The translations under genes were made by a program, and so were the position numbers. A stretch of DNA of 64,000 nt. Origin: Candidatus Zixiibacteriota bacterium. Its GTDB lineage: Bacteria > Zixibacteria > MSB-5A5 > GN15 > PGXB01. The stretch's first letter is position 1, and every line of letters starts with the position of its first letter. The notes beneath the pieces were generated by a model. It saw nothing but the letters and a program-made list of their open reading frames with translations, ran no database searches and was not told where the DNA came from. This document shows, piece by piece, positions 1 through 64,000 of this stretch. The stretch is from NCBI GenBank assembly GCA_016933955.1, contig JAFGTT010000012.1, positions 1 to 64,000 of the forward strand. The letters run 5' to 3'.

Positions 1-1
1 A

Positions 2-1267
2 GGATGTGGAAAATTAAAAGATGAAAATGAGGGCCCCAAAAACTGCCAAAAATTAAGACTTGCGGCATTATTGCATGACGTTGGACACTATCCATTGTCC
101 CACCCGGGTGAACAGGTATTCCAATGGGTGGATTTTGATCAAAATGTCCCTGACGTAACCAAAAACCGCGGTAGTAATGATTTTAAAAAAAACCTTCTTT
201 TAAATGCGGAAAAAAAGCATGAAAGTCCAACAGCAGAACATGAACGGCTGAGTAAACTTATAATAACCCATGAAAATTCCGAAATAAGAAAAATACTCGA
301 ACATGAAAAATATGATCCAGAGGAAATTGCCAGGATTTTTAATGCTGAAGATACTCAAAATCCATTTCATGTTCAGTTGATGAGCAGTACATTGGACTGT
401 GATAGACTTGACTATATGCTTCGCGATGCCAAATCCACAGGCACATCATATGGTATCGTTGATTTAGATTACATTTTGCGCAATTTAAAGTGGGATAAAA
501 AGAATGAATTAATTTGTTTCACACCTAAGGCCATAACCGCAATTGAGCATTTTATAACCAATCGTTATTTTTCATACAATATAATATATCACAAAACAAC
601 TGTAGGTTTTGAATTAATGGCGAAAGCACTGTTCTATTGCATGGTTATGGATAAAGATTTTAAAGATGGGGGTAAATATCCCGAAATAGTACATTCTTTT
701 GCCGATATTGAGGAAAAAATTAAAAATGACTGTGATTTCCTCATGAATTTCAATGATGAATACTTTTGGTATTATTTGGATATTTACAAGAAAAGAAACG
801 ACAATAAATTAATTCAAAAACTCATTGAAAATTTATATAAAAGAAAACCATTAAGACCGATATATGAAATCAAAACGGTCGAGACAAAGACAGAGGGATA
901 CTATGATGAGAAATATACTATTTTAACGAAATGTCTGATTAATAACAGCGATTTTTTAAAAAAATTGGACGAATTGGGATTAGATTTAGGTTATATCTCA
1001 ATAGCAGAAAGAAAGATTAAATTTGAGGAAATGAGCCATTCTATTGAATTGGAGGATACCCAAAAAACAGAATCCCCAGACTATTTGAAACTTGTCAAGA
1101 TTCTGCAAAAGGATGAAATAAGGGAATTAGTCACTCTTAGCGGATCAATAGTGAAAACACTCAGTCAGTACAAACCTTGCATATCCCGATTATACGCTTT
1201 GGTAGATAAAAATTCAGATGAAGAAAAAGAATTAAAATCAATTGTTGGTGAAATACTTACTCAATAA
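2..1267 (+). CDS. HD-domain phosphohydrolase (5' truncated by window edge)
   Basis: The frame is open to the left edge, so the true start lies outside the window; a TTG at 71 is internal. About 421 residues are visible. Near the N-terminus is LLHDVGHYPLSH, the HD metal-binding signature, with the first His presumably upstream. Further in, LDCDRLDYMLRD is the second conserved Asp region typical of SAMHD1/YdhJ-like HD proteins (COG1078 type). Known members hydrolyse dNTPs or related phosphate esters; the substrate here cannot be told. The C-terminal half is charged and helical and I do not recognise it. Codon use is strongly AT-rich, unlike all the other genes, and the next gene is a tRNA, so acquisition by transfer is likely. 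Confidence 0.8.
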   Translation, partial: GCGKLKDENEGPKNCQKLRLAALLHDVGHYPLSHPGEQVFQWVDFDQNVPDVTKNRGSNDFKKNLLLNAEKKHESPTAEHERLSKLIITHENSEIRKILEHEKYDPEEIARIFNAEDTQNPFHVQLMSSTLDCDRLDYMLRDAKSTGTSYGIVDLDYILRNLKWDKKNELICFTPKAITAIEHFITNRYFSYNIIYHKTTVGFELMAKALFYCMVMDKDFKDGGKYPEIVHSFADIEEKIKNDCDFLMNFNDEYFWYYLDIYKKRNDNKLIQKLIENLYKRKPLRPIYEIKTVETKTEGYYDEKYTILTKCLINNSDFLKKLDELGLDLGYISIAERKIKFEEMSHSIELEDTQKTESPDYLKLVKILQKDEIRELVTLSGSIVKTLSQYKPCISRLYALVDKNSDEEKELKSIVGEILTQ

Positions 1268-1460
1268 AATACAAAAAATATCTGCCAAATTTCAGTAAAT
1301 TTAATCAAATTCATAATTTGTATACTCAATTTAGACTCCAAATCACATAAATCGGGCTTCTTTTACAAAGGCCTTGATTTTCGGCGGGAATTTTGTTTAT
1401 TACGTAGCCTGTATGAGGGCCGATTCGTATACCTAATCAGCCCGGCAAAATGACAACAAT

Positions 1461-1533
1461 GGGCCAGTAGCTCAGCTGGGAGAGCACCACGTTCGCAACG
1501 TGGGGGTCGGCGGTTCGATCCCGCTCTGGTCCA
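1461..1533 (+). tRNA. tRNA-Ala (anticodon CGC)
   Basis: A complete cloverleaf can be folded. The acceptor stem GGGCCAG/CTGGTCC contains the G3-U70 wobble that identifies alanine tRNAs. The D stem is GCTC/GAGC. The anticodon stem CCACG/CGTGG encloses loop TTCGCAA, giving anticodon CGC (reads GCG, Ala). The T arm contains GGTTCGATCC. The discriminator base is A and the 3' CCA is not encoded. The gene ends 23 nt before the SRP RNA, so the two RNAs may be co-transcribed. Confidence 0.95.
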
Positions 1534-1556
1534 TTTAACTTTGCATAGAGGACAAA

Positions 1557-1824
<268 letters not shown>

Positions 1825-1851
1825 ATAAATTAAAATCCGGCAAATAAAAAA

Positions 1852-3534
1852 ATGTCGTACCAGGTTCTGGCCAGGAAATACCGGCCCAAGCAGTTCGACC
1901 AGGTGGTGGCTCAGCAACATGTCACCCGAACCCTGCAGAACGCCCTGAAAGCGGGGCGAATCAGTTCCGGTTACCTGTTCACCGGGCCGCGCGGAACCGG
2001 TAAAACGACCACCGCCAGAATTCTGGCCAAAGCCCTGAACTGTGTCAACGGCCCGACCCCGACGCCATGCGATAACTGCCCGGCCTGCAACGAAATAACG
2101 GCAGGATCGGCGCTCGATGTGTTGGAGATCGACGCCGCCTCGAATACCGGGGTGGATGATATCCGGACCCTGCGCGAGAATGTCCGCTATTTGCCCACTT
2201 CGGGGAAAAAGCGCATTTATATTATCGACGAGGTTCACCGGCTGTCCGGGTCGGCGTTCGACGCCCTTCTGAAAACTCTCGAGGAGCCGCCGCCGCATGT
2301 GGTGTTCATTTTCGCCACGACCGAGCCGCACAAAGTCCCCGAGACGATTCGGTCGCGGACCCAGCGGTATGATTTTCACCGGGTGGCGGTCGGCGATCTG
2401 ATCTTGCATCTGCGGAAAATCGCCGATGCCGAGGGAATCAAAATCGATGATGAAGCGCTGTTCGTGATTGCGCGCAAGGCCGACGGTTCGGTGCGGGACG
2501 GGATGTCGCTTCTGGACCAGATGTCGGCTTTTACCGGGGAGGAGATCACCGGAGCGCAGGTCAATGAGGCCCTGGGGCTGATCGACCGCCAGTTTTATTT
2601 CGATTATGTCGAGGCGGTGGCTTCCAAAGATGCCGCGGCGGGGCTGGATCTGGTCAAAAAGCTGATCGACTCCGGGGTGGAGATTCCCGAATTCTGTTAC
2701 GGGCTGGCGGATCATTTCCGAACCCTGCTGATCATGCAGAATGCCGCCGAGCCGGCGAAACTTCTGGAGCTGTCCGATTCGGAGATGGAGACCTTCAAAA
2801 AGCAGGGTGATTATTTTTCCTCGGGCGACCTGCTTCGTATGATCAAAACCATGACCGATATGGCCCTCGATATCAAGAGCGGAATCGACCCGCGGTTATT
2901 GATCGAAACCAATACCATCAAGCTGGTCAGTTTGGAAGCAACGGTGCGATTCGAGGATATTATCGCTCAATTGTCCGATGACAGCGCAGTCGAAACCATG
3001 GAACCAAACGGCGAGACAGATTTATTCGGAGCGGTAAGTCCAAAGAAACCGGTGATGGAAACCAGCCCGAAGGTGATCGAGGAACTGCCTCTCCCCTCAC
3101 CCGAGCCGATCGGGACCGGGGTCACCCGGGCGGTCAACCGGCCGATGGTTCAGACCGGCTGGCCGAAATATATCGAGTATTTAAAGCAGTCCAACCCGAT
3201 GCTTTCGGCCTTGTTGTCGATGGCGGAAATAAAGGAAGTCAAGGATAATGTGATTACGGCTGTGTTCCATAACGCCGGGGGAACATCGAAACAGGTGGTC
3301 GAGAAACCAACCTACCGGGAGACCATTGACAGAACCCTCCGCGATTTTTTCCAGGCCGGGTTGAAAATCAGGTTCGAGGCGGATCTCAACAATAAACCGC
3401 CCCAGGCGAAAAAACCGGGAGCGGTTCCGGAGGCGATCGATACTGAAAAATTATTGCAGGAAGATGAAAATTTGAAAAACATCGTCGAACGTTTCGACGG
3501 TGATATTATCGGTAAAAAAAAAGTCGATGATTGA
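1852..3534 (+). CDS. dnaX: DNA polymerase III subunit gamma/tau
   Basis: This is the clamp-loader ATPase that loads the sliding clamp and couples polymerase cores. The N-terminus [11 protein letters not shown] is the family signature. Walker A GPRGTGKT lies at residues 45-52, a zinc knuckle is formed by C64, C73, C76 and C79, and Walker B IIDEVH is near residue 127. The sensor segment reads [14 protein letters not shown]+ domains I-II are followed by the collar domain (to about 360) and a variable tail to residue 560. ATG at 1852 lies 27 nt after the SRP RNA. An A9 run (3514-3522) lies only four codons before the stop, too late to generate a gamma form. Confidence 0.97.
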
Positions 3535-3551
3535 GCGGAAGGAGAAATAAT

Positions 3552-3878
3552 ATGAGCAAGGGCGGTTTGGGAAATATGATGAAGCAGTTCCAGAAGATGC
3601 AACAGAAGATGGAAGAAATGCAGGCCGAGCTGGAAGAAGCCAGGGTCGAGGGAACCTCAGGCGGCGGGATGGTGAAAGTGGTGGCCAACGGCAAACAGGA
3701 AATTCTTGAAGTTATCATTGATAAGGAAGTGGTCGATCCCGATGATGTCGAGATGCTGCAGGATTTAATCGTGGCGGCGGTCAACCAGGCCCGCCAGAAA
3801 GCCCAGGATCTCCAGACCGAGCAGATGTCGTCCCTGACGGGCGGCATGAATATTCCGGGACTCAATTTACCGTTTTAA
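3552..3878 (+). CDS. ebfC: YbaB/EbfC family nucleoid-associated protein
   Basis: A protein of 108 aa that forms DNA-binding dimers of the YbaB/EbfC fold. It begins [20 protein letters not shown], a Met/Gln-rich helix typical of the family, followed by [18 protein letters not shown] and a C-terminal helix. ATG 3552 is chosen because AGGAG lies 6-10 nt upstream; an in-frame upstream start at 3531 would overlap the dnaX stop and has no ribosome-binding site. The gene sits in its usual place between dnaX and recR. Confidence 0.95.
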
Positions 3879-3884
3879 GAGATT

Positions 3885-4481
3885 ATGTTTAAATCCGCAG
3901 AATCTGTCGAACGATTGATCAATCTTCTCTCCCGCTTGCCGGGTATCGGCCGGAAATCGGCCGGTCGGCTGGCCTTTCATATTTTGAAAATGTCACGGGA
4001 GGAGGCCATCGAGCTGTCCGATTCTATCCGCGAGGTCAAGGATAAGGTCGGGTTCTGCACGACCTGTTTCAATATTTCCGAACACAGCCCGTGCCATATC
4101 TGTTCCGATCCCGGCCGCAGACAGGATATGATCTGCGTTGTCGAAGAAGTTTCCGATCTCTCGGCGCTGGAGAAGGCGGAGGGGTATGACGGACAGTATC
4201 ATGTTTTGGGCGGGCGGATTTCGCCGCTCGACGGGATCGGTCCCGACGATCTGAAAATAAAAGAGCTGCTGGCGCGGATTAACGATTCGACCCGGGAGAT
4301 AATCATCGCCACCAATCCCAATGTCGAGGGTGAAGCGACCGCGCTGTACCTGGCGAAGCTGATCAAACCGCTGAATATCAAAATCACCCGGATTGCCCGC
4401 GGTTTGCCGGTCGGCAGTGATCTGGAGTATGCCGACGGAATAACGATTTCAAGGGCGCTTGAAGGGCGTCAAGAGATTTAG
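3885..4481 (+). CDS. recR: Recombination mediator RecR
   Basis: A 198-aa protein of normal family length. It works with RecF/RecO to load RecA at single-strand gaps. The helix-hairpin-helix (LSRLPGIGRKSAGRLAFH) is at residues 15-32, the C4 zinc finger uses C58, C61, C70 and C73, and the Toprim domain follows (VVEEVSDLSALE, then HVLGGRISPLDGIGP). It starts 7 nt after the ebfC stop and closes the conserved dnaX-ebfC-recR cluster. Confidence 0.97.
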   Translation: MFKSAESVERLINLLSRLPGIGRKSAGRLAFHILKMSREEAIELSDSIREVKDKVGFCTTCFNISEHSPCHICSDPGRRQDMICVVEEVSDLSALEKAEGYDGQYHVLGGRISPLDGIGPDDLKIKELLARINDSTREIIIATNPNVEGEATALYLAKLIKPLNIKITRIARGLPVGSDLEYADGITISRALEGRQEI

Positions 4482-4493
4482 GGCGGACCGGTC

Positions 4494-6590
4494 ATGAATA
4501 AATTTCTGTCATACAATTCCGAGGCGCTGGGATCATGGCCCAATATTATCACCCTGGTTCTGGCGGTCCTGATTCTGGCCATGCCGGTTATCGCGCACCA
4601 TTACCTGGTGGTCAACTGGGGATTCGACAATGCCTCTTTCCTGCTGACGGGATTGTACTATCTATGGATCGGTTTCGGGTTGATACTGATCGCTTTCTTA
4701 TTTATTTCGCCCAGCCGGCACTTTATTTCGGTGATGCTGACCAGGTATCTCTGGGGTGATCGTAAAATCGCGGGCCGCCTGATTATTTTGGTCATCGCGC
4801 TAATAATTTTCTTCATTTTCCGATTCGAGGCCCATCTGTACGGCAACGGATATATCCGAATTGCCAATTTCGCCCAGAGAACCAAGCCGATCGTGCAGTG
4901 GTACGAGGCCGGCGCAACCTATCTGGCCGGACTGCTTTACTGGATAATTTCACTGTTCGAGGTGAATCAGGTGACGGCGGCGGCCTGGGCGTACCGCCTG
5001 ATCTCATTTTTATCCGGGCTTGGTTTTATTTATCTTACTTTCCGGATCGCCAATCTGGCCGGGGATAATATCGATGAGATGACGGCGTACCTTTTCCTTG
5101 TTAATTTCACCGGATTCAGTTTGTTCTTTTTCGGTTTTGTCGAAAACAACCCAATCCTCCTGCCGCTGGCGGCCGCCTTTGTTTTGCTGGTTATTATGTT
5201 CAGCCAGCGGAAAAGCAGTAAATATCTGGGTTACCTGTGGCTGATCCAGATGATCGGTTTGTTTTTCAGTTTTCAGTTTATCACCACTATTCCGGCCATC
5301 ATCTATCTCAGTTTCCGGTATCTGATCGGAAACCGGCAGATCGGCCGTTTCCTGGGGACTTTAACGGCTTTTATTATTATTCTCTGCGGGCCGATTATTC
5401 TCTATTTGAAAGCTGTCGGCAATATCGGGCTGGAGAACCTGCTCCTGTTCTGGAATGGCAAACCACCGGAAACGATCTATACCATATTCGGATTTCGGCA
5501 TCTGATGGACCTGTTGAATCTGTTCTACCTTCTGATACCCGCTTTTATTATTTTCCTCGGCGCGATTGCGGCTGGTTTGTTGATTATCAGGAAGGACCGG
5601 ATATTCGTGGCGCTGAGCTTTGTATTTCTGGCCCAGGTTATTTATATATTCGTTATCGATCCCAAAAACGGCATGGCCCGGGACATCCATCTGTATGGTT
5701 TTCTCCTGACCGGTCTGCTTTTTCTGGGAGTTTACGCCCTGATAAAAGTGCGCCCGGTAATCGGCCTTTCTAAAGATATCTTGATGATGCTTTGCCCGAT
5801 ATCGCTATTGGCGGTTATGCCGATCTATTATGTTCATCTGGATCCGGAGACAGCGGTGGCCCGCCTGGATAAATACCTGGCCTATAACGACACCAAATAT
5901 GAGGCGGCTCTTCTGGCGATGCGGGATTATTACGCAGTCAGCACTCAACCGGCTCTGGCCATTCAGCGAGAGCAGGCGATCAAGGCCAAGGCGCCGGGCG
6001 CCCTGGAATCACAGATAATCAACGATCTCTATGCTCACGAACGTTATGATGATGCCTTCGAATATGCCCTGCAACTGGTCGAAAGAAATCCCTACAACGC
6101 CATTTACCGGATGCAGAAGGGCAATATCCTGAAATTTTATAAACGCTTCGGCGATGCCGAGAAAGAATACCTGACCGGCCTGAAGCTTGACCCCTACAAT
6201 CTCGATCTGTACCATTTTCTGTCAGAATTGTACCGGGAAACCCGGCAACATGAAAAATCCTATGCGGTCTTGAAAAAGGCGCTGTCGATCGATCCGCGTA
6301 ATCCCGTCATCCTGGTTGATATGGCCGGGTATTATTACAACACTAAACAGCCGGCCGGGGTGGACAGCCTGACCGGGCTTATCTTCAAAATCGACTCCAC
6401 TGAACCGTACGCCTATATGTACCGGGGATTATCGCTGGAACGAGCCGGTCGCAAGGAGGCGGCGCTTAAATATCTCGAGAAATTCGTGGCCCTCAATGAC
6501 AGACTGCCGGAAGTTCCGGTTATCCGTAAGAAAATAAACGATATCTTTCTTGAGCTGAACGACACCACCAAAACTACTCCGCAACCCTGA
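4494..6590 (+). CDS. Multi-pass membrane protein with C-terminal TPR repeats (possible GT-C glycosyltransferase)
   Basis: The protein has 698 aa. Residues 1-450 contain about ten to twelve hydrophobic segments; residues 470-690 are tetratricopeptide repeats (for example AEKEYLTGLKLDPYN and SYAVLKKALSIDPRNP). After the third membrane segment comes YGNGYIRIANFAQRTKP, an early acidic/aromatic loop in the place where GT-C glycosyltransferases carry a catalytic loop, but a proper DXD/EXD motif is not obvious. The architecture resembles membrane mannosyltransferase-TPR (TMTC-like) proteins, and that assignment is an inference. It begins 12 nt after recR. Its stop is 2 nt from the stop of the convergent gene, with no terminator between them. 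Confidence 0.6.
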   Translation: MNKFLSYNSEALGSWPNIITLVLAVLILAMPVIAHHYLVVNWGFDNASFLLTGLYYLWIGFGLILIAFLFISPSRHFISVMLTRYLWGDRKIAGRLIILVIALIIFFIFRFEAHLYGNGYIRIANFAQRTKPIVQWYEAGATYLAGLLYWIISLFEVNQVTAAAWAYRLISFLSGLGFIYLTFRIANLAGDNIDEMTAYLFLVNFTGFSLFFFGFVENNPILLPLAAAFVLLVIMFSQRKSSKYLGYLWLIQMIGLFFSFQFITTIPAIIYLSFRYLIGNRQIGRFLGTLTAFIIILCGPIILYLKAVGNIGLENLLLFWNGKPPETIYTIFGFRHLMDLLNLFYLLIPAFIIFLGAIAAGLLIIRKDRIFVALSFVFLAQVIYIFVIDPKNGMARDIHLYGFLLTGLLFLGVYALIKVRPVIGLSKDILMMLCPISLLAVMPIYYVHLDPETAVARLDKYLAYNDTKYEAALLAMRDYYAVSTQPALAIQREQAIKAKAPGALESQIINDLYAHERYDDAFEYALQLVERNPYNAIYRMQKGNILKFYKRFGDAEKEYLTGLKLDPYNLDLYHFLSELYRETRQHEKSYAVLKKALSIDPRNPVILVDMAGYYYNTKQPAGVDSLTGLIFKIDSTEPYAYMYRGLSLERAGRKEAALKYLEKFVALNDRLPEVPVIRKKINDIFLELNDTTKTTPQP

Positions 6591-6592
6591 TC

Positions 6593-8182
6593 CTATTTTA
6601 TGATCTGATAATTATCTTTCTGCGGCAGGGCACCGTCCAGCAAATCCAATCCAAAATAGGCCGTGACCCGGTTTTTATCGGGATCATAATATATACCCGA
6701 TGATTCCGGATCGGCGATATATTTGGCCTTGATCTGGTTGGCGGCATAGTCATAGAGACCGATTTCGTTTCGGTCCAGACGAATACCATAACGGAATCCG
6801 GGAAATTTCCGGCTCCCCCGGAATTGCTCCTCAAACAGCATCGATTTCAGGCTGTCCAGTTCCGGGCAGCGGTCGAAAAGAAAGGTGATATCGCCGACAG
6901 TACTGTCGGCATCCTGATAAACCACCTGAAGCCATTTGTCGGACGTCGAAATCCGCAACCCGCTGTTTTCCAGGACAGGCTGATCGGCCTCGATTTGCCC
7001 GGGGATTATCAGGCCGGCCCGGCGGCCGCGTTCTTCGAGGAAAGACTGAAACCCGGCATTAAACTGCTCCCAATCCATATTCACGGCGTCGGTGATAATG
7101 CTTCTCACCGTATCGGCCGTCATGGTCATAATCGTTTCTCGGTCGCCCGCGAGACGGCCATAGAGAGCCAGGAAGTTTTCAAGTCCGAGTTGCTCATAGA
7201 GGTATTCAACCAGGCAACTGCTGACCGGATAAGAAACATCGCCGCCCTCAAGATTATGGAAATCATTGAAGGTCAGGATCGAGTCGATATCGATAATTTT
7301 GTATTTGAGAATGTACTCCCCGAAATCGAAGACTACCGCCGGGGAACGCTGCCAGCGTCCCCCCAGATAAGTGGCAAAACCATATTGAATAAAGGGTTGA
7401 GTCGCGGGCGGAAGATGCTGTAATCGAAAATTCACCAGGAGCAGGGCGATTTCATGAAAATGCGGGAGGAAGGTGGTAACGACGGCATCATAGGCCGGAT
7501 CGTACACTCCCCGATCACGGATTCCCGTAATTTTTTCGACCTCAAGATCGGTATTGCACAGATAGTAATCGATTTTCGTTTCTTCGAGAAGTTTCCTCCG
7601 CTCCGGTACGATTCCCAGGGTCGCGGCGGTTCGCGTGACGAACTCATCAAGGGAATTGAGGGCAATTGAGTTCAATTCCGATTCGCGTTTGGGATCGGCA
7701 TAAATACGAAAATAACGGGTGGTCGTAAGAGACCAGCCGGCGGTATAATAATCGGCCGGTGCAATAATCCAGGGATAGCCGTCTTTAACGACGGTAAAAT
7801 AGAAATGATCGCGGGTGAAGGTACTATCTTCGGCGCGAAATTTCCAGCGAACGACATTGCTGTCGAAAATCGCCTTGGAAATGACACCATCCGGCAGATA
7901 CGATTTGACCAGCTTGAACTCCTGCATGACCGGCGAGTTGAAATCCGGCTTGATCGGGATATTATTGTACTGGATACCGAGTCGGATCGACCGGGCATAC
8001 GAAGCCGGTTCCCAGAGTCCGCAGGCCGATTCGTAGTTGCCGGATTTGACCAGATCAAGATAATAGGTCAGCAGTTCGCGCGAGGCTCTGGTATCATCGG
8101 CCCGGACCGGACCATTCCAGACCGGGAGAATTACCAAAAGAGCCGCCAGCGATCGATAAAGAAAATTAAAAAGAGGCATCAT
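6593..8182 (-). CDS. Secreted protein with degenerate peptidase MA-like domain
   Basis: A 529-aa protein with an N-terminal signal peptide (hydrophobic stretch at residues 5-22, cleavage likely after GPVRA). The middle (about 175-370) follows the layout of clan MA gluzincin-like proteins: a conserved region starting HEIALLLVNF where HExxH would lie, then QPFIQYGFATYLGG where the WLxEGxAxY helix supplies the third ligand. The second His and the third-ligand Glu are absent, so zinc catalysis is unlikely. The intact relative at 32295-33263 shows what is missing. The C-terminal 130 residues are beta-rich and unrecognised. Probably a periplasmic or surface protein; function unknown. Confidence 0.5.
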   Translation of the reverse strand: MMPLFNFLYRSLAALLVILPVWNGPVRADDTRASRELLTYYLDLVKSGNYESACGLWEPASYARSIRLGIQYNNIPIKPDFNSPVMQEFKLVKSYLPDGVISKAIFDSNVVRWKFRAEDSTFTRDHFYFTVVKDGYPWIIAPADYYTAGWSLTTTRYFRIYADPKRESELNSIALNSLDEFVTRTAATLGIVPERRKLLEETKIDYYLCNTDLEVEKITGIRDRGVYDPAYDAVVTTFLPHFHEIALLLVNFRLQHLPPATQPFIQYGFATYLGGRWQRSPAVVFDFGEYILKYKIIDIDSILTFNDFHNLEGGDVSYPVSSCLVEYLYEQLGLENFLALYGRLAGDRETIMTMTADTVRSIITDAVNMDWEQFNAGFQSFLEERGRRAGLIIPGQIEADQPVLENSGLRISTSDKWLQVVYQDADSTVGDITFLFDRCPELDSLKSMLFEEQFRGSRKFPGFRYGIRLDRNEIGLYDYAANQIKAKYIADPESSGIYYDPDKNRVTAYFGLDLLDGALPQKDNYQIIK

Positions 8183-8260
8183 TTATCTCCGTGAGCTTAT
8201 TTGCGATATTATGATAATATACACCGTGAAAGGCCGAAAGTCCATTGGTTAAAGCGGTAT

Positions 8261-8288
8261 AAAAAAGGCCCCCGCACCGGCGGGGGCC
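8261..8288 (-). terminator. Rho-independent terminator of the outer-membrane operon
   Basis: A perfect 9-bp GC stem GGCCCCCGC/GCGGGGGCC with a 4-nt loop. Read on the minus strand it is followed by six T. It lies 24 nt downstream of the PorV-like gene. Confidence 0.9.
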
Positions 8289-8311
8289 CAAGCAGGTCAG
8301 AACAATAATCA

Positions 8312-9316
8312 CTAAAACGAAAGGCTCGCAGAGAATCTGTGAACGGATTCCAGGCGTCCGACATCGACCCAGGCATAATCAAGAGCCAGGGTGGTGTACT
8401 GGGAAAGGCCGGTTCGGAAACCGGCTCCCAATCCAAGCCCTTCCTCCTCGTAATTCAACTTGTACCCGGCTCTCAGGAAATATTTCCCCTGCCAGTCATA
8501 TTCGGCCCCGATGGCACCCTGCTGTTCATTATCATTGGGGTGTTTAGTCTCGATCGCGACCATCAGACGGCTGTCCTCGGTATCGACAAAATCATAGGCC
8601 AGACCGACCCGGAAAGTCAGGGGCAAATCATACGGGTCCACTTTAAGGCGGCTGGAGAAAGGTTCCTGGTTCGGATTACCTTCATCGGCATCATACTCGA
8701 CATCCAGATCGGGGCCATCGAACTTCATTTCCGGCCCCATATTGGAAATATTCATCCCCATCCGGAGCGACTTGAAGCCGGTGTAAAGCATGGTTCCGAA
8801 ATCGACCGCAAAGCCGGCGGCTTTTTCACGGTAGATTTCCTCGCCGATATATTTGAAACTCGCCCCGAACGAAAACTGGGCGGTCAGTTGACGGGAATAG
8901 CTGAGCTGGAAAGCAAATGAGGAGGCTGAGTACGACTGGCCGGTCCCTTCCGGTTCCTCGATGGTGGTAATTTCCTTATCGCCCATCGAGAGGATGGTGG
9001 CCGACAGGCCGAAAACACCGAGTCCTTCGAAACGCCTGGCATAGGCGATATAGTCGAGATTGATATCGGTGATATAGTCGACATGGGTGAAAGCCAGCTC
9101 ACTGGTTTCGATTGAAGTCAGCCCGGCGGGATTCCAGTACATGGCATAGATATCCTCGGCCACGGCCACGGCGGCTTCACCCATTCCATGGTACCTGGCG
9201 CCCACCCCTATTTTGAGAAACTGGGCCCCGGCCGTACCGGTTTTGGAGAATTCGCCGGCCAGAGCGGTGGTGGCTATCAGGGCCGCAATCACTACTGTTA
9301 TTAATTTTTTAATCAT
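8312..9316 (-). CDS. PorV/PorQ-family outer-membrane beta-barrel protein
   Basis: A 334-aa protein. A signal peptide (first 21 residues, ending TTALA) is followed by GAQFLKIGVGARYHGMGEA and then AMYWNPAGL, the hallmark start of the PorV/PorQ (UPF0164, FadL-like) family. The rest alternates amphipathic strands and ends in a terminal Phe (SASLSF), as expected of BAM substrates. PorV proteins in Bacteroidota shuttle type IX cargo; whether type IX secretion operates here is inferred. It is the last gene of a three-gene operon, 11 nt after the FlgD-tailed secreted protein. AGGAG precedes the ATG. Confidence 0.85.
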   Translation of the reverse strand: MIKKLITVVIAALIATTALAGEFSKTGTAGAQFLKIGVGARYHGMGEAAVAVAEDIYAMYWNPAGLTSIETSELAFTHVDYITDINLDYIAYARRFEGLGVFGLSATILSMGDKEITTIEEPEGTGQSYSASSFAFQLSYSRQLTAQFSFGASFKYIGEEIYREKAAGFAVDFGTMLYTGFKSLRMGMNISNMGPEMKFDGPDLDVEYDADEGNPNQEPFSSRLKVDPYDLPLTFRVGLAYDFVDTEDSRLMVAIETKHPNDNEQQGAIGAEYDWQGKYFLRAGYKLNYEEEGLGLGAGFRTGLSQYTTLALDYAWVDVGRLESVHRFSASLSF

Positions 9317-9327
9317 GGCGCATTCTC

Positions 9328-12006
9328 CTACTTTACCACGGCAAACCGGCCGATATGGTCGCCATATTCCGATTCGACGTGATATAAATAGATTCCTGAG
9401 GCGATGGATAACCCGTCCTCCGAACGCATATTCCAGACCGCGGTTCCGGTCCCGTTATGGGCGACGGTTTTGACCAGGTCTCCGGCCAGAGTATATATTC
9501 TAATCGTACAGATTTCCGGCAGTCTGGTAAATTCCAGACGGTTTTCGTACTTGCCTGTTTCCCAGGTGCCGCGGCCGATATAGGGATCGGGGACCACTCT
9601 GATGGCTCCCAGAGCGACCCGCGCGGCGGCATCATTGACGCCGTCGGTCTTGAAGGCGAAAACATCTTCGGCCCCGTTCATCGGCGCTCCCTCGATCATG
9701 AAAACATCGCCCGTCTGGTATGCCAGGTCTTCGGTACCGAACCGGAAAAACCAGGCATGGTTGTACGGGAAGCCCTCCGGATGAGGATTACCGTCGTAGG
9801 GAATATCGACAATCGAAAGATAATCACGATCATCGGGATCCCAGACCTGATCGAAATCCTGATCGAGAATCTCGGCGACAACCTGGTATCCCAGAGTTAC
9901 ATTCCAGATCTCGAACGGAAGAGACATCGGGGTTACGTCATCGTAAAGCCAGTATCCCTCGGACCCGGTTTCGGTGAAACGGATTTCGTAGGTCGAGCGG
10001 AAATGTCTGCCGGAACCGATGGGGAAACCGTAAACTTCACCCATGGCTCCATAAAAATAACCCAGGTGGAGGGTGGTATCGCCGGAAACGGCGAATTCGG
10101 TCTGGCCGATCGAGCGCGGGATTCGATCGCCGTCACGAACCACCATCCGGATTCCCTCGCCGATCTCATAAAGACCCGGATCGCCGTCCTGAAGGGTTTG
10201 ATCCTCAAGAATCCAGGTGGTATCATTGGTGACGGCATCGACCCGGATCAGGTGCCAGTAGGTATAATAATCGTCTTCCGTAAAAATAACGCTGTAATCC
10301 TCACCGATCACGGCCGTTTCATCGAAAATAATCGGGTAGATCACCCCGTCGGATATGAGGCTGTTATCAAGGGTGGTGTGCTCGATGGTGGAATAGGCAT
10401 CATAGAAACCGGCCGGATCCGACCGGGGGATAACCCGGACGACATTGGGATCGCTGTCGGGATTTCCGAATCCGTTTTGCAGCGGCCCGATGGGAACCGA
10501 GGTATCTCCGCCGTCGTACGCCACCAGGCAGTACCAGTATTCCATGCCATTGACCAGATTAGTATCGATATAGGTATGGGCGATCGGATCGGCTATTTCA
10601 TCCTTTTGATATGCCGCAATCGGGATATAATCGATATCCAGACAGGAACTGGTGTTAGTGCGATCCTCGAATCCCCAGGTGTAACCCTGGTTGGAGGAAC
10701 GGTACAGCTTATAACCGCTGAAATCCTGCTCCCCGGTGAGAGGGTCGAGATCGACTTCGGAGGTATCGCCCCAGCTCAGATAGACTTTCTTGTCACCCAG
10801 CCGGGCTTTCAATTGGGGTACCGCCGGCGGTTTGGGGCCGACGAAATAATTATCATATAACGTCTGGGCGGTCGCGGCATTATCGTAAAATTCGCTTTCG
10901 TTCTGACCGGCGATAATGGCATAAACCACCCGGATTGTCTTCCCGGCATCGAGCTGAATCCCCCGGGTGCACTGCAGATAATACTGGTCGGCCGGCGGGA
11001 GCGAGGTATCGTATTGCTCGGAATTGATCATCTCGAATTTACCGGGGTCATCATCCGGCAGGTATTCCCACTGACCGGTCCGGAAAGCGGTCATCCCGAT
11101 ATTATCCGGCGTTTCCAGGTATTTGGTTCCCATGATGCCGGTTTGAACCAGAGCTCCCCAGCCCGGATCGTAACCATCCTCATCATAGGTCCAGGCCAGG
11201 TTTTCGGTGCTGTCACTGGCGACCAGATCGCCGAGACGTCCGTTTTCACCGGTTCCGTCCGGTCCGCCAACGTCAAAATCGCTGTAAATAGCAAAAGCAA
11301 AATCGGTGTAATCTACCGCGGAGACATTGGTAATTTCCAGGATAACGAACAGCATATCCTCGTTATAGCAGTAATTCCACTGGCAGATAGTCTGTGAAAT
11401 TTGCAAACCCAGAGTCTGGGTCCCGTTACCGTCCTCAAAGCGGCAGAAAGATTGCTGCAGACCGGTCGGCCCGCCGGGCAGGAATGAATCCACCAGCGGC
11501 GAATAGACCTGATTGTAGGTCCATTCGAGGCTGTCGGTGTTATACACCCGCCATCCGAGGGCCGGATTGCCGAGACCGTTACCGATCGTATCGGTCGGAT
11601 CGTAGTCGTAGGTGGTGGTATCGGTGGAGAGTCGGATACTGTAGGTTTCGGCACCCGATACCAGCGACGGCAGAGGTCTGAAATCTTCATCGGAATCAGC
11701 CACAATGGCGTCGCCGCCGGGTGTCACCGCTCCCATCCAGAATTTCATTTCGCCGATATAATCATGGCCCGAATTGCGGGGCCATTCGCCCGACGGCAGA
11801 TCGTAAGGATAGCTGTAACCGCCGATATACCCCCAGTTGTCCACGGTGGTAACAATATTCCCCTTGTCGTGAGTGATCTGATCGGACACTTCCAGCGGAG
11901 GAGCCGACACCTGGGTAACTTTGCCGAGAACCGGGCCGGACAGAATCAGAAGTGGCAAGACTGCGAGAATACCGGCTATTTTAAGTTTTGAAAAAATCAT
12001 GTTCAT
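9328..12006 (-). CDS. Large secreted protein with FlgD-like / type IX-type C-terminal domain
   Basis: An 892-aa protein with a signal peptide (LAVLPLLILSGPVLG). The N-terminal 370 residues are beta-rich and unrecognised. A fibronectin-like segment follows (PQLKARLGDKKVYLSWGDT, about 396). The last 80 residues have the FlgD-Ig/type IX sorting pattern: FTRLPEICTIRIYTLAGDLV, WNMRSEDGLSIASGIYLYHV, then a short basic end (GRFAVVK). In Bacteroidota such tails direct export and surface anchoring. It sits between a TonB receptor and a PorV-like protein, 12 and 11 nt away. ATGs at 12006 and 12000 are both possible starts. Confidence 0.8.
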   Translation of the reverse strand: MNMIFSKLKIAGILAVLPLLILSGPVLGKVTQVSAPPLEVSDQITHDKGNIVTTVDNWGYIGGYSYPYDLPSGEWPRNSGHDYIGEMKFWMGAVTPGGDAIVADSDEDFRPLPSLVSGAETYSIRLSTDTTTYDYDPTDTIGNGLGNPALGWRVYNTDSLEWTYNQVYSPLVDSFLPGGPTGLQQSFCRFEDGNGTQTLGLQISQTICQWNYCYNEDMLFVILEITNVSAVDYTDFAFAIYSDFDVGGPDGTGENGRLGDLVASDSTENLAWTYDEDGYDPGWGALVQTGIMGTKYLETPDNIGMTAFRTGQWEYLPDDDPGKFEMINSEQYDTSLPPADQYYLQCTRGIQLDAGKTIRVVYAIIAGQNESEFYDNAATAQTLYDNYFVGPKPPAVPQLKARLGDKKVYLSWGDTSEVDLDPLTGEQDFSGYKLYRSSNQGYTWGFEDRTNTSSCLDIDYIPIAAYQKDEIADPIAHTYIDTNLVNGMEYWYCLVAYDGGDTSVPIGPLQNGFGNPDSDPNVVRVIPRSDPAGFYDAYSTIEHTTLDNSLISDGVIYPIIFDETAVIGEDYSVIFTEDDYYTYWHLIRVDAVTNDTTWILEDQTLQDGDPGLYEIGEGIRMVVRDGDRIPRSIGQTEFAVSGDTTLHLGYFYGAMGEVYGFPIGSGRHFRSTYEIRFTETGSEGYWLYDDVTPMSLPFEIWNVTLGYQVVAEILDQDFDQVWDPDDRDYLSIVDIPYDGNPHPEGFPYNHAWFFRFGTEDLAYQTGDVFMIEGAPMNGAEDVFAFKTDGVNDAAARVALGAIRVVPDPYIGRGTWETGKYENRLEFTRLPEICTIRIYTLAGDLVKTVAHNGTGTAVWNMRSEDGLSIASGIYLYHVESEYGDHIGRFAVVK

Positions 12007-12018
12007 ATACCTGCCTTA

Positions 12019-14694
12019 TCAGAAGTTGAATTCAAGTCCGACTCTGACCCGACGCGGAGATGAATAATTCTGGGGGTCATTAGCCAGCAATTTATAATAA
12101 TGATTTACATCTTCAGCGGTGTATGGTCCGGTACCGTCCGGATCGGCGGTTTCATCGTAATGCCGCCCATCATCATTCGGCCGGCCGGTATTGGTGTAAA
12201 CATTGATGATATTGCGCTTGTCAAAGAGGTTTTCGACTTCGACAAAGAAGGAGAAGAAGTTCCCTCCGCTCACGAAAACGTCCTTATTAAAGCGGAAATC
12301 GACCGTGTAGGTGCTGGGCATCCGGCCCTCGTTGGTACTGCCATAGCGATTTCCGGAGTTATCGGTAATGGTGTAGGGCAGGCCGGAGCCGTAGTGGGCA
12401 ACGGCATTGATTCCCCAGGCGCCGGGGACATTGATTCCCATGAACTTGCCTTTCCATTCGCGTGGAACCCGGTAATCGAGGGACAGGGTGGCGGTATGCC
12501 TCTGATCGAAGGACAAGGGATATTCCTTGGTCGGCAGAACGGTGTCGGTCGTATTGGCGATATAACTGTAATAGGCCTCGGTCGCCGACGAGGAATTGCC
12601 TTTGGCGATCATGTAGCTGTAAACCAGCGAACCGGAGAAATAGCCCCGGGCGATTTTTTCGATAGTCAGGTCCATCCCCTTGACAGAACCGTAGTCTTCG
12701 TTAACATACAGCGTGATCGGGTTGGGATTGCCCTTTTTATAAAGCGGCCGGGTGGCGATCAGGTCTTTGATATCCTTATAATAAACCGTGATATCAAGGC
12801 GGATTTCGGGACTGAGCATCTGGTTCAGACCCAGCTCATAGGCGATCGTCTTCTCGGCCTCGAGATCCGGATTCCCCACCAGCGGCAAACCCGAATTCAG
12901 ATCGACATCCTGGTTGGTATACATGTACCGGTAATTCGGGACCTGGAAGAAATAGCCGTAGTTGAAACGGATGACCGAATTCTCCGAAATCGGATGGGAC
13001 ACGCCCAAACGGGGTGAAATCTGCGATTTGGATTTCGATTTAACCTTGTCAACCGTGTCTTTGTTAAGAATATCGGGCCAGTATTCGACTTCGGAATTCA
13101 GATAATCCCAGCGGATACCGGCGTTGATGATAAATTCGCGCAGTTCCAGTTTATCCTGGGCATACACCGTGGCATAAGTCGGTGAATGCTTGTACTTCTC
13201 GCCGTACGGCGAGGAATTGAAGAACTGCTTTTCATCCCAGAAGATGGTATAATCACGATATTCCGAGCCGATCCGCACCTGATGGTACTTATTGATCTGG
13301 CTGGTGAAATTCAGGGCCACGGCGTTATACGAGGTATAGCGCCGGTGATAAATCGGCATGAAATCGTCGCCGGTCGTATAACCGGTGTTGAAATACTCCT
13401 CGGCGAACCGGTAATTATCTTCATGGATGGTGCCGTTATAGGCCCCGGTCGAATCTTCCGAATAGCCCGGCCATTCATTCCAGTAGGTGTCAAAAAGATC
13501 TTCCGGCGCCCGTTTGGTTTCGGTATAAAAATGATTGACCGAGAGCCCCACGATGGATCGTTCGTTGACATTATAATTGCCTTTCAGACCGTAAAGATAA
13601 GCCCAGGATTTGGTGATCCCGAGGCCGTCCAGGTTGAAATCGTACGATAGGCCATTGACATCGAGATGTTCGTACACCTGGCGGTCACCCTGAAAATAAC
13701 TGCCGGTAGCGGTCACTTTCATATTCGGGGTCGGCTGGAAGGTCAGTTTCCCCGACTGGGTGTACTGGTTGAGAATATTGTGGGGGAGATAGCCGCCGTC
13801 GTGGCGGTACTCACCGGCCATGAAAAACGAGGAGCGGTTGCCGAGTAAATCGGGCAGTGGCCCGGAAAGATTATAGCTGGCGGCATTGTCTTTGATCCGT
13901 TCCAGGCTGCCGAATTCACCGGTACCGATATCGTACTTGTTGGAGGCGCCGTCGTAGACTTTCAGCATACCGTGGAATTCGCGGGTTCCTTCTCTGGTCA
14001 CAGCGTTGACGATACCTGACAGGGCCTCGCCGTACTCGGCCGGAAATCCTCCCGAAGTCAGAGAGATTTCCTCGATGGCGTCGGGAATGATTCTGATACC
14101 GGATTCACCGGCAAAGGGATCCTGAATTGAGAAACCATCATAGAAATAAGAGACAGTTCCCGAACGCCCGCCGCGGACATGGAGATCCTGGTTGCGGTCG
14201 ACGATGGTCCCGGCCATATTGGCCAGGATGTTCTGGATGGACCTGGCGCCCGGAATATACATCAGGCGATCCGAAGTCATAATCAAGCGCGATTCGGTCA
14301 GATCTTTCTGAATCGGATTTCTTTCGGCATAGACTTTTACCTGGCGTTTAAGCGGTATCTCGACCTGTTCGAGAGTGAAATCGACCGGGGTGGTTAAATC
14401 GAGGAGAACCCGGACATTTTCTTTTTCAATTGTCTGAAAACCAATTACCGAAACGGCGAGGGTATAGGTTCCTGCGGGAAGATTCAGAATGAAGTAATCT
14501 CCATCGTTATCGGATTCGGTGACGATGTCCGAACCGATAACGCGAATGGTGGCACCGGGTATGGGGGTCCCGGTTTTTTCATCTTCGACTACCCCGGCGA
14601 TTTTTCCGGTTGTCCCGGCCGCGGCCAGCACCGGAAGGATCAAGAGCAAAATCAAAATCGCATATATAGGTAGTAACCGGTTATTAGTATACAA
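12019..14694 (-). CDS. TonB-dependent receptor with carboxypeptidase-regulatory-like N-terminal domain
   Basis: An outer-membrane gated transporter of about 892 aa. After the signal peptide comes a CarboxypepD_reg-like Ig domain (GKIAGVVEDEKTGTPIPGAT, about residues 28-110), a plug domain with NILANMAGTIV and HVRGGRSGTVSYFYDGFS, and a C-terminal barrel ending in Phe (VGLEFNF). The start is set at TTG 14694 because GGAGGA lies five nt upstream; an in-frame TTG at 14712 would put that ribosome-binding site inside the gene. It is first of three co-directed genes ending at the terminator 8261-8288. The substrate is unknown; no ABC or siderophore genes are nearby. Confidence 0.9.
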   Translation of the reverse strand: MYTNNRLLPIYAILILLLILPVLAAAGTTGKIAGVVEDEKTGTPIPGATIRVIGSDIVTESDNDGDYFILNLPAGTYTLAVSVIGFQTIEKENVRVLLDLTTPVDFTLEQVEIPLKRQVKVYAERNPIQKDLTESRLIMTSDRLMYIPGARSIQNILANMAGTIVDRNQDLHVRGGRSGTVSYFYDGFSIQDPFAGESGIRIIPDAIEEISLTSGGFPAEYGEALSGIVNAVTREGTREFHGMLKVYDGASNKYDIGTGEFGSLERIKDNAASYNLSGPLPDLLGNRSSFFMAGEYRHDGGYLPHNILNQYTQSGKLTFQPTPNMKVTATGSYFQGDRQVYEHLDVNGLSYDFNLDGLGITKSWAYLYGLKGNYNVNERSIVGLSVNHFYTETKRAPEDLFDTYWNEWPGYSEDSTGAYNGTIHEDNYRFAEEYFNTGYTTGDDFMPIYHRRYTSYNAVALNFTSQINKYHQVRIGSEYRDYTIFWDEKQFFNSSPYGEKYKHSPTYATVYAQDKLELREFIINAGIRWDYLNSEVEYWPDILNKDTVDKVKSKSKSQISPRLGVSHPISENSVIRFNYGYFFQVPNYRYMYTNQDVDLNSGLPLVGNPDLEAEKTIAYELGLNQMLSPEIRLDITVYYKDIKDLIATRPLYKKGNPNPITLYVNEDYGSVKGMDLTIEKIARGYFSGSLVYSYMIAKGNSSSATEAYYSYIANTTDTVLPTKEYPLSFDQRHTATLSLDYRVPREWKGKFMGINVPGAWGINAVAHYGSGLPYTITDNSGNRYGSTNEGRMPSTYTVDFRFNKDVFVSGGNFFSFFVEVENLFDKRNIINVYTNTGRPNDDGRHYDETADPDGTGPYTAEDVNHYYKLLANDPQNYSSPRRVRVGLEFNF

Positions 14695-14956
14695 AGCAGA
14701 TCCTCCCTGCAAGAGTTCTATTACAACTCGAATACTTTTAACAGATGTTTATTGGCATATTTGCAATCGGATAACCCTGTTTAGCCTAAAAAGACTGTTC
14801 TGGTTTCTCCTCATTTTTATCGTCTTCTGCAAAATAATCTTTAATTGATTTTCGGTTTCAATTCAGACCGGGTCAGTGGACGGCGGCGAACAGCAAAAAT
14901 CGCTTTATAAATGCGGGCCGGATAAAATCAATTCAGAGGGCTTAAGTTTCCGGCGG

Positions 14957-14985
14957 TTGACCCGATAAAAGAAAGGAAATATACA
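14957..14985 (+). promoter_or_regulatory. Sigma-70-type promoter of the sensory operon
   Basis: TTGACC (14957-14962), a 17-bp spacer and TATACA (14980-14985). The start point would be near 14992, leaving a 5' leader of about 70 nt before the substrate-binding protein gene. The remainder of the 14695-15061 gap, between divergent operons, is AT-rich and I see no gene in it. Confidence 0.65.
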
Positions 14986-15061
14986 CCGCTGAAGGGGAAA
15001 TGGCGGAAACAGTAACGGCTGATGGACTTAAAAAAACCTCTTGGTGTGAGGACATAGGAAT

Positions 15062-16024
15062 TTGAAATCTCCTGCCAAATATAGATTATTCCTACCATTA
15101 TATCTTTTTCTGATAATAATATTATTTATAAATGGTATCCGGGCCGAGTCCATCAACCTGGCCATTGTCTATTCCGACAGCCTCAGCACCACCCTGAGAA
15201 CAATCAAGGGGATTCATTCCGCGATCAGCCGGCAATATGAAACTTCCGTTTTCTACGAACTGTACCTGGCCGAAAACGGCGCCAACATGGAGCAACTGGT
15301 CCTCAAAATTAAAGAGCTTGATCCCCGGCTGATACTCACGGTGGGATCGTACGCCACCAAAGCCATATCGGAGCGAATACCCGATAAACCGATTATCTTC
15401 TCAGCCGTTTTGAACCCGGAGACATCCGGTTTTGTTAAATCCCTCAGCAATCCCGGAGGCAATATCACCGGGGCCTCGCTGGATATACCGCCCGATATTC
15501 AGTTCAAGTATTTCAAGCAGGTTATCAGTAATCTCAAGAGCATCGGGGTCCTGTATACCGATGAAACGGAGAACCTGATTCCGCCGGCCAAGGCTCTGGC
15601 CAGTGCGGCCAATCTGACCCTTTACGCCATCAAGATTCAATCGGAAAAAGATATCCCCAACGCCCTGGATTCGCTCAATTCCATTGTCGATGGTTACTGG
15701 TCGGTCGCCGACGGGCGTATTTATTCGCCCCGGGCCACCCGGTTTATTCTCTTGAATACCCTGCGCAGCGCCAAACCCTTTATGGGATTTTCCAAAAATA
15801 TGGTCGAATCCGGCGCCCTTTTCGGCCTTGATTATGATTATAAAGATATCGGGAGGCAGACCGGTAAAATCGCCATCGAGGTTCTCTCGGGTAAATCCCC
15901 GGCCTCGATTCCGGTGGCTGTTCCCGGTATCATCTGGTTCCATTATAATGAAAAAACGGCCAAGCATATTGATGTAAAAATCCCCGATGAACTGGTCGCA
16001 GTGGCCAAGGAGGTGTATCGATGA
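15062..16024 (+). CDS. ABC-type substrate-binding protein (COG2984/TrpX-like), probably a sensor partner
   Basis: A 320-aa periplasmic-binding-protein-like fold. The signal peptide is MKSPAKYRLFLPLYLFLIII and following residues. It shows family features: LNLAIVYSDS-type first strand, LTVGSYATKAISERIPDKPI, FSAVLNPETSGFVKSLSNPG, and GFSKNMVESGALFGLDYDY. Family members bind tryptophan, tyrosine or similar small molecules, or act as extracytoplasmic sensors. No permease or ATPase gene is present; the stop overlaps the start of the histidine kinase (ATGA), so the likely job is ligand sensing for that kinase. The start is TTG, with GAGG about ten nt upstream. Confidence 0.8.
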   Translation: MKSPAKYRLFLPLYLFLIIILFINGIRAESINLAIVYSDSLSTTLRTIKGIHSAISRQYETSVFYELYLAENGANMEQLVLKIKELDPRLILTVGSYATKAISERIPDKPIIFSAVLNPETSGFVKSLSNPGGNITGASLDIPPDIQFKYFKQVISNLKSIGVLYTDETENLIPPAKALASAANLTLYAIKIQSEKDIPNALDSLNSIVDGYWSVADGRIYSPRATRFILLNTLRSAKPFMGFSKNMVESGALFGLDYDYKDIGRQTGKIAIEVLSGKSPASIPVAVPGIIWFHYNEKTAKHIDVKIPDELVAVAKEVYR

Positions 16025-17664
16025 GCCTCTTTGGATCCTTCAATCATATCGGGCTTCGTGAGCGGTTCGTGGTGGTGGTTTCACTGGTAATTGTCGCCAG
16101 TATGCTGATAATCGGCGGTTATCTGATTAATCGCCAGAGTGATATTTATCTTACGGAACTGGAAAAACGGGGTCAGGCTCTGGCTTCTAACCTGGCTTAC
16201 AACGCCGAGTACGGGGTTATTCTGGAATCCCAGACCGAACTGGATAATCTTATTAAGGGTGTGGCGCGGGCCAATGATATAATCTATGTCGTCATTACCA
16301 CCGCCGATGGCCGGATTCTGGCCGAGATCGGAAGTAATCTGGGAACCATTGCCAGAGCCAAGGGCGAACCGGAAGAAATTCATAACGACTGGGGTGATTT
16401 CACCCGGACCCATTTCGAAGCGGCCAATGGAACCGAATTTATCGAGTTGTCCCAGCCGGTCCTGACGGTCCGGCAGTCAATCTCGCGGGAGAACCTCGGA
16501 ACCGTTTATGGGTACGGGAGTACCAGTGAACAGATGATGGATGTTATCGGCGAGGTGAAAATCGGGCTGACCTTCAAAAATATCAACAAGGAGATCACCA
16601 AGTCACAGACCGCCGCCATTCTGCTGAGCCTGATGGTGGTCATGTCGGCGATCATAATCATCTCGGCCTTTGTCAGAATCATTACCCGTCCGATCGAATC
16701 GCTGGTGGAAGTAACTTACCAGATCTCCAAAGGTGATTTGAGCAAAACCGTTGATGTCGTTCGGTCCGACGAAATCGGTCTCCTGGCGGAATCTTTCAAC
16801 CGCATGATTGAATCTTTGAAGCAATCACAGAAAGAGATCGAGGATTATAACCGGACGCTGGAGGAAAAAATTATCGATCGCACCAGGGAACTCGAGGATG
16901 CTCAGGCCCAGTTGATTCAATCGGAGAAAATGGTGGCCATCGGCCAGCTGGCCGCCGGCGTGGCTCATGAATTGAATAACCCGCTGGGCGGGATTTTGGG
17001 ATATGCTCAGTTTACCCTTGAAAAAATACAGAAAAAAACGGCCGGCGAGATTTCACAAAAAGATATCGATTCCTATGTCCGATATCTGACCGATATCGAG
17101 GCGCAGTCGCGGCGATGCAAGGCTATTGTCCAGAATCTGCTGAAATTCTCACGGACCTCCCAGACAGTCGAGTTCAACGATGTCGATATAAATGCGGTGG
17201 TCGAGGATACATTGACTTTCGTGGAACATCAACTGATGATGAACCAGGTCAAACTGGTCAAGGATTTCGATCCCAACCTGCCCATCATCCAGGGCAACCC
17301 CAGCCAGCTGCAACAGGTTTTCACCAATATCATTATCAACGCCATGCACGCCTCTGATCCCGGCACCCAGATCCGGCTGACCACCCGGTTTGCGCCGCCT
17401 CTGGGCGAATTCCAGGGGGCGGTCGAAATTACCATTACCGACCAGGGCCGCGGAATCAGTCAGGAAAATATGAAGAAAATTTTCGAGCCTTTCTTTACTA
17501 CCAAGGAGGTCGGCAAGGGTACCGGTCTGGGTCTATCGGTCAGTTACGGAATAGTCAAGGAACACGGCGGGGAAATCCGGGTGAAATCCCAAGTTAGTCA
17601 GGGAACCACCTTTACGATAATAATCCCACTGGAGAAGAAGACCTGTTCAGCCGACAAAATATAA
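16021..17664 (+). CDS. Membrane sensor histidine kinase
   Basis: A 547-aa protein. The first membrane helix is at residues 19-37, an extracytoplasmic sensor domain covers about 38-200, and the second helix (AAILLSLMVVMSAIIIISAF) is near 200-219. HAMP follows (ITRPIESLVEVTYQISKGDL), then a coiled coil, the H-box VAHELNNPLGGILGY, and the HATPase domain with DQGRGI, EPFFTTKEVGKGTGLGLSVS and GTTFTIIIPL. All catalytic boxes look intact. It overlaps the substrate-binding protein gene by 4 bp, suggesting periplasmic ligand input. The likely targets are the receiver proteins immediately downstream. Confidence 0.95.
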   Translation: MSLFGSFNHIGLRERFVVVVSLVIVASMLIIGGYLINRQSDIYLTELEKRGQALASNLAYNAEYGVILESQTELDNLIKGVARANDIIYVVITTADGRILAEIGSNLGTIARAKGEPEEIHNDWGDFTRTHFEAANGTEFIELSQPVLTVRQSISRENLGTVYGYGSTSEQMMDVIGEVKIGLTFKNINKEITKSQTAAILLSLMVVMSAIIIISAFVRIITRPIESLVEVTYQISKGDLSKTVDVVRSDEIGLLAESFNRMIESLKQSQKEIEDYNRTLEEKIIDRTRELEDAQAQLIQSEKMVAIGQLAAGVAHELNNPLGGILGYAQFTLEKIQKKTAGEISQKDIDSYVRYLTDIEAQSRRCKAIVQNLLKFSRTSQTVEFNDVDINAVVEDTLTFVEHQLMMNQVKLVKDFDPNLPIIQGNPSQLQQVFTNIIINAMHASDPGTQIRLTTRFAPPLGEFQGAVEITITDQGRGISQENMKKIFEPFFTTKEVGKGTGLGLSVSYGIVKEHGGEIRVKSQVSQGTTFTIIIPLEKKTCSADKI

Positions 17665-17696
17665 TATAAATCTTTCTGCGAGGTATAATAAATCAG

Positions 17697-18104
17697 ATGG
17701 CGCACAGGGACGACACTGAAGTCAAAAGCATTCTGGTAGTCGATGACGAACAGGTGATGCGGGAATTTCTCTCGGATGTCCTGGAGGATTTCCGAGTGGA
17801 TAAGGCCGCCGACGGTGATGAAGCCATCAATAAATTAAAAAAAGTGAAATACGATCTAATAATAACCGATATGAAAATGCCCCGGGTCTCGGGTGAAGAG
17901 GTGGTTCGGTTTGCCAAGGAAATTTACCCGGATGCCAAAATAATCGTGATTTCGGGGTATTCCTCACTCTCATCGGTCAGCAGTACACTCGGCTACGGGG
18001 TCTGTGCCTTTCTTTCCAAGCCCTTCACAATTAAGCAGATCCGGACCGAAGTAGAAAAATCATTAGGCCCCGAAAACAAGGGCAGTATTCAGGATTGGGG
18101 CTGA
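17697..18104 (+). CDS. Single-domain response regulator (CheY-like)
   Basis: A 135-aa receiver domain with no output domain. The acidic pair is in ILVVDDEQ, the phospho-acceptor Asp in LIITDMKMPRVSG, the switch Ser/Thr in VISGYSS, and the Lys in FLSKPF. It probably relays phosphate between the kinases of this operon. It lies 32 nt after the membrane kinase gene. Confidence 0.93.
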   Translation: MAHRDDTEVKSILVVDDEQVMREFLSDVLEDFRVDKAADGDEAINKLKKVKYDLIITDMKMPRVSGEEVVRFAKEIYPDAKIIVISGYSSLSSVSSTLGYGVCAFLSKPFTIKQIRTEVEKSLGPENKGSIQDWG

Positions 18105-18106
18105 AA

Positions 18107-18487
18107 ATGTCAAAAAACAAAGTCCTCATAATTGACGATACTCCGGTCATACGGGAATTGCTTCATGAAGTGATGACCGATGCCGGTTTTGAGGTCGATA
18201 TCGCGACCGATGGTCAGGAAGGTTATAAAATCGCCATTCAGGGTGACTATGCCCTGATCTTCTGCGATGTGCATATGCCGATTATGAATGGCTTTGAGGC
18301 GGTCCGCAAGATCAAGAAGGAAAAACCTGATGTTCCGATCGTGATGACGGATTCCTTTCCCGACAAACTGGCCGAAGCGGCCACCGCCGCCGGAGCCCTC
18401 TGCTGTCTCGCCAAGCCTTTTGCCCTTGACGAGTTACGCGATACTATCGAGCGTATTATGCAAGCCAAGAACCTTACGGTAAAATGA
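18107..18487 (+). CDS. Single-domain response regulator (CheY-like)
   Basis: A 126-aa receiver from ATG 18107 (a TTG at 18095 is also in frame but overlaps the previous gene). The motifs are intact: LIIDDTP, LIFCDVHMPIMNG with the acceptor Asp, VMTDS, and CLAKPF. It is the second stand-alone receiver in the operon and its stop overlaps the next ATG (ATGA). Confidence 0.93.
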   Translation: MSKNKVLIIDDTPVIRELLHEVMTDAGFEVDIATDGQEGYKIAIQGDYALIFCDVHMPIMNGFEAVRKIKKEKPDVPIVMTDSFPDKLAEAATAAGALCCLAKPFALDELRDTIERIMQAKNLTVK

Positions 18488-20187
18488 GCGAAATACCGAA
18501 AATAAACGGTCGTCCGGTGAAAATTCTCATTGTCGATGATGAGGATATTGTCCTTTCATTTGCCCGGGATGCTCTGGAGGATCTTGGATGTGATATTCAT
18601 CTGGCCAACGATGCCCTGGAAGCGATAAAAATAATCGAAAAAGAGTTTTTTGATTTTATTCTGACCGATATCCGCATGCCGGGTATGGATGGGTTGGAAC
18701 TGGCCCGCCGGGCAAGGGAGATTATCCCCTCGATCGGGATAATTTTCATGACGGGTTATGCCAATCTCAATACTGCCAAAGATGCTATCAAGGAAGGGGC
18801 CTTCGATTATATAATGAAGCCCTTCGAACTCAACGAGATTCGCCAGGCGGTCAAGAGCGCCGTTAAAAAAAGCCAGAAAGAAACCGAAAAAACACTCTCC
18901 AATGAATTGAACCGGCTCTCGGATCTCAACCAGTTAATGTACACCGTAAGTGACCGGCGATCCCTGATGCGGCTATCGCTGGGATTCGCCATGATGCAGG
19001 GAAAGACCGACCTGGGTTGCGTGGTTTTCAAAAACAACAACGATAATGAAATCGGGATCATCTCGACGGATACTGCATCGGGTAACGGTTTCGAGGAAAC
19101 CTTTACCCGGTGCAGTCAGAATATTTTCGAGCAGGATTATAAGGAATTCAATAAGCCGTTTATCATCAGAACCGTGCAGGAACATCCCCTGACCCGGACT
19201 ATTGATCCCGCCAAACTGGAAAGTATATTGATTCCCACCTGGCACCGGGAAGGGTATCACCTGGTCAATATTGCCCTGAAACGCGCTTCCAAATTGCATG
19301 GTTTCCTTATTCTGGGTTATACCGATGAAGCGGAAGCCCTGAAGGAAAGCGAACTGAAACTTCTGGGTATAACCACCAGCCAGATTGCCATATCGCTGGA
19401 GAATATTATTCTCCTGGAGGAAAGCCGGAATGCTTATCGACGTCTTAAAGACCTCCAGGAACAGACCATCCAGCTGGAAAAAATGGCCACCAAAGGCCAG
19501 ATGTCGGCTGAAATTGGTCATGAATTGAACAATTTTCTGGGAGTGGTGGTCGGCAACCTGTCCCTGATGCAGGCGCAACTACATAAAAAGAATTATACTG
19601 AACTGGAACGATACCTTCAGGCGGTTATGACCAATCTGGATAATATCAAAAAGTTCACCAATGGTCTAATGGATTTCTCCCGTATCAAATCCAGCCAGGA
19701 AGAATGCGATATCAATGCCCTGATTGCCGATGTCATCGAATACCTCAGAGTCCAGCGGCATTTTATGGATGTCAAAATCATCTTCGAAAAATCAAATCTG
19801 CCCATCATCACCATGGCCGACACCGGTCAATTGCAGCAATTGCTGTACAACCTGCTCAATAATGCCGCCGACGCCATGCAGGAGAATTCGGACGGGAATG
19901 AGCGGCAGATACGTATCTGTACTGTTCTTGAGGAATGCCAGGAGGAGTTTTCTCTTTCCGTGCAGGATAACGGTGGGGGAATCGATCCGGAAAATCTCGA
20001 AAGAATGTTCAATACCCGTTTTACCACGAAAAAAACCGGGCACGGTTTCGGATTGCTGGTTTGTCGAAGAATCATCGATAATCACAAGGGCCGTCTCAGG
20101 GTCGAATCCAACGCCGGACAGGGAACCACCATCACCATCAACCTGCCGGTCAGAAAATCCTCGCCAGCCGCCGTCACAGCCAGCTGA
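18484..20187 (+). CDS. Receiver-histidine kinase hybrid (REC-GAF-like-HisKA-HATPase), soluble
   Basis: A 567-aa protein with no membrane segment. The N-terminal receiver (ILIVDDEDI, FILTDIRMPGMDG with the acceptor Asp, FMTGYA, IMKPFE) covers residues 12-130. A GAF-like region covers about 150-320. The H-box IGHELNNFLGVVVGN is near 350. The ATPase domain has LLNNAADAMQEN, DNGGGIDP, FTTKKTGHGFGL and GTTITINLPV. The order REC then kinase suggests it is itself controlled by phosphorylation, possibly by the upstream membrane kinase through the small receivers. It is the last gene of the operon. Confidence 0.92.
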   Translation: MSEIPKINGRPVKILIVDDEDIVLSFARDALEDLGCDIHLANDALEAIKIIEKEFFDFILTDIRMPGMDGLELARRAREIIPSIGIIFMTGYANLNTAKDAIKEGAFDYIMKPFELNEIRQAVKSAVKKSQKETEKTLSNELNRLSDLNQLMYTVSDRRSLMRLSLGFAMMQGKTDLGCVVFKNNNDNEIGIISTDTASGNGFEETFTRCSQNIFEQDYKEFNKPFIIRTVQEHPLTRTIDPAKLESILIPTWHREGYHLVNIALKRASKLHGFLILGYTDEAEALKESELKLLGITTSQIAISLENIILLEESRNAYRRLKDLQEQTIQLEKMATKGQMSAEIGHELNNFLGVVVGNLSLMQAQLHKKNYTELERYLQAVMTNLDNIKKFTNGLMDFSRIKSSQEECDINALIADVIEYLRVQRHFMDVKIIFEKSNLPIITMADTGQLQQLLYNLLNNAADAMQENSDGNERQIRICTVLEECQEEFSLSVQDNGGGIDPENLERMFNTRFTTKKTGHGFGLLVCRRIIDNHKGRLRVESNAGQGTTITINLPVRKSSPAAVTAS

Positions 20188-20210
20188 AGCGGTCATTTTA
20201 ATCGTAACAA

Positions 20211-20251
20211 TAAAAAAACGACGGAAGGACTGGCAAAACACTTCCGCCGTT
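20211..20251 (-). terminator. Rho-independent terminator of the four-repeat protein gene
   Basis: Inverted repeat AACGACGGAAG (20217-20227) and CTTCCGCCGTT (20241-20251), with one A.C mismatch. On the minus strand it is followed by seven T. It lies 24 nt past the stop of the gene at 20275-22035. There is no T tract in the plus direction. Confidence 0.8.
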
Positions 20252-20274
20252 AGTGTAGAGAGAACAGTGGAAAA

Positions 20275-22035
20275 TCATTCCTGGCTGATGGTTATTCCCC
20301 ACATATGAGGTCGATCGGGACGCGAGGTGTTGAAGTCGGGGAAAGAATGCGAACCATCGGTAACATAGTAAGCATTATAGGTCCCGGCATCGAGATTGAT
20401 GTATGTATCGACCATCCGGTTTTTGCTTCCGCCGCCGGCATGTCTGGTTTTACGATAGGTCATTTCCCAGATGATTTCACCGGTCCGGGCATTTTCAATC
20501 CAGCCGTAATCGTACATCCGGTTGTCTTTACCCTCGCCCAGGGCAAAGATATGCACTTTACCGGGTTTTTTAAGTTCAAAAGTCTGGCGGACATCTTCAT
20601 CATCACCGAGACCGACCAGGTTAACCAGCCGTTTCGAACTGGTTGACAGTTCATCGAAAACCGTGACCGCCTTCTCATCGAAATCGCGGCCGGCCCCATA
20701 AATGGTGACGCCCCACATTTCCTGATCATAGGGAGCGGTGGAATTCCAGTCGCGATAGGCATGGGAGTCGTCGGAAATATAGTAGACCATGTAATTACCC
20801 GGCTCAAGGGTGATAATCCCGTCGAACCGCCGATTTTTTGAGGCCCCCCCGGCATGTTCGGTATTATCTCCGGTCATTTTCCAGACAACTTCATTATCAT
20901 CGACATTCTCGATCCAGCCATAATCGACAAACTCTTCGAGGCTGCCGTACTCACCCAGAGCCACGATATGCAGCCGGGATTCCTTCTTGAGAGTAAAGCC
21001 TTTATATGCATATTCATCATTCCGGACGCGGGCAATCTGGACGATTATCGGTTCGGAATAATTATCAACATAATCGGCGGCGCTTTTAAGGTCGCCTTCG
21101 TTAGCGGGATAAATCACCATCCCATAATGGAGAGGATCATACGGCGGCATGACATTCCACTTCCCGAAAGAATGGCTGTCATCGGTTACAAAGGAGGCGA
21201 CATAATTGCCCTCGGGCAAGTCGATCTGGCCGATAAAAGCACGGTTTTTACGTCCGCCCCCGGCCCAGGAGGTATTCCATTTATCCATCTGCCAGATCTT
21301 CTCGCGGGTATCAGCATTGATAATCCAGCCGTAATCGACAAAAACCCGGTCGCTCGAGAAATATTCCCCGATGGCAATGATCTTGACCGGCATGTCCTTT
21401 TTCAAGCTGAAGCCTTTATTTTCAAAATAATCATCGCCCGGGCGGGAAAACTCAACAATAGCCTTCCTGCCGAGATCCTCAACCGGATTGAATTTACTGA
21501 ATGAACCGGTCGGGGCTTTAATCTGCATCATGAAATCACCGATATCCTCGGAATAGTATTTTTCCTTGTCCCTGGAATCGTCGAAAAGATTTTGAAGCAG
21601 GTCGATCGCCTCGCTCAGATTATCTATTTTGATTTCGAGATTGTCATAGTAATAGGGTTGACCGGCATAATAATATACTTCGTAACGACCCGCGGGCAGG
21701 GTTACCTCGCCGCTGAATTGCCGGACTTCCTTATTTTTCCCGAATCTCTGGGTATCCTGTTCCTTGAGAACCCAAACCGGCTCCCGGCTGGCGGCATCGA
21801 GAATCCAGCCGTAGGCATAAAGGTCATCGGAATGTTTTAATTCGGCCCCGACAATATCAATCGTCAGCCGCGTTTTCCCGTTAAGCTCAAAGCCATCGAC
21901 CGCCAGATCACCCTCATAGAATTCCCGGAAATCCACCACCACATCATCGGCGTACACCGACACGGCACCGACCCAAAACATCGAACCGATAATTGCCATA
22001 GCCAGGGCTCCGGCCAGGATAGCTTTTCTGCACAT
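20275..22035 (-). CDS. Secreted protein of four tandem repeats, unknown family
   Basis: A 586-aa protein with a signal peptide (to about residue 29, ending VSVYA). The rest is four copies of a beta-rich unit of 100-130 residues. Each unit runs: a GFxLKK/N strand, a hydrophobic strand ending in xGEY or similar, YGWIxNAxxxExxWxM, then an AGGxxKNR loop (copies 2-4), a PxGxYxxYYxTDxSH hairpin, and WNxxxPYDxxxWGxxI. Copy 1 is the most diverged and lacks the Gly-rich loop. I know no family with this repeat; a carbohydrate-binding or adhesive role would be a guess. GGAGGA lies 6 nt before the ATG, and a terminator follows the gene. Confidence 0.75.
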   Translation of the reverse strand: MCRKAILAGALAMAIIGSMFWVGAVSVYADDVVVDFREFYEGDLAVDGFELNGKTRLTIDIVGAELKHSDDLYAYGWILDAASREPVWVLKEQDTQRFGKNKEVRQFSGEVTLPAGRYEVYYYAGQPYYYDNLEIKIDNLSEAIDLLQNLFDDSRDKEKYYSEDIGDFMMQIKAPTGSFSKFNPVEDLGRKAIVEFSRPGDDYFENKGFSLKKDMPVKIIAIGEYFSSDRVFVDYGWIINADTREKIWQMDKWNTSWAGGGRKNRAFIGQIDLPEGNYVASFVTDDSHSFGKWNVMPPYDPLHYGMVIYPANEGDLKSAADYVDNYSEPIIVQIARVRNDEYAYKGFTLKKESRLHIVALGEYGSLEEFVDYGWIENVDDNEVVWKMTGDNTEHAGGASKNRRFDGIITLEPGNYMVYYISDDSHAYRDWNSTAPYDQEMWGVTIYGAGRDFDEKAVTVFDELSTSSKRLVNLVGLGDDEDVRQTFELKKPGKVHIFALGEGKDNRMYDYGWIENARTGEIIWEMTYRKTRHAGGGSKNRMVDTYINLDAGTYNAYYVTDGSHSFPDFNTSRPDRPHMWGITISQE

Positions 22036-22331
22036 TACTTGTCCTCCTAAATATCCGGCCCATAAGTTCTCTGGTCATATTTACGAAAAATAGAGAGTCG
22101 GGGTTTCGCCGCCAAGCCTTTTTTTGACAAATAGCCGGAATAGAGTCGGTTCCGTCCTTGCCGGCAGGTCTTAAGCTCCATCGGGGAGTCTTGTTTATGG
22201 AATCGTGCTGTTTGCCTAAGTTCCTGTCCGGCCGTATATTACCAACCAAGACACAATTAGGACTTTGCGCAAGACGGCATTTCCATACCCGATTAGAGAA
22301 TCCAGTTGTATCGGCGTAATATCAGCAATAT
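22036..22331. other. Intergenic region
   Basis: It holds the GGAGGA ribosome-binding site of the leftward gene (22042-22047). A TTGACA at 22124 (plus strand) has no fitting -10 and no rightward gene. I see no gene, tRNA or repeat in the rest. Confidence 0.6.
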
Positions 22332-22357
22332 AAAAACCCCGCCGGGGTCGGCGGGGT
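22332..22357 (-). terminator. Terminator of the tldD-pmbA operon
   Basis: Perfect stem ACCCCGCC/GGCGGGGT with loop GGGGTC; on the minus strand four to five T follow. It lies about 30 nt after the pmbA stop. Confidence 0.8.
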
Positions 22358-22385
22358 CATGATTCCGATATTCTCTCAAACCGTA

Positions 22386-23738
22386 TTAGAAATCGGTCGT
22401 GCCGGTGAATTTGAATGATCCAAGATGAAAAGCCGGGACACACAGGCATCCGATGGCGTCCCACCAGGAAGGCAACAGGGTCCGATCTTTGGATATTCCC
22501 TTGACGGTCGAGAAGGTCCGCAGCATGGAATCGGTAAAACGCAGGTTTTTGATACCATGTTTGATCCGGCCGTCCTCGATCAGGAAAGTACCATCGCGGG
22601 TCATCCCGGTCAGAACCGCTTTGGGCGTATCGATAAACCCGTTGATATAATGGAACCGGGTTACCAGGATACCCCGTTTAACAGAGGCGATCATCTCCTC
22701 GCGGGTTTTATCGCCGGGCTGGATGAAAATATTCAGGGCATAGGCGCCCTGCCCGCCGGCATCGGGCGTTATGGCATGACCGGTCGACGGGACGCCCTCT
22801 TTTTTGCCCGAAGTCCGATCCCAGACGACTCCCTGACCGACTCCGTTTTTGACAAAGTAGATTTTCTGTTTGGGGACTCCCTCGAAATCGAACGGCACTG
22901 CGATTCCGGCCGTATCATTGCCGTCATCGTAAATCGTCACCGAATCATGCATCACCTTCTTGCCGATATTCCCGGCCAGAAAAGATGATTTCTCGGTGAA
23001 AGTTTTCGATCCGAAGGCGATATAATTGGTCCATTCGAAAGCCTCGGCCACGGCCGCCGGTTCCAGAATAACCTCGTACTCCCCCGCCTTGAGCGGTTTG
23101 GGTCGTTTGGCCAGCCGGGCTTTTTCGACCGCAATATCGGCCAGAGCGACGGTATCAATATCCTCCACCCGGCGGGAAAGATTACTGGCGTAGCCCGATG
23201 AGGTCGGCGACATGGCGACGATATTGAGACTGGCGCTGGAGAGAGGCTGGTAGCATCGAACGCCCCTGGTATTGAAAACAGCCAGTTCACCCTCGCCGGT
23301 GCTGAAGGCTCCTGCGGTGGTAAATTTACGGCGGTTGGCCCGAATAAATATCTTCTTCACCAGCCGGGCCCGATCTTTGGGAGCAAAGGCGGCCGTGCTT
23401 TCAAAATGTGTCTCGAGTGATTTATATGCCTGCGGTCCGGGCAAACCATCGAAATATTCATTGTCTTTTTGAAACCGGGCGATCTCGATGGAATTCTTCA
23501 GGGTTGCTTTGAGATCATTGAGAACCAGCGAATTGGTTGCGGCTACCCCGATTTTTCGGCCCTTCACCGTCCGAATATAAACCTTGGCATCCGATTCATT
23601 GACATTCTGGTGGATGATCGAATTGGCGAACCGGGTCAAGCCGTAGTTGGAGCCAACATAGACGATTTCGGTCTCATCGGCCTTGCTCGATTTAACGATC
23701 TTTTCGAAAGTCGTAAACAGTTTGTCTTTTCCGATCAT
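22386..23738 (-). CDS. pmbA: TldE/PmbA-family metalloprotease subunit
   Basis: A 450-aa protein, the non-catalytic partner of TldD in the TldD/TldE peptidase heterodimer, which degrades unfolded peptides and matures some modified peptides. It begins with the family fold (YGLTRFANSIIHQNVNESDA) and contains FDFEGVPKQKI and a C-terminal DGTFLIEDGRI segment. It lacks the HExxxH zinc site, as expected of TldE. Its ATG overlaps the tldD stop by 4 bp. Confidence 0.92.
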   Translation of the reverse strand: MIGKDKLFTTFEKIVKSSKADETEIVYVGSNYGLTRFANSIIHQNVNESDAKVYIRTVKGRKIGVAATNSLVLNDLKATLKNSIEIARFQKDNEYFDGLPGPQAYKSLETHFESTAAFAPKDRARLVKKIFIRANRRKFTTAGAFSTGEGELAVFNTRGVRCYQPLSSASLNIVAMSPTSSGYASNLSRRVEDIDTVALADIAVEKARLAKRPKPLKAGEYEVILEPAAVAEAFEWTNYIAFGSKTFTEKSSFLAGNIGKKVMHDSVTIYDDGNDTAGIAVPFDFEGVPKQKIYFVKNGVGQGVVWDRTSGKKEGVPSTGHAITPDAGGQGAYALNIFIQPGDKTREEMIASVKRGILVTRFHYINGFIDTPKAVLTGMTRDGTFLIEDGRIKHGIKNLRFTDSMLRTFSTVKGISKDRTLLPSWWDAIGCLCVPAFHLGSFKFTGTTDF

Positions 23739-25177
23739 TTGCTCACCCCCACTTTCACTTTACGGAACCTGGCCGGAGCGGTGCCATGGGCTACCCGGGC
23801 GGTCTGCATCGGCTCACCCTTGCCGCAATTGGGAACCCCCCAGACATGCCAGTGTTTCTTATTGCAGACAGCATCACAGGAACCCCAGAATTTGGGGGTC
23901 ATGGATGTGTAGAGCGGGTTTTTGAACATCCGACCCAGTTTCCCGTTTTTGATTTCCCAGGCACATTCCACTCCGAATTGGAAATTGAGCCGCCGATCGT
24001 CAATCGACCAGGATTTGTTCATATCGAAGAAGATGCCGTCTCTGGTATCGGCGATAAGATCTTGGAGTTCCCATTCGCCCGGCTCCAGGTTGATATTGGT
24101 CATCCGGATCAGGGGCAGGCGGTTCCAGCCATCGGCTCTCATCGTTCCGTTGGATTTCTGATTGATCACCGGTGCCGTCTCGCGGCTGGTCAGGTAACCG
24201 ACATGAATTCCTTCCCTGACAATCGGTGAGCGCTGGGCTTTGACGCCTTCATCGTCATACCCGAACGAGCCGAGGGCGCCGGGGATAGTGGCATCGGCGA
24301 AGATATTGACGATTTCCGAACCGTATTTGAGTTTGTTGAGACCGTCGATTTGCATGAACGATCCCCCGGCCAGAGAAATCTCGGTTCCCAGAACCCGGTC
24401 CAGTTCGGTGGGATGGCCGCAGGATTCATGCACCTGGAGAGCCATCTGCGAACCGCAGATAATAATATCCTTTTCGGCGTCGGGGCATTCCTCGGCAGTC
24501 AGCAGGGCGACCGCCTCCTCGCGGGTGCGATCAACATGGTCGAGGAGATTCATCTCCTCGACGAATTCATAACCCCGGGTGGCAAAATCACCGCCGTGAG
24601 AATTGGGATAGGAGCGTTTCTGAACATCATTGCCATCGAAAGAAACAGCATGGTACCCGGCTCCCGATTCGATAATGTCCTGTTCTATTTCGGCGCCTTC
24701 GGTCGAGCTGAAAATTTTGTTGGTGCGGAAAAAGGCCATCGAAGCCTCGGCGGCCTTGATTTTCTCATCGCTTTTCAACTTCCCGGATATCTCCAGAAGC
24801 AGATTCACCTTGTCGTTAAGCGGAACATCAAAAGGATCCTTCCGGCAGGGTGTCCGGTAATGGTCTTTGAAAGTCTCCTGATCGGCCAGCCTGACCGGTT
24901 CCTTGATGGTGGTGGCGGAAGCCCGCGCCGTCTGAAGAGCCTTGTTGGCGGCTTTTTTCAGATCGGCCTCCCGGGTCGAGGCTACAGCGGCGAATCCCCA
25001 GGCGCCTTTATGAAGCACCCTGACGCCGACACCGACATTAACATCGCGGGCGAGAGTATCGACAATATTATCCGTCACCCGAATTGATTCAGATTCTCGC
25101 CTGACATACCGGCAATCGGCATAATCGACTCCCTTGCCCTTCAGCCAGTCGAGAACGTTTCCAAGTTTATTTCTCAT
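23735..25177 (-). CDS. tldD: TldD-family zinc metalloprotease
   Basis: A 480-aa catalytic subunit of the TldD/TldE protease. The zinc motif HESCGH, followed by PTELDRVLG, is intact near residue 253; the C-terminal CxxH/GxxxC-rich region (WGSCDAVCNKKHWHVWGVPNCGKG) is present. It is the first gene of a two-gene operon. GGAGGAAGA lies directly before the ATG. No modified-peptide precursor gene is visible next to it, so general peptide turnover is the safer reading. Confidence 0.95.
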   Translation of the reverse strand: MRNKLGNVLDWLKGKGVDYADCRYVRRESESIRVTDNIVDTLARDVNVGVGVRVLHKGAWGFAAVASTREADLKKAANKALQTARASATTIKEPVRLADQETFKDHYRTPCRKDPFDVPLNDKVNLLLEISGKLKSDEKIKAAEASMAFFRTNKIFSSTEGAEIEQDIIESGAGYHAVSFDGNDVQKRSYPNSHGGDFATRGYEFVEEMNLLDHVDRTREEAVALLTAEECPDAEKDIIICGSQMALQVHESCGHPTELDRVLGTEISLAGGSFMQIDGLNKLKYGSEIVNIFADATIPGALGSFGYDDEGVKAQRSPIVREGIHVGYLTSRETAPVINQKSNGTMRADGWNRLPLIRMTNINLEPGEWELQDLIADTRDGIFFDMNKSWSIDDRRLNFQFGVECAWEIKNGKLGRMFKNPLYTSMTPKFWGSCDAVCNKKHWHVWGVPNCGKGEPMQTARVAHGTAPARFRKVKVGVSK

Positions 25178-25362
25178 TCTTCCTCCAGGAAAAAAGTCCG
25201 TTCCATGTGAATAGAGTTTTTAATCTATTGAATCTTTTACGGGAAATCAAGCCGGAGTGACTCATAAGTCTCTAACAGGTTGGGAGACAAGCAGTAAATA
25301 TATAGAATACTTTGAAAGAAATCGATCGACGTGAAAGAGAGGCAGTCGGGACGATGTCCCGA

Positions 25363-25395
25363 ATATAAAAAGGCCCCGCTGTTGCAGGGCCTTTT
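25363..25395 (-). terminator. Rho-independent terminator of the 1070-aa dockerin protein gene
   Basis: Stem AAAAGGCCC (25368-25376) with GGGCCTTTT (25387-25395). On the minus strand the stem is followed by TTTTTATATTC. It lies 20 nt after the stop. Confidence 0.82.
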
Positions 25396-25414
25396 GAATA
25401 GATAAACAATAAGA

Positions 25415-28400
25415 TTACTTCCGGAGCGGCGGACCGCAGTTGATCAGCCATTGCTCGCAGGTGCACGGAGGCGTCCCGGATTTGTAAAGATAACTTATCA
25501 GATAAGTTGCATCCAGGATATTGACCGCACAGTTGCAGTTGGCGTCTCCGGAGCAGATCGGGTACGGCGTCGGCGCCGGACCGGACTTATACAGGTAATT
25601 GATCAGATAGGTGACATCGAGAATATTATAAGTGCCGCTTCCGTTGGCATCGCCCGGCCGGCAATCACAGACGAAATCGGGTTCGCCGGTGATGACGAAC
25701 GACAGATCCAGCGACTGGAAGAAATCGGGCGGTTCATACATCTCGATCCAGAAATTAACCGCGGCCCCCTGGAACATCCTGATGGTGGCGGTGGTCGATC
25801 CGGCATAACCATCAAGCATTGACCCGGGTGCGCCGATAAAGTCGATGCGATAAGTAATATCGAAGAAGCTCTCGACCCAATAGGTGCCATCGCCCTTATT
25901 CTCGGTCAGCTTGACCTCGCCCGGACATGGTAATCCGTTGGCCGTTCCGGCGGTTATCTGCAGGAGATCGAAATCGGGATCGCCGACAATCGAACCGGTC
26001 ATCGACATGAGTTCCCACGGGAAAATCTGGATGGGATCACCCGGGACCCGCGGACCGGTATGGATTTCGATTTCGACCGGCATGGTAATACTGCGGGTGT
26101 AGCCGGCCAGTGTTCCGGTTCCTGCCATTTCAAGATGCAAATTGGCATCGAACTGCAGAATTTCGCCGCCCAGTGTTCCGCCCGGGGTAACAACAATATT
26201 GAAGAAATCCCTGATTTCCGGATCGCACTCGATGGTTGTTCCCGGAGGGAGACCGTCGATAATATGCATCTTCTCATGAAGCGGCAGGAACGGACAGAGT
26301 GCGGGCAGATCGATGGTGCCGAAACCATTATCGGGAGCGGTGCAGAACTGGCCTTGATGCAGACCCCAGACAGCGTCGTCATTCCAATGATCAAGGGTCG
26401 ATTTCCAGCCCCAGCCCGAGGGTTCGACACCGGCGCTCATGACCGCCGAAATATTCAACCAGTAAATGGTCCCGGAATCCTGGTGGAACCAATCCAGCGA
26501 ATCCAGATAGAAGTTGTACTGGTAGAGATTAAAATGATCCTCGAACACGAATAATTGCAGGTACGGGTCATACCAACCCTCCGGCACTATTACATCACTA
26601 TACGGGATAACACTGAACTGATCGCTTTCGATCTGCCAGAGGAGTTCACCGGGATGACTGTATGGCTGATCGATTCCGGCCGGAACATCGGCATGGATGC
26701 TCAGGATAAACCGCTCAACGGTACCGTACTGAGGGGCGCCCCAGGCATTCTGATAGGAGCCCCAGAAATGGATATCCTTGACCCAGCCGGTCTCGGAACA
26801 CATCCAGTCATCGGCCAGAACCTGCGGATAGGTGGCGTCGACCGCCCAGCCAACAGGATTGGGCAACTGCGGATAGTGCATCTTATGGCCCTGTTCCGGA
26901 TTCCATCCTTCGCAGGCATCATTAACGCCGTTGTTATTGTTGTCACCCAGGCAGTGAGTCCCGACGCCCATGAAGGTTCCTCCGGCAGAAAGACAATCGA
27001 CCTCGATCAAGTCGGCGCAGGAACCATCACTGAAGCAACAGGCGCTCATAACATCCTCGCAGGCGTCATCGATCTGGTTACCGTTGGCGTCGCCGAGACA
27101 GATCGTTCCGTCACCACGGTAATCGCCTCCGCGGGCAAAACAATCGGCCTGGCTGTAAACGATACAGGATCCATCGGTGAAACAGCAGGCCCCGAAAGGT
27201 CCGGTTTCGCAGGCATCGTCAATGCCATTGGCCGGGCTATAATCACCCAGACATGCCGAACCATCGCCCTGATAGGCGCCGCCCTGGTTGACGCAATCGA
27301 TTTCGATTAAATCAGCACAGAGGCCATCCGGGAAACAACAGGCGCCTGTTTCGGGCGGGCCGCCGGTGACCACAAACGACAGGTCGAGCGACTGGAGACG
27401 TTTGGGCTGACAGATATGGGTGATTAGGCCAAAGGGTATATTAAAATTATAACCCCGGACATCGACCGAAACCCACTCGGGATTGTAGGCATCGATAACA
27501 TATTCAAAGATATAATGCCCTTCATACAATTCCCCCGCGAACACCGTGGCCCGGCCAATATAGAGTTCTTCCGGCAGAACCCCGGGTAACGGCGGGGCGC
27601 TGTCGCCCGGAAGTTGTTCGATTGACCAGGCATCGGTCGACCAGTTGACGGCTATTTCGAAATAACCGGGCTGTCCCGGATCCATCGGAAAGACATCGAA
27701 CTCGAGTCGGACGGTTTTGTACCTTGACGTATCGAAGGGGTGGTCGTAGAACCAGATGTTATACCACTCATACTGCGGGTAAAAATACCAGCCGGTCCCG
27801 TTAATCGAGGTTCCGTCATCATAAGCCCCGGCTCCGCCACCGCCCATGAAATTGCCCAAGGGATCAATAGCGATCATGAAATCGTTTACCAGAGTATCAA
27901 CCAATTCCGGTTCATATATTTCCTGCCAGTTGAGGGCGCCCCAGAAAGCCCAGACAGCATCATCATTCCAGTGATCGAGGGATGATTTCCAGCCCCATTG
28001 AGTTGTCTGGCCATCCGCGAGAACGGCGGAAATATTGAACCAGTAGATAGTCCCTTCCTCCTGCCAGAACCAATACTGCTCATCAAAACAGATATCATAC
28101 TGGAAATAATTCTGGTGATCATCGGGAAGAATTTCACCGGTCGAGGGATCATACCAGCCTTCCATAGTCGGCGGGTCGATCGGGGTAATGTTAAACTCGG
28201 TGGCTTCCATCTCCCACAGGGTAAGGCCCGGCATACTGTAACCGGTCGGGCTCTGATCGGCCGGAATGTCGGAGTGAATACTCAGAACGAAAGAAAGAAT
28301 ATTACCGGTGACTCCATGCTTCCATGAGCCCCAGAAATGGAAATCCTTAACCCATCCCGTTTCCGAGCACATCCAATCATCGGCCAGAATGACCGGTTGA

Positions 28401-28627
28401 GTGGCGTTGACATCCCACCCGGCCTCATCGGGTAATTGAGGATCATGCATCTTATGGGGATCACCAGGAGCCCACGTGCAGTCCTCTTTACCGCTATTAA
28501 GTGATTGAGGAACATTACCTTGATCATCCACTGACGGCAATGTTCCGGCGGTGTTTCCCCAGGCCGGTAACGCCAGACACATAACCAGCGTCAGGCCGAG
28601 TACAAGCATTGGCACTCTCATAGTCAT
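25415..28627 (-). CDS. 1070-aa secreted multidomain protein with C-terminal dockerin-type repeats
   Basis: The signal peptide ends near residue 24 (LALPAWG). A module of about 200 residues, starting HKMHDPQLPDEAGWDVNATQ and carrying LADDWMCSETGWVKDFHFWG, occurs twice (about 55-260 and 585-790). Between them are three Cys-rich repeats of the form ACCFxDGxC, DC, GG, CLGD, NxIDDACE (about 435-580). The C-terminus (about 1005-1060) has two dockerin-like calcium-binding repeats, GDANGSGTYNILDVTYLINY and GDANCNCAVNILDATYLISY. These domains point to the surface or the extracellular space; no cohesin partner is in the window. It has its own promoter and terminator. Confidence 0.85.
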   Translation of the reverse strand: MTMRVPMLVLGLTLVMCLALPAWGNTAGTLPSVDDQGNVPQSLNSGKEDCTWAPGDPHKMHDPQLPDEAGWDVNATQPVILADDWMCSETGWVKDFHFWGSWKHGVTGNILSFVLSIHSDIPADQSPTGYSMPGLTLWEMEATEFNITPIDPPTMEGWYDPSTGEILPDDHQNYFQYDICFDEQYWFWQEEGTIYWFNISAVLADGQTTQWGWKSSLDHWNDDAVWAFWGALNWQEIYEPELVDTLVNDFMIAIDPLGNFMGGGGAGAYDDGTSINGTGWYFYPQYEWYNIWFYDHPFDTSRYKTVRLEFDVFPMDPGQPGYFEIAVNWSTDAWSIEQLPGDSAPPLPGVLPEELYIGRATVFAGELYEGHYIFEYVIDAYNPEWVSVDVRGYNFNIPFGLITHICQPKRLQSLDLSFVVTGGPPETGACCFPDGLCADLIEIDCVNQGGAYQGDGSACLGDYSPANGIDDACETGPFGACCFTDGSCIVYSQADCFARGGDYRGDGTICLGDANGNQIDDACEDVMSACCFSDGSCADLIEVDCLSAGGTFMGVGTHCLGDNNNNGVNDACEGWNPEQGHKMHYPQLPNPVGWAVDATYPQVLADDWMCSETGWVKDIHFWGSYQNAWGAPQYGTVERFILSIHADVPAGIDQPYSHPGELLWQIESDQFSVIPYSDVIVPEGWYDPYLQLFVFEDHFNLYQYNFYLDSLDWFHQDSGTIYWLNISAVMSAGVEPSGWGWKSTLDHWNDDAVWGLHQGQFCTAPDNGFGTIDLPALCPFLPLHEKMHIIDGLPPGTTIECDPEIRDFFNIVVTPGGTLGGEILQFDANLHLEMAGTGTLAGYTRSITMPVEIEIHTGPRVPGDPIQIFPWELMSMTGSIVGDPDFDLLQITAGTANGLPCPGEVKLTENKGDGTYWVESFFDITYRIDFIGAPGSMLDGYAGSTTATIRMFQGAAVNFWIEMYEPPDFFQSLDLSFVITGEPDFVCDCRPGDANGSGTYNILDVTYLINYLYKSGPAPTPYPICSGDANCNCAVNILDATYLISYLYKSGTPPCTCEQWLINCGPPLRK

Positions 28628-28744
28628 AGCTCATCCTCCCTTTCTGCAAGGATCAGGTTTTAAAATTGAATTTGTCCCAAATAAAGCACTGGAAATGTTT
28701 CTCAACTCAAAGATGTCTGCTATTTAGCTGTATTAATGACTTTT

Positions 28745-28778
28745 AATCGGGATAATAGAAATTCATATTGTCCCGATT
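28745..28778. repeat. Inverted repeat in the leader of the 1070-aa protein gene
   Basis: AATCGGGA (28745-28752) and TCCCGATT (28771-28778) are perfect 8-bp arms with an 18-nt spacer, just downstream of the predicted transcription start. It could be an operator or a leader hairpin. Confidence 0.45.
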
Positions 28779-28798
28779 GGCTCGACTATTACATGAAA

Positions 28799-28827
28799 AA
28801 TATATACAATATAAACAATTCTGTCAA
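28799..28827 (-). promoter_or_regulatory. Consensus sigma-70-type promoter
   Basis: On the minus strand: TTGACA (28827-28822), a 17-bp spacer and TATATT (28804-28799). Transcription would start near 28791, giving a leader of about 165 nt for the dockerin protein gene. Confidence 0.75.
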
Positions 28828-28891
28828 CATTTTTTAGGGAATAAGGGAGTCCCCGGAAGATTTCCGGATTAGATTATTCATTCCGTGTCTT

Positions 28892-29824
28892 TTATCTCGA
28901 TTTCAGACAGGTGTAGATATTTTCCGAATTGCTGATTCTTTGGGCCGCCGTCCGATGGCCCATCCGGGCCGCCCGGGCAAGATTTTTTCCGGTTACCAGT
29001 CCGGCGATAAATCCGGCGCTGAAGCAGTCGCCGCAACCGGTCGTATTACCCCCATATATTATTCTTTTTGTTTTGATATGTTTTACCGGCATCCGTAAGC
29101 CGGTGCCCGATGATATATAACAGCCATTGGCTCCGTCGGTTATGATAATGACCGGACGACGGGCGGTGCTCATTTCTTTTCGAAAACAGGATAATAGCCG
29201 TTGTATCTGCACATCGGATTCGGGACCATTACTCTCAAGGTTATTGTCTCCCGCCAGAGTAATCAATTCCCGGCGATTCATCTGGATATAGTCGCCGCAT
29301 TGCATCACATTGATCCATGACGCCGGGCGGCGCAGGTAACGGGTGCCGTCCCGCTTTCGGCCCAGGGTCAGGGAATGGATATCAATATAAATCGGCCCCT
29401 TAAAATGACGACGGAATTTCTTCAACGAACGAATATGAACATCTCTCCCCGAAATATAATTGACCAGAACCAGATCGCATTCCAGAAGCGGTTCGAGATC
29501 GGAGAATTTCAGGGGCGGAACACCACCTTTCAAAATTTCGGTTTTGTTTTCCGGGTCGGTATATGATAGAAAACAATGGTTGTTTTTTTCGGGAACTCGT
29601 TTGATCCGATTGGTTTCCACGCCCGGATACTTCTTAAAGATATTCATGACCCGGCGATAGCAGTCCCGGCCGACCAGGCAAGCCGGAATGATTTCGGCCC
29701 TGTTTTTTAAAAGATTGGAGAGGGCGGCCAGATTGTAGAGAATTCCTCCCCATCCCTCGCGTGATATACCATCAGCCAGCCGGATGCTGTCGCGGTTGAT
29801 GGTTCCAATTACGCCGATTTTCAT
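28892..29824 (-). CDS. PfkB-family sugar kinase
   Basis: A 310-aa ribokinase-type kinase. The N-terminus is MKIGVIGTINRDSI; the C-terminal signature is GGNTTGCGDCFSAGFIAG, with the catalytic Asp of the GxGD anion hole retained although the usual DTxGAGD reads NTTGCGD. The sugar cannot be told. It is the last gene of an envelope cluster behind an acyltransferase and a heptosyltransferase, so a role in sugar supply for lipopolysaccharide is plausible. It starts 14 nt after the lipoprotein gene. Confidence 0.85.
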   Translation of the reverse strand: MKIGVIGTINRDSIRLADGISREGWGGILYNLAALSNLLKNRAEIIPACLVGRDCYRRVMNIFKKYPGVETNRIKRVPEKNNHCFLSYTDPENKTEILKGGVPPLKFSDLEPLLECDLVLVNYISGRDVHIRSLKKFRRHFKGPIYIDIHSLTLGRKRDGTRYLRRPASWINVMQCGDYIQMNRRELITLAGDNNLESNGPESDVQIQRLLSCFRKEMSTARRPVIIITDGANGCYISSGTGLRMPVKHIKTKRIIYGGNTTGCGDCFSAGFIAGLVTGKNLARAARMGHRTAAQRISNSENIYTCLKSR

Positions 29825-29838
29825 GGATCACCATTCAA

Positions 29839-30360
29839 TCAGGCCTTTTCCATCAGCCGAAAGGAGTCCAGAAACCGTTCCATATCCGGTGAAGAAGTGT
29901 TTTTCATCACGGTTCCGGCGGTAACCTGGAACAAACGGCGTCCGACCAGATAGATACGCATCTTCATCACTCCCCGCCCGCCGGCAATTTCGATTTCGAA
30001 TTCCCGGCCGGGGTGATCGCCGATATGAATGGGCCGGTCATCCAATAATCGGCCTTTGATATTGGCTACGGCTCCGTCACGGGCACCGGACAAGATATTT
30101 TCGGCCGGGGTGCTGTCGATAAAAATCTGCGGGTAATCGGACCAGGCCACGCCATAGAAATAATCATCTATCCGGATCATATTGGTTGTCATTTCGATCG
30201 GTCCCACGGCGGTGCCGACCAGGATGGTGGTATCGGCCAGGGGACCGGGAGAGGTCACGGCAAAACCTCCAGGGGAGGAATGAAATTCCGTCCAGCCGGA
30301 TTTTGTGCAGGCCCCCAGAGCCAGCATCAGGACTATTAATATCAAGCCTTTTATTCTCAC
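29839..30360 (-). CDS. Small predicted lipoprotein
   Basis: A 173-aa protein with a lipobox signal peptide (ILIVLMLALGAC, Cys at residue 18). The mature part reads FHSSPGGFAVTSPGPL, then ends FLDSFRLMEKA, a pattern common in small envelope lipoproteins of unknown function. The start is GTG behind a GGGGG ribosome-binding site, 15 nt after the heptosyltransferase stop. Confidence 0.75.
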   Translation of the reverse strand: MRIKGLILIVLMLALGACTKSGWTEFHSSPGGFAVTSPGPLADTTILVGTAVGPIEMTTNMIRIDDYFYGVAWSDYPQIFIDSTPAENILSGARDGAVANIKGRLLDDRPIHIGDHPGREFEIEIAGGRGVMKMRIYLVGRRLFQVTAGTVMKNTSSPDMERFLDSFRLMEKA

Positions 30361-30375
30361 AATTATTTACCCCCA

Positions 30376-31401
30376 TCATTCATTTGGCCAAAGTTTCCGT
30401 ACTGCCTGAAAGACTTCATCGACTGTGATATCTTCCATACAACGCATATAAGCCTTACCGTTAAGCGGGCAGTTGTTTTTTACACATGAAATGCACTCCA
30501 GATTGTCTTTGATAATAACGATTTTTTTGTCGGCCAGGGGCGAGGTTTCGGCGGGGCGGTCGGCCCCGGAGAGGACTACCAATGGAAGCCCGACCGCGGC
30601 GGCAAGATGGGCCAGCCCCGAATCATTGCCGACAAACAACCGGGCCAGAGACAACACGGCCGTGGCCGTGGCGATATCGGTTTCGCCGCAGAGATTGACC
30701 ATGTCGGGGTTGTCCCGGGCGATTTCATCCCCGGCCGCCTTTTCATGGATGGTTCCGATCAGGACTACACCGACTCCAATCTCGCTAATGATACTCCGGG
30801 TCAGTTGTCCATAGCGATCACTGCCCCACCGCCGGGAGGGGGCTATGGCCTGGGGAGCCAGGGCCACAAAGGCATCCCCCTTCCTGATTCCATGGGCGGC
30901 CAAAAGACCGACCGCCGCCCCGATGGCATGGTCGGTCGGTTTTATTTCCGGGCGCTCGGATTTAAGATGAAGGCTTAAATTCGATTCCAGTATATGCCGG
31001 TACTGCCGGGAGCGATGCCAGACGCCATCTCCCGGCGGCCGCAGGCCGCCGTTAAGCAGTGGTCCGCGATGGTCGGTAATATAACCGCATCGGCGCCTTA
31101 CTCCCGCGAGAAAAAAGGACAGGGCCGAGGAAAAGGACGGGGTTAAAAGATAACCCAGGTCGTATTTCATACCCGAAAGCAATTTTCTCTGGGCCATTAT
31201 CGCCCGGAATCCGTGAAGATCGCGCCCCTGCAGACCGATCAAGGCAACCCGGTCAGCGAAGTCATAGATCGGGGCGGTATAATCGGGCAGCATCAGGCTG
31301 ATCCGATCTTCGGGACAATGCCGGACAAAGGCGGTCACAGCCGGTTGGGCCATGATGGCATCGCCCAGATGATTGGGAATTCTGATAACGATATTTTTCA
31401 T
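30376..31401 (-). CDS. Lipopolysaccharide heptosyltransferase-type glycosyltransferase (GT9)
   Basis: A 341-aa protein from ATG 31401. The true N-terminus is MKNIVIRIPNHLGDAIMAQP, the GT9 start; a longer frame upstream overlaps the acyltransferase gene and adds 62 residues of non-family sequence. It has FVGNDSGLAHLAAAVG, the nucleotide-sugar binding helix, and a C-terminal CISCVKNNCPLNGKAY segment followed by CMEDITVDEVF, typical of heptosyltransferase II. It transfers a heptose, or a similar sugar, to the inner core of LPS. Confidence 0.92.
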   Translation of the reverse strand: MKNIVIRIPNHLGDAIMAQPAVTAFVRHCPEDRISLMLPDYTAPIYDFADRVALIGLQGRDLHGFRAIMAQRKLLSGMKYDLGYLLTPSFSSALSFFLAGVRRRCGYITDHRGPLLNGGLRPPGDGVWHRSRQYRHILESNLSLHLKSERPEIKPTDHAIGAAVGLLAAHGIRKGDAFVALAPQAIAPSRRWGSDRYGQLTRSIISEIGVGVVLIGTIHEKAAGDEIARDNPDMVNLCGETDIATATAVLSLARLFVGNDSGLAHLAAAVGLPLVVLSGADRPAETSPLADKKIVIIKDNLECISCVKNNCPLNGKAYMRCMEDITVDEVFQAVRKLWPNE

Positions 31402-31435
31402 TCTTTGCTCGGGTCCAAGTGCCCGCGACTGTATT

Positions 31436-32317
31436 TCAATCGAGCTTCCAGCGCCGATGGGTCCACATCCACTGTTCCGGGTACTGCCGGATAACTGACT
31501 CCAGCAGCGAAGTGTACTGCTGGGTGATATCTTTAATATCTTTTTCTTTGTCGCCGCTGTTTGGCGGGTATATCGGCGGCATGGCAATAATCCGAAAAAG
31601 ATTATACCTGATTCGGATCATTAGCCCCAGAACCAGCGGGGATCCCACCTGGACGACAAACGAGGCGGCTCCTTTGGGGGTCGAGGCGGGCCGGTCGAAA
31701 AGCCGGACAACGACTCCACCCGAGGCCGAATGATGGTCCGAGACGAAAGCTACCCGGTGATTATTTTTCAGGGCTTTGATAACATGGCGAGCGGCCACCC
31801 CGACCGGAATGATTCCGACCTCGGCCGCGCGCCGTAAATTGTTGATCATCTTATCGACATAAGGGTTATGCTGCTGTCCGACGAGTAAATCGGCAGGCTG
31901 ACCCAATGAGGCCAACCAGCCCCCGAGATATTCCCAGTTTCCGATGTGGCCGGTGATAAACACTACCCCTTTATCCTGTTTCAGACAGCTCTCCATTATA
32001 TCTTCCCCCTCGGTACCGGGGATAACTTTTCGGAATCCCTTACGAGCGACAACCGGGAGACGCATGAATTCAATCGTGGTCCGGGCGAAATTAACAAAGG
32101 CCAGGCGGGCAATTCGGCGGCATTCATCCTCGGACTTTTCTTTCTTAAAAGCCCGGTGAAGATTATTGAGGGCAATCCGCCGCCGGGAGGCCAGGACATA
32201 AAAGGCCAAACCACCCAGTCCGACGGCTACCTTGTCAGCCAGCCAGCCGGGCATCAACTGCACAGTTCGGGCCAGGATCCAGAAAGCGGCATATTCAAAG
32301 CCATGGCTTATCTTCAT
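31436..32317 (-). CDS. Lysophospholipid/lipid A acyltransferase (LpxL/HtrB family)
   Basis: A 293-aa protein. The catalytic HxxxxE is seen as HIGNWE near residue 142; an N-terminal hydrophobic helix, FVNFARTTIEFMRLP, and PPIYPPNSGDKEKDI followed by PEQWMWTHRRWK are family features. It adds the secondary acyl chain to lipid A or its precursor at the inner membrane. It overlaps the preceding metallopeptidase gene by 23 bp and is followed by the heptosyltransferase. Confidence 0.93.
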   Translation of the reverse strand: MKISHGFEYAAFWILARTVQLMPGWLADKVAVGLGGLAFYVLASRRRIALNNLHRAFKKEKSEDECRRIARLAFVNFARTTIEFMRLPVVARKGFRKVIPGTEGEDIMESCLKQDKGVVFITGHIGNWEYLGGWLASLGQPADLLVGQQHNPYVDKMINNLRRAAEVGIIPVGVAARHVIKALKNNHRVAFVSDHHSASGGVVVRLFDRPASTPKGAASFVVQVGSPLVLGLMIRIRYNLFRIIAMPPIYPPNSGDKEKDIKDITQQYTSLLESVIRQYPEQWMWTHRRWKLD

Positions 32318-33263
32318 CGTCTATCTTCTCCGGGTTATCGGGGTCGCCGTAATCGAAATCGGTGGAATGAAGCTCTTCCTCCCGGTCCCATTTATCGTAA
32401 TATTTCTGTTTTTTGCGGAATTTCAAATAAGCGCCGACCAGTACCACCAGGGCCAGGAATAACCACAGCAGGGAGAGGTCGCCGAACAACGTCATGAAAT
32501 TGTACCTCGTTTTCAGATGCTCGAAAAATTCTTTCTCAAACTCGTCACAGGTGGCGCCGATGGCGGCATATATCGCCTCATCGGCCGACCGCCTGGCCCT
32601 CAGGCTGTCGAGGAGAATATTAAACGACTCAATCTCGTAAACATCAACTAAATATTTCACGGCCAGATATGATTCGGTATAAGCGGTCCGGGCACGGCCC
32701 TCCGGAAAAAGATTGAGTTTCTCGATATCTTTCAAAGGTACCAGGCTGTTGAAAACCACTGCCTTCGACATATCGAAATTGTCTGACCATCCCCATTCGG
32801 CCGAAATATACATCGCTACCCCCTCATCCAGCCAGCGGGGCGGATCGACATGAAACAAACGGTGATGCAAGGCCAGATGGCCGTACTCGTGACGGATCAG
32901 CATATTTAACGATTTACCAAGCCTGAAATGGGCCGGGGATTTGACGGCTACCATCTCCCGGTACGGAAGGGCTACGGCCGCTCCCCAATCGGGGAAGGCA
33001 GAGCCGATCAACTTCCTGAAATCCTCAAGATTGTCGCGGATATAGACAGTCGGTTTATAATCCAGGGAATCGCGGAGGAGATTAATCAGGCGGGTGCGGG
33101 CGATGGTAATGGCGGTATCGGTGGTTTCCAAAAAGATTTCGCTTGAAGCGCTGTAAGTAAAATACGGCCTCTCGACGACCTTGATTTCGCCGTCGGCAAC
33201 AGCCATGAATGACAGAGAAAAGAAACAAATGGCTGTCAATATTATTGATCGACCTGAATTCAT
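32295..33263 (-). CDS. Membrane-anchored peptidase MA-family metalloprotease
   Basis: A 322-aa protein with a signal peptide (residues 1-22). The zinc site is complete: HEYGHLALHH near residue 126 and the downstream PPRWLDEGVAMYIS with the third-ligand Glu. A C-terminal helix (LLWLFLALVVLVGAYL, about 270) precedes a cytoplasmic acidic tail. The substrate is unknown. It is the first gene of the envelope cluster, divergent from the HNH gene. Confidence 0.85.
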   Translation of the reverse strand: MNSGRSIILTAICFFSLSFMAVADGEIKVVERPYFTYSASSEIFLETTDTAITIARTRLINLLRDSLDYKPTVYIRDNLEDFRKLIGSAFPDWGAAVALPYREMVAVKSPAHFRLGKSLNMLIRHEYGHLALHHRLFHVDPPRWLDEGVAMYISAEWGWSDNFDMSKAVVFNSLVPLKDIEKLNLFPEGRARTAYTESYLAVKYLVDVYEIESFNILLDSLRARRSADEAIYAAIGATCDEFEKEFFEHLKTRYNFMTLFGDLSLLWLFLALVVLVGAYLKFRKKQKYYDKWDREEELHSTDFDYGDPDNPEKIDDEDKPWL

Positions 33264-33363
33264 AATGCGATCAAGATAATAAGATCGATCCGACTTGGCA
33301 AACCTGATCGGCTTTATTTACGGTCCGGGCCGATTTGACACGGATTTACATATAATTAATTAG

Positions 33364-33420
33364 TTGACAAGGGCGAGCGTTATTTTAATCTTATAAGATT
33401 ATGGCGGGTTTGCGACCCGC
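33364..33420 (+). promoter_or_regulatory. Promoter/operator region of the HNH gene
   Basis: TTGACA (33364-33369) is followed 16 bp later by a perfect 16-bp palindrome TAATCTTATAAGATTA (33386-33401), which overlaps where the -10 should lie, so a dimeric regulator could block or define the promoter. Next comes a hairpin GCGGGT/ACCCGC (33404-33420), directly before the GGTGAGG ribosome-binding site. Confidence 0.5.
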
Positions 33421-33435
33421 GCGAAAGGTGAGGAA

Positions 33436-33948
33436 ATGAGCATTCTTAACCAAAATGTGCTGGTTTTGAATCAAAACTACGAGCCGCTTTCGGTTTGTTC
33501 CGCGCGGCGGGCTTTTCTACTTCTTTATATGGGCAAGGCGGAGATGATCGAAACCTATAACGGCGTGAAAATCAGATCGGTTTTAACATCCTATCCCCTG
33601 CCCTCGGTCGTCCGGCTGGAACGGTATATCAAATCCCCCCGGAAGAAAATCCTGTTGACCCGGAAAAATATCATTATTCGTGACGGTTCCACCTGCTGCT
33701 ATTGTGGAACCACTCGCGGGCCGATGACGGTGGATCATATTATCCCGAAGAATCTGGGCGGTTCCGATTCCTGGGAAAATCTGGTCTGCGCCTGCGAATC
33801 ATGCAATAATAAAAAGGGCCATCGAACCCCGTCCCAGGCCGGAATGAAACTGCTCAAAAAACCGAAACGGCCCAACCATATCACTTATATCCAGCGTTTT
33901 ATCGGGGTGACCGATGACCGCTGGAAACCCTATCTGTTCATGGAGTGA
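33436..33948 (+). CDS. HNH endonuclease family protein
   Basis: A 170-aa protein. The N-terminal part (LVLNQNYEPLSVCSARRAF) and the HNH core (CCYCG, TVDHIIPKNLGGSDSWENLV, CNNKKG) define the common stand-alone COG1403 HNH protein found in many bacterial chromosomes. The zinc cysteines and catalytic His are intact. Its cellular role is unsettled. GGTGAGG lies 5 nt upstream. It leads the row trpS-scpA-scpB-rluB, 7 nt before trpS. Confidence 0.9.
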   Translation: MSILNQNVLVLNQNYEPLSVCSARRAFLLLYMGKAEMIETYNGVKIRSVLTSYPLPSVVRLERYIKSPRKKILLTRKNIIIRDGSTCCYCGTTRGPMTVDHIIPKNLGGSDSWENLVCACESCNNKKGHRTPSQAGMKLLKKPKRPNHITYIQRFIGVTDDRWKPYLFME

Positions 33949-33955
33949 TCCGCCT

Positions 33956-34939
33956 TTGAGTATTAAAGAAACGATCTTGTCGGGCATGCAGCCAACCGGA
34001 AAACTGCATCTGGGGAATCTTGAGGGAAGCCTGAAAAACTGGGTGCGTCTCCAGAACGATTATGAGATGTATTGCTGTATTGTGGACTGGCACACCCTGA
34101 CCGCCGATTTCGAGCACACCGCGGAATTTAAAGATCGGATTTTCGAGGTTGCCGTCGATTATATGGCCGGCGGCCTGGATCCGGAGAAATGCGCCATCTT
34201 CATCCAGTCCGAGGTCAAGGAGCATGCCGAATTGCACCTGCTTTTCTCCATGCTGATTACCGTGCCGACTCTTACCCGTCTGCCCACCTACATGGAGAAG
34301 AAAGAAGAGAAGGGCATGGACAGCTATGGTTTTCTTGGTTATCCGGTATTGCAGGCGGCCGATATCTGCGTTTACAACGCCCACAAAGTGCCGGTCGGCA
34401 AAGACCAGGAGAAACATATCTGGCTGGCCGCCGATCTGGCCAAACGGTTCAACAACATTTACGGCCCGACCTTAAACGAGCCGCAGGTGCTTTTAACCGA
34501 GATTCCGGTTATACTGGGCAGCGATGGGCGCAAAATGTCGAAATCGTACAATAACCATATCACTATCGCTGAGACACCCGAGGAAACGGCCGATAAGCTG
34601 AAGAAATTTTTCACCGACCCGGAAAAACTTCGCAAAGGTGATCCAGGGCGTCCGGAAATATGCCCGGTCTATCTGCTCCATCGTATCTATACTCCTGAGG
34701 CCGAGCGGGAAATCGCCCCGCCCTGCCGGAGCGGTGAATTGGGCTGTGTGGATTGCAAGAAACGGCTGGCCGCCAATTTGAACGAGTCGCTGGCTCCCAT
34801 CCGCGAACGACGGGCGGTCATCATGCAGAATAAAGATTATGTCTGGGATGTTTTGAAAAGCGGCGCAGTCCGGGCCCGAACGAGAGCGGCCGAGGTCATG
34901 GCCAAGATCCGCCACGCCATGAGAATGGAATACTATTGA
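33956..34939 (+). CDS. trpS: Tryptophanyl-tRNA synthetase
   Basis: A 327-aa class Ic synthetase charging tRNA-Trp. The HIGH-type motif is TGKLHLGN (residues 14-21), after ILSGMQPT; the KMSKS loop is GRKMSKSYNN. The start is taken at TTG 33956 because MSIKETILSGMQPTGK is the expected N-terminus and GGAG lies 10 nt upstream; longer in-frame starts overlap the HNH gene. The C-terminal region has CRSGELGCVDCKK, cysteines seen in some TrpRS. The stop overlaps the scpA ATG. Confidence 0.97.
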   Translation: MSIKETILSGMQPTGKLHLGNLEGSLKNWVRLQNDYEMYCCIVDWHTLTADFEHTAEFKDRIFEVAVDYMAGGLDPEKCAIFIQSEVKEHAELHLLFSMLITVPTLTRLPTYMEKKEEKGMDSYGFLGYPVLQAADICVYNAHKVPVGKDQEKHIWLAADLAKRFNNIYGPTLNEPQVLLTEIPVILGSDGRKMSKSYNNHITIAETPEETADKLKKFFTDPEKLRKGDPGRPEICPVYLLHRIYTPEAEREIAPPCRSGELGCVDCKKRLAANLNESLAPIRERRAVIMQNKDYVWDVLKSGAVRARTRAAEVMAKIRHAMRMEYY

Positions 34940-35715
34940 TGAATAACGGACAGAATGAAAATTACGCGGTCAACCTGGAAGTATTCCACGGCCCGCTGGA
35001 TCTGCTGTTGTACCTGATCAAAAAAGATGAAATCGACATTTACGATATTCCTATCGCCCGGGTCACCGAGCAATACATGCAGTACCTGGAACTGATGAAA
35101 ACGCTGAACCTGGAACTGGCCGGGGAATATATCCTGATGGCCTCGACCCTGATCCGGATCAAAGCCCGGTTGCTTTTGCCTCGTGATGACGAAGACGGCG
35201 AGGAACCCGATCCCCGCGAGGAACTGGTCGCGGCTCTTCTGGAATACAAGAAATACAAAGAAGCCGGCGAAATCCTGCGGGAAAAACGACTGATGGAGGA
35301 GAGGGTCTATGTTCCCCCTCCGGTGGGCGGGGGCAACGGGAAAAAAGAAAAAGTGGTGTTGCTGGAATCGACTACCCTGTTCGACCTGCTGACGGCGTTC
35401 AAGGCGGTTCTGGAACGGGTCAAGGAAGAACGGCTGTACGAAATCAATCCCGAACTGATCAGTATCGAGGACCGGATCGACCGGATCCTGGATTTGATGG
35501 CCGAAAAAGAGTCGATGCTTTTTCAGGATTTATTTTCGGATATACCGAGAAAATTGATCGCTATTCTTACCTTCATGGCCCTGCTGGAATTAATGAAATT
35601 AAGGCGGGTGACGGTCAGGCAGTCATTGCCGTTTTCTGAAATCAGGGTTTATCGGGGAGATCTCTTCAACGATCCGCACCCGGCCCTGGAATTCGTAACC
35701 AATATGAAAAATTAG
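34939..35715 (+). CDS. scpA: Segregation and condensation protein A
   Basis: A 258-aa kleisin of the SMC-ScpAB complex that organises and separates chromosomes. The N-terminal signature FHGPLDLLLYLIKKDEIDIY, IARVTEQY and LIRIKARLLLP are clear; a winged helix lies at the C-terminus. ATG 34939 overlaps the trpS stop (TGATG). scpB follows after 18 nt; smc is not in this window. Confidence 0.96.
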   Translation: MNNGQNENYAVNLEVFHGPLDLLLYLIKKDEIDIYDIPIARVTEQYMQYLELMKTLNLELAGEYILMASTLIRIKARLLLPRDDEDGEEPDPREELVAALLEYKKYKEAGEILREKRLMEERVYVPPPVGGGNGKKEKVVLLESTTLFDLLTAFKAVLERVKEERLYEINPELISIEDRIDRILDLMAEKESMLFQDLFSDIPRKLIAILTFMALLELMKLRRVTVRQSLPFSEIRVYRGDLFNDPHPALEFVTNMKN

Positions 35716-35733
35716 TCTGCCGGGAGAATAATA

Positions 35734-36561
35734 ATGCTTGAAATGGATATCAAATTGCCACTGGTCGAATCACTCATTTTGGCCTCACCGGAGCCGCTCC
35801 CGGCCCGGAAGATAGCCGATATTGTCGAAGATATCTCCAGCAGCGATATCGAGGAAATAATCGATCTGCTAAACCGGCGTTACCATGAAAATAATATGTC
35901 ATTTCGGATTCGCCGGATTGCCGGCGGTTACCAGATATATATTGTCGAGAGTTTTGCCCGGCACGTTGAGGAACTTCTCACCCGGCGCCGGAGTATTCGT
36001 ATGACCCGCGCCGCCCTGGAAACCCTGGCCATTATAGCCTATCGCCAGCCGGTCACCAAGATGGATATCGAAATGATCCGCGGCGTGGCCTCCGATTCGG
36101 TCATCCATACCCTTCTCGAACGGAAGCTGGTCACGATGGCCGGACGGTCCGAGGCGGTCGGCCGCCCCCTGCTTTATAAAACGACCGATGAATTTTTGAA
36201 ATTCTTCAACCTCAACGCCATCGATGATTTACCCAAGATGCAGGAAATCGAGGAACTCCTGGCCTCCCGCGATTCCGATTATCAGCCCAGCCTGCCGCTT
36301 GATGAACCGGCCGCGGAATCGGACGATGAGATTCCGTATCAAAAGACTGATGATGACAATGATGACGGTATCGAGGATATGACCAGTGAAGATGAAACTG
36401 CCGAACCGGAAATCTCGCTGAGGGACGAATTCGAGGAAGACGATGATTTACTGGAGACCGCCAAAATAAAGATTGTATCCCCGGTAGCCGAGGCCGGCGA
36501 GGATGATGTCATGGAAGACGATCTGGAAGAGATGGAGTCGATAGAAAATAGCGGCCAGTGA
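35734..36561 (+). CDS. scpB: Segregation and condensation protein B
   Basis: A 275-aa partner of ScpA. Two winged-helix domains with the usual LVESLILASPEPL start, ALETLAIIAYRQPVTK and VGRPLLYKTTDEFL. After residue 190 there is a strongly acidic, low-complexity tail of about 85 residues that is longer than in most ScpB. GGGAG precedes the ATG. Confidence 0.96.
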   Translation: MLEMDIKLPLVESLILASPEPLPARKIADIVEDISSSDIEEIIDLLNRRYHENNMSFRIRRIAGGYQIYIVESFARHVEELLTRRRSIRMTRAALETLAIIAYRQPVTKMDIEMIRGVASDSVIHTLLERKLVTMAGRSEAVGRPLLYKTTDEFLKFFNLNAIDDLPKMQEIEELLASRDSDYQPSLPLDEPAAESDDEIPYQKTDDDNDDGIEDMTSEDETAEPEISLRDEFEEDDDLLETAKIKIVSPVAEAGEDDVMEDDLEEMESIENSGQ

Positions 36562-36628
36562 GCGGCGGGATGTTACCAGTTGTCATCATTGAGGATCGCC
36601 GTGTCCGGTTTTCAGGGGAGGCTATGCA

Positions 36629-37369
36629 TTGATCAGGATAAATAAGTTTTTATCGGTTTGCGGAATAACCTCGCGAAGAGGCGCGGAAAAACTTATTGAT
36701 GAAGGCCGGGTCACGGTCAACGATGAAAAAGTCGACAAACAGGGGGCAGTCATAGATGAAAAGAAGGATATTGTCAAAGTCGACGGCAACATTATCCGTC
36801 CAGCCGGTGAAAAGTATTATATTCTTCTCAATAAACCCAAAAATGTTCTGACCTCTCTTTCCGATCCTTTCCAGCGCCGGACGGTAGCCTATTTCACCAA
36901 AAAAGTCCCATCCCGTGTCTACCCGGTGGGACGGCTTGATTTTGATACCCAGGGCGCTTTATTATTGACCAATGACGGCGATCTGGCCTACCGCCTGGCT
37001 CACCCCAGTTATGAAATAAACAGAATTTACCGGGCGGTGGTGATGGGTGCTTTCACCGAAGCCGACTGTCGGCGGGTGGAACAGGGAATCGAGCTTGAGG
37101 ATGGGCATATCGGCCGGGCCCGGGTAAAAATCTTGCGGGCCTCACTTAAAACTTCGTTGGTCGAGCTGACCCTTCATGAAGGACACAAGCGCGAAGTAAA
37201 GCAACTTCTCAAAGGCGTGGGCCACCAGGTCCGGGACCTTGCCCGAACCGAATTCGCCGGGTTGACGGTAACCAACTTGAAAGCGGGACGATGGCGCCAC
37301 CTCAATAAAAAAGAGGTGCGGATGCTCAAGGCTATGGTCGGTCTTGCCGGAGAAACGAGAGAAACATGA
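36629..37369 (+). CDS. rluB: Pseudouridine synthase, RsuA/RluB type
   Basis: A 246-aa protein. An N-terminal S4 RNA-binding domain (IRINKFLSVCGITSRRGAEK) precedes the catalytic domain with GRLDFDTQGALLLTNDG, containing the active-site Asp. It modifies 23S rRNA, or 16S in RsuA; RluB is favoured because scpA-scpB-rluB is a common order. The start is TTG 36629 with GGGGAGG 8 nt upstream; an ATG at 36624 is followed at once by a stop. Confidence 0.92.
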   Translation: MIRINKFLSVCGITSRRGAEKLIDEGRVTVNDEKVDKQGAVIDEKKDIVKVDGNIIRPAGEKYYILLNKPKNVLTSLSDPFQRRTVAYFTKKVPSRVYPVGRLDFDTQGALLLTNDGDLAYRLAHPSYEINRIYRAVVMGAFTEADCRRVEQGIELEDGHIGRARVKILRASLKTSLVELTLHEGHKREVKQLLKGVGHQVRDLARTEFAGLTVTNLKAGRWRHLNKKEVRMLKAMVGLAGETRET

Positions 37370-37373
37370 ATTT

Positions 37374-37405
37374 AAAAAGCCGCCCGGAGAGAGCGGCTTT
37401 TTTAT
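37374..37405. terminator. Bidirectional terminator between rluB and the NtrC-type gene
   Basis: Stem AAAAAGCCGC/GCGGCTTTTTT with a 9-nt loop; six T on the plus strand and five T on the minus strand. It serves the two convergent genes. Confidence 0.85.
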
Positions 37406-37429
37406 ATGAAGAGTGAGGATGAGAGAAAG

Positions 37430-38800
37430 CTATATCTGACTGGTATCTATTTCGTATTTCTTCAGTTTATCGAAAAGGGTGGTGTAATCGATTTTTAAAA
37501 TTTCCGAACATTTCCGTTTATTGCCGCGGACCTGGCGGAGAATTCGAATGATGGCCGACCGTTCCGCCTGCATTTGGGCATGAGCCCCGATCTCTTTTAA
37601 CCCGGCCCCCTCACGCAGTCTGATTTCCGAAGTCGAAGGCAACCTGATGGCCATGTGTTCCGGGGAAATCTTTTTGCCCTCGGCCAGAATAATCGACCTT
37701 TCAATCGTATTTTCCAGCTCCCGGACGTTCCCCGGCCAGTGATACCGGCTCAGCAGGATCAGAGCTTCTTTGGAAAGCGTCTTTTCCGTTTTTTTCATCT
37801 CTCGGCAATACTTGTTGATAAAGTAGTCGGCCAGCGGTTTGATATCATCGGGGCGCTCGCGAAGCGGCGGAATGGTGATCGGGAAAACCGACAGCCGGTA
37901 ATAAAGGTCCTCGCGAAACATTTTTTTCTTGATCATTTCATTGAGGTCCATATTGGTCGCGGCAATCACCCGAACATCGACTGAAACGGTCTTGTTGCCG
38001 CCCAGCCGTTCGAAACTTTTCTGCTGGAGGACCCGGAGCAGTTTGGCCTGAAGAGCGATATCCATATCCCCGATTTCATCGAGGAACAGGGTTCCGCCGT
38101 CGGCGATTTCGAATTTGCCCATTTTCCTGGCGACCGAACTGGTGTAGGCGCCTTTTTCCGATCCGAACAATTCGTTTTCAAGCAATTCCCGGGGAATGGC
38201 GGCGCAGTTGATCGCCACATAGGGTTTATCGCGGCGCGGCGAAAGATTGTGAATGGCCCGCGCGAAAAGCTCTTTGCCGGTCCCCGATTCACCCTGGAGA
38301 AGAACCGAGGTATCGGAGGCCGCCACTTTCTGGATCAGCCGCGAGACCTCTTTCATCTTCTCGTTCTGGCCGATGATTTCGCTGAACCCCAGGTTTTGCG
38401 CCAGTTCCTCGCGGAGCAGGCTGTTCTCGGCAATCAACCGCCGGTTTTCCAAAGCCCGTTCGATAATAACCGTCAGGTGATCGGGGTCGAATGGTTTAGT
38501 GATAAAATCATAAGCCCCGTTTTTCATAGCCGCCACCGCCGTCTCCACCGTCCCATAGGCGGTCATGATAATAACCGACATATCATTGTCTATATTTTTA
38601 AGGCCGCTCAAAACCTGCAGGCCGTCGACATCCGGCATTTTCAAATCGGTAACGGCCAGATCGAAATTTTTCAACCGGGCCAGATCCAGTCCCTTTTGCC
38701 CGTCCTCAACCGTGTCAACGCTGTAACCCTCCTCGGTCAAAGCGTTGGAAAGCATCGTCCGCATCGATTCCTTATCATCAATAACAAGTATGCTGGGCAT
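37430..38800 (-). CDS. Sigma-54-dependent response regulator (NtrC family)
   Basis: A 456-aa protein: REC (VIDDKESM, LAVTDLKMPDVDG with the acceptor Asp, IMTAYG, ITKPFDPD), AAA+ domain (Walker A GESGTGKE, Walker B GGTLFLDEIGDM, RLSVFPITIPPLRER), and a C-terminal Fis-type helix-turn-helix (IIRILRQVRGNKRKCSEILK). It opens promoters for RNA polymerase with sigma-54. The loop that contacts sigma-54 reads GAYTSS instead of GAFTGA: the Thr is kept but the second Gly and Ala are replaced. No kinase gene adjoins it. A sigma-54-type promoter occurs in this window at 62341. Confidence 0.95.
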   Translation of the reverse strand: MPSILVIDDKESMRTMLSNALTEEGYSVDTVEDGQKGLDLARLKNFDLAVTDLKMPDVDGLQVLSGLKNIDNDMSVIIMTAYGTVETAVAAMKNGAYDFITKPFDPDHLTVIIERALENRRLIAENSLLREELAQNLGFSEIIGQNEKMKEVSRLIQKVAASDTSVLLQGESGTGKELFARAIHNLSPRRDKPYVAINCAAIPRELLENELFGSEKGAYTSSVARKMGKFEIADGGTLFLDEIGDMDIALQAKLLRVLQQKSFERLGGNKTVSVDVRVIAATNMDLNEMIKKKMFREDLYYRLSVFPITIPPLRERPDDIKPLADYFINKYCREMKKTEKTLSKEALILLSRYHWPGNVRELENTIERSIILAEGKKISPEHMAIRLPSTSEIRLREGAGLKEIGAHAQMQAERSAIIRILRQVRGNKRKCSEILKIDYTTLFDKLKKYEIDTSQI

Positions 38801-39023
38801 ATGGTCTCCTCATGTTTCCCTTCTCACCTCGTACCCCCTGCCGGGGTATTCTCCCTTACATTATCGGCCCGGGCCCATATTCATGCATATCAAAATTTGC
38901 ACAATTTTCTCCCCAACCTACTTAATTGCAAGGCTTTGCATTATCGTCAAAACCATTTCCCGGCGGGCATCACCTTGCACTCGGGAAAACGTAATATCAA
39001 TATTGATTTACAAAAACGGAGAT

Positions 39024-39443
39024 TTATTCCCAGTGACGACGATAGTCCAGGCTTTGGGTGTATGAACTATCGCAGATATAATAATGGTAGTAATAGAGGC
39101 CTTGCGGAAGCCGCCCCCCGGCGGAATCTTTCTTGTCCCAGCTGATAGCGTATTTTCCTGGGGCAAAAACCGAATCGACAATCACCCGGATAATCTGACG
39201 GGGAGTTTTATGGAGGTTGACTTTGACCGGGCATGGCTTGTTACCCGGAACCGTAAACTCAACGGTCAGCGATTCCGGTAAATAACTCAGGTGATAGGAA
39301 TCGGAGCCGGCCGTATCCAGCGGTGCGGTTCGCGGCGGCGGTCCGGTATGGGTGGCGGTATTTGAGGACCACAGGCAACCGGTGAAGACCAGTCCGAGAA
39401 CGATAATCAGGGCTACGGGCAGGAATCGGTTCAAAGTCATCAT
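39024..39443 (-). CDS. Small lipoprotein with FlgD-like Ig fold
   Basis: A 139-aa protein with a lipobox (VFTGC, Cys near residue 23) after a hydrophobic signal. The body has the FlgD/type IX-tail pattern VIVDSVFAPGKYAISWDKKD, GGRLPQGLYYYHY. An unstructured Pro/Thr stretch links the lipid anchor to the fold. Function unknown. Two adjacent ATG codons (39443 and 39440) can serve as start. Confidence 0.7.
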   Translation of the reverse strand: MMTLNRFLPVALIIVLGLVFTGCLWSSNTATHTGPPPRTAPLDTAGSDSYHLSYLPESLTVEFTVPGNKPCPVKVNLHKTPRQIIRVIVDSVFAPGKYAISWDKKDSAGGRLPQGLYYYHYYICDSSYTQSLDYRRHWE

Positions 39444-39512
39444 TATACATTATAATAATTAATCATCCGACGGTGGCAAGAGAAAATTGTATTAATGCTG
39501 TCGCCTGTAATA

Positions 39513-40151
39513 TCACGGCCGGCAATTACGGCAGGGCGAATAACCCTGGCGGAGGGCTTCCAGACGGGTCTCAAACCGGAGCTGTTGACCGGGATCGAGA
39601 TCGCGGACACTTCGGCAGGTCGGCCGATGAAAACGAAGCGATCCTTTTTTTGCCACATAATATGGTTCCTCATGATGCGGCAGTGACCATATCCCCCGGC
39701 GCTGATCGATGGCCACGTTCTGAGCGGCCAGCAATTCCCCGATCCGGCCCCGGTCGGCCAGATTATCATCGAACAGGTAAACGCAGGCCAGTCCCTGACG
39801 CAGAACGGCGGCATTGACGAAAAGGGTATCGAGATACAGGTATCCCAACTGGCGGCCATAACCGTCCCGGCGGCGGCTCGAATAAACCACTTCCGGAATT
39901 TGATCCAGGAGCAGGCCCGACATGAAGGCCGAGGCGGAATCGTAAAAGGGATCGCCGCGCTCGGGGCAATCGATTCCGATCAGCCGCAACCGGTCCCCGC
40001 CCGGTAACTCGACCGTATCTCCGTCGATAATTCCGGTGACCCTGAAACGGTTATCGGGGGCCTTATCCTGACCGATTTCGACCACAAAGCGGATAAGTAT
40101 GAGAAACAGGATAAATATCAGTACGAGTATAATTCGGGTCGTTTTTTTCAT
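39513..40151 (-). CDS. Membrane-anchored thermonuclease (SNase) with C-terminal Cys-rich domain
   Basis: A 212-aa protein. N-terminal membrane helix (residues 4-22), then a staphylococcal nuclease domain: GIIDGDTVELPGGDRLRLIG, IDCPERGD with the catalytic Arg/Glu region, and SSRRDGYGRQLGYLYL. The C-terminal 45 residues (HRPTCRSV, GYSPCRNCRP) resemble the Ada-type zinc-binding motif often attached to secreted SNases. Likely a cell-surface or periplasmic nuclease. Confidence 0.9.
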   Translation of the reverse strand: MKKTTRIILVLIFILFLILIRFVVEIGQDKAPDNRFRVTGIIDGDTVELPGGDRLRLIGIDCPERGDPFYDSASAFMSGLLLDQIPEVVYSSRRRDGYGRQLGYLYLDTLFVNAAVLRQGLACVYLFDDNLADRGRIGELLAAQNVAIDQRRGIWSLPHHEEPYYVAKKGSLRFHRPTCRSVRDLDPGQQLRFETRLEALRQGYSPCRNCRP

Positions 40152-40220
40152 GGTTTTTCAATCGCCTATTTCATTGAAAATAGGCTTGTTAATGAAAAGG
40201 GCAAGGGCAAAATAGTCACA

Positions 40221-40281
40221 TTTGGGGCCAATCCGAGGTCTCGGATCGGCCCCGGATTGGCCCAAATGGCGGCTCCGAGAC
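40221..40281. repeat. Interlocking inverted repeats (alternative hairpins or pseudoknot)
   Basis: TTTGGGGCCAATCCG (40221-40235) pairs with CGGATTGGCCCAAA (40253-40266), with one bulged G. Its loop carries GTCTCGGA (40238-40245), which pairs with TCCGAGAC (40274-40281) downstream. In addition ATCCGAG/CTCGGAT (40231-40246) can form a competing 7-bp hairpin with a 2-nt loop. The three structures exclude or interlock with each other. The element lies 70 bp upstream of the leftward nuclease gene and just before a rightward promoter candidate. Confidence 0.6.
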
Positions 40282-40322
40282 ACTAAAAGGCTAATTTATG
40301 GCGATTTAAGGCAATATTTATC

Positions 40323-40350
40323 TTGACAAATATGCGATTAGTATTATATT
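40323..40350 (+). promoter_or_regulatory. Sigma-70-type promoter candidate
   Basis: TTGACA (40323-40328), a 16-bp spacer, TATATT (40345-40350). It points to the 1680-aa protein gene, 650 bp downstream. Confidence 0.5.
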
Positions 40351-41003
40351 TTCATTCGAGTGCGTTGTCTAATTTGCTGTTGGAATGAGAGCCACAATTA
40401 AAAATTCCTGCGGCAAGAAAGAACTTTTTACTTCTCTTTGGTTACGATCCAGTTGTTAAGGACTAAAATCCCTTTTTAGGGTTTTGTTGTATCTTAGTCA
40501 TACCCTATTTTGATTTACTAACCGGTCGTTATTCAAGTCTCGAGAAAGGTCGGTTAAGATATGACCCCACTTTTAGTCACTGGATTGACAAAAATCACCT
40601 CATTTCAATTATGTTAACCCCAAACCGTAACATACATTCGAGATATTCCTCAGGAGGTGACACTCTAACACGAGTAAATTATAATTTTATAGGTTTATCA
40701 GATTTGAGCTCAGAAGCATTTACTTCCTTTACACAACATTTGGGAGTTATTTGCTCAAGATTTGAGAATAGCTTAACTCCTTTCTCCAAATAGGAATTAT
40801 AATGAATTTGTTGACCAAAGCAGAATCTCACATTCCCTGGACAAGAAGTGAGATATTGAGGATTGGCCAAAAAACCATCATAAATAGATTTAGCGGGCAA
40901 AGATTTCACGATTTTTGCCGAAAAAATCTATATCCGATAGGTTTGGTTAATCATAATGTTTTGGCCGGCGATTCAATGTTTCCTAATTTTAAGGAGGAAA
41001 TAA
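40351..41003. other. AT-rich leader/intergenic region
   Basis: It contains a terminator-like hairpin (AAAATCCCT/AGGGTTTT followed by GTTGT, about 40463-40488), a second TTGACA at 40585 without a good -10, and an isolated AGGAGGTGA (40652-40660) with no usable start behind it. A 60-codon frame at 40611 has no ribosome-binding site. One short frame that does have a site is listed separately. No family is recognised in any frame. Confidence 0.5.
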
Positions 41004-41014
41004 ATGTCTTATAA
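40802..41014 (+). CDS. Possible small protein, unrecognised
   Basis: A 70-codon frame with ATG behind AGGA (6-nt spacing). The protein is basic, with IPWTRSEILRIGQKTIINRF near the middle, and resembles nothing I know. It overlaps the start of the 1680-aa protein gene by 11 nt, so it could be a short upstream translated frame. Base composition differs from the coding genes around it and it may be non-coding. Confidence 0.25.
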   Translation: MNLLTKAESHIPWTRSEILRIGQKTIINRFSGQRFHDFCRKNLYPIGLVNHNVLAGDSMFPNFKEEINVL

Positions 41015-44000
41015 ACTGATAATCGCGGTGCTTACTTTAGGGTTATTGCTTGCCTTTAGTAGTGCGGTTCTTGGTTCCGATGTTGGTACGAAGCATGGAT
41101 TGAATCCGTATGAAAGATTCAACCAGGATGCGCCCAGAACACACGACATGACTGCGATCGAGCGTGAGGCACCCGCATTCCAGAAACCTGCGACCGGTAT
41201 TATGGAGCTGGCAACGCCGGCCACCGTTCTGCCGCCGCAGTATTTCTGCGAATTTATCGACTACTCCGGCGGCGCGGCGTCATACTACTGGAGAATTCCG
41301 GATTCATACAACGATTCGGAAATGGGTATGCGCTTTACGCCGAGTGAAGGGTACACCTGTACACTCTTAACCGCCTACATCGGCGTTTACGGGTCATATC
41401 TTGGCGGCAGTGCCGGCACTCCCGACATGAAGGTGACCGTTTATACCGACGACGGTTTTGGTTATCCCGGCACAGCGCTGGGTTCGGTGGTGGTACCTTT
41501 TGCCAACCTGCCGACAAGTGGTATGGCCTACGTTCCGGCGGATTTGTCGTCTCTGGGACCGCTCGTTTTCACCGATGGCGAAGAATTTCACGTCGGTGTC
41601 TCCGTTGACAACTTCGTCGATGGTGATACGCTTGCGATCCTGTCCGACGATGGTTCAGCGGGCTTGCTTCGCAGCTGGGAAAACTGGAACGGCCTTTACG
41701 GCTTGATGAACGACGACTGGGGAATTGATATCAACTTCCTCATCGGTGTCGATCTTTGCTGTGGCCTGATTCCGTATACTGACTGCTACACCCAGGATTA
41801 CACCTGTGGAACTGCCTATTATTGGACCAATCCTGACGCTTACGGCGATGATTATTTCAACATGAGGTTTTCGGTCGATGGACCGGAAACACTGATGGAA
41901 GTCGGCGTGGCTCTTTATGCCGCTCCTACTGTCGGAACTCCCGACCTTGACGTTTATGTCTGGGGCGGCGACGGCAGTGGCTTCCCGGATCTTACCAATG
42001 AGATCGCCAAGGTTACCATTCCTTATGCTAGCCTTGTCTTCTATCCGAGCTATAACGTGGTTGATCTCTCCGCCCTGAATCTGATCATGACCGAAGACTT
42101 CTTTGTCGGCTGGTCGGTCGACGATGTCAGCGGCGGAACCCTGGCGGGTCTTTCAGATGACGGCTCTTGCGGCGTCGGCCGCAGTTCCGAATACTGGGGA
42201 TCCTGGGGCACCATGCTTGACGATTGGGGAGCTGATGTCAACTTCCTGATCTATGCCGACCTCTGCCGGGATGAGTTCTCGCAGTGCAAGTGGCTTTATG
42301 ATTATTGCAATCTGGCCTATTTCTGGAGACTCCCCGATGCTTATGGCGATGTCGGTAACTATCAGAAATTCAACCCGTCCGGTCTCGGATGCCGTCTCGA
42401 ATATTTCGACATGGCCCTGTACTGGCCGGGCAGTGAAGCGGCCCTTCCGCTTTACACCTACAATTCCGATATCCAGATCTGGTCAACCGATGCGGTGACC
42501 GGTCTTCCGGATGTCTTACTGGAATCCTTTACCCTGACCCCGGCGGACTATGTCCTGTATCCGGGAGTCCAGGCCATTGATTTCAGCACGGCTCTTCCGG
42601 ATCCGTTCCTCTTTGATCAACCGATCTGGATCGGTATCGAATCCTATGCGCCGACAGCAGATGAAGGCATCAGGACCCTGTCTGACGACGGTTCCTGCGC
42701 CGGGTTGAACTCGGCTGAGATGTGGTATAGCGGCACTGATCGCGTCTTCAGCTTCATGGGCAACGACTGGAGCGTAGACCCCAACTTTATTATGGAAGCC
42801 TACGTTTGCTGCGTTCCGCTTCCGGAACGTGTTTGCGTGCCCGGTGAAGACTGGCCGACCATGGCCAAGAGCTTTGCCCATACCAACGCCTCACTCAGTT
42901 CCCTCGGCACTGATGTTCAGGGCAATCTGACCAAGGCCTGGGAATACCAAGCCTCTCAGGTTTCCAACCTGAACAGCCCGGTTATTTACAACGATACCAT
43001 CGTTTGCTACTTCCTGAACAATCTGGCCGCTATTGATCTCAATACCGGCACCCAGATCTGGCAGTACAACGCGGATGGTTTCGTCATCGGCGGCGGCTGC
43101 TATGCCAGCCCGACCATTTATAACTTCGACGCTTATGGCGACGCCAGAACCCTGGTCTTCACACCGGGCGGCGATGCCAAGGCGTTTTCGGCCATCAATC
43201 TGGCTACCGGTGCTGTGGTGTGGACCAAGAACTTCATGCAGCACAACAGCCACTTCATGACCTGGGGTGTTTCCGTGATAGTCGATATCGGCGGTGTCCC
43301 GGTCGTTATTTATAACGACGACGACGGCGATATCTATGCTCGGGAAGCTCTCACCGGTAATGACTTCACCGGCTGGGTCACCAGTGGTGCCGGCAACCCG
43401 ATTAATGTCGGCGGAGGTATTTACAAAGGTTTGACCACCGATGGTGAATACCTGTACATCGGCACGGCCGACAATATTTCCAACGGTGATATTTATTGCG
43501 TTGACGCGACTACCGGCCTTTTGGTCTGGCAGTTCGCCGATCAGCAGCTCTGCAACCTCGACGCGGGCAACTGCGGCACCGAGGCTTTCACCGGCGGAAT
43601 CGCTTATGATTTGTTTGATGGTGTTCCGACCCTGTTTGCCGCTTCCTCGTACGACCAGTATACCACCTACCCGCCTTATATGTCGGGTGGTATCATTTAC
43701 AGGATTAATGCGGCGGACGGTTCGCTGGTTTGGGCCCATACCTGTAACGCCCAGGATTACAACGGCCCGGCTCTCGATGGCGGTCACGTCATTCAGACCG
43801 GCTGGAACGGCTGGGTAAGTTCGGGTGAATTCCGCGGACCGGTTGCTTTCAATAAGAACAACGGGACCGTGAAGTGGTCCATGACCACGACCAATCCGAG
43901 CCTCGGTTCTCAGTGGATGGCGGACGGTATCCTCAGCTGCGAGACCGAGAAATTCGATTGGTACATGGTTGGTAACAACAGCGACTTCTTTGACTTCTAC

Positions 44001-46046
44001 AATTCCGACAATGGCGAACACATGTTCCACCGTCGGTATGCCAGAGGCATTGAATACGCTCACCATTATTCACCGGCCATGACGGACGGCCATTTACTGG
44101 TTTGCCACTACAATGAGCTGTACTGTCTGACCGAACAGGCTCCTCGCCCGCGTCTCGATATCCCGATTTACGGGTATGATGTGCCTGTGGAATTCGGCTT
44201 ACCGGATGGATACACGGTTGTCTGGGAAAATGCCCTGGGTAACACCGGCGGCGCGCCCCTGACGATCGACTCTGTCAAACTGATTGACACCGATAACGGC
44301 ACGACTCCGGCCAACGCCTCCATCTCCGTGGTCAATTTTGACCTCATCGAGAATTCCGAGAGACTGGCCGAGAAGTTCGCCGGTAGCGCCGACATGTTCC
44401 GCGCCAGCATCACCGAAGATATGGCTCGGACGGTTGACGTTAACGATGTCACCCGGAATGCCAAGAACAACGCGGCTTATGTGGTCCCGACCTGGGTCTA
44501 CCAGAGCACGCTGACCCCGATACCCGGAACGGTCATTCCGCCTCAGGCGAGTTATAATGACTCCTCCGCCTATATCAATATCACCGTGCAGGTCAATGCC
44601 CCGTTGATTCCGAGAGGCTTCCATTCGTTCTACGCCCGCGTTTACACTGACGATCCGGATTACTTCCTCGACAGCGCTCTGATCGACGGCGGCGCCTACG
44701 CCATCCCGCAGGTCAGGTTGGGCATCATCGGCGGCTGTCTCTACAGCAGCGTCGAGGTGGCCTTTGGTGTCGGCGAAGCCAACTACACCACGGTTTGGAA
44801 CTCCACCAAGCTGGGTGAAGAGGGAACTACCGAGATCGACGGTGATGATGTTGCCTTCTTCCAGGGCGCTCTGGTTTGGGCTGCTCAGCAGATCGGTACC
44901 AGGCCTCCAGGAAAGGGTACTCAGTTCTCCGCGCGCGTGGCTTTACACTGCGCCAACTGGCACAGTGATGATAACAATTGGCAGTCCATCCTGGGCGAAG
45001 TCAACTGCTATGACGGCACCTGTCCGCCGGCTCACCTGTCTGACATCCTGGTCGGTTCCATTTCCAACGATTTCGGCGCCAACTATGAAGATGTTTACGG
45101 TGAAATGGCCGCTTTTGCGTTCGTTGACTCCGTTGCGGATATGTGCGATTACGATACACTCGGCAACTGCCTGAGCTGGGATTGGCTCTATATGATTGCT
45201 TCTCATTATGGTGTCCAGCCTCCGCTTTCAGACACTCTGACCATAGGCTTCCATGGCTGCGCGACAGTCATCAGCGCTTATGATCAGGCGGCTCTCAACA
45301 ACTTCGTCGTTTACAAGTTCGATATGCAAGGCCGTTATGCGGCGCTCAACAATATCTATGTTGGCGCGATGATGGACTATGATATCAACTACCCGTCGGA
45401 TTCGAAGAACCAGTATTGCGGTTATGACGCCGCTCATTCGCTGGGCTTCTCGTATACCGCCAACCTGAATGATATCGGTTGGGGTGTTGTCCGGATTCCG
45501 TTCGGCTGTGGTTACGATCAGCTGCGCGGCGCCAAGACAATCTCCGCGGGTCAGGCCAACTGGAACGATACCGATATCTGGCTGGATTCGGTTTATTACT
45601 GGATGGCCAACCACACCGGTCTTACTCACCAGCAGGGTGCTGATCCTGCCCAGGGTCAGACCGATCCCGACGATCGCGGTGCTTTCTATAACATCGCGCA
45701 GTTGAATATGCCGGCCGATCCGGCCGTCGTCACCTTCGGCTTTGCTCTCTTCGGTTTGGAAGGCCTTGCCGATGCCAGTGACCCGGCTAGCTACTTCGAA
45801 CTGGCCAACACCGCCAACAAGTGGTGCGGCTTTGGTCGGGGTGATGTCAATAACGACGGCGCTATCAACCTGGTTGATATTGCTTACCTTATTGACTATG
45901 TTTACTATGGCGGCAACGGTCCGTTCCCGTTCGAGCATCTCGGCGACGTTAATGCCGACGGTGCCATTGACGGGGCCGATGTCACCTTCATGATCGATTA
46001 CTACTTCAACTTCGGCCCGTGCATCATGGGCGAATGGATGTTCTAA
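41004..46046 (+). CDS. 1680-aa secreted protein with beta-propeller and dockerin-type repeats
   Basis: The signal peptide is at residues 1-24. Three copies of a module of about 175 residues (about 75-610) each carry a TCxLxxxxIGVY or similar strand, a GTPDxxVxVYxxD segment and an LSDDGS loop. A PQQ-like beta-propeller follows (about 625-1050; NSPVIYNDTIVCYFLNNLAA, DLNTGTQIWQY). Residues 1060-1600 are unrecognised. Two dockerin-like repeats end the protein (GRGDVNNDGAINLVDIAYLI, LGDVNADGAIDGADVTFMID). GGAGGAAATAA precedes the ATG; a strong terminator follows. Likely extracellular. Confidence 0.88.
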   Translation: MSYKLIIAVLTLGLLLAFSSAVLGSDVGTKHGLNPYERFNQDAPRTHDMTAIEREAPAFQKPATGIMELATPATVLPPQYFCEFIDYSGGAASYYWRIPDSYNDSEMGMRFTPSEGYTCTLLTAYIGVYGSYLGGSAGTPDMKVTVYTDDGFGYPGTALGSVVVPFANLPTSGMAYVPADLSSLGPLVFTDGEEFHVGVSVDNFVDGDTLAILSDDGSAGLLRSWENWNGLYGLMNDDWGIDINFLIGVDLCCGLIPYTDCYTQDYTCGTAYYWTNPDAYGDDYFNMRFSVDGPETLMEVGVALYAAPTVGTPDLDVYVWGGDGSGFPDLTNEIAKVTIPYASLVFYPSYNVVDLSALNLIMTEDFFVGWSVDDVSGGTLAGLSDDGSCGVGRSSEYWGSWGTMLDDWGADVNFLIYADLCRDEFSQCKWLYDYCNLAYFWRLPDAYGDVGNYQKFNPSGLGCRLEYFDMALYWPGSEAALPLYTYNSDIQIWSTDAVTGLPDVLLESFTLTPADYVLYPGVQAIDFSTALPDPFLFDQPIWIGIESYAPTADEGIRTLSDDGSCAGLNSAEMWYSGTDRVFSFMGNDWSVDPNFIMEAYVCCVPLPERVCVPGEDWPTMAKSFAHTNASLSSLGTDVQGNLTKAWEYQASQVSNLNSPVIYNDTIVCYFLNNLAAIDLNTGTQIWQYNADGFVIGGGCYASPTIYNFDAYGDARTLVFTPGGDAKAFSAINLATGAVVWTKNFMQHNSHFMTWGVSVIVDIGGVPVVIYNDDDGDIYAREALTGNDFTGWVTSGAGNPINVGGGIYKGLTTDGEYLYIGTADNISNGDIYCVDATTGLLVWQFADQQLCNLDAGNCGTEAFTGGIAYDLFDGVPTLFAASSYDQYTTYPPYMSGGIIYRINAADGSLVWAHTCNAQDYNGPALDGGHVIQTGWNGWVSSGEFRGPVAFNKNNGTVKWSMTTTNPSLGSQWMADGILSCETEKFDWYMVGNNSDFFDFYNSDNGEHMFHRRYARGIEYAHHYSPAMTDGHLLVCHYNELYCLTEQAPRPRLDIPIYGYDVPVEFGLPDGYTVVWENALGNTGGAPLTIDSVKLIDTDNGTTPANASISVVNFDLIENSERLAEKFAGSADMFRASITEDMARTVDVNDVTRNAKNNAAYVVPTWVYQSTLTPIPGTVIPPQASYNDSSAYINITVQVNAPLIPRGFHSFYARVYTDDPDYFLDSALIDGGAYAIPQVRLGIIGGCLYSSVEVAFGVGEANYTTVWNSTKLGEEGTTEIDGDDVAFFQGALVWAAQQIGTRPPGKGTQFSARVALHCANWHSDDNNWQSILGEVNCYDGTCPPAHLSDILVGSISNDFGANYEDVYGEMAAFAFVDSVADMCDYDTLGNCLSWDWLYMIASHYGVQPPLSDTLTIGFHGCATVISAYDQAALNNFVVYKFDMQGRYAALNNIYVGAMMDYDINYPSDSKNQYCGYDAAHSLGFSYTANLNDIGWGVVRIPFGCGYDQLRGAKTISAGQANWNDTDIWLDSVYYWMANHTGLTHQQGADPAQGQTDPDDRGAFYNIAQLNMPADPAVVTFGFALFGLEGLADASDPASYFELANTANKWCGFGRGDVNNDGAINLVDIAYLIDYVYYGGNGPFPFEHLGDVNADGAIDGADVTFMIDYYFNFGPCIMGEWMF

Positions 46047-46070
46047 TCCATTAGTTGAAGTTTAAGTTAA

Positions 46071-46107
46071 AGAAGCAAGGTCTGGTTGACCTTGCTTCTT
46101 TTTTTTA
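46071..46107 (+). terminator. Strong rho-independent terminator
   Basis: A perfect 12-bp stem AGAAGCAAGGTC/GACCTTGCTTCT with loop TGGTT, followed by a run of T. It lies 25 nt after the 1680-aa protein gene. Confidence 0.95.
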
Positions 46108-46147
46108 TCCCTGTTTCTCCTGCTATCCCCGATCCGATTAATACCGA

Positions 46148-46176
46148 TTGACAAGAGCGAACATTTTGCCGTTAAT
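46148..46176 (+). promoter_or_regulatory. Weak promoter candidate before the M50 protease gene
   Basis: TTGACA (46148-46153), 17-bp spacer, GTTAAT (46171-46176). The -35 region and what follows it, TTGACAAGAGCGAACAT, matches the HNH-gene promoter at 33364 in 14 of 17 positions. Confidence 0.35.
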
Positions 46177-46226
46177 GCTGTTTAATACTGGAGACGATCG
46201 ATGGATGACCGGCCATGAGGTGACAA

Positions 46227-47312
46227 TTGAAAAATCCCGACCTGATGTCGAAGACTATTTATTATCAGTTGGCCGGGCTGTTTGATATTACAGCCATTTA
46301 TACCCACAATAACCGCTTGATTTTCCGCGCCCGGCCGCGAATTGAAACATCCGAGGCGATCCGAACCATGAAAAAAAAACTGGCCGCCTCAGGATTTTCC
46401 GCCGTCGTTCGCGAGGATATCGACGGGATACTGATTACGATTGATGAAGACAGCCGAAAAATCCCCTGGCTGAACATTGTCCTTCTTGGGGCCACCCTGG
46501 CGACCATGTTTTTTGCACCGTTGATCTGGGGATTCGATTTCGATTTTATCACGCATCCCGGGAAAATCGTCGAGTTTCTGAACGAACCGGGAGTGATCAG
46601 GGAGCGGATTGAATTCACCGCGGCCCTGATCAGTATTCTGCTCTTCCACGAATTCGGACACTACCTGGCCGGGCGGCGACGGGGAGTCCTGATGTCCCTG
46701 CCATATTTCCTGCCCGCCCCCAATATCGCCGGGACCTTCGGGGCCGTGATAAAATCGCGCTCGCCGATTACCAACCGAAGGGATTTGATTGAGGTCGGCG
46801 CCACCGGACCGATTGCAGGATTCGTAGTTTCCGTTCTCGTTCTGGCGATCGGGTTTTATAACTCCGGATTGATATATGTTCCTTCTCCGGAAGGATTGGG
46901 TATCGGGGATTCTCTTTTGACCCGGTTTCTGGCCTGGGCGATTTACGGTCCCATCCCCGAGAATTATTATATCCAGCTGACTCCAGCCATCTTTGCCGGA
47001 TGGGTCGGTCTGCTGGTAACGATGCTGAATCTTCTGCCGCTTGGACAGCTTGACGGGGGACATATTATTTACGGCCTGTTTGGCCGGCGGCAACATCAAT
47101 TCAGCAAATTATTCTTTGCGGCTCTGATTCTTATGGGAATATGGTGGCCGGGCTGGTGGTTTTTCGGAGTGCTTGTTTTTCTTTTCGGTATTAAACATCC
47201 GCCGACTATCAATGATGAAATGGTCCTTCCGCGACATGCCCGGATTATGGGTTATGCGGCCATTTTCATTTTTATTATCAGTTTCATACCCGTTCCATTT
47301 TCATTTTCGTGA
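46227..47312 (+). CDS. Site-2-protease-type membrane metallopeptidase (M50)
   Basis: A 361-aa protein. After a cytoplasmic N-terminal region of about 80 residues come six or more membrane helices. The zinc motif is LLFHEFGHYLAG; the third ligand lies in LNLLPLGQLDGGH. It cleaves within membranes, typically releasing regulators or handling signal-peptide remnants. The start is TTG 46227 with GAGGTGA 4 nt upstream; an ATG seven codons later is the alternative. Its last 29 bp overlap the convergent HD-GYP gene. Confidence 0.9.
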   Translation: MKNPDLMSKTIYYQLAGLFDITAIYTHNNRLIFRARPRIETSEAIRTMKKKLAASGFSAVVREDIDGILITIDEDSRKIPWLNIVLLGATLATMFFAPLIWGFDFDFITHPGKIVEFLNEPGVIRERIEFTAALISILLFHEFGHYLAGRRRGVLMSLPYFLPAPNIAGTFGAVIKSRSPITNRRDLIEVGATGPIAGFVVSVLVLAIGFYNSGLIYVPSPEGLGIGDSLLTRFLAWAIYGPIPENYYIQLTPAIFAGWVGLLVTMLNLLPLGQLDGGHIIYGLFGRRQHQFSKLFFAALILMGIWWPGWWFFGVLVFLFGIKHPPTINDEMVLPRHARIMGYAAIFIFIISFIPVPFSFS

Positions 47313-48798
47313 AGGGAGCCGATTTACTGCTGCTGCAGCCGCGGTAGATAGTACTGAATTTACACTGATTTTCATGGTACGCTTCAAGAAAGGCTTCGAC
47401 CACCAGGGGATCGAACTGAATGGCCTTGTATTTTTTCAACTCACTGATAGCCGTCTCGGAATCGGCGCAGGGCCGATAGGGCCGGTCGGACATGATGGCG
47501 TCATAGGTATCGACCACGGCCAGCAGGCGCCCCTCGATGGGAATATCTTCACCTGCCAGGCCATACGGATAACCCGTTCCGTCATAACGTTCGTGGTGGG
47601 AAAGGGTATATGGAATGACGGTGGACAGGAAGGGAATACCCTTTAAGATTCTCGCGCCCATTTCCGGGTGTTTTCTCATGATGGCCATTTCATTGTCGGT
47701 CAGGCGCCCCGGTTTATTGAGGATGGCGTCGGGAACCCCTATTTTGCCGATATCATGGAGAATACACCCGTTACGCAGTTCGACCAGCTTATCACTACTC
47801 CAGCCCAGTTTTCGGGCGGTTATTTTGGCCAGGCGGTAGACCCGGTCGGTGTGCCCGGCGGTGTAATAATCGCGGGCTTCAACGGCGTTGGCCAGAGCCT
47901 TGATGGTCATCAGGTACGATTTCTGGAGATTTTTATCCATGTAGTTGCTTTCAACGGCCGAGGCGGCCGATGAGGCCAGAAGCGAGACAAGGTGTTTCTG
48001 ACCGGGCGAAATATAGCTGAAACGGTCGACACAAACCAGATTCAGGAAACCAATATTGCGGCCTTTGGCAATCAAGGGGTAGATGACAAATGACCGTTTC
48101 AGAGTCTTCCCATCCCGTTCGATCTCGTCGTTGAAAATATGCGAGATATCGCGATCATAAGCCAGGGCGCTGTAGGGACCCCGGCCGTACAGAAAATCGT
48201 TAAGATCCGCATCACTACTGTCCCCGGAGAGGTAGCGGAGGCGATACTGCCCGGACTTGCGATCCAGGAGAACCAGCGAGGCCGCATCGGCGTTGAGTTC
48301 TCCGACGATGGAATCGGCGATCTGGTGAAGCAGCAGGTGCAGTTTTTCACCCCGCGTGAAAGCCTCGTTGATTTTCATCAACTCCAGCTGACTTCGCAGG
48401 GCCACGTTTTCCCGTTTGACCCGCTGGTGTTCCAGACCCCGTTTAATGGTCGATTTGAGGTCCTCCAGCTTGAACGGTTTGATAAGATAATCATAGGCGC
48501 CTTTTTTGAGCACGGAAATAGCGGTCTTCACCGTGGGATAGCCGGTCATCAAAATAACCACGGCATCGGGATGATTTGTCTGAGTGGCATCAAGAATCTG
48601 AACCCCGGAGTAATCGCCCATGACCAGATCGGTCAAGACCAGATCGATCCCGTGGTTGTCGATAAATTCCAAAGCCCGGTCGGGATCGGTAAATTTATGA
48701 ATATGGAAATCCTCGAACTCAGCCAGGGCTTCCATAATAATATTACAGACATATTTCTCGTCATCGATGACGACGATGTTTTTTTCCTGTTTCAGCAA
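47284..48798 (-). CDS. Response regulator REC-GAF-HD-GYP (cyclic-di-GMP phosphodiesterase type)
   Basis: A 504-aa protein. REC at residues 8-125 (VIDDEKY, LVLTDLVMGDYSG with the acceptor Asp, MTGYP, LIKPFK), GAF-like at about 160-300, and HD-GYP at 305-480 with HTDRV, LHDIGKIGVPDAIL, KHPEMG, SHHERYDGTGYP and DTYDAIMSDRPYR. All metal ligands and the GYP triad are present, so it should hydrolyse cyclic di-GMP. The start is TTG 48798 with GGAG 5 nt upstream. No kinase gene is adjacent. Confidence 0.94.
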   Translation of the reverse strand: MLKQEKNIVVIDDEKYVCNIIMEALAEFEDFHIHKFTDPDRALEFIDNHGIDLVLTDLVMGDYSGVQILDATQTNHPDAVVILMTGYPTVKTAISVLKKGAYDYLIKPFKLEDLKSTIKRGLEHQRVKRENVALRSQLELMKINEAFTRGEKLHLLLHQIADSIVGELNADAASLVLLDRKSGQYRLRYLSGDSSDADLNDFLYGRGPYSALAYDRDISHIFNDEIERDGKTLKRSFVIYPLIAKGRNIGFLNLVCVDRFSYISPGQKHLVSLLASSAASAVESNYMDKNLQKSYLMTIKALANAVEARDYYTAGHTDRVYRLAKITARKLGWSSDKLVELRNGCILHDIGKIGVPDAILNKPGRLTDNEMAIMRKHPEMGARILKGIPFLSTVIPYTLSHHERYDGTGYPYGLAGEDIPIEGRLLAVVDTYDAIMSDRPYRPCADSETAISELKKYKAIQFDPLVVEAFLEAYHENQCKFSTIYRGCSSSKSAPFTKMKMERV

Positions 48799-48867
48799 TC
48801 TTTCTCCACCTCACATGGCTCGTCCAAGATGTCATTCAGGGGCTTTCATATAAACGGGTATCGGAAG

Positions 48868-48890
48868 AAAAAGGCCGGGGAAAAGCGGCC
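48868..48890 (-). terminator. Probable terminator of lipA
   Basis: On the minus strand: GGCCG, an 8-nt loop, CGGCC and then TTTTT. It lies 44 nt past the lipA stop. The stem is short. Confidence 0.5.
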
Positions 48891-48933
48891 GGAGCGCGAT
48901 TGTATCAAAAATATTCTATCTATGGGGCAGGGC

Positions 48934-49806
48934 CTATTTAGCCCGGAATTGCTCACGGGCATGGTATGAAGAGCGAACCAGCGGGCCGGAAAATACGTGA
49001 TCGATACCGGCCTTACGAGCATCTAAAGCCAGTCTGTCGAATTCCGCAGGATGATAATACCTGATAACGGGATGATGGCTTTTTGAGGGAGCCAGATACT
49101 GCCCGATAGTCAGAAATTGAACACCGGCCTTTTTGAGATCATTGAAGACTTCCTGAAGTTCCTCGGTCGTCTCCCCCAGACCAACCATAAGACCGGATTT
49201 CACCGATATCCGCCGATAATCCGAGGCAAAGCGTAAGACCTCCAGCGAGCGTTCGTAGTCGGCTTCGGGGCGGACTTCATCATACAGCCGGGGCACGGTT
49301 TCCACATTGTGATTGAAGACATCGGGGCCGGCCTCGAAAACCGTCATAAGATCGTTTTTTCGGCCCTCGAAATCGGGTGTCAGGACTTCTATTTCAACCG
49401 GGCGGGCGAGGCGCCGAATAGCCCCGATAACGGCAGCAAACTGGCCGGCTCCGCCATCGGGCAGGTCATCCCGCGTCACCGAGGTCACCACAGCATAATT
49501 AAGATTAAGAATCTCCACGGTGCGGGCAACATGCCCGGGCTCGTCGGCATCGATCCCGGAGACCGGGCCGTGAATAACATTACAAAACGTGCAGTTTCTG
49601 GTGCAATTGGGTCCCAGAATCAGAAAGGTGGCGGTACCGGAAGAGAAACATTCCCCTCGGTTGGGGCAATTGGCTTCCTGGCAAACGGTATGCAGGTGAT
49701 GCTTCTGGAGGAGGGATTGAACCTCAAGGTATCTGGAATTACCGCAGGCTTTGACTTTCAGCCACGGCGGTTTCGGGAGTCCGGTTTTCGATCTGGATTC
49801 TGTCAT
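48934..49806 (-). CDS. lipA: Lipoyl synthase
   Basis: A 290-aa radical-SAM enzyme that inserts two sulfurs into octanoyl groups on lipoyl domains. The auxiliary cluster motif CQEANCPNRGEC and the radical-SAM motif CTRNCTFCNV are both present; VTSVTRDDLPDGGA and the C-terminal GPLVRSSYHA (with the RSSYHA Ser ligand) are family features. A lipB gene is not visible nearby. Confidence 0.97.
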   Translation of the reverse strand: MTESRSKTGLPKPPWLKVKACGNSRYLEVQSLLQKHHLHTVCQEANCPNRGECFSSGTATFLILGPNCTRNCTFCNVIHGPVSGIDADEPGHVARTVEILNLNYAVVTSVTRDDLPDGGAGQFAAVIGAIRRLARPVEIEVLTPDFEGRKNDLMTVFEAGPDVFNHNVETVPRLYDEVRPEADYERSLEVLRFASDYRRISVKSGLMVGLGETTEELQEVFNDLKKAGVQFLTIGQYLAPSKSHHPVIRYYHPAEFDRLALDARKAGIDHVFSGPLVRSSYHAREQFRAK

Positions 49807-49947
49807 ACCAAAATGTTTAAATATTATACACCCTTACAGCGCCCCGAAAATTTTGTCGGGGTCGCCGCCTCAGGATAATTAAGTTATTGAAAATACGCTC
49901 GATATCAAGGGTAGTATTAATATTTTTCTGCTGAAAAAGGAGATTCT

Positions 49948-52053
49948 ATGTCCCGAAAAGGATTTGCTGTCCTGTTGCTGTGCCTGCTGATATCGATCTC
50001 GGCATCCGCGCAGGGATTTAAAAAGGCCGCTATCGCTACCCTTCTGGAACGGCAGACGGCCAAGAATTATTCTGTCACTCCTCATTTTGCCTCGGCGGAA
50101 ATTTGTACTGTCCGTCATGATGTCGACGGCGATTTGTGGGGCGTGGATCACTGGTTGATCGGTGATGAATTATATAAATCATATCAAAACCCCGGGTTAT
50201 CCTGTGACGGGCCTTATCCTTTTTCGGTTGAATATATTTACATGGTGCTGTTTTTTGAAGGCGCCACCGATTTTTTGGTTTCGGTCGATGTCGAGGATGC
50301 CGATCTGACCGACCCGACCTGCCCGTTACCCGGTGACCTTTTGTCCATATCGACCACCTACACCGTCACCATTCCCTCGGCGGGTCTCTACCAGATCGAG
50401 GTTCCGCTGGATTCTTCGGCGGTGGTCGAAGGACCTTATTTTGCCGGTTTTTATTTTGCCGATTATATCGATACTCTCAGCGGTGCAACCATTGTCACCG
50501 ATGATGTTCCGGTTCCCTGCGTCAGTTACAATATCTGGGATACCACCCTGGGCTTTGTTGATCTGACCAATACCGGCTTTGCATCCTTTCCCAGTTTTCC
50601 GGGCCGTCTGCTCCTTTATTCGGCCGGGACTCCGGGCGGAAGCGGCGGAGAAGAACCGGAGCCGGCGGTAACCATCCTGACTCCCGCCTCCAATGAAATC
50701 ATCGTTGATGATATTGTTATCTGGGCGGCGGAAACGGCCGGAAGCGGCATTATCGATTACATGCAATTCGAATACAAAGAAAGTGGTGACTGGATTGAAA
50801 TCGGATATGACTACGATGGAATCAAAGCTATTCGGGACGGTCTCAATCCCTCGGGGACCGGGGATGGTTACAGCCTTGTCTGGGATTACTCCGGTTTGAG
50901 CGAAGGAGTGTACTGGCTGAGGACCACCGTTTATGATACTCTCGGGCGGTCCGATGCCGATTCCATCCAGGTCAACATCGACCCCACTCCGCCCATGGTA
51001 ACCCTGGTCAATCCGGCGGAGACCGATACCATCTGCCACCCGCTGGTGCTTGAGGCTGTCTCACCGGATGAGGATGTTTCGGTGGTCAAGTTCGAGAAAC
51101 TGCACGCGGCTATGGATTACAACCTGCCGGTCATTACCCTCAATCAGTCCGGGCATGGCGACGATTACTGCGGCCCGGTTTGCGGTGCCATCGCCGTTAA
51201 ATACTGGTTCGACCAGGGCTTCATCCTGAGTATGCGGGAAGGCAACCAGTATCTCTCGGCCGATACCGTGGTGGAACGTATGGCCGATGCCATGTTAACC
51301 GGGCAAAATGATGGCACCCCCGATGACCTTTTCTACAGCGGTTTCCTGCAGTATGTCGCCACCCACGGCAACGAATTGCTGTTGCGGCCTTATCGCAATC
51401 CCGATTATACTTCGATGCGCGCGATCATTCAGGATAAACAGCTTCTGGCCGTAATGGCCTTATCCGGTACACCCGGTCTGTATCTCGTGGCGGCCGGGGT
51501 TTCCGGTCTGGATGACGTCCAGGGGCAGTACACTTTGCGCGTTTCGGATCCCCTGACCGGTTCGATAGTGACCACCGCCATACGAAACGATGGCGCCGGA
51601 GGGGCCGAAGTCCTTTATAACGGTAACTGGCTGCACCTGGATATGATTATCACGGTCAAAGGTTATTCGCAGACGGTCACGCGCGACTATATCGGGGCCG
51701 ATATCAGTTCCGGGGATGGCTGGAAACTGACCTGGAACTCCTCCAACATGGCCGAGGATTCCCTGTATTTTATAACCATTACGGCTACCGATGCCTCGGG
51801 ACGGGTCGGTTCGGCCACTTCGATGTCGCTGTACAACTGCTCATCGGGATATGCCAAGGGAGATTACAACGGCGACGGTACGGTCAATATCGGGGATATT
51901 CTATATTTGATCGATTATATCTATGAAGACGGACCGGAACCGCTTGACGGCGGCGGCCGGGCCGATGCCAACTGCGATGGCAGTATCGACATCGGCGATG
52001 TAATTTACTTCATCAAGCATGTTCTGGCCGCAGGTCCCGAACCCTGTTACTGA
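49948..52053 (+). CDS. 701-aa secreted protein with degenerate C39-like peptidase domain and dockerin repeats
   Basis: The signal peptide ends near residue 22 (SASAQ). The N-terminal half is beta-rich, with Ig-like segments around 245-345 (AVTILTPASNEIIVDDIVIW). A papain-like C39-type domain follows (about 385-560): the nucleophile region is DDYCGPVCGAIAV, and DPLTGS supplies the usual Asp, but where the catalytic His is expected the text is GLYLVAAGVSG, without His. The C-terminus has two dockerin repeats (GDYNGDGTVNIGDILYLIDY, ADANCDGSIDIGDVIYFIKH). AAAAGGAG precedes the ATG. Confidence 0.8.
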   Translation: MSRKGFAVLLLCLLISISASAQGFKKAAIATLLERQTAKNYSVTPHFASAEICTVRHDVDGDLWGVDHWLIGDELYKSYQNPGLSCDGPYPFSVEYIYMVLFFEGATDFLVSVDVEDADLTDPTCPLPGDLLSISTTYTVTIPSAGLYQIEVPLDSSAVVEGPYFAGFYFADYIDTLSGATIVTDDVPVPCVSYNIWDTTLGFVDLTNTGFASFPSFPGRLLLYSAGTPGGSGGEEPEPAVTILTPASNEIIVDDIVIWAAETAGSGIIDYMQFEYKESGDWIEIGYDYDGIKAIRDGLNPSGTGDGYSLVWDYSGLSEGVYWLRTTVYDTLGRSDADSIQVNIDPTPPMVTLVNPAETDTICHPLVLEAVSPDEDVSVVKFEKLHAAMDYNLPVITLNQSGHGDDYCGPVCGAIAVKYWFDQGFILSMREGNQYLSADTVVERMADAMLTGQNDGTPDDLFYSGFLQYVATHGNELLLRPYRNPDYTSMRAIIQDKQLLAVMALSGTPGLYLVAAGVSGLDDVQGQYTLRVSDPLTGSIVTTAIRNDGAGGAEVLYNGNWLHLDMIITVKGYSQTVTRDYIGADISSGDGWKLTWNSSNMAEDSLYFITITATDASGRVGSATSMSLYNCSSGYAKGDYNGDGTVNIGDILYLIDYIYEDGPEPLDGGGRADANCDGSIDIGDVIYFIKHVLAAGPEPCY

Positions 52054-52079
52054 GAGTAATTTGAATGAATAAAAGAAAG

Positions 52080-52104
52080 AGCCGCCCCATCAGGCGGCTT
52101 TTTT
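52080..52104 (+). terminator. Rho-independent terminator
   Basis: Stem AGCCGCC/GGCGGCT with loop CCATCA and six T. It ends the dockerin/C39 gene and separates host genes from the leftward phage-type module. Confidence 0.9.
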
Positions 52105-52106
52105 AA

Positions 52107-52442
52107 TTATTTGCGGGCCAGAGCGGCCGACACTGCCCGGCGGGCGACCTCGATATCGATGGCACAGATATCGATAATCTTGTCGACCGCCTCATCGAAA
52201 TACTTGATCCATTCTTCTCCAGGGTATTTCCGGACCAGGTCATCGGTGATTTCGTCGGCAATAGCGGCGATATAACCGGCGTAACGTCTACGGCTTTCGA
52301 TTTCCAGAAAAGGAACCAGGTATTTTTTGGCAAACCAGACGATCACGGTCATAATGACCGTCCCCAGACCGCCCATCAGACCAATGATATTATTCGTGAT
52401 AAATTCAAGGATTGACCCGAGCACGGGGATGACAGCTATCAT
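52107..52442 (-). CDS. Holin-like small membrane protein
   Basis: A 111-aa protein. The N-terminal half has one or two hydrophobic segments (about residues 1-45, with IIGLMGGLGTVIMTVIVWFA); the C-terminal half is an amphipathic helix with IAAIADEITDDLV and DEAVDKIIDICAID. The layout resembles LL-H-type phage holins, but the resemblance is of shape, not of a firm motif. It is the last gene of the phage-type operon, with GGAGGATTATT before the ATG. Confidence 0.45.
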   Translation of the reverse strand: MIAVIPVLGSILEFITNNIIGLMGGLGTVIMTVIVWFAKKYLVPFLEIESRRRYAGYIAAIADEITDDLVRKYPGEEWIKYFDEAVDKIIDICAIDIEVARRAVSAALARK

Positions 52443-52472
52443 AATAATCCTCCTTTGGATGTTAGCAATTAA

Positions 52473-53702
52473 TTACCAGGTAAACAGCCAGCTGGACTGA
52501 TCCGGGACAACCACCCGTTCCCGAAGGATAATCCCGTCGGGTCGGGCAACAGTTATTTCATAACGGGTGGTGTCGGGAGTCAGTTCGGTATTGGGAATCA
52601 GATCGAGATAGAAATAACCATTCCCGTCGCTGGTAGTTTCAACCATAAGCGGGGAAATAAGAGCCGCCCCGGCCCGGGTTACTCCGGCCGGAAGCCGGGC
52701 TGTTATGGCAGCATCGCTTTCGGGATTCCCGCTGATATTATAGACAAAACCATATAGACGACACATTCCCGGATCGGTCGGTTCGCCGGGATCAAACCGA
52801 TAGCCGAACAGGGTATCCAAGCCGGGCCCGGTTACAACGATGGTGTCGTAGGGATGAAAGATATATCCCGGCGCGAAGGCGGCTACCATAAAGGTATCGG
52901 GATTGAGGCTGAACCCGGCCGACCCGCTATTATCCGATTGCCCCACAGCGATCAGGGCTGTCTGCGGCAAATTACGGACATTTAGACCGACTCCCGGAAT
53001 CGGCTGATCCAGAGCCGTATCGAGAACCATGATTTCAATACTATAAGCTCCGCCCCCGACACTGATTCCGGAAATTTCGGCATCAAGATATTTCCCGAAA
53101 GTCCCCGATTGAGTATGATTACTCTGCGGGGTATTCCAGATACATCCCGCCAGCGTGGATGAATCGACCGCCTCGCTGAGATGCTCCAGACTGTCGATTA
53201 TTTTAGCCAGGGAATCGAATACCAGGTTGATACTGTCGACGGCCTTACGGGCAAAGGCGGCGGAATCGAGTGAATATTCCAGCGGTGTATTGACCACCTG
53301 GAAAAAGCCGCGGGTACTCGTCATCAGGTCGGCCCCGGTATTATCATCGACCGTGATAACATAGGCATAGACTCCGTTGGAGGGTGCATCGCCATCAAGA
53401 ACACTGACCTTTTCGGTCAGGACATATGATTTCGCCCCGTCAAAATCCTCCCATTCGTAACTTTTAATCCGGTCATCGTTATAGGCCATCGAATCGCGAT
53501 AGGCCAGTCCGCCGCCGGGGTAAAAAACGACCAGATAGGCCGAATCGCCCGCGGCCAGGTCAACCGGATTGCCGAGTGAATCCAAAACCAGAAACGGCAT
53601 TGACAGGGTGTCCCGATCGATTCCATTGCTGACAATGCCGAATCCCTGACACAAATCGAAAAGAAATAATATTTCAAAAAGACAGAGAATTATTCTTTTC
53701 AT
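52473..53702 (-). CDS. Exported protein of the phage module with Ig/carboxypeptidase-regulatory-like domain
   Basis: A 409-aa protein with a signal peptide (residues 1-20). A beta-rich N-terminal domain is followed by a helical stretch (about 150-185, DSINLVFDSLAKIIDSLEHL), then a regulatory-like Ig domain (MCRLYGFVYNISGNPESDAA, about 315-375). A helix between beta domains suggests a trimeric fibre-like protein. It overlaps the preceding gene by 4 bp (ATGA). Function unknown; exported proteins are unexpected in a capsid operon. Confidence 0.6.
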   Translation of the reverse strand: MKRIILCLFEILFLFDLCQGFGIVSNGIDRDTLSMPFLVLDSLGNPVDLAAGDSAYLVVFYPGGGLAYRDSMAYNDDRIKSYEWEDFDGAKSYVLTEKVSVLDGDAPSNGVYAYVITVDDNTGADLMTSTRGFFQVVNTPLEYSLDSAAFARKAVDSINLVFDSLAKIIDSLEHLSEAVDSSTLAGCIWNTPQSNHTQSGTFGKYLDAEISGISVGGGAYSIEIMVLDTALDQPIPGVGLNVRNLPQTALIAVGQSDNSGSAGFSLNPDTFMVAAFAPGYIFHPYDTIVVTGPGLDTLFGYRFDPGEPTDPGMCRLYGFVYNISGNPESDAAITARLPAGVTRAGAALISPLMVETTSDGNGYFYLDLIPNTELTPDTTRYEITVARPDGIILRERVVVPDQSSWLFTW

Positions 53703-55048
53703 AATTTTTCCTCCCTTGTTCTGCCACGAATGGTAAAGCTATCGTATTGGGAAGGAAAATTGCCGTTTCCGTACAAACCTGTCCATTCGGATTGAATTAT
53801 CCGGCGGCGTCTTCCGGGCGGCATATCCGCGGTTGCGGCAGTAAATTCGACATAAGCACTATACCCGTCGTTTTTATTGGAATAACCGGTCAGGCTGTCG
53901 GGAGCCGTCCAATCCCCGAGATCGGAGTACTTGATATCGCCCCACGAGGTAACATCGGCTTTAATACAGAGTTTTCCATTGATCGAATTATATCCCTGCA
54001 TCGAAACCATATAGGTCACTCCGGAGTCAAGAGCCCCACTCATGGGGCATTCCACCCAGATAGCGGCGGTATCGGTAACATCGGTAACGGATGACGAGGC
54101 ATGATATTTCGATTCATCAAGATCATCACCTCTGGTGTATGAATGGACCCGGACCTGGAGGGTTCCTTCCAGCTCGCCGCTTACATCGCAACCGACATAC
54201 CCGCCGGTGATTTCACCTTCGCCGGTTTCCAGGCAACCGATATTCCAGAGGACAATATGCCGATAATCAACGATGGTCAGATCCCAGACCCCCATGCTGG
54301 ACTTACCGAAGGTGGGATCGATGGTTACCGGATAGACCGCCGCGGCCATGAAATCGGAAGGCAGGGCGATATCAAAACGGTTGTTGATGGTATCGACAGC
54401 CAGATCGCACCAGGCCGAATCACCATGGGCATCGAAGGCCAGGGGGCGGCGGATATGAAAAGCCTTGCCGGTTTCATAATATCTGGTATGATTTTCATCA
54501 TCATCGGTCACGGTGATATTGTTCCGGCCGGACCGATGATAAACGGCATATGAACCCTGGACCCAATCGGGTCCTCGGCACATGATATCATCGCTGAATT
54601 GAGTGCTGTCCTGATAGAAGAAACATAGTCCGGACGAGATCATATCGAATGACAGCACTTCGGTATCCGGCGGCGTCTTCAGTTTGATTAACCATTCCAG
54701 ATCGCCATTGGGAGAGAGAAAAACGGAATGCACCGTGCTGTCGGACATTCGACAATCGATTACGGGAGCATCGTTGGCAGTATCCCGGTCGATTGACTGG
54801 ATGGTTATTCCCGGATCGCGTTTCAGGTCGAGACAAAAAGCCCCTTCGCCATTCCAGACCTCCAGTTTAAGGTTCGGCATGGTTTCACCCGTGGCGCTGT
54901 CGCCGAAAAGGGCGGTCAGATGACGGCGACCATCCCGATCATTTGCACCTGTGTTGTCCAGATCAAAACGGGCATAGATGCCCTCGGACAGAGCCGGCAG
55001 AGCCGTCAACCAGATTAAAAACATAAAACTTACAAATACATTCTTCAA
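53699..55048 (-). CDS. Exported protein of the phage module, unknown
   Basis: A 449-aa protein with a signal peptide (residues 1-21, ending LPALS). The N-terminal 240 residues include AVYPVTIDPTFG, a segment often found in front of DUF2341-like or LamG-like surface domains; the remainder is beta-rich with a GVTYMVSMQGYNS strand. No enzyme motif is seen. The start is TTG 55048 with GGAGG 7 nt upstream. It and its overlapping neighbour form a pair that could be a surface-displayed receptor or fibre. Confidence 0.6.
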   Translation of the reverse strand: MKNVFVSFMFLIWLTALPALSEGIYARFDLDNTGANDRDGRRHLTALFGDSATGETMPNLKLEVWNGEGAFCLDLKRDPGITIQSIDRDTANDAPVIDCRMSDSTVHSVFLSPNGDLEWLIKLKTPPDTEVLSFDMISSGLCFFYQDSTQFSDDIMCRGPDWVQGSYAVYHRSGRNNITVTDDDENHTRYYETGKAFHIRRPLAFDAHGDSAWCDLAVDTINNRFDIALPSDFMAAAVYPVTIDPTFGKSSMGVWDLTIVDYRHIVLWNIGCLETGEGEITGGYVGCDVSGELEGTLQVRVHSYTRGDDLDESKYHASSSVTDVTDTAAIWVECPMSGALDSGVTYMVSMQGYNSINGKLCIKADVTSWGDIKYSDLGDWTAPDSLTGYSNKNDGYSAYVEFTAATADMPPGRRRRIIQSEWTGLYGNGNFPSQYDSFTIRGRTREEKL

Positions 55049-55079
55049 ATCGAGCCTCCGTTGTTAATGCTTTTTGCTA

Positions 55080-55358
55080 TCAGCCGCCGGTTTCGGGGCG
55101 GTTTTTCTTGGTCGGAACCGGTTTCTTTTTCCCGGGTAATTCTTCATCGCGGATACGATTAATCATCTCCCAGAATTTTTTCTCGGCTTTACCCGAGACC
55201 GATAGTTTGTTTTTCATTTCCATCACCTTCAACAGGTCGCCCAATTTCGGGCTACCCGGGTTTTCACATATAGCTTCATAAATTCTTCTTTTCAGATTCT
55301 CGAGGATTTCGATATCCGAGGGTATTTGAACCTCCTTATTTTTGGCGGAATTATCCAT
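55080..55358 (-). CDS. Small helical protein of the phage module
   Basis: A 92-aa protein, charged and largely helical, with IPSDIEILENLKRRIYEAIC and a basic C-terminal tail (GKKKPVPTKKNRP). Not recognised; a small terminase-like or scaffold-like role is only a guess. It starts directly after the stop of the 124-aa gene. Confidence 0.55.
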   Translation of the reverse strand: MDNSAKNKEVQIPSDIEILENLKRRIYEAICENPGSPKLGDLLKVMEMKNKLSVSGKAEKKFWEMINRIRDEELPGKKKPVPTKKNRPETGG

Positions 55359-55733
55359 TTAGAGGCCTGTTTCATAAATAAAGAAATCGACCCGGATCGG
55401 TCCCGGAGCGTCGGGATCACGGACAATCCGAAATCCGGCGTTTGATTCCTCGCCGGCCAGGTAGGCCTGATGGCGCGAGCGGGGACGAATAATCACCCTC
55501 GGGGCATTGATCACGGCCGGAAGATTGTTGCCGTGGTGATCGACCAGATCGGCATACAGAATATCCTGGGCCGTGTCGCCGACGGAAAGAATCCCCAGCA
55601 TCAGGCGGCTGTCGGTATCAACCGTTTCAATACCCAGGTAGTGAAATTCGGCATCGGCCTCCAGCCCCCAGACCATGATATCACGGACAACCCACATACG
55701 GCGGCTTTTAAGATAAGCCAGAGTGTTCATCAT
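55359..55733 (-). CDS. Small phage-module protein, unknown
   Basis: A 124-aa beta-rich protein (HYLGIETVDTDSRLMLGILS, VRDPDAPGPIRVDFFIYETG). Two ATG codons in a row open it and the first overlaps the previous stop (TAATG). The position between connector-like and exported proteins suggests a structural role. Not recognised. Confidence 0.55.
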   Translation of the reverse strand: MMNTLAYLKSRRMWVVRDIMVWGLEADAEFHYLGIETVDTDSRLMLGILSVGDTAQDILYADLVDHHGNNLPAVINAPRVIIRPRSRHQAYLAGEESNAGFRIVRDPDAPGPIRVDFFIYETGL

Positions 55734-56557
55734 TATTTTCCTCCTCGGGATAAAGTCGGACGGCTCATCCGGGCGGCACCGGGACGAAAATTCATTATCA
55801 GGACCTGGTAATCCTCGCGGTAGCTATCCGCCAGCGCTATCCATGAAGAAGCAGTCGAAGATGCTTCGGGATTGAATTTCAGATCCCCCGCGGCCGCCAT
55901 TCGGCAAAGAAGAGAAACAGCCAGATAGGTGGCGGCGGCCTGCAAGACCGGATCGGCCCCGAACCGCTGATCCGGATCGACCTGTTTCTCGACGATGGCA
56001 TTGGCCTCGGATACCGCTCCGGAGATTATCTCGTCATTAAACCAGTTGCCGGAGAGTTCATAATCGACCATCAGAGTCTGGCCCACCTGGATAGCACCAT
56101 CCGGCAGGCGGCAAATCATGCCGTCGCTGCAGTTGATGGCGTAATCGACCCCGGCCTTATAGGCCGTGTAGAAATAGTACCACACCGCCACCTGACTGCC
56201 GGAGATAATATCCCCCGCGATAAGACGTTTGATTGTCCCCTGATCGCAATCGACACTGAAATCGACATTCTCGCGGTAAATTGCTCCGAGAGAATTATCG
56301 GAGGCGATGGTAACCGAACCGGGAACCAGCCGCTGGTGAGACACGGAAATTTCCCCATCATTGAGAATTGGTGTCTCGTAAGTCGGGGCGAATTCCCTGA
56401 CGGCTTTGACCATCACCGAACCCTCGACCACCCCCCGTCCCGGCAGGTTGACCCATTCCGTCCCGCCGAAAACAACCGGGTAATCCCTTCGCAGACCGAT
56501 CGGGCTATCATCCAGGCTGATATGCCTGTTGACCATTTCTGGATTGGTAAATGACAT
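55733..56557 (-). CDS. Phage structural protein with internal duplication (connector-like)
   Basis: A 274-aa protein from ATG 56557 (overlaps the previous stop as TGATG; a GTG one codon earlier is also possible). Residues 90-135 and 135-175 are two copies of a beta unit: YRENVDFSVDCDQGTIKRLI with ISGSQVAVWYYFY, and YKAGVDYAINCSDGMICRLP with IQVGQTLMVDYEL. The C-terminal part is helical (QAAATYLAVSLLCRMAAAGD), as in small head-tail connector proteins. Assignment is tentative. Confidence 0.55.
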   Translation of the reverse strand: MSFTNPEMVNRHISLDDSPIGLRRDYPVVFGGTEWVNLPGRGVVEGSVMVKAVREFAPTYETPILNDGEISVSHQRLVPGSVTIASDNSLGAIYRENVDFSVDCDQGTIKRLIAGDIISGSQVAVWYYFYTAYKAGVDYAINCSDGMICRLPDGAIQVGQTLMVDYELSGNWFNDEIISGAVSEANAIVEKQVDPDQRFGADPVLQAAATYLAVSLLCRMAAAGDLKFNPEASSTASSWIALADSYREDYQVLIMNFRPGAARMSRPTLSRGGK

Positions 56558-57972
56558 CACGGCTCCATGAGTATCAAAGATTCAGTATTGGTAACGGTTG
56601 TTAGTTGGGACCCGACCGGGCCGGGATCGAAATCAGATTGGACCACCGCCCGAACCCAGAACAGATTATTTCCCTGGACAGTATATTTTTGCCAGTCGGC
56701 CGGAATATTCAGGCTGTCATCCCATAGAAGTAATTCCCGGTCGAGATCGTTGAAATGGCAGGCTCCTCCCGAGGGTACGAAACCGTACCATTCCCGGCCA
56801 TTGTAATACTGCCAGCCGATTTCGCCACCGGAACCAACCGATGACAATATAATTTTCAGGTAATTAAATCGGGCCGACATCCCGAGGTAGAGAACATCAC
56901 CCGAATTCTTCAGGATTGCCTGTGAATCGGGGTGCAGAATATCTCCGGGAGTACTGTCGGCGGCGGCCGAGGTCAGATCGGCATAAGAGGCGCTCGTGGC
57001 ATTATAACACAGAACCTTTTCAAACTCGGACCGGGCCGGATCGAGCGGGGCCGGATCGGAGAAGGTTGTTCCCTGCCGGCGGCTGAACAGGATTTTGTTT
57101 TGATTCGATCCCGAAACAGCCAAGTAGATTATAAAAGGCTGATTATCGCGGTACTGCAACCGGGGAAAGACACCGCCGTCATCATCAACTGTGATAATAC
57201 CGCCCCATTTGTCGCCGTCGAATTCTCTGAATTTCAACCAGGTATCGTCGAAAACGATACCCAGGCGGTTATCATCGGATACAGCCGCCCTGAAGTTTTC
57301 ATCAAAACCGGTCCCGGTGGCAACATCGGCTTCATCCTCCCAGGTCGATACATTGATATGCTTGCGGCAGTACGACAGCTTCAGATCATCCTGGGTGAAG
57401 AAAAGATAAACATACGATCCGAAGACAATTATCTGGGAGTAGCCCGATGACAGCTCAGCCGAAATGGCATATCCGTAGCTATCCGGACCGGTGCCCCAGG
57501 TTTCGCCCTGGTCATCGGATGACTTGGCGTTGATATAACAACTTCCCGATGCCTGCCGGCTCCAGGCAACCCAGAGCCTTCCGGAGGGTTGAATGGTAAT
57601 GGATGGGTAGTGATTTTCATCGGCGTTGTAAACTGTATTGGCCGCTCCGGCCAGCCACAGGCCGCCCGTGAAAGTGAGTTTTCTTACGACCAGGGTTTTG
57701 TTGGTCTCCAGCGTATAAACCAGGTAAATATGCCCGTCGGGATCCATCACGGCGTCGAATGGAGAATCGGCGTTATCGCCGCAAACCGTGGCCGGCTGGC
57801 TCCAGGCGGTGTAGGGATAGTCGGCCCAGGATAAATATATTTCGTTCGGGGCGGTATGAAGAAGCACGATCATTCGTCCGGCGTACGGCCCTGAGGCGAC
57901 TTTGAAAAGCCGTTTATTGGTGCAGAGTCCGCCCCGTTGCGAGGCGGTGCTATCGGTCAGATGAATTTGCAT
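56557..57972 (-). CDS. Beta-propeller (BNR/sialidase-like) phage structural protein
   Basis: A 471-aa protein with repeats of the Asp-box/propeller type over the first 310 residues: IYLSWADYPYTAW, HIYLVYTLE, GRLWVAWSRQASGS, SSDDQGETWG, NQNKILFSRRQG. The C-terminal 150 residues are beta-rich and include WQYYNGREWYGFVPSGGA. No signal peptide. It lies directly behind the capsid gene, separated by a strong hairpin. It may bind glycans on the particle surface; the catalytic residues of sialidases are not seen. Confidence 0.6.
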   Translation of the reverse strand: MQIHLTDSTASQRGGLCTNKRLFKVASGPYAGRMIVLLHTAPNEIYLSWADYPYTAWSQPATVCGDNADSPFDAVMDPDGHIYLVYTLETNKTLVVRKLTFTGGLWLAGAANTVYNADENHYPSITIQPSGRLWVAWSRQASGSCYINAKSSDDQGETWGTGPDSYGYAISAELSSGYSQIIVFGSYVYLFFTQDDLKLSYCRKHINVSTWEDEADVATGTGFDENFRAAVSDDNRLGIVFDDTWLKFREFDGDKWGGIITVDDDGGVFPRLQYRDNQPFIIYLAVSGSNQNKILFSRRQGTTFSDPAPLDPARSEFEKVLCYNATSASYADLTSAAADSTPGDILHPDSQAILKNSGDVLYLGMSARFNYLKIILSSVGSGGEIGWQYYNGREWYGFVPSGGACHFNDLDRELLLWDDSLNIPADWQKYTVQGNNLFWVRAVVQSDFDPGPVGSQLTTVTNTESLILMEP

Positions 57973-57986
57973 TTAACCTTCCTTTA

Positions 57987-58017
57987 TATCGACCCGGCCG
58001 AAACAGCCGGGTCGATA
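57987..58017. other. Strong hairpin between capsid and propeller genes
   Basis: A perfect 12-bp stem TATCGACCCGGC/GCCGGGTCGATA with loop CGAAACA. No T tract follows on either strand, so it is more likely an mRNA processing or stability element, or a partial terminator, behind the highly expressed capsid gene. Confidence 0.7.
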
Positions 58018-58033
58018 ATCATTCGGAGATTGA

Positions 58034-59137
58034 TCAGGCGAAAATAGTGTCGAGAACTGCGGCCGCTTCCCGGATGACCTTGGCATAGGCTACCGATTCG
58101 GAGATGACCGCCTCCTCAAAACGTTGCTCGATAATTTTATCGTACTCAACCATGAGCGGCTGGGTGATCACTTCTTCGATGGCGAATCGCGAATCGAGAC
58201 CGACCACCAGATCGGTCGGCACCTCATCGCATCGCACCAGGGAAGCTCCCAGAGGGCTGAACATCTCCCCCGTCCCCTGGAAACGATAGCCGGCCATCGG
58301 GTCTTTGAATTCATCCAGCGTCAGAATGGATTTGAGTTTGTTGATATGACAGATAATCGTGTTCATCTCGAACGGTTCGAATTCGGCCCAGAGGGTGATC
58401 AGATCATCGTAGGTCATGGTACCGGAGGAGGCGGCATTGACCGTCACGGCCGGATTGTCGTTGCCGTCGCCGTTAAGGAGGCAATCAACCACCAGCGCGA
58501 TTTTATCCGTCTGCAGTTTAAACCCGATATACCATAACAACACCCGGAACTGGGCCGTGGTCCGGTAGCGGAGTGACTTATAACTGGCTCTCAGACCGAG
58601 ACCATATTCGGCGACATTGATGGAATGGTTCTGTTCGGTGACAATGAGCTGGGGAATTTCGCTTCCCTCGCCAATCGGCCGCAGGGAAAATTTGTCGGTG
58701 CTCGAGGTATCGACATGAAACGGCGTATAGCGGTTGTTGTTAACTACGGTGCTGTTGGCCAGCAGACGCGAGAGTTCGGGACGCATGGACTGGCCTTTTT
58801 TGATCTCCCTGAGAATGAACTCCGGCATCAGGGATGAGGCTTTCTGGTAGAACTGATCCACCAGGGTCGGGTTTTTCCCTCCCAGCCGGATTCCGGCCAG
58901 GGCCAGTTGCCGCTCGAAGGCATCCAACGGGGAATTACCGGGCGAGGGGTCATATTCCGGCGTCTCGAGCAGTTCACTTAAGGTCAGGCCGCGGTTCTCG
59001 GCTTCAAGATAAGTATCGCGGTCGATTTTGAGTTCCGCGGCCCGGCCGAAATCGACCATCCCGCCCGGTTCCCGATCCGATATTCTGTTGTTCATTTCGG
59101 ACACGGCATCGGATTGAAGAAATTTATTGAAATCCAT
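58034..59137 (-). CDS. Major capsid protein (HK97-fold type)
   Basis: A 367-aa protein. The N-terminal 110 residues are helical and charged, like the delta/scaffold region removed by a prohead protease. The body shows the HK97-like course: SINVAEYGLGLRASYKSLRY, then LQTDKIALVVDCLLNGDG, GYRFQGTGEMFSPLGASLVR, DLVVGLDSRFAIEEV, and the final QRFEEAVISESVAYAKVIRE helix. GGAGGA lies upstream of the ATG. Neighbours (protease and terminase upstream) support the call. Confidence 0.75.
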   Translation of the reverse strand: MDFNKFLQSDAVSEMNNRISDREPGGMVDFGRAAELKIDRDTYLEAENRGLTLSELLETPEYDPSPGNSPLDAFERQLALAGIRLGGKNPTLVDQFYQKASSLMPEFILREIKKGQSMRPELSRLLANSTVVNNNRYTPFHVDTSSTDKFSLRPIGEGSEIPQLIVTEQNHSINVAEYGLGLRASYKSLRYRTTAQFRVLLWYIGFKLQTDKIALVVDCLLNGDGNDNPAVTVNAASSGTMTYDDLITLWAEFEPFEMNTIICHINKLKSILTLDEFKDPMAGYRFQGTGEMFSPLGASLVRCDEVPTDLVVGLDSRFAIEEVITQPLMVEYDKIIEQRFEEAVISESVAYAKVIREAAAVLDTIFA

Positions 59138-59147
59138 CGACTCCTCC

Positions 59148-59579
59148 TTAATTCAGATAAATGGTGCAATCACTGGTCCCGTTGACTTCAAGAACCCATC
59201 CCCGCGCGATATTCCCTCCGGCCGGATCATAGCCGGTCAGAGCCGGGGCTTGCTTGACCGCCCCGCCGGCCGCGCCGACCACCCGGTTCCCGATCTCGGG
59301 ATAAGTGGCGCCGATCGGCAGGCGGCAGATTCCGCCGATCTGGACCGTGGCCTGACGCTGGCCGTTATCGCTGTCGGTCAGGGTCAGGGCCACCAGCTTG
59401 CCCAGCAGGGTGGAATTATTGTCGCACGGACCGACCTGATAATTTCCGGTCAATGTTACCGCCCGACCGATATCGGTATCCTTGAGATCATCGACATCGG
59501 CGGTCTGCGAAATGGAAAAGGTGGCCAGAACCGGCGCGATGGTTTCGAGATTTTGTTCTCTGATTGACATAGATATCAT
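59148..59579 (-). CDS. Capsid decoration-type protein
   Basis: A 143-aa protein, all beta, with SISQTADVDDLKDTDIGRAV, GKLVALTLTDSDNGQRQATV and GICRLPIGATYPEIGNRVVG. Small proteins of this look sit directly before major capsid genes in many tailed phages and coat the capsid surface. ATG 59579 and an ATG three codons later both have a usable AGGA. Assigned mostly from position and fold character. Confidence 0.5.
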   Translation of the reverse strand: MISMSIREQNLETIAPVLATFSISQTADVDDLKDTDIGRAVTLTGNYQVGPCDNNSTLLGKLVALTLTDSDNGQRQATVQIGGICRLPIGATYPEIGNRVVGAAGGAVKQAPALTGYDPAGGNIARGWVLEVNGTSDCTIYLN

Positions 59580-59647
59580 TTCCTTTCCTGGTTGTTTATT
59601 ATCTCAGGCCGGGGCTGTCCCCCACATGGCCGGGATATTATCCTCTG

Positions 59648-60061
59648 TCAGATTTTATGATCCATCCAGTTTTCGATTGAACCGGCCCGGCGGGCAAAAC
59701 CGAGGTATTTGAAACTGGATGGGAAATTATCACGAAAACGGGCCGCTGACCGGCTGTAAAGTTTTATCAGTTCCGAAACCGGCACGGTTTCCAGGTTATC
59801 GTTCAACCGATGTACCAGCGCGGCATCATCATCATTCGGGCGGCAGGCCATATTGGCCCGCAATATGCCGACCACCCGATTGCGATATTCTTCCTTGATA
59901 AGATTTAATTCCGAGGCCAGTCGGGTACATTCATCGCCGACGGCTCCTGTTTTATCAAGAACATTCCGTAAATCATCAAAGTTAATTTCCTCGATTGATT
60001 CGTCATCAAGGCAGGTCAGAATTGCATTTAACGTCTGTAAATCAAGAATATTTTTATTCAC
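59648..60061 (-). CDS. Phage-module protein, unknown
   Basis: A 137-aa acidic, helical protein (ILDLQTLNAILTCLDDESIE, ECTRLASELNLIKEEY) ending in an arginine-rich segment. Not recognised; a scaffold-like role would fit the position upstream of the capsid gene. The start is GTG 60061 behind GGGGAG/AGGAG, 2 nt after the upstream stop. Confidence 0.55.
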   Translation of the reverse strand: MNKNILDLQTLNAILTCLDDESIEEINFDDLRNVLDKTGAVGDECTRLASELNLIKEEYRNRVVGILRANMACRPNDDDAALVHRLNDNLETVPVSELIKLYSRSAARFRDNFPSSFKYLGFARRAGSIENWMDHKI

Positions 60062-60063
60062 TC

Positions 60064-60363
60064 CTATCTCCCCTGTTCGGTTAAGAAAAATTCTATTCGG
60101 GTCAGTCGTCTCTCGATATCATTCCTGAACTGGAAAAACTCATCCTTGCCGACCCGTCCTTCGCGGATCACCACTTCCAGCCGGGCCAGACGTTTATCGA
60201 TTGTCTCCACCAGGGCGGCCTCGGCTTTCTCGGCCAGGCGGACTTCGATAGAACCAATGGTGGTGAAATAGGCGGCTGTCACCCCCAGCAGGGCCATAAT
60301 AAAGCTGATCAGCGGCCGACTTATAAGACTGCGAAAACTGTCATTGCGATTGAAATCAGACAT
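60064..60363 (-). CDS. Small membrane protein with C-terminal coiled coil
   Basis: A 99-aa protein: a membrane helix at about residues 16-34 (LISFIMALLGVTAAYFTTIG) followed by a coiled coil (AALVETIDKRLARLEVVIRE, FRNDIERRLTRIEFFL). The shape resembles phage spanin or holin-associated proteins, but its place among head genes is odd. It overlaps the protease-fusion gene by 8 bp. Not recognised. Confidence 0.55.
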   Translation of the reverse strand: MSDFNRNDSFRSLISRPLISFIMALLGVTAAYFTTIGSIEVRLAEKAEAALVETIDKRLARLEVVIREGRVGKDEFFQFRNDIERRLTRIEFFLTEQGR

Positions 60364-62170
60364 TTTTGCCCCCTGAAAATTGATAAAAAAGATGACGCCT
60401 GTGACCGTTCAAAATAATCGGCCTGATGATATACTTCCCGCCCAGGAATCCATCAAGACTGATTTTAAGAGCATTATCTTGAGTTGTGTAATCGAGGATA
60501 TTTCCGGTTTCAAAGAAAGCACCTTCGTCGATCTTATCCGGCTGACCCTCATCGGCCGGAAAACGGCGCCCTTCTTCCAGCCGATCAGTATTAAATTTTT
60601 TGATGTTGTATGATCTCACACCATTTTCGAATTCCAGATCAAGCCGTATGGTTGTCTCCGAAACCCGGCTTAAGTGGTATCTTCCGGCATAATTCGCCGG
60701 TTCATCATTTTTAACCAGTTGACTTAAATCATCGGCGATTCCGTAAGCGAAGTGGCAGTCAATTACCCGGGGATGCATCAGATGCAAACCATCCGGCCGA
60801 TCCGTTATCGAAGCTGTCTCGATCTCTATCACATCTCCGACCCGGAAATCACGATTGCACCTCAAATGAGTGACGACCTTTGTATTGTCGCGGTTCCGGC
60901 CTTCCAGAGAATAATCGAAACCATTGCCCCGGCGTTCCTGACCGGTTATTCTCAATCGGATAAGATGCCGGTGAGTCAGCAGGTATTTTTCGTCCGAATC
61001 GAGAGTATGGATTTCAACTCCATAGCGGGTGGCAGTCTCCCAAATGGCCCCGGCCAGATTATCACCTGTGGCCACTCGTGCGGGCACCAGAAGATCGGGT
61101 GCCGCGGCAAACAGCCGGTTGAGTTCTTCGCGGCGTTCGGATCCGCCAACCCTGCGGTCCTCACTTGCCCCAGCTTTGAGAAGGTCACAAATTTTAAGTT
61201 CGATTCTCCTGACATTCGTTTTCTCGCCCTGCAGAAACCGGATCAATTCCTCGACCGGCCGACGCTCTTTCCCGCGGTGCCCGATCAATCGGGCCTCGAC
61301 AGCGAAATTATTATCGGGCATGGGTAACGATTCGAGATACTTATTCAGAATATCCGATTCCAACTCGATTTGGTCACCACCCAAAATCCGCATCCGGCCA
61401 TCGAATCTGCAAAGCGTCACCGGAAGGGACTCATAGGCCGGGAGAATATGATATTTTTTGCTTTTATTTAGCCGCTCCATCGACCAGATGCGTTGCGGCG
61501 GTTGGTATAATGGAATTATCCAAGAATTCGGGGATTCATCGCTCGTGACTTTGCGAAAGACCAGTTCATTGGTAATGGTGGTATCTTCCACCGAGCCCCG
61601 GTACACCAGCGATGTTTCCAAAACTTTGAGTATCTGACGGTAATTGAAATAGGCCTGACGCCGGTCGCCCCCGGGTACATCGTACTCCTCAAAAGGGCGG
61701 TGCCGGCATTTACGGATATCCTCACCGCAGATCGAGCACTCGGGGAAGTTGAAAATAAAACTGATCGAGCCTTCCTTATAAATACCGCCGTCAATATTAC
61801 GGCACAGGTCATCACTGCGATCGGCATTTTTTAGCCAGTAGAAATAAACCTTGACCCAGCGGACACCATCGCGAATGACCGTCTCGGCGTGAAAGTTCCT
61901 GGCAATCGGAAGGCTGTCCTTGCGGTGACCGATCAGCACCGGGCTGTCGATAAGCATCTCCGCCAGTTTCTCGTGCTCCTCGCCCGGAAAACAACCGCCA
62001 TAGCTGTTGACCTGATCGGAGACAATGTACATGGCCCGGATATGTACATTATCGGGGTGCACGGCGGTCGGCGGCTTGATATTGCGATTGATAATATCCG
62101 TCAGTTCCCGATAGCCTGATGGTTCCTTTTCGATCAGCGAGGCGGTAATACTTCCAACCAGATTTTTCAT
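60356..62170 (-). CDS. Prohead protease-like protein fused to a degenerate DNA-ligase-like domain
   Basis: A 604-aa protein from ATG 62170 (GGAGGAAAA upstream; a longer frame adds 26 residues without a site). Residues 1-140 resemble HK97-type prohead proteases: H82 in VLIGHRKDSLPIAR and S135 in KEGSISFIF fit the catalytic His and Ser. A zinc-knuckle-like CSIC...CRH (C145, C148, C155, H157) follows. From about 230 the order recalls ATP-dependent DNA ligases: RFDG (255-258) where KxDG is expected, AVEARLIGHRG like the DGE strand, IELKICDLLK like FDxLxL, SERREELNRLF, and an OB-like end with IEIETASITDRPDGLHLMHP. The adenylated Lys is Arg, so ligation is unlikely. Based on pattern only. Confidence 0.55.
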   Translation of the reverse strand: MKNLVGSITASLIEKEPSGYRELTDIINRNIKPPTAVHPDNVHIRAMYIVSDQVNSYGGCFPGEEHEKLAEMLIDSPVLIGHRKDSLPIARNFHAETVIRDGVRWVKVYFYWLKNADRSDDLCRNIDGGIYKEGSISFIFNFPECSICGEDIRKCRHRPFEEYDVPGGDRRQAYFNYRQILKVLETSLVYRGSVEDTTITNELVFRKVTSDESPNSWIIPLYQPPQRIWSMERLNKSKKYHILPAYESLPVTLCRFDGRMRILGGDQIELESDILNKYLESLPMPDNNFAVEARLIGHRGKERRPVEELIRFLQGEKTNVRRIELKICDLLKAGASEDRRVGGSERREELNRLFAAAPDLLVPARVATGDNLAGAIWETATRYGVEIHTLDSDEKYLLTHRHLIRLRITGQERRGNGFDYSLEGRNRDNTKVVTHLRCNRDFRVGDVIEIETASITDRPDGLHLMHPRVIDCHFAYGIADDLSQLVKNDEPANYAGRYHLSRVSETTIRLDLEFENGVRSYNIKKFNTDRLEEGRRFPADEGQPDKIDEGAFFETGNILDYTTQDNALKISLDGFLGGKYIIRPIILNGHRRHLFYQFSGGKNV

Positions 62171-62340
62171 TTTTCCTCCATACTGAAGTCTGGCAGGCCG
62201 GCAAATACCACCGAATCGATGCAGAAATTGTCCGCCCGATTTATGCAAGAGAATTCACAGCCTTTTCCGTCCAAATTAAGACAATCTGGTAATTAATTAT
62301 TGGACAACTACTTACAAGGCCCGGCAAGATTTGGTTCCGA

Positions 62341-62356
62341 TGGCATAAGTCTTGCA
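62341..62356 (+). promoter_or_regulatory. Sigma-54 (-24/-12) promoter
   Basis: TGGCATAAGTCTTGCA: GG and GC elements at the exact sigma-54 spacing (consensus TGGCAC-N5-TTGCA). A start near 62367 fits the GAGGTGAT ribosome-binding site (62386-62393) of the 39-aa gene. It points against the direction of the phage operon. Confidence 0.72.
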
Positions 62357-62399
62357 TTGGGGACCGGATGAATGGAATTGACGAAATGAGGTGATCGCT

Positions 62400-62519
62400 A
62401 TGGTCGTTTATAGAGCCAAAAAAAGAACTACTCTGAAGTGGATAATCGCCGCCATTATTTTTATTTCAGCCCTTTCGATAACTTTCAATGACGTCTATGG
62501 CGCGGTTTCACCCTTTTAA
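62400..62519 (+). CDS. 39-aa single-pass membrane peptide
   Basis: A short frame MVVYRAKKRTTLKWIIAAII and following, ending in GAVSPF. A basic N-terminus (RAKKR, K) precedes one hydrophobic helix (WIIAAIIFISALSI), so it should insert with the N-terminus inside; it could also be an exported peptide with a cleavable signal. It has a good ribosome-binding site (GAGGTGAT, 6 nt), a sigma-54 promoter upstream and a terminator downstream, so it looks like an independent, regulated gene between terminase and protease but on the other strand. Not recognised. Confidence 0.6.
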   Translation: MVVYRAKKRTTLKWIIAAIIFISALSITFNDVYGAVSPF

Positions 62520-62543
62520 TTCGAAACAGAACAGAATGAAAAT

Positions 62544-62575
62544 GCGCCGGTGTAACCGGTGTTTTGCACTGGCGC
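62544..62575. repeat. Hairpin downstream of the 39-aa gene
   Basis: GCGCCGGTG (62544-62552) and CACTGGCGC (62567-62575) pair with one G-T wobble. It lies between the small gene and its terminator. Confidence 0.55.
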
Positions 62576-62608
62576 AGTGATTAGCAAACACCGCATTATC
62601 TTAGCGAT

Positions 62609-62648
62609 ATGGCCTGGATTGCAGACCCGGATTCAGGCCATTTTATAT
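62609..62648 (+). terminator. Terminator of the 39-aa gene
   Basis: ATGGCCTG (62609-62616) and CAGGCCAT (62634-62641), followed by TTTATATTTT. It overlaps the stop codon of the convergent terminase gene. On the minus strand there is no T tract. Confidence 0.65.
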
Positions 62649-64000
62649 TTTCCCCAGACGCGGTTTGATAACGGGTGTTTCCGGCTTGTACAACGGCCAG
62701 AGAGCCAGCGCCAGGGCCATGACGCTGTCGCAGGTATTGTTATCGTCCCACCTCGCCGAACGCAGTTCATCTTCCAGCGACCAGATCCGTCCTTCGGCAT
62801 CCGGGATTTCCCAGCGGGCATACCTGATTTTTTTCATACTGTGAAACAACTCCAGATTGGTCAGCAATTCCGCCTTGGAGCGGGCCGTGAAAATAAAAGT
62901 CGTCGGATTATAATCCTGGAGTTGCGACACCACCACATCCCCCAATCCGGTGGCGTCAATCACCAGCCGCCCGGGATAAATCCGCTGGCGGGTCCGGATA
63001 TGTTCCAGGATAATATTCCAGTCCCATTTTCTGATCCTGACCAGATCGACCACGGTGCATCGTCCCTCAAAAACCTCTATCGTAATCCCGACCGTGGCGG
63101 TTTTTTTGCGAGCCAGATCCCAGCCGGATATATAAAAACGGTTTTTATCCGGCTGACCGGGAACTCGTTTCGGTGTATCATCCATCAGAGCGGCATCAAT
63201 ATCTTTGCCGGGAATGATCTCGCCTCCGGAATCGATAAATTGCCCCATGATATTCTGAGAAACCCGCTTATCGCTCAGATAACGAAGTTGCATGGACAGG
63301 TATTCATGAGAAATATAGCTGTTTTCCCGGGAATCGCCGTTTTGAATATAGGCATCGTCGGGACGATCCTTCAGTTCCATCATTTTTTTATAGAACCAGT
63401 TCCGCCCGTTCGGGGTTGAGATCAGATCAAGGCGCCCCCGGCGGTCGGCCAGACGCATTTTGATGACTTCATTAACCACATATTCGGCCTCATCCTCGAA
63501 GGCCACCTCGTCGAAAACAAAAAAATCATAATCGTTGCCCAGCAGATACTCCCCCCGATGCTGGGTCGACCGGGCTTCGATCAGGGCGCCGTTACCGAGG
63601 TAAATTCGGGGATATGGTGTCACTGTCATTTTTTTCACCAGTCCCTTTATCCGGCAGGAACCATTCAGAATTCTGAGAACGGTGTTGAATATGATCCGGG
63701 CCTGATCGAGCGTTATGCTGGCACAGACAATATTGTACCTGCCGGCCCGGTCGTACTGACGATCCCGGTAACGAAACAGGGCATGGTGAATGATCTTGAT
63801 CGCTTCGGCAAATGATTTCCCCCAGCGATTACCGGTAACCAGCAGGTTCTCGGCCTTAAGGCTGTTTTTCAGCCAGCGTTCCTGCCCCGGATGGGGCGTG
63901 ATATCCAGAAATTTAACGGCGAAAAACGCAATATCGCGGATGGCCCGCTTCCAGTCGGAATGTTCGAAAAGCGCGCCTATATCAGTTCTCCGGCCAACCG
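62643..64000 (-). CDS. Phage terminase large subunit (5' end beyond window)
   Basis: The frame is open to the right edge (452 codons visible); GTG 63638 is internal. The ATPase domain has the deviant Walker A of large terminases, LLVTGNRWGKSFAEA, near the right edge, and Walker B FFVFDEVAFEDEAE, followed by LISTPNGRNWFYKK (coupling region). The RNase H-like nuclease domain has YISGWDLARKKTATVGI with the first catalytic Asp and LVIDATGLGDVVV with the second. It packages DNA into proheads. The next gene of the operon is the protease fusion, not a portal gene, which is unusual. Confidence 0.9.
   Translation of the reverse strand, partial: VGRRTDIGALFEHSDWKRAIRDIAFFAVKFLDITPHPGQERWLKNSLKAENLLVTGNRWGKSFAEAIKIIHHALFRYRDRQYDRAGRYNIVCASITLDQARIIFNTVLRILNGSCRIKGLVKKMTVTPYPRIYLGNGALIEARSTQHRGEYLLGNDYDFFVFDEVAFEDEAEYVVNEVIKMRLADRRGRLDLISTPNGRNWFYKKMMELKDRPDDAYIQNGDSRENSYISHEYLSMQLRYLSDKRVSQNIMGQFIDSGGEIIPGKDIDAALMDDTPKRVPGQPDKNRFYISGWDLARKKTATVGITIEVFEGRCTVVDLVRIRKWDWNIILEHIRTRQRIYPGRLVIDATGLGDVVVSQLQDYNPTTFIFTARSKAELLTNLELFHSMKKIRYARWEIPDAEGRIWSLEDELRSARWDDNNTCDSVMALALALWPLYKPETPVIKPRLGKI

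Follow-up and report, generated by a model that had tools for sequence, protein, structure and literature searches.

Gene content of the cluster and its viral relatives

The window (the whole stretch of 64,000 nucleotides analysed, from one end of a contig of a Candidatus Zixiibacteriota bacterium) carries on its minus strand two overlapping ORFs, here named p409 and p449 after the lengths of their products (409 and 449 aa). The p409 ORF spans positions 52473-53702 and starts with ATG, and the p449 ORF spans positions 53699-55048 and starts with TTG; they overlap by four bases (ATGA). A Shine-Dalgarno-like GGAGG lies 6 nt 5' of the TTG and a Shine-Dalgarno-like GGGAGG lies 7 nt 5' of the ATG, which supports both start sites. 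The ORF list and the sequence confirmed the two reading frames and their 4-bp overlap as given in a preliminary description of this DNA. That description had also placed the pair among head genes, and p449 and p409 indeed lie downstream of the capsid gene (58034-59137) in one co-oriented run. The cluster is about 13 kb long, and its portal and terminase genes continue the run upstream, beyond the window's edge. Its features, in order of transcription, are as follows.

Portal gene, end: 63977..64000, minus strand; the whole gene occupies contig positions 63977-65236
Terminase large subunit (TerL): 62643..63998, minus strand; frame open at the window's edge, true start not fixed
p630: 60356..62248, minus strand; N-terminal part common to capsid-linked phage proteins (PHROG 16951)
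p99: 60064..60363, minus strand; N-terminal membrane segment, then a charged, helical-looking part (by eye)
p137: 59648..60061, minus strand; small, conserved
p143: 59148..59579, minus strand; virion structural protein (PHROG 4588), possible head decoration
Major capsid protein: 58034..59137, minus strand; PHROG 3922, E 4e-59
p471: 56557..57972, minus strand; conserved, propeller-like, with a BNR_2 match below the Pfam cut-off
p275: 55733..56560, minus strand; conserved, possible connector
p124: 55359..55733, minus strand; small, conserved; a neck or closure role is only a guess
p92: 55080..55358, minus strand; small, conserved
p449: 53699..55048, minus strand; export signal, family also in phages; supersandwich-like N-terminal half and C-terminal beta part (weak model)
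p409: 52473..53702, minus strand; predicted to be exported, tail-fibre-like; N-terminal beta domain, long helix and two beta-sandwich domains
p111: 52107..52442, minus strand; small membrane protein, holin-like

The capsid protein, TerL, portal and p143 match head-and-packaging PHROGs. A single p630 member among 48 pooled ones matches a head maturation protease PHROG (E 0.008), and to call p630 a protease would be a guess. Three of 22 p111 members match holin PHROG 6918 (best E 1.5e-4), the window's own copy not being one of them, and single members also weakly match other PHROGs. No endolysin was recognised within the cluster. The flanks carry host genes, named from sequence: lipA and an HD response regulator on one side, and a TPR lipoprotein, a RecB-like nuclease, pyrF and pyrD on the other. 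No integrase or replication genes were seen when the ORFs listed for the cluster and both flanks were inspected by eye. Bases 52107-62248 have a GC content of 0.521, compared with 0.511 for bases 1-52106.

Two further genes adjoin the cluster. A secreted protein of 701 aa (window positions 49948-52053) lies next to p111 and is present in 32 of the 57 other genomes of the order (families f1-f4), and a PEP-CTERM-like protein of 252 aa (contig positions 65532-66290) lies next to the portal gene and is present in 14 of these 57. Both neighbours may be functionally linked to the cluster.

The nearest viral capsids found, in 20 viral contigs and six phage records, are 24-37% identical to the capsid protein. 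HMM searches of the 20 contigs recovered a portal in 18, p143 in 14 and a short p630 relative in 13, and none of p471, p275, p124, p92, p449, p409 and p111. In three of the viral contigs (L162, L175 and L176) sheath- or tape-measure-like genes come next, as judged by eye. Searches with two Pfam families in 15 genomes, which together with the gene content of the cluster define tail absence here, detected the tape-measure family in none and the sheath family in one, not the window's own. As no tail module was recognised, the particle would be short-tailed or tailless; a 38-residue match of p275 to a tail-protein PHROG with an Ig-like domain makes a short tail possible.

Distribution, inheritance and selection across Zixibacteria

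The distribution of the cluster was examined in 132 genomes of the phylum, the window's own included, 78 of which were good genomes (at least 90% complete and at most 5% contaminated). The capsid gene was present in 111 of the 132 genomes, 73 of the 78 good ones, 74 of 85 genera and 18 of 19 families. TerL was present in 115 of the 132 genomes (two of the 115 matches being weak) and in 71 of the good ones. A capsid match was lacking in five good genomes; three of these have TerL (deduced in the case of G120), and G028 and G070 have neither, so that capsid and/or TerL occur in 76/78 good genomes. No genome carries two whole capsid copies; two partial matches were found in each of G044, G100 and G122, overlapping in G044 and G122. 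In a set of 60 genomes that includes the window's own, the capsid gene was present in 53 and p409 in 55. Where the contig reaches, p471 (85/85) and p275 (77/77) were always present, and TerL and portal lay within the cluster in 48/67 and 45/64 genomes, respectively; of the remaining genomes, several carry TerL at another site, and TerL lies away from the capsid gene in several families. Among relatives in GTDB genomes, the best 80 of 129 are mostly Candidatus Zixiibacteriota, with a few titled as other taxa. In G044 the capsid gene is split between places about 0.6 Mb apart and in G004 TerL between places about 0.4 Mb apart, on one contig each, as if the cluster had been broken by rearrangement or misassembly.

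Trees of four cluster proteins, from 99 genomes read, were scored against GTDB family labels. The capsid tree (98 of the 99 rows) spans 18 GTDB families and requires 17 label changes, which is the minimum, compared with an average of 60.6 for shuffled labels. The p471 tree (90 rows, 16 changes) and the TerL tree (44 rows, 11 changes) are likewise minimal. The p409 tree (69 rows) requires 19 changes against a minimum of 16, and families f1, f4, f15, f16 and f19 do not form single clades in it. The neighbour lipA was found in 17 of the 57 other genomes of the order, many of these clusters being ended early by contig ends, and neither lipA nor the 701-aa neighbour was found in 41 genomes of other families.

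Estimation of dN/dS for 15 same-genus pairs gave medians of 0.048 for the capsid gene, 0.112 for TerL, 0.111 for p409 and 0.23 for p449 (four pairs); the medians of all 14 genes range from 0.048 to 0.31, and single pairs reach 0.73 in p124, 0.59 in p92 and 0.55 in p137. In TerL, the Walker A residues, the acidic pair of Walker B and three aspartates of the nuclease are invariant in 44/44 sequences. By the measure of these counts, trees and ratios, the cluster is a single locus with low dN/dS, inherited vertically through the phylum Zixibacteria. The preliminary description had spoken of a lysogen, a term that does not suit a single, vertically inherited locus under low dN/dS between host genes.

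Export signals and relatives of p449 and p409

Export signals were scored with a home-made rule: a positive start, a hydrophobic core and small residues at the cleavage site, allowing any start within the first 75 codons, the same rule being applied to every family. The clear signal peptides that the preliminary description had read on both proteins are borne out at the level of the families, with a signal in 68 of 72 p409 orthologues and in 22 of 27 Zixibacteria members of the p449 family, but not for the window's own p409, which fails the rule. With a Glu and an Asp inside the hydrophobic core, this copy has a weaker signal than its orthologues; the other three p409 failures are ORFs that appear, by eye, to be wrongly framed or extended. 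No signals were scored in the head and packaging proteins (portal 0/43, TerL 0/48, capsid 0/98), and they were absent or in the minority in p630 (0/79), p92 (0/67), p471 (1/92), p137 (2/85), p111 (2/38), p124 (5/80), p143 (7/95) and p275 (9/85). The rule was satisfied in 66 of 81 p99 proteins, where it probably picks up a membrane segment. Control host proteins scored 0/17 (lipA), 0/5 (RecB-like), 0/3 (pyrF) and 1/5 (HD response regulator), and presumed secreted neighbours scored 20/23, 16/16, 9/10, 8/8 and 3/3. These scores indicate that p449 and p409 are very probably exported. Of 73 genomes, 54 have a signal-bearing ORF in the slot before p409, nine have an ORF there that fails the rule and ten have no ORF of 150 aa; in many genomes the slot is occupied by proteins other than p449 or by nothing long.

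The predicted structure of p409 (pLDDT 83.9, pTM 0.42) consists of an N-terminal beta domain, a long helix (residues 141-174) and two beta-sandwich domains. Its nearest folds among viral models are phage G gp160, baseplate and tail-collar proteins, and its nearest PDB folds are SpaA-type pilins and adhesins of Gram-positive bacteria; the whole-length TM-scores are all low, so these matches cover single domains. A carboxypeptidase-regulatory-like domain was matched by 30 of 43 p409 members. Matches to four tail-fibre PHROGs were found among the same 43 (best E 3e-14); no single one of these PHROGs was matched by more than two members, and the window's copy matched none of them. No p409 match was obtained by tblastn in phage records, nor any relative with p409 as a single-protein query in viral contigs, and searches of PDB sequences with the capsid and p409 profiles returned nothing usable. 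The tail-fibre matches in a few orthologues, with a multi-domain beta model containing a long helix, agree with the earlier proposal of adhesin- or fibre-like proteins.

The p449 family is patchy, occurring in 18 of 60 genomes, and no Pfam family was matched in 12 members. The p449 model is weak (pLDDT 62.4); its N-terminal half resembles the supersandwich domains of carbohydrate enzymes (Z about 10), a likeness that indicates no function, and the best viral fold match is A0A5Q2W7D1 (E 3e-22). In the C-terminal part, RRRR occurs near the C-terminus in six of 12 aligned proteins, the rest being mostly basic there. The podophage ctMEh928 encodes a homologue (39% over 155 aa), with peptidase and holin genes a short way after it; a scan of this phage stretch found none of the other cluster families. 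Relatives of p449 are present in 66 viral contigs; used as single-protein queries, neither p449 nor the ctMEh928 homologue retrieved relatives in viral contigs.

Of the 67 viral p449 members examined, 63 were untruncated; five of these carry a signal and 58, like the ctMEh928 protein, do not. Homologues lacking the N-terminal hydrophobic segment, which the preliminary description had named as evidence against its proposal, are thus the rule among viral relatives, yet 22 of the 27 domesticated copies have the segment, which argues for a signal gained between virion and host gene and against a misread N-terminus. In the p449 tree, 18 of the 27 Zixibacteria members form one supported group with the signal-bearing viral copy from contig L261, and the remaining nine, whose matches are short, are placed among viral sequences, with weak support. 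As five of the 63 viral relatives are signal-bearing, one of them (L261) inside the main Zixibacteria clade, the signal need not date from domestication. The grouping of the L261 protein with Zixibacteria copies also suggests that the host of that phage may be related to Zixibacteria.

Similar arrangements were seen in phage contigs. In L288 (7983-12163), two overlapping signal-bearing genes, encoding a 404-aa member of the p449 family and a 989-aa protein that looks fibre-like by eye, lie between terminase-like and portal-like genes and mirror the p449/p409 pair in a phage. In the tailed-phage contigs L261 and L290, small exported-looking proteins precede a signal-bearing p449 relative.

Candidate function of the cluster

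We estimate a probability of about 0.62 that p449 and p409 belong to a vertically inherited, domesticated phage particle cluster, most likely a gene-transfer-agent-like one. In such a system, heads would be assembled in the cytoplasm and presumably loaded with host DNA by portal and terminase, and p471, p275 and p124 would perhaps close the portal vertex. Proteins p449 and p409, as former virion fibres, would be routed via Sec to the envelope, and p111 would open the inner membrane, leading to release of the particle. The exported fibres could subsequently coat the particle at lysis, or else be displayed on the cell surface and bind particles or partner cells there. Uptake of DNA is conceivable at any rate, since ComEC was found in 19 of 20 genomes, the window's own included; it is common in bacteria and was found in 10 of 14 control genomes. 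A more far-reaching version, which we regard as doubtful, is that nearly the entire phylum has carried since its origin a tailless phage-derived machine for DNA packaging in two parts, with heads built inside the cell and Sec-rerouted fibres on the envelope, the cells themselves thus displaying the docking half of a gene-transfer system.

Several alternatives were weighed. It is conceivable, if unlikely, that particles are made but never touched by p449 and p409, which would be ordinary adhesins or exclusion factors of the cell surface. The signals in both families, the structural nearness of p409 domains to Gram-positive pilin and adhesin domains and the varying slot before p409 fit such proteins; however, p409, coupled to virion genes, is present in 57 of the 58 clusters where the contig reaches, and links to phage fibre or tail-region proteins exist for both families. 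Decidedly unlikely is a phage-head-derived device that is never released, in which heads, docked at the envelope by way of p99, p111 and the exported pair, would pass DNA out of or into the cell. This idea draws on the membrane segments in p99 and p111, the two exported proteins and the lack of a recognised tail module, but the holin-like character of p111 in some members suggests lysis. An ordinary or cryptic prophage, with phage head genes in an operon as here, is barely credible and was rejected because 18 of the 19 families share one orthologous locus with low dN/dS, the capsid, p471 and TerL trees are congruent with GTDB families, and no integrase was seen by eye in the ORF lists. A tailocin or contractile injection system was also rejected, given the presence of capsid and TerL and the sheath result above, as was a decaying remnant, given the vertical inheritance of a single locus, the low dN/dS and the gene content.

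For the gene-transfer-agent-like reading, established systems offer a comparison. The definition of a gene transfer agent (GTA) in PMC9662315 has six features. Three of them were found for the cluster: proteins derived from caudoviricetes (the PHROG matches of capsid, TerL, portal and p143); full endogenisation, often at several loci (host flanks, neighbours common within the order, and TerL apart in some families); and vertical inheritance, in the capsid, p471 and TerL trees and partly in that of p409 (19 versus 16 changes). The other three features concern the particles themselves: they enclose largely random host DNA, the system's own genome exceeds what they can hold in full, and their DNA reaches other cells. 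With three of the six features found, the cluster, about 13 kb long, is classed as GTA-like only. Like the cluster, the viriforms RcGTA, BaGTA and BhGTA have caudoviricete-derived head, portal and TerL genes that are chromosomal and co-diversify with the host, and GTA parts may sit at several loci (PMC9662315), as does TerL, apart from the capsid gene, in several Zixibacteria families. Unlike GTAs, the cluster covers most of a phylum that the passages of PMC9662315 consulted do not name. It also differs from RcGTA, BaGTA and BhGTA in having no recognised tail genes and in its fibre-like proteins with export signals. FpGTA of Faecalibacterium is likewise a compact head operon, present in 12/12 Faecalibacterium genomes examined, and its particles have no identifiable tails; in contrast to the cluster, its host is Gram-positive, its fibre, holin and endolysin genes lie in a second operon, and exported virion proteins are not mentioned (PMC12946183, section on GTA-like packaging). 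The podophage ctMEh928 resembles the cluster in having a p449 homologue near peptidase and holin genes, whereas in this phage and in most viral homologues the relative has no signal peptide. In the literature searched, no report of the cluster was found, nor any paper that joins Zixibacteria with gene transfer agents or capsid, or Zixiibacteriota with phage.

GTAs are established in only a few lineages, and the cluster is an old candidate across most of a phylum of uncultured bacteria. Its two fibre-like proteins, predicted to be exported, offer a direct test of binding and DNA delivery by a tail-poor particle, and comparison of the phage and host copies of p449 shows at the level of sequence how domestication may redirect a virion protein.
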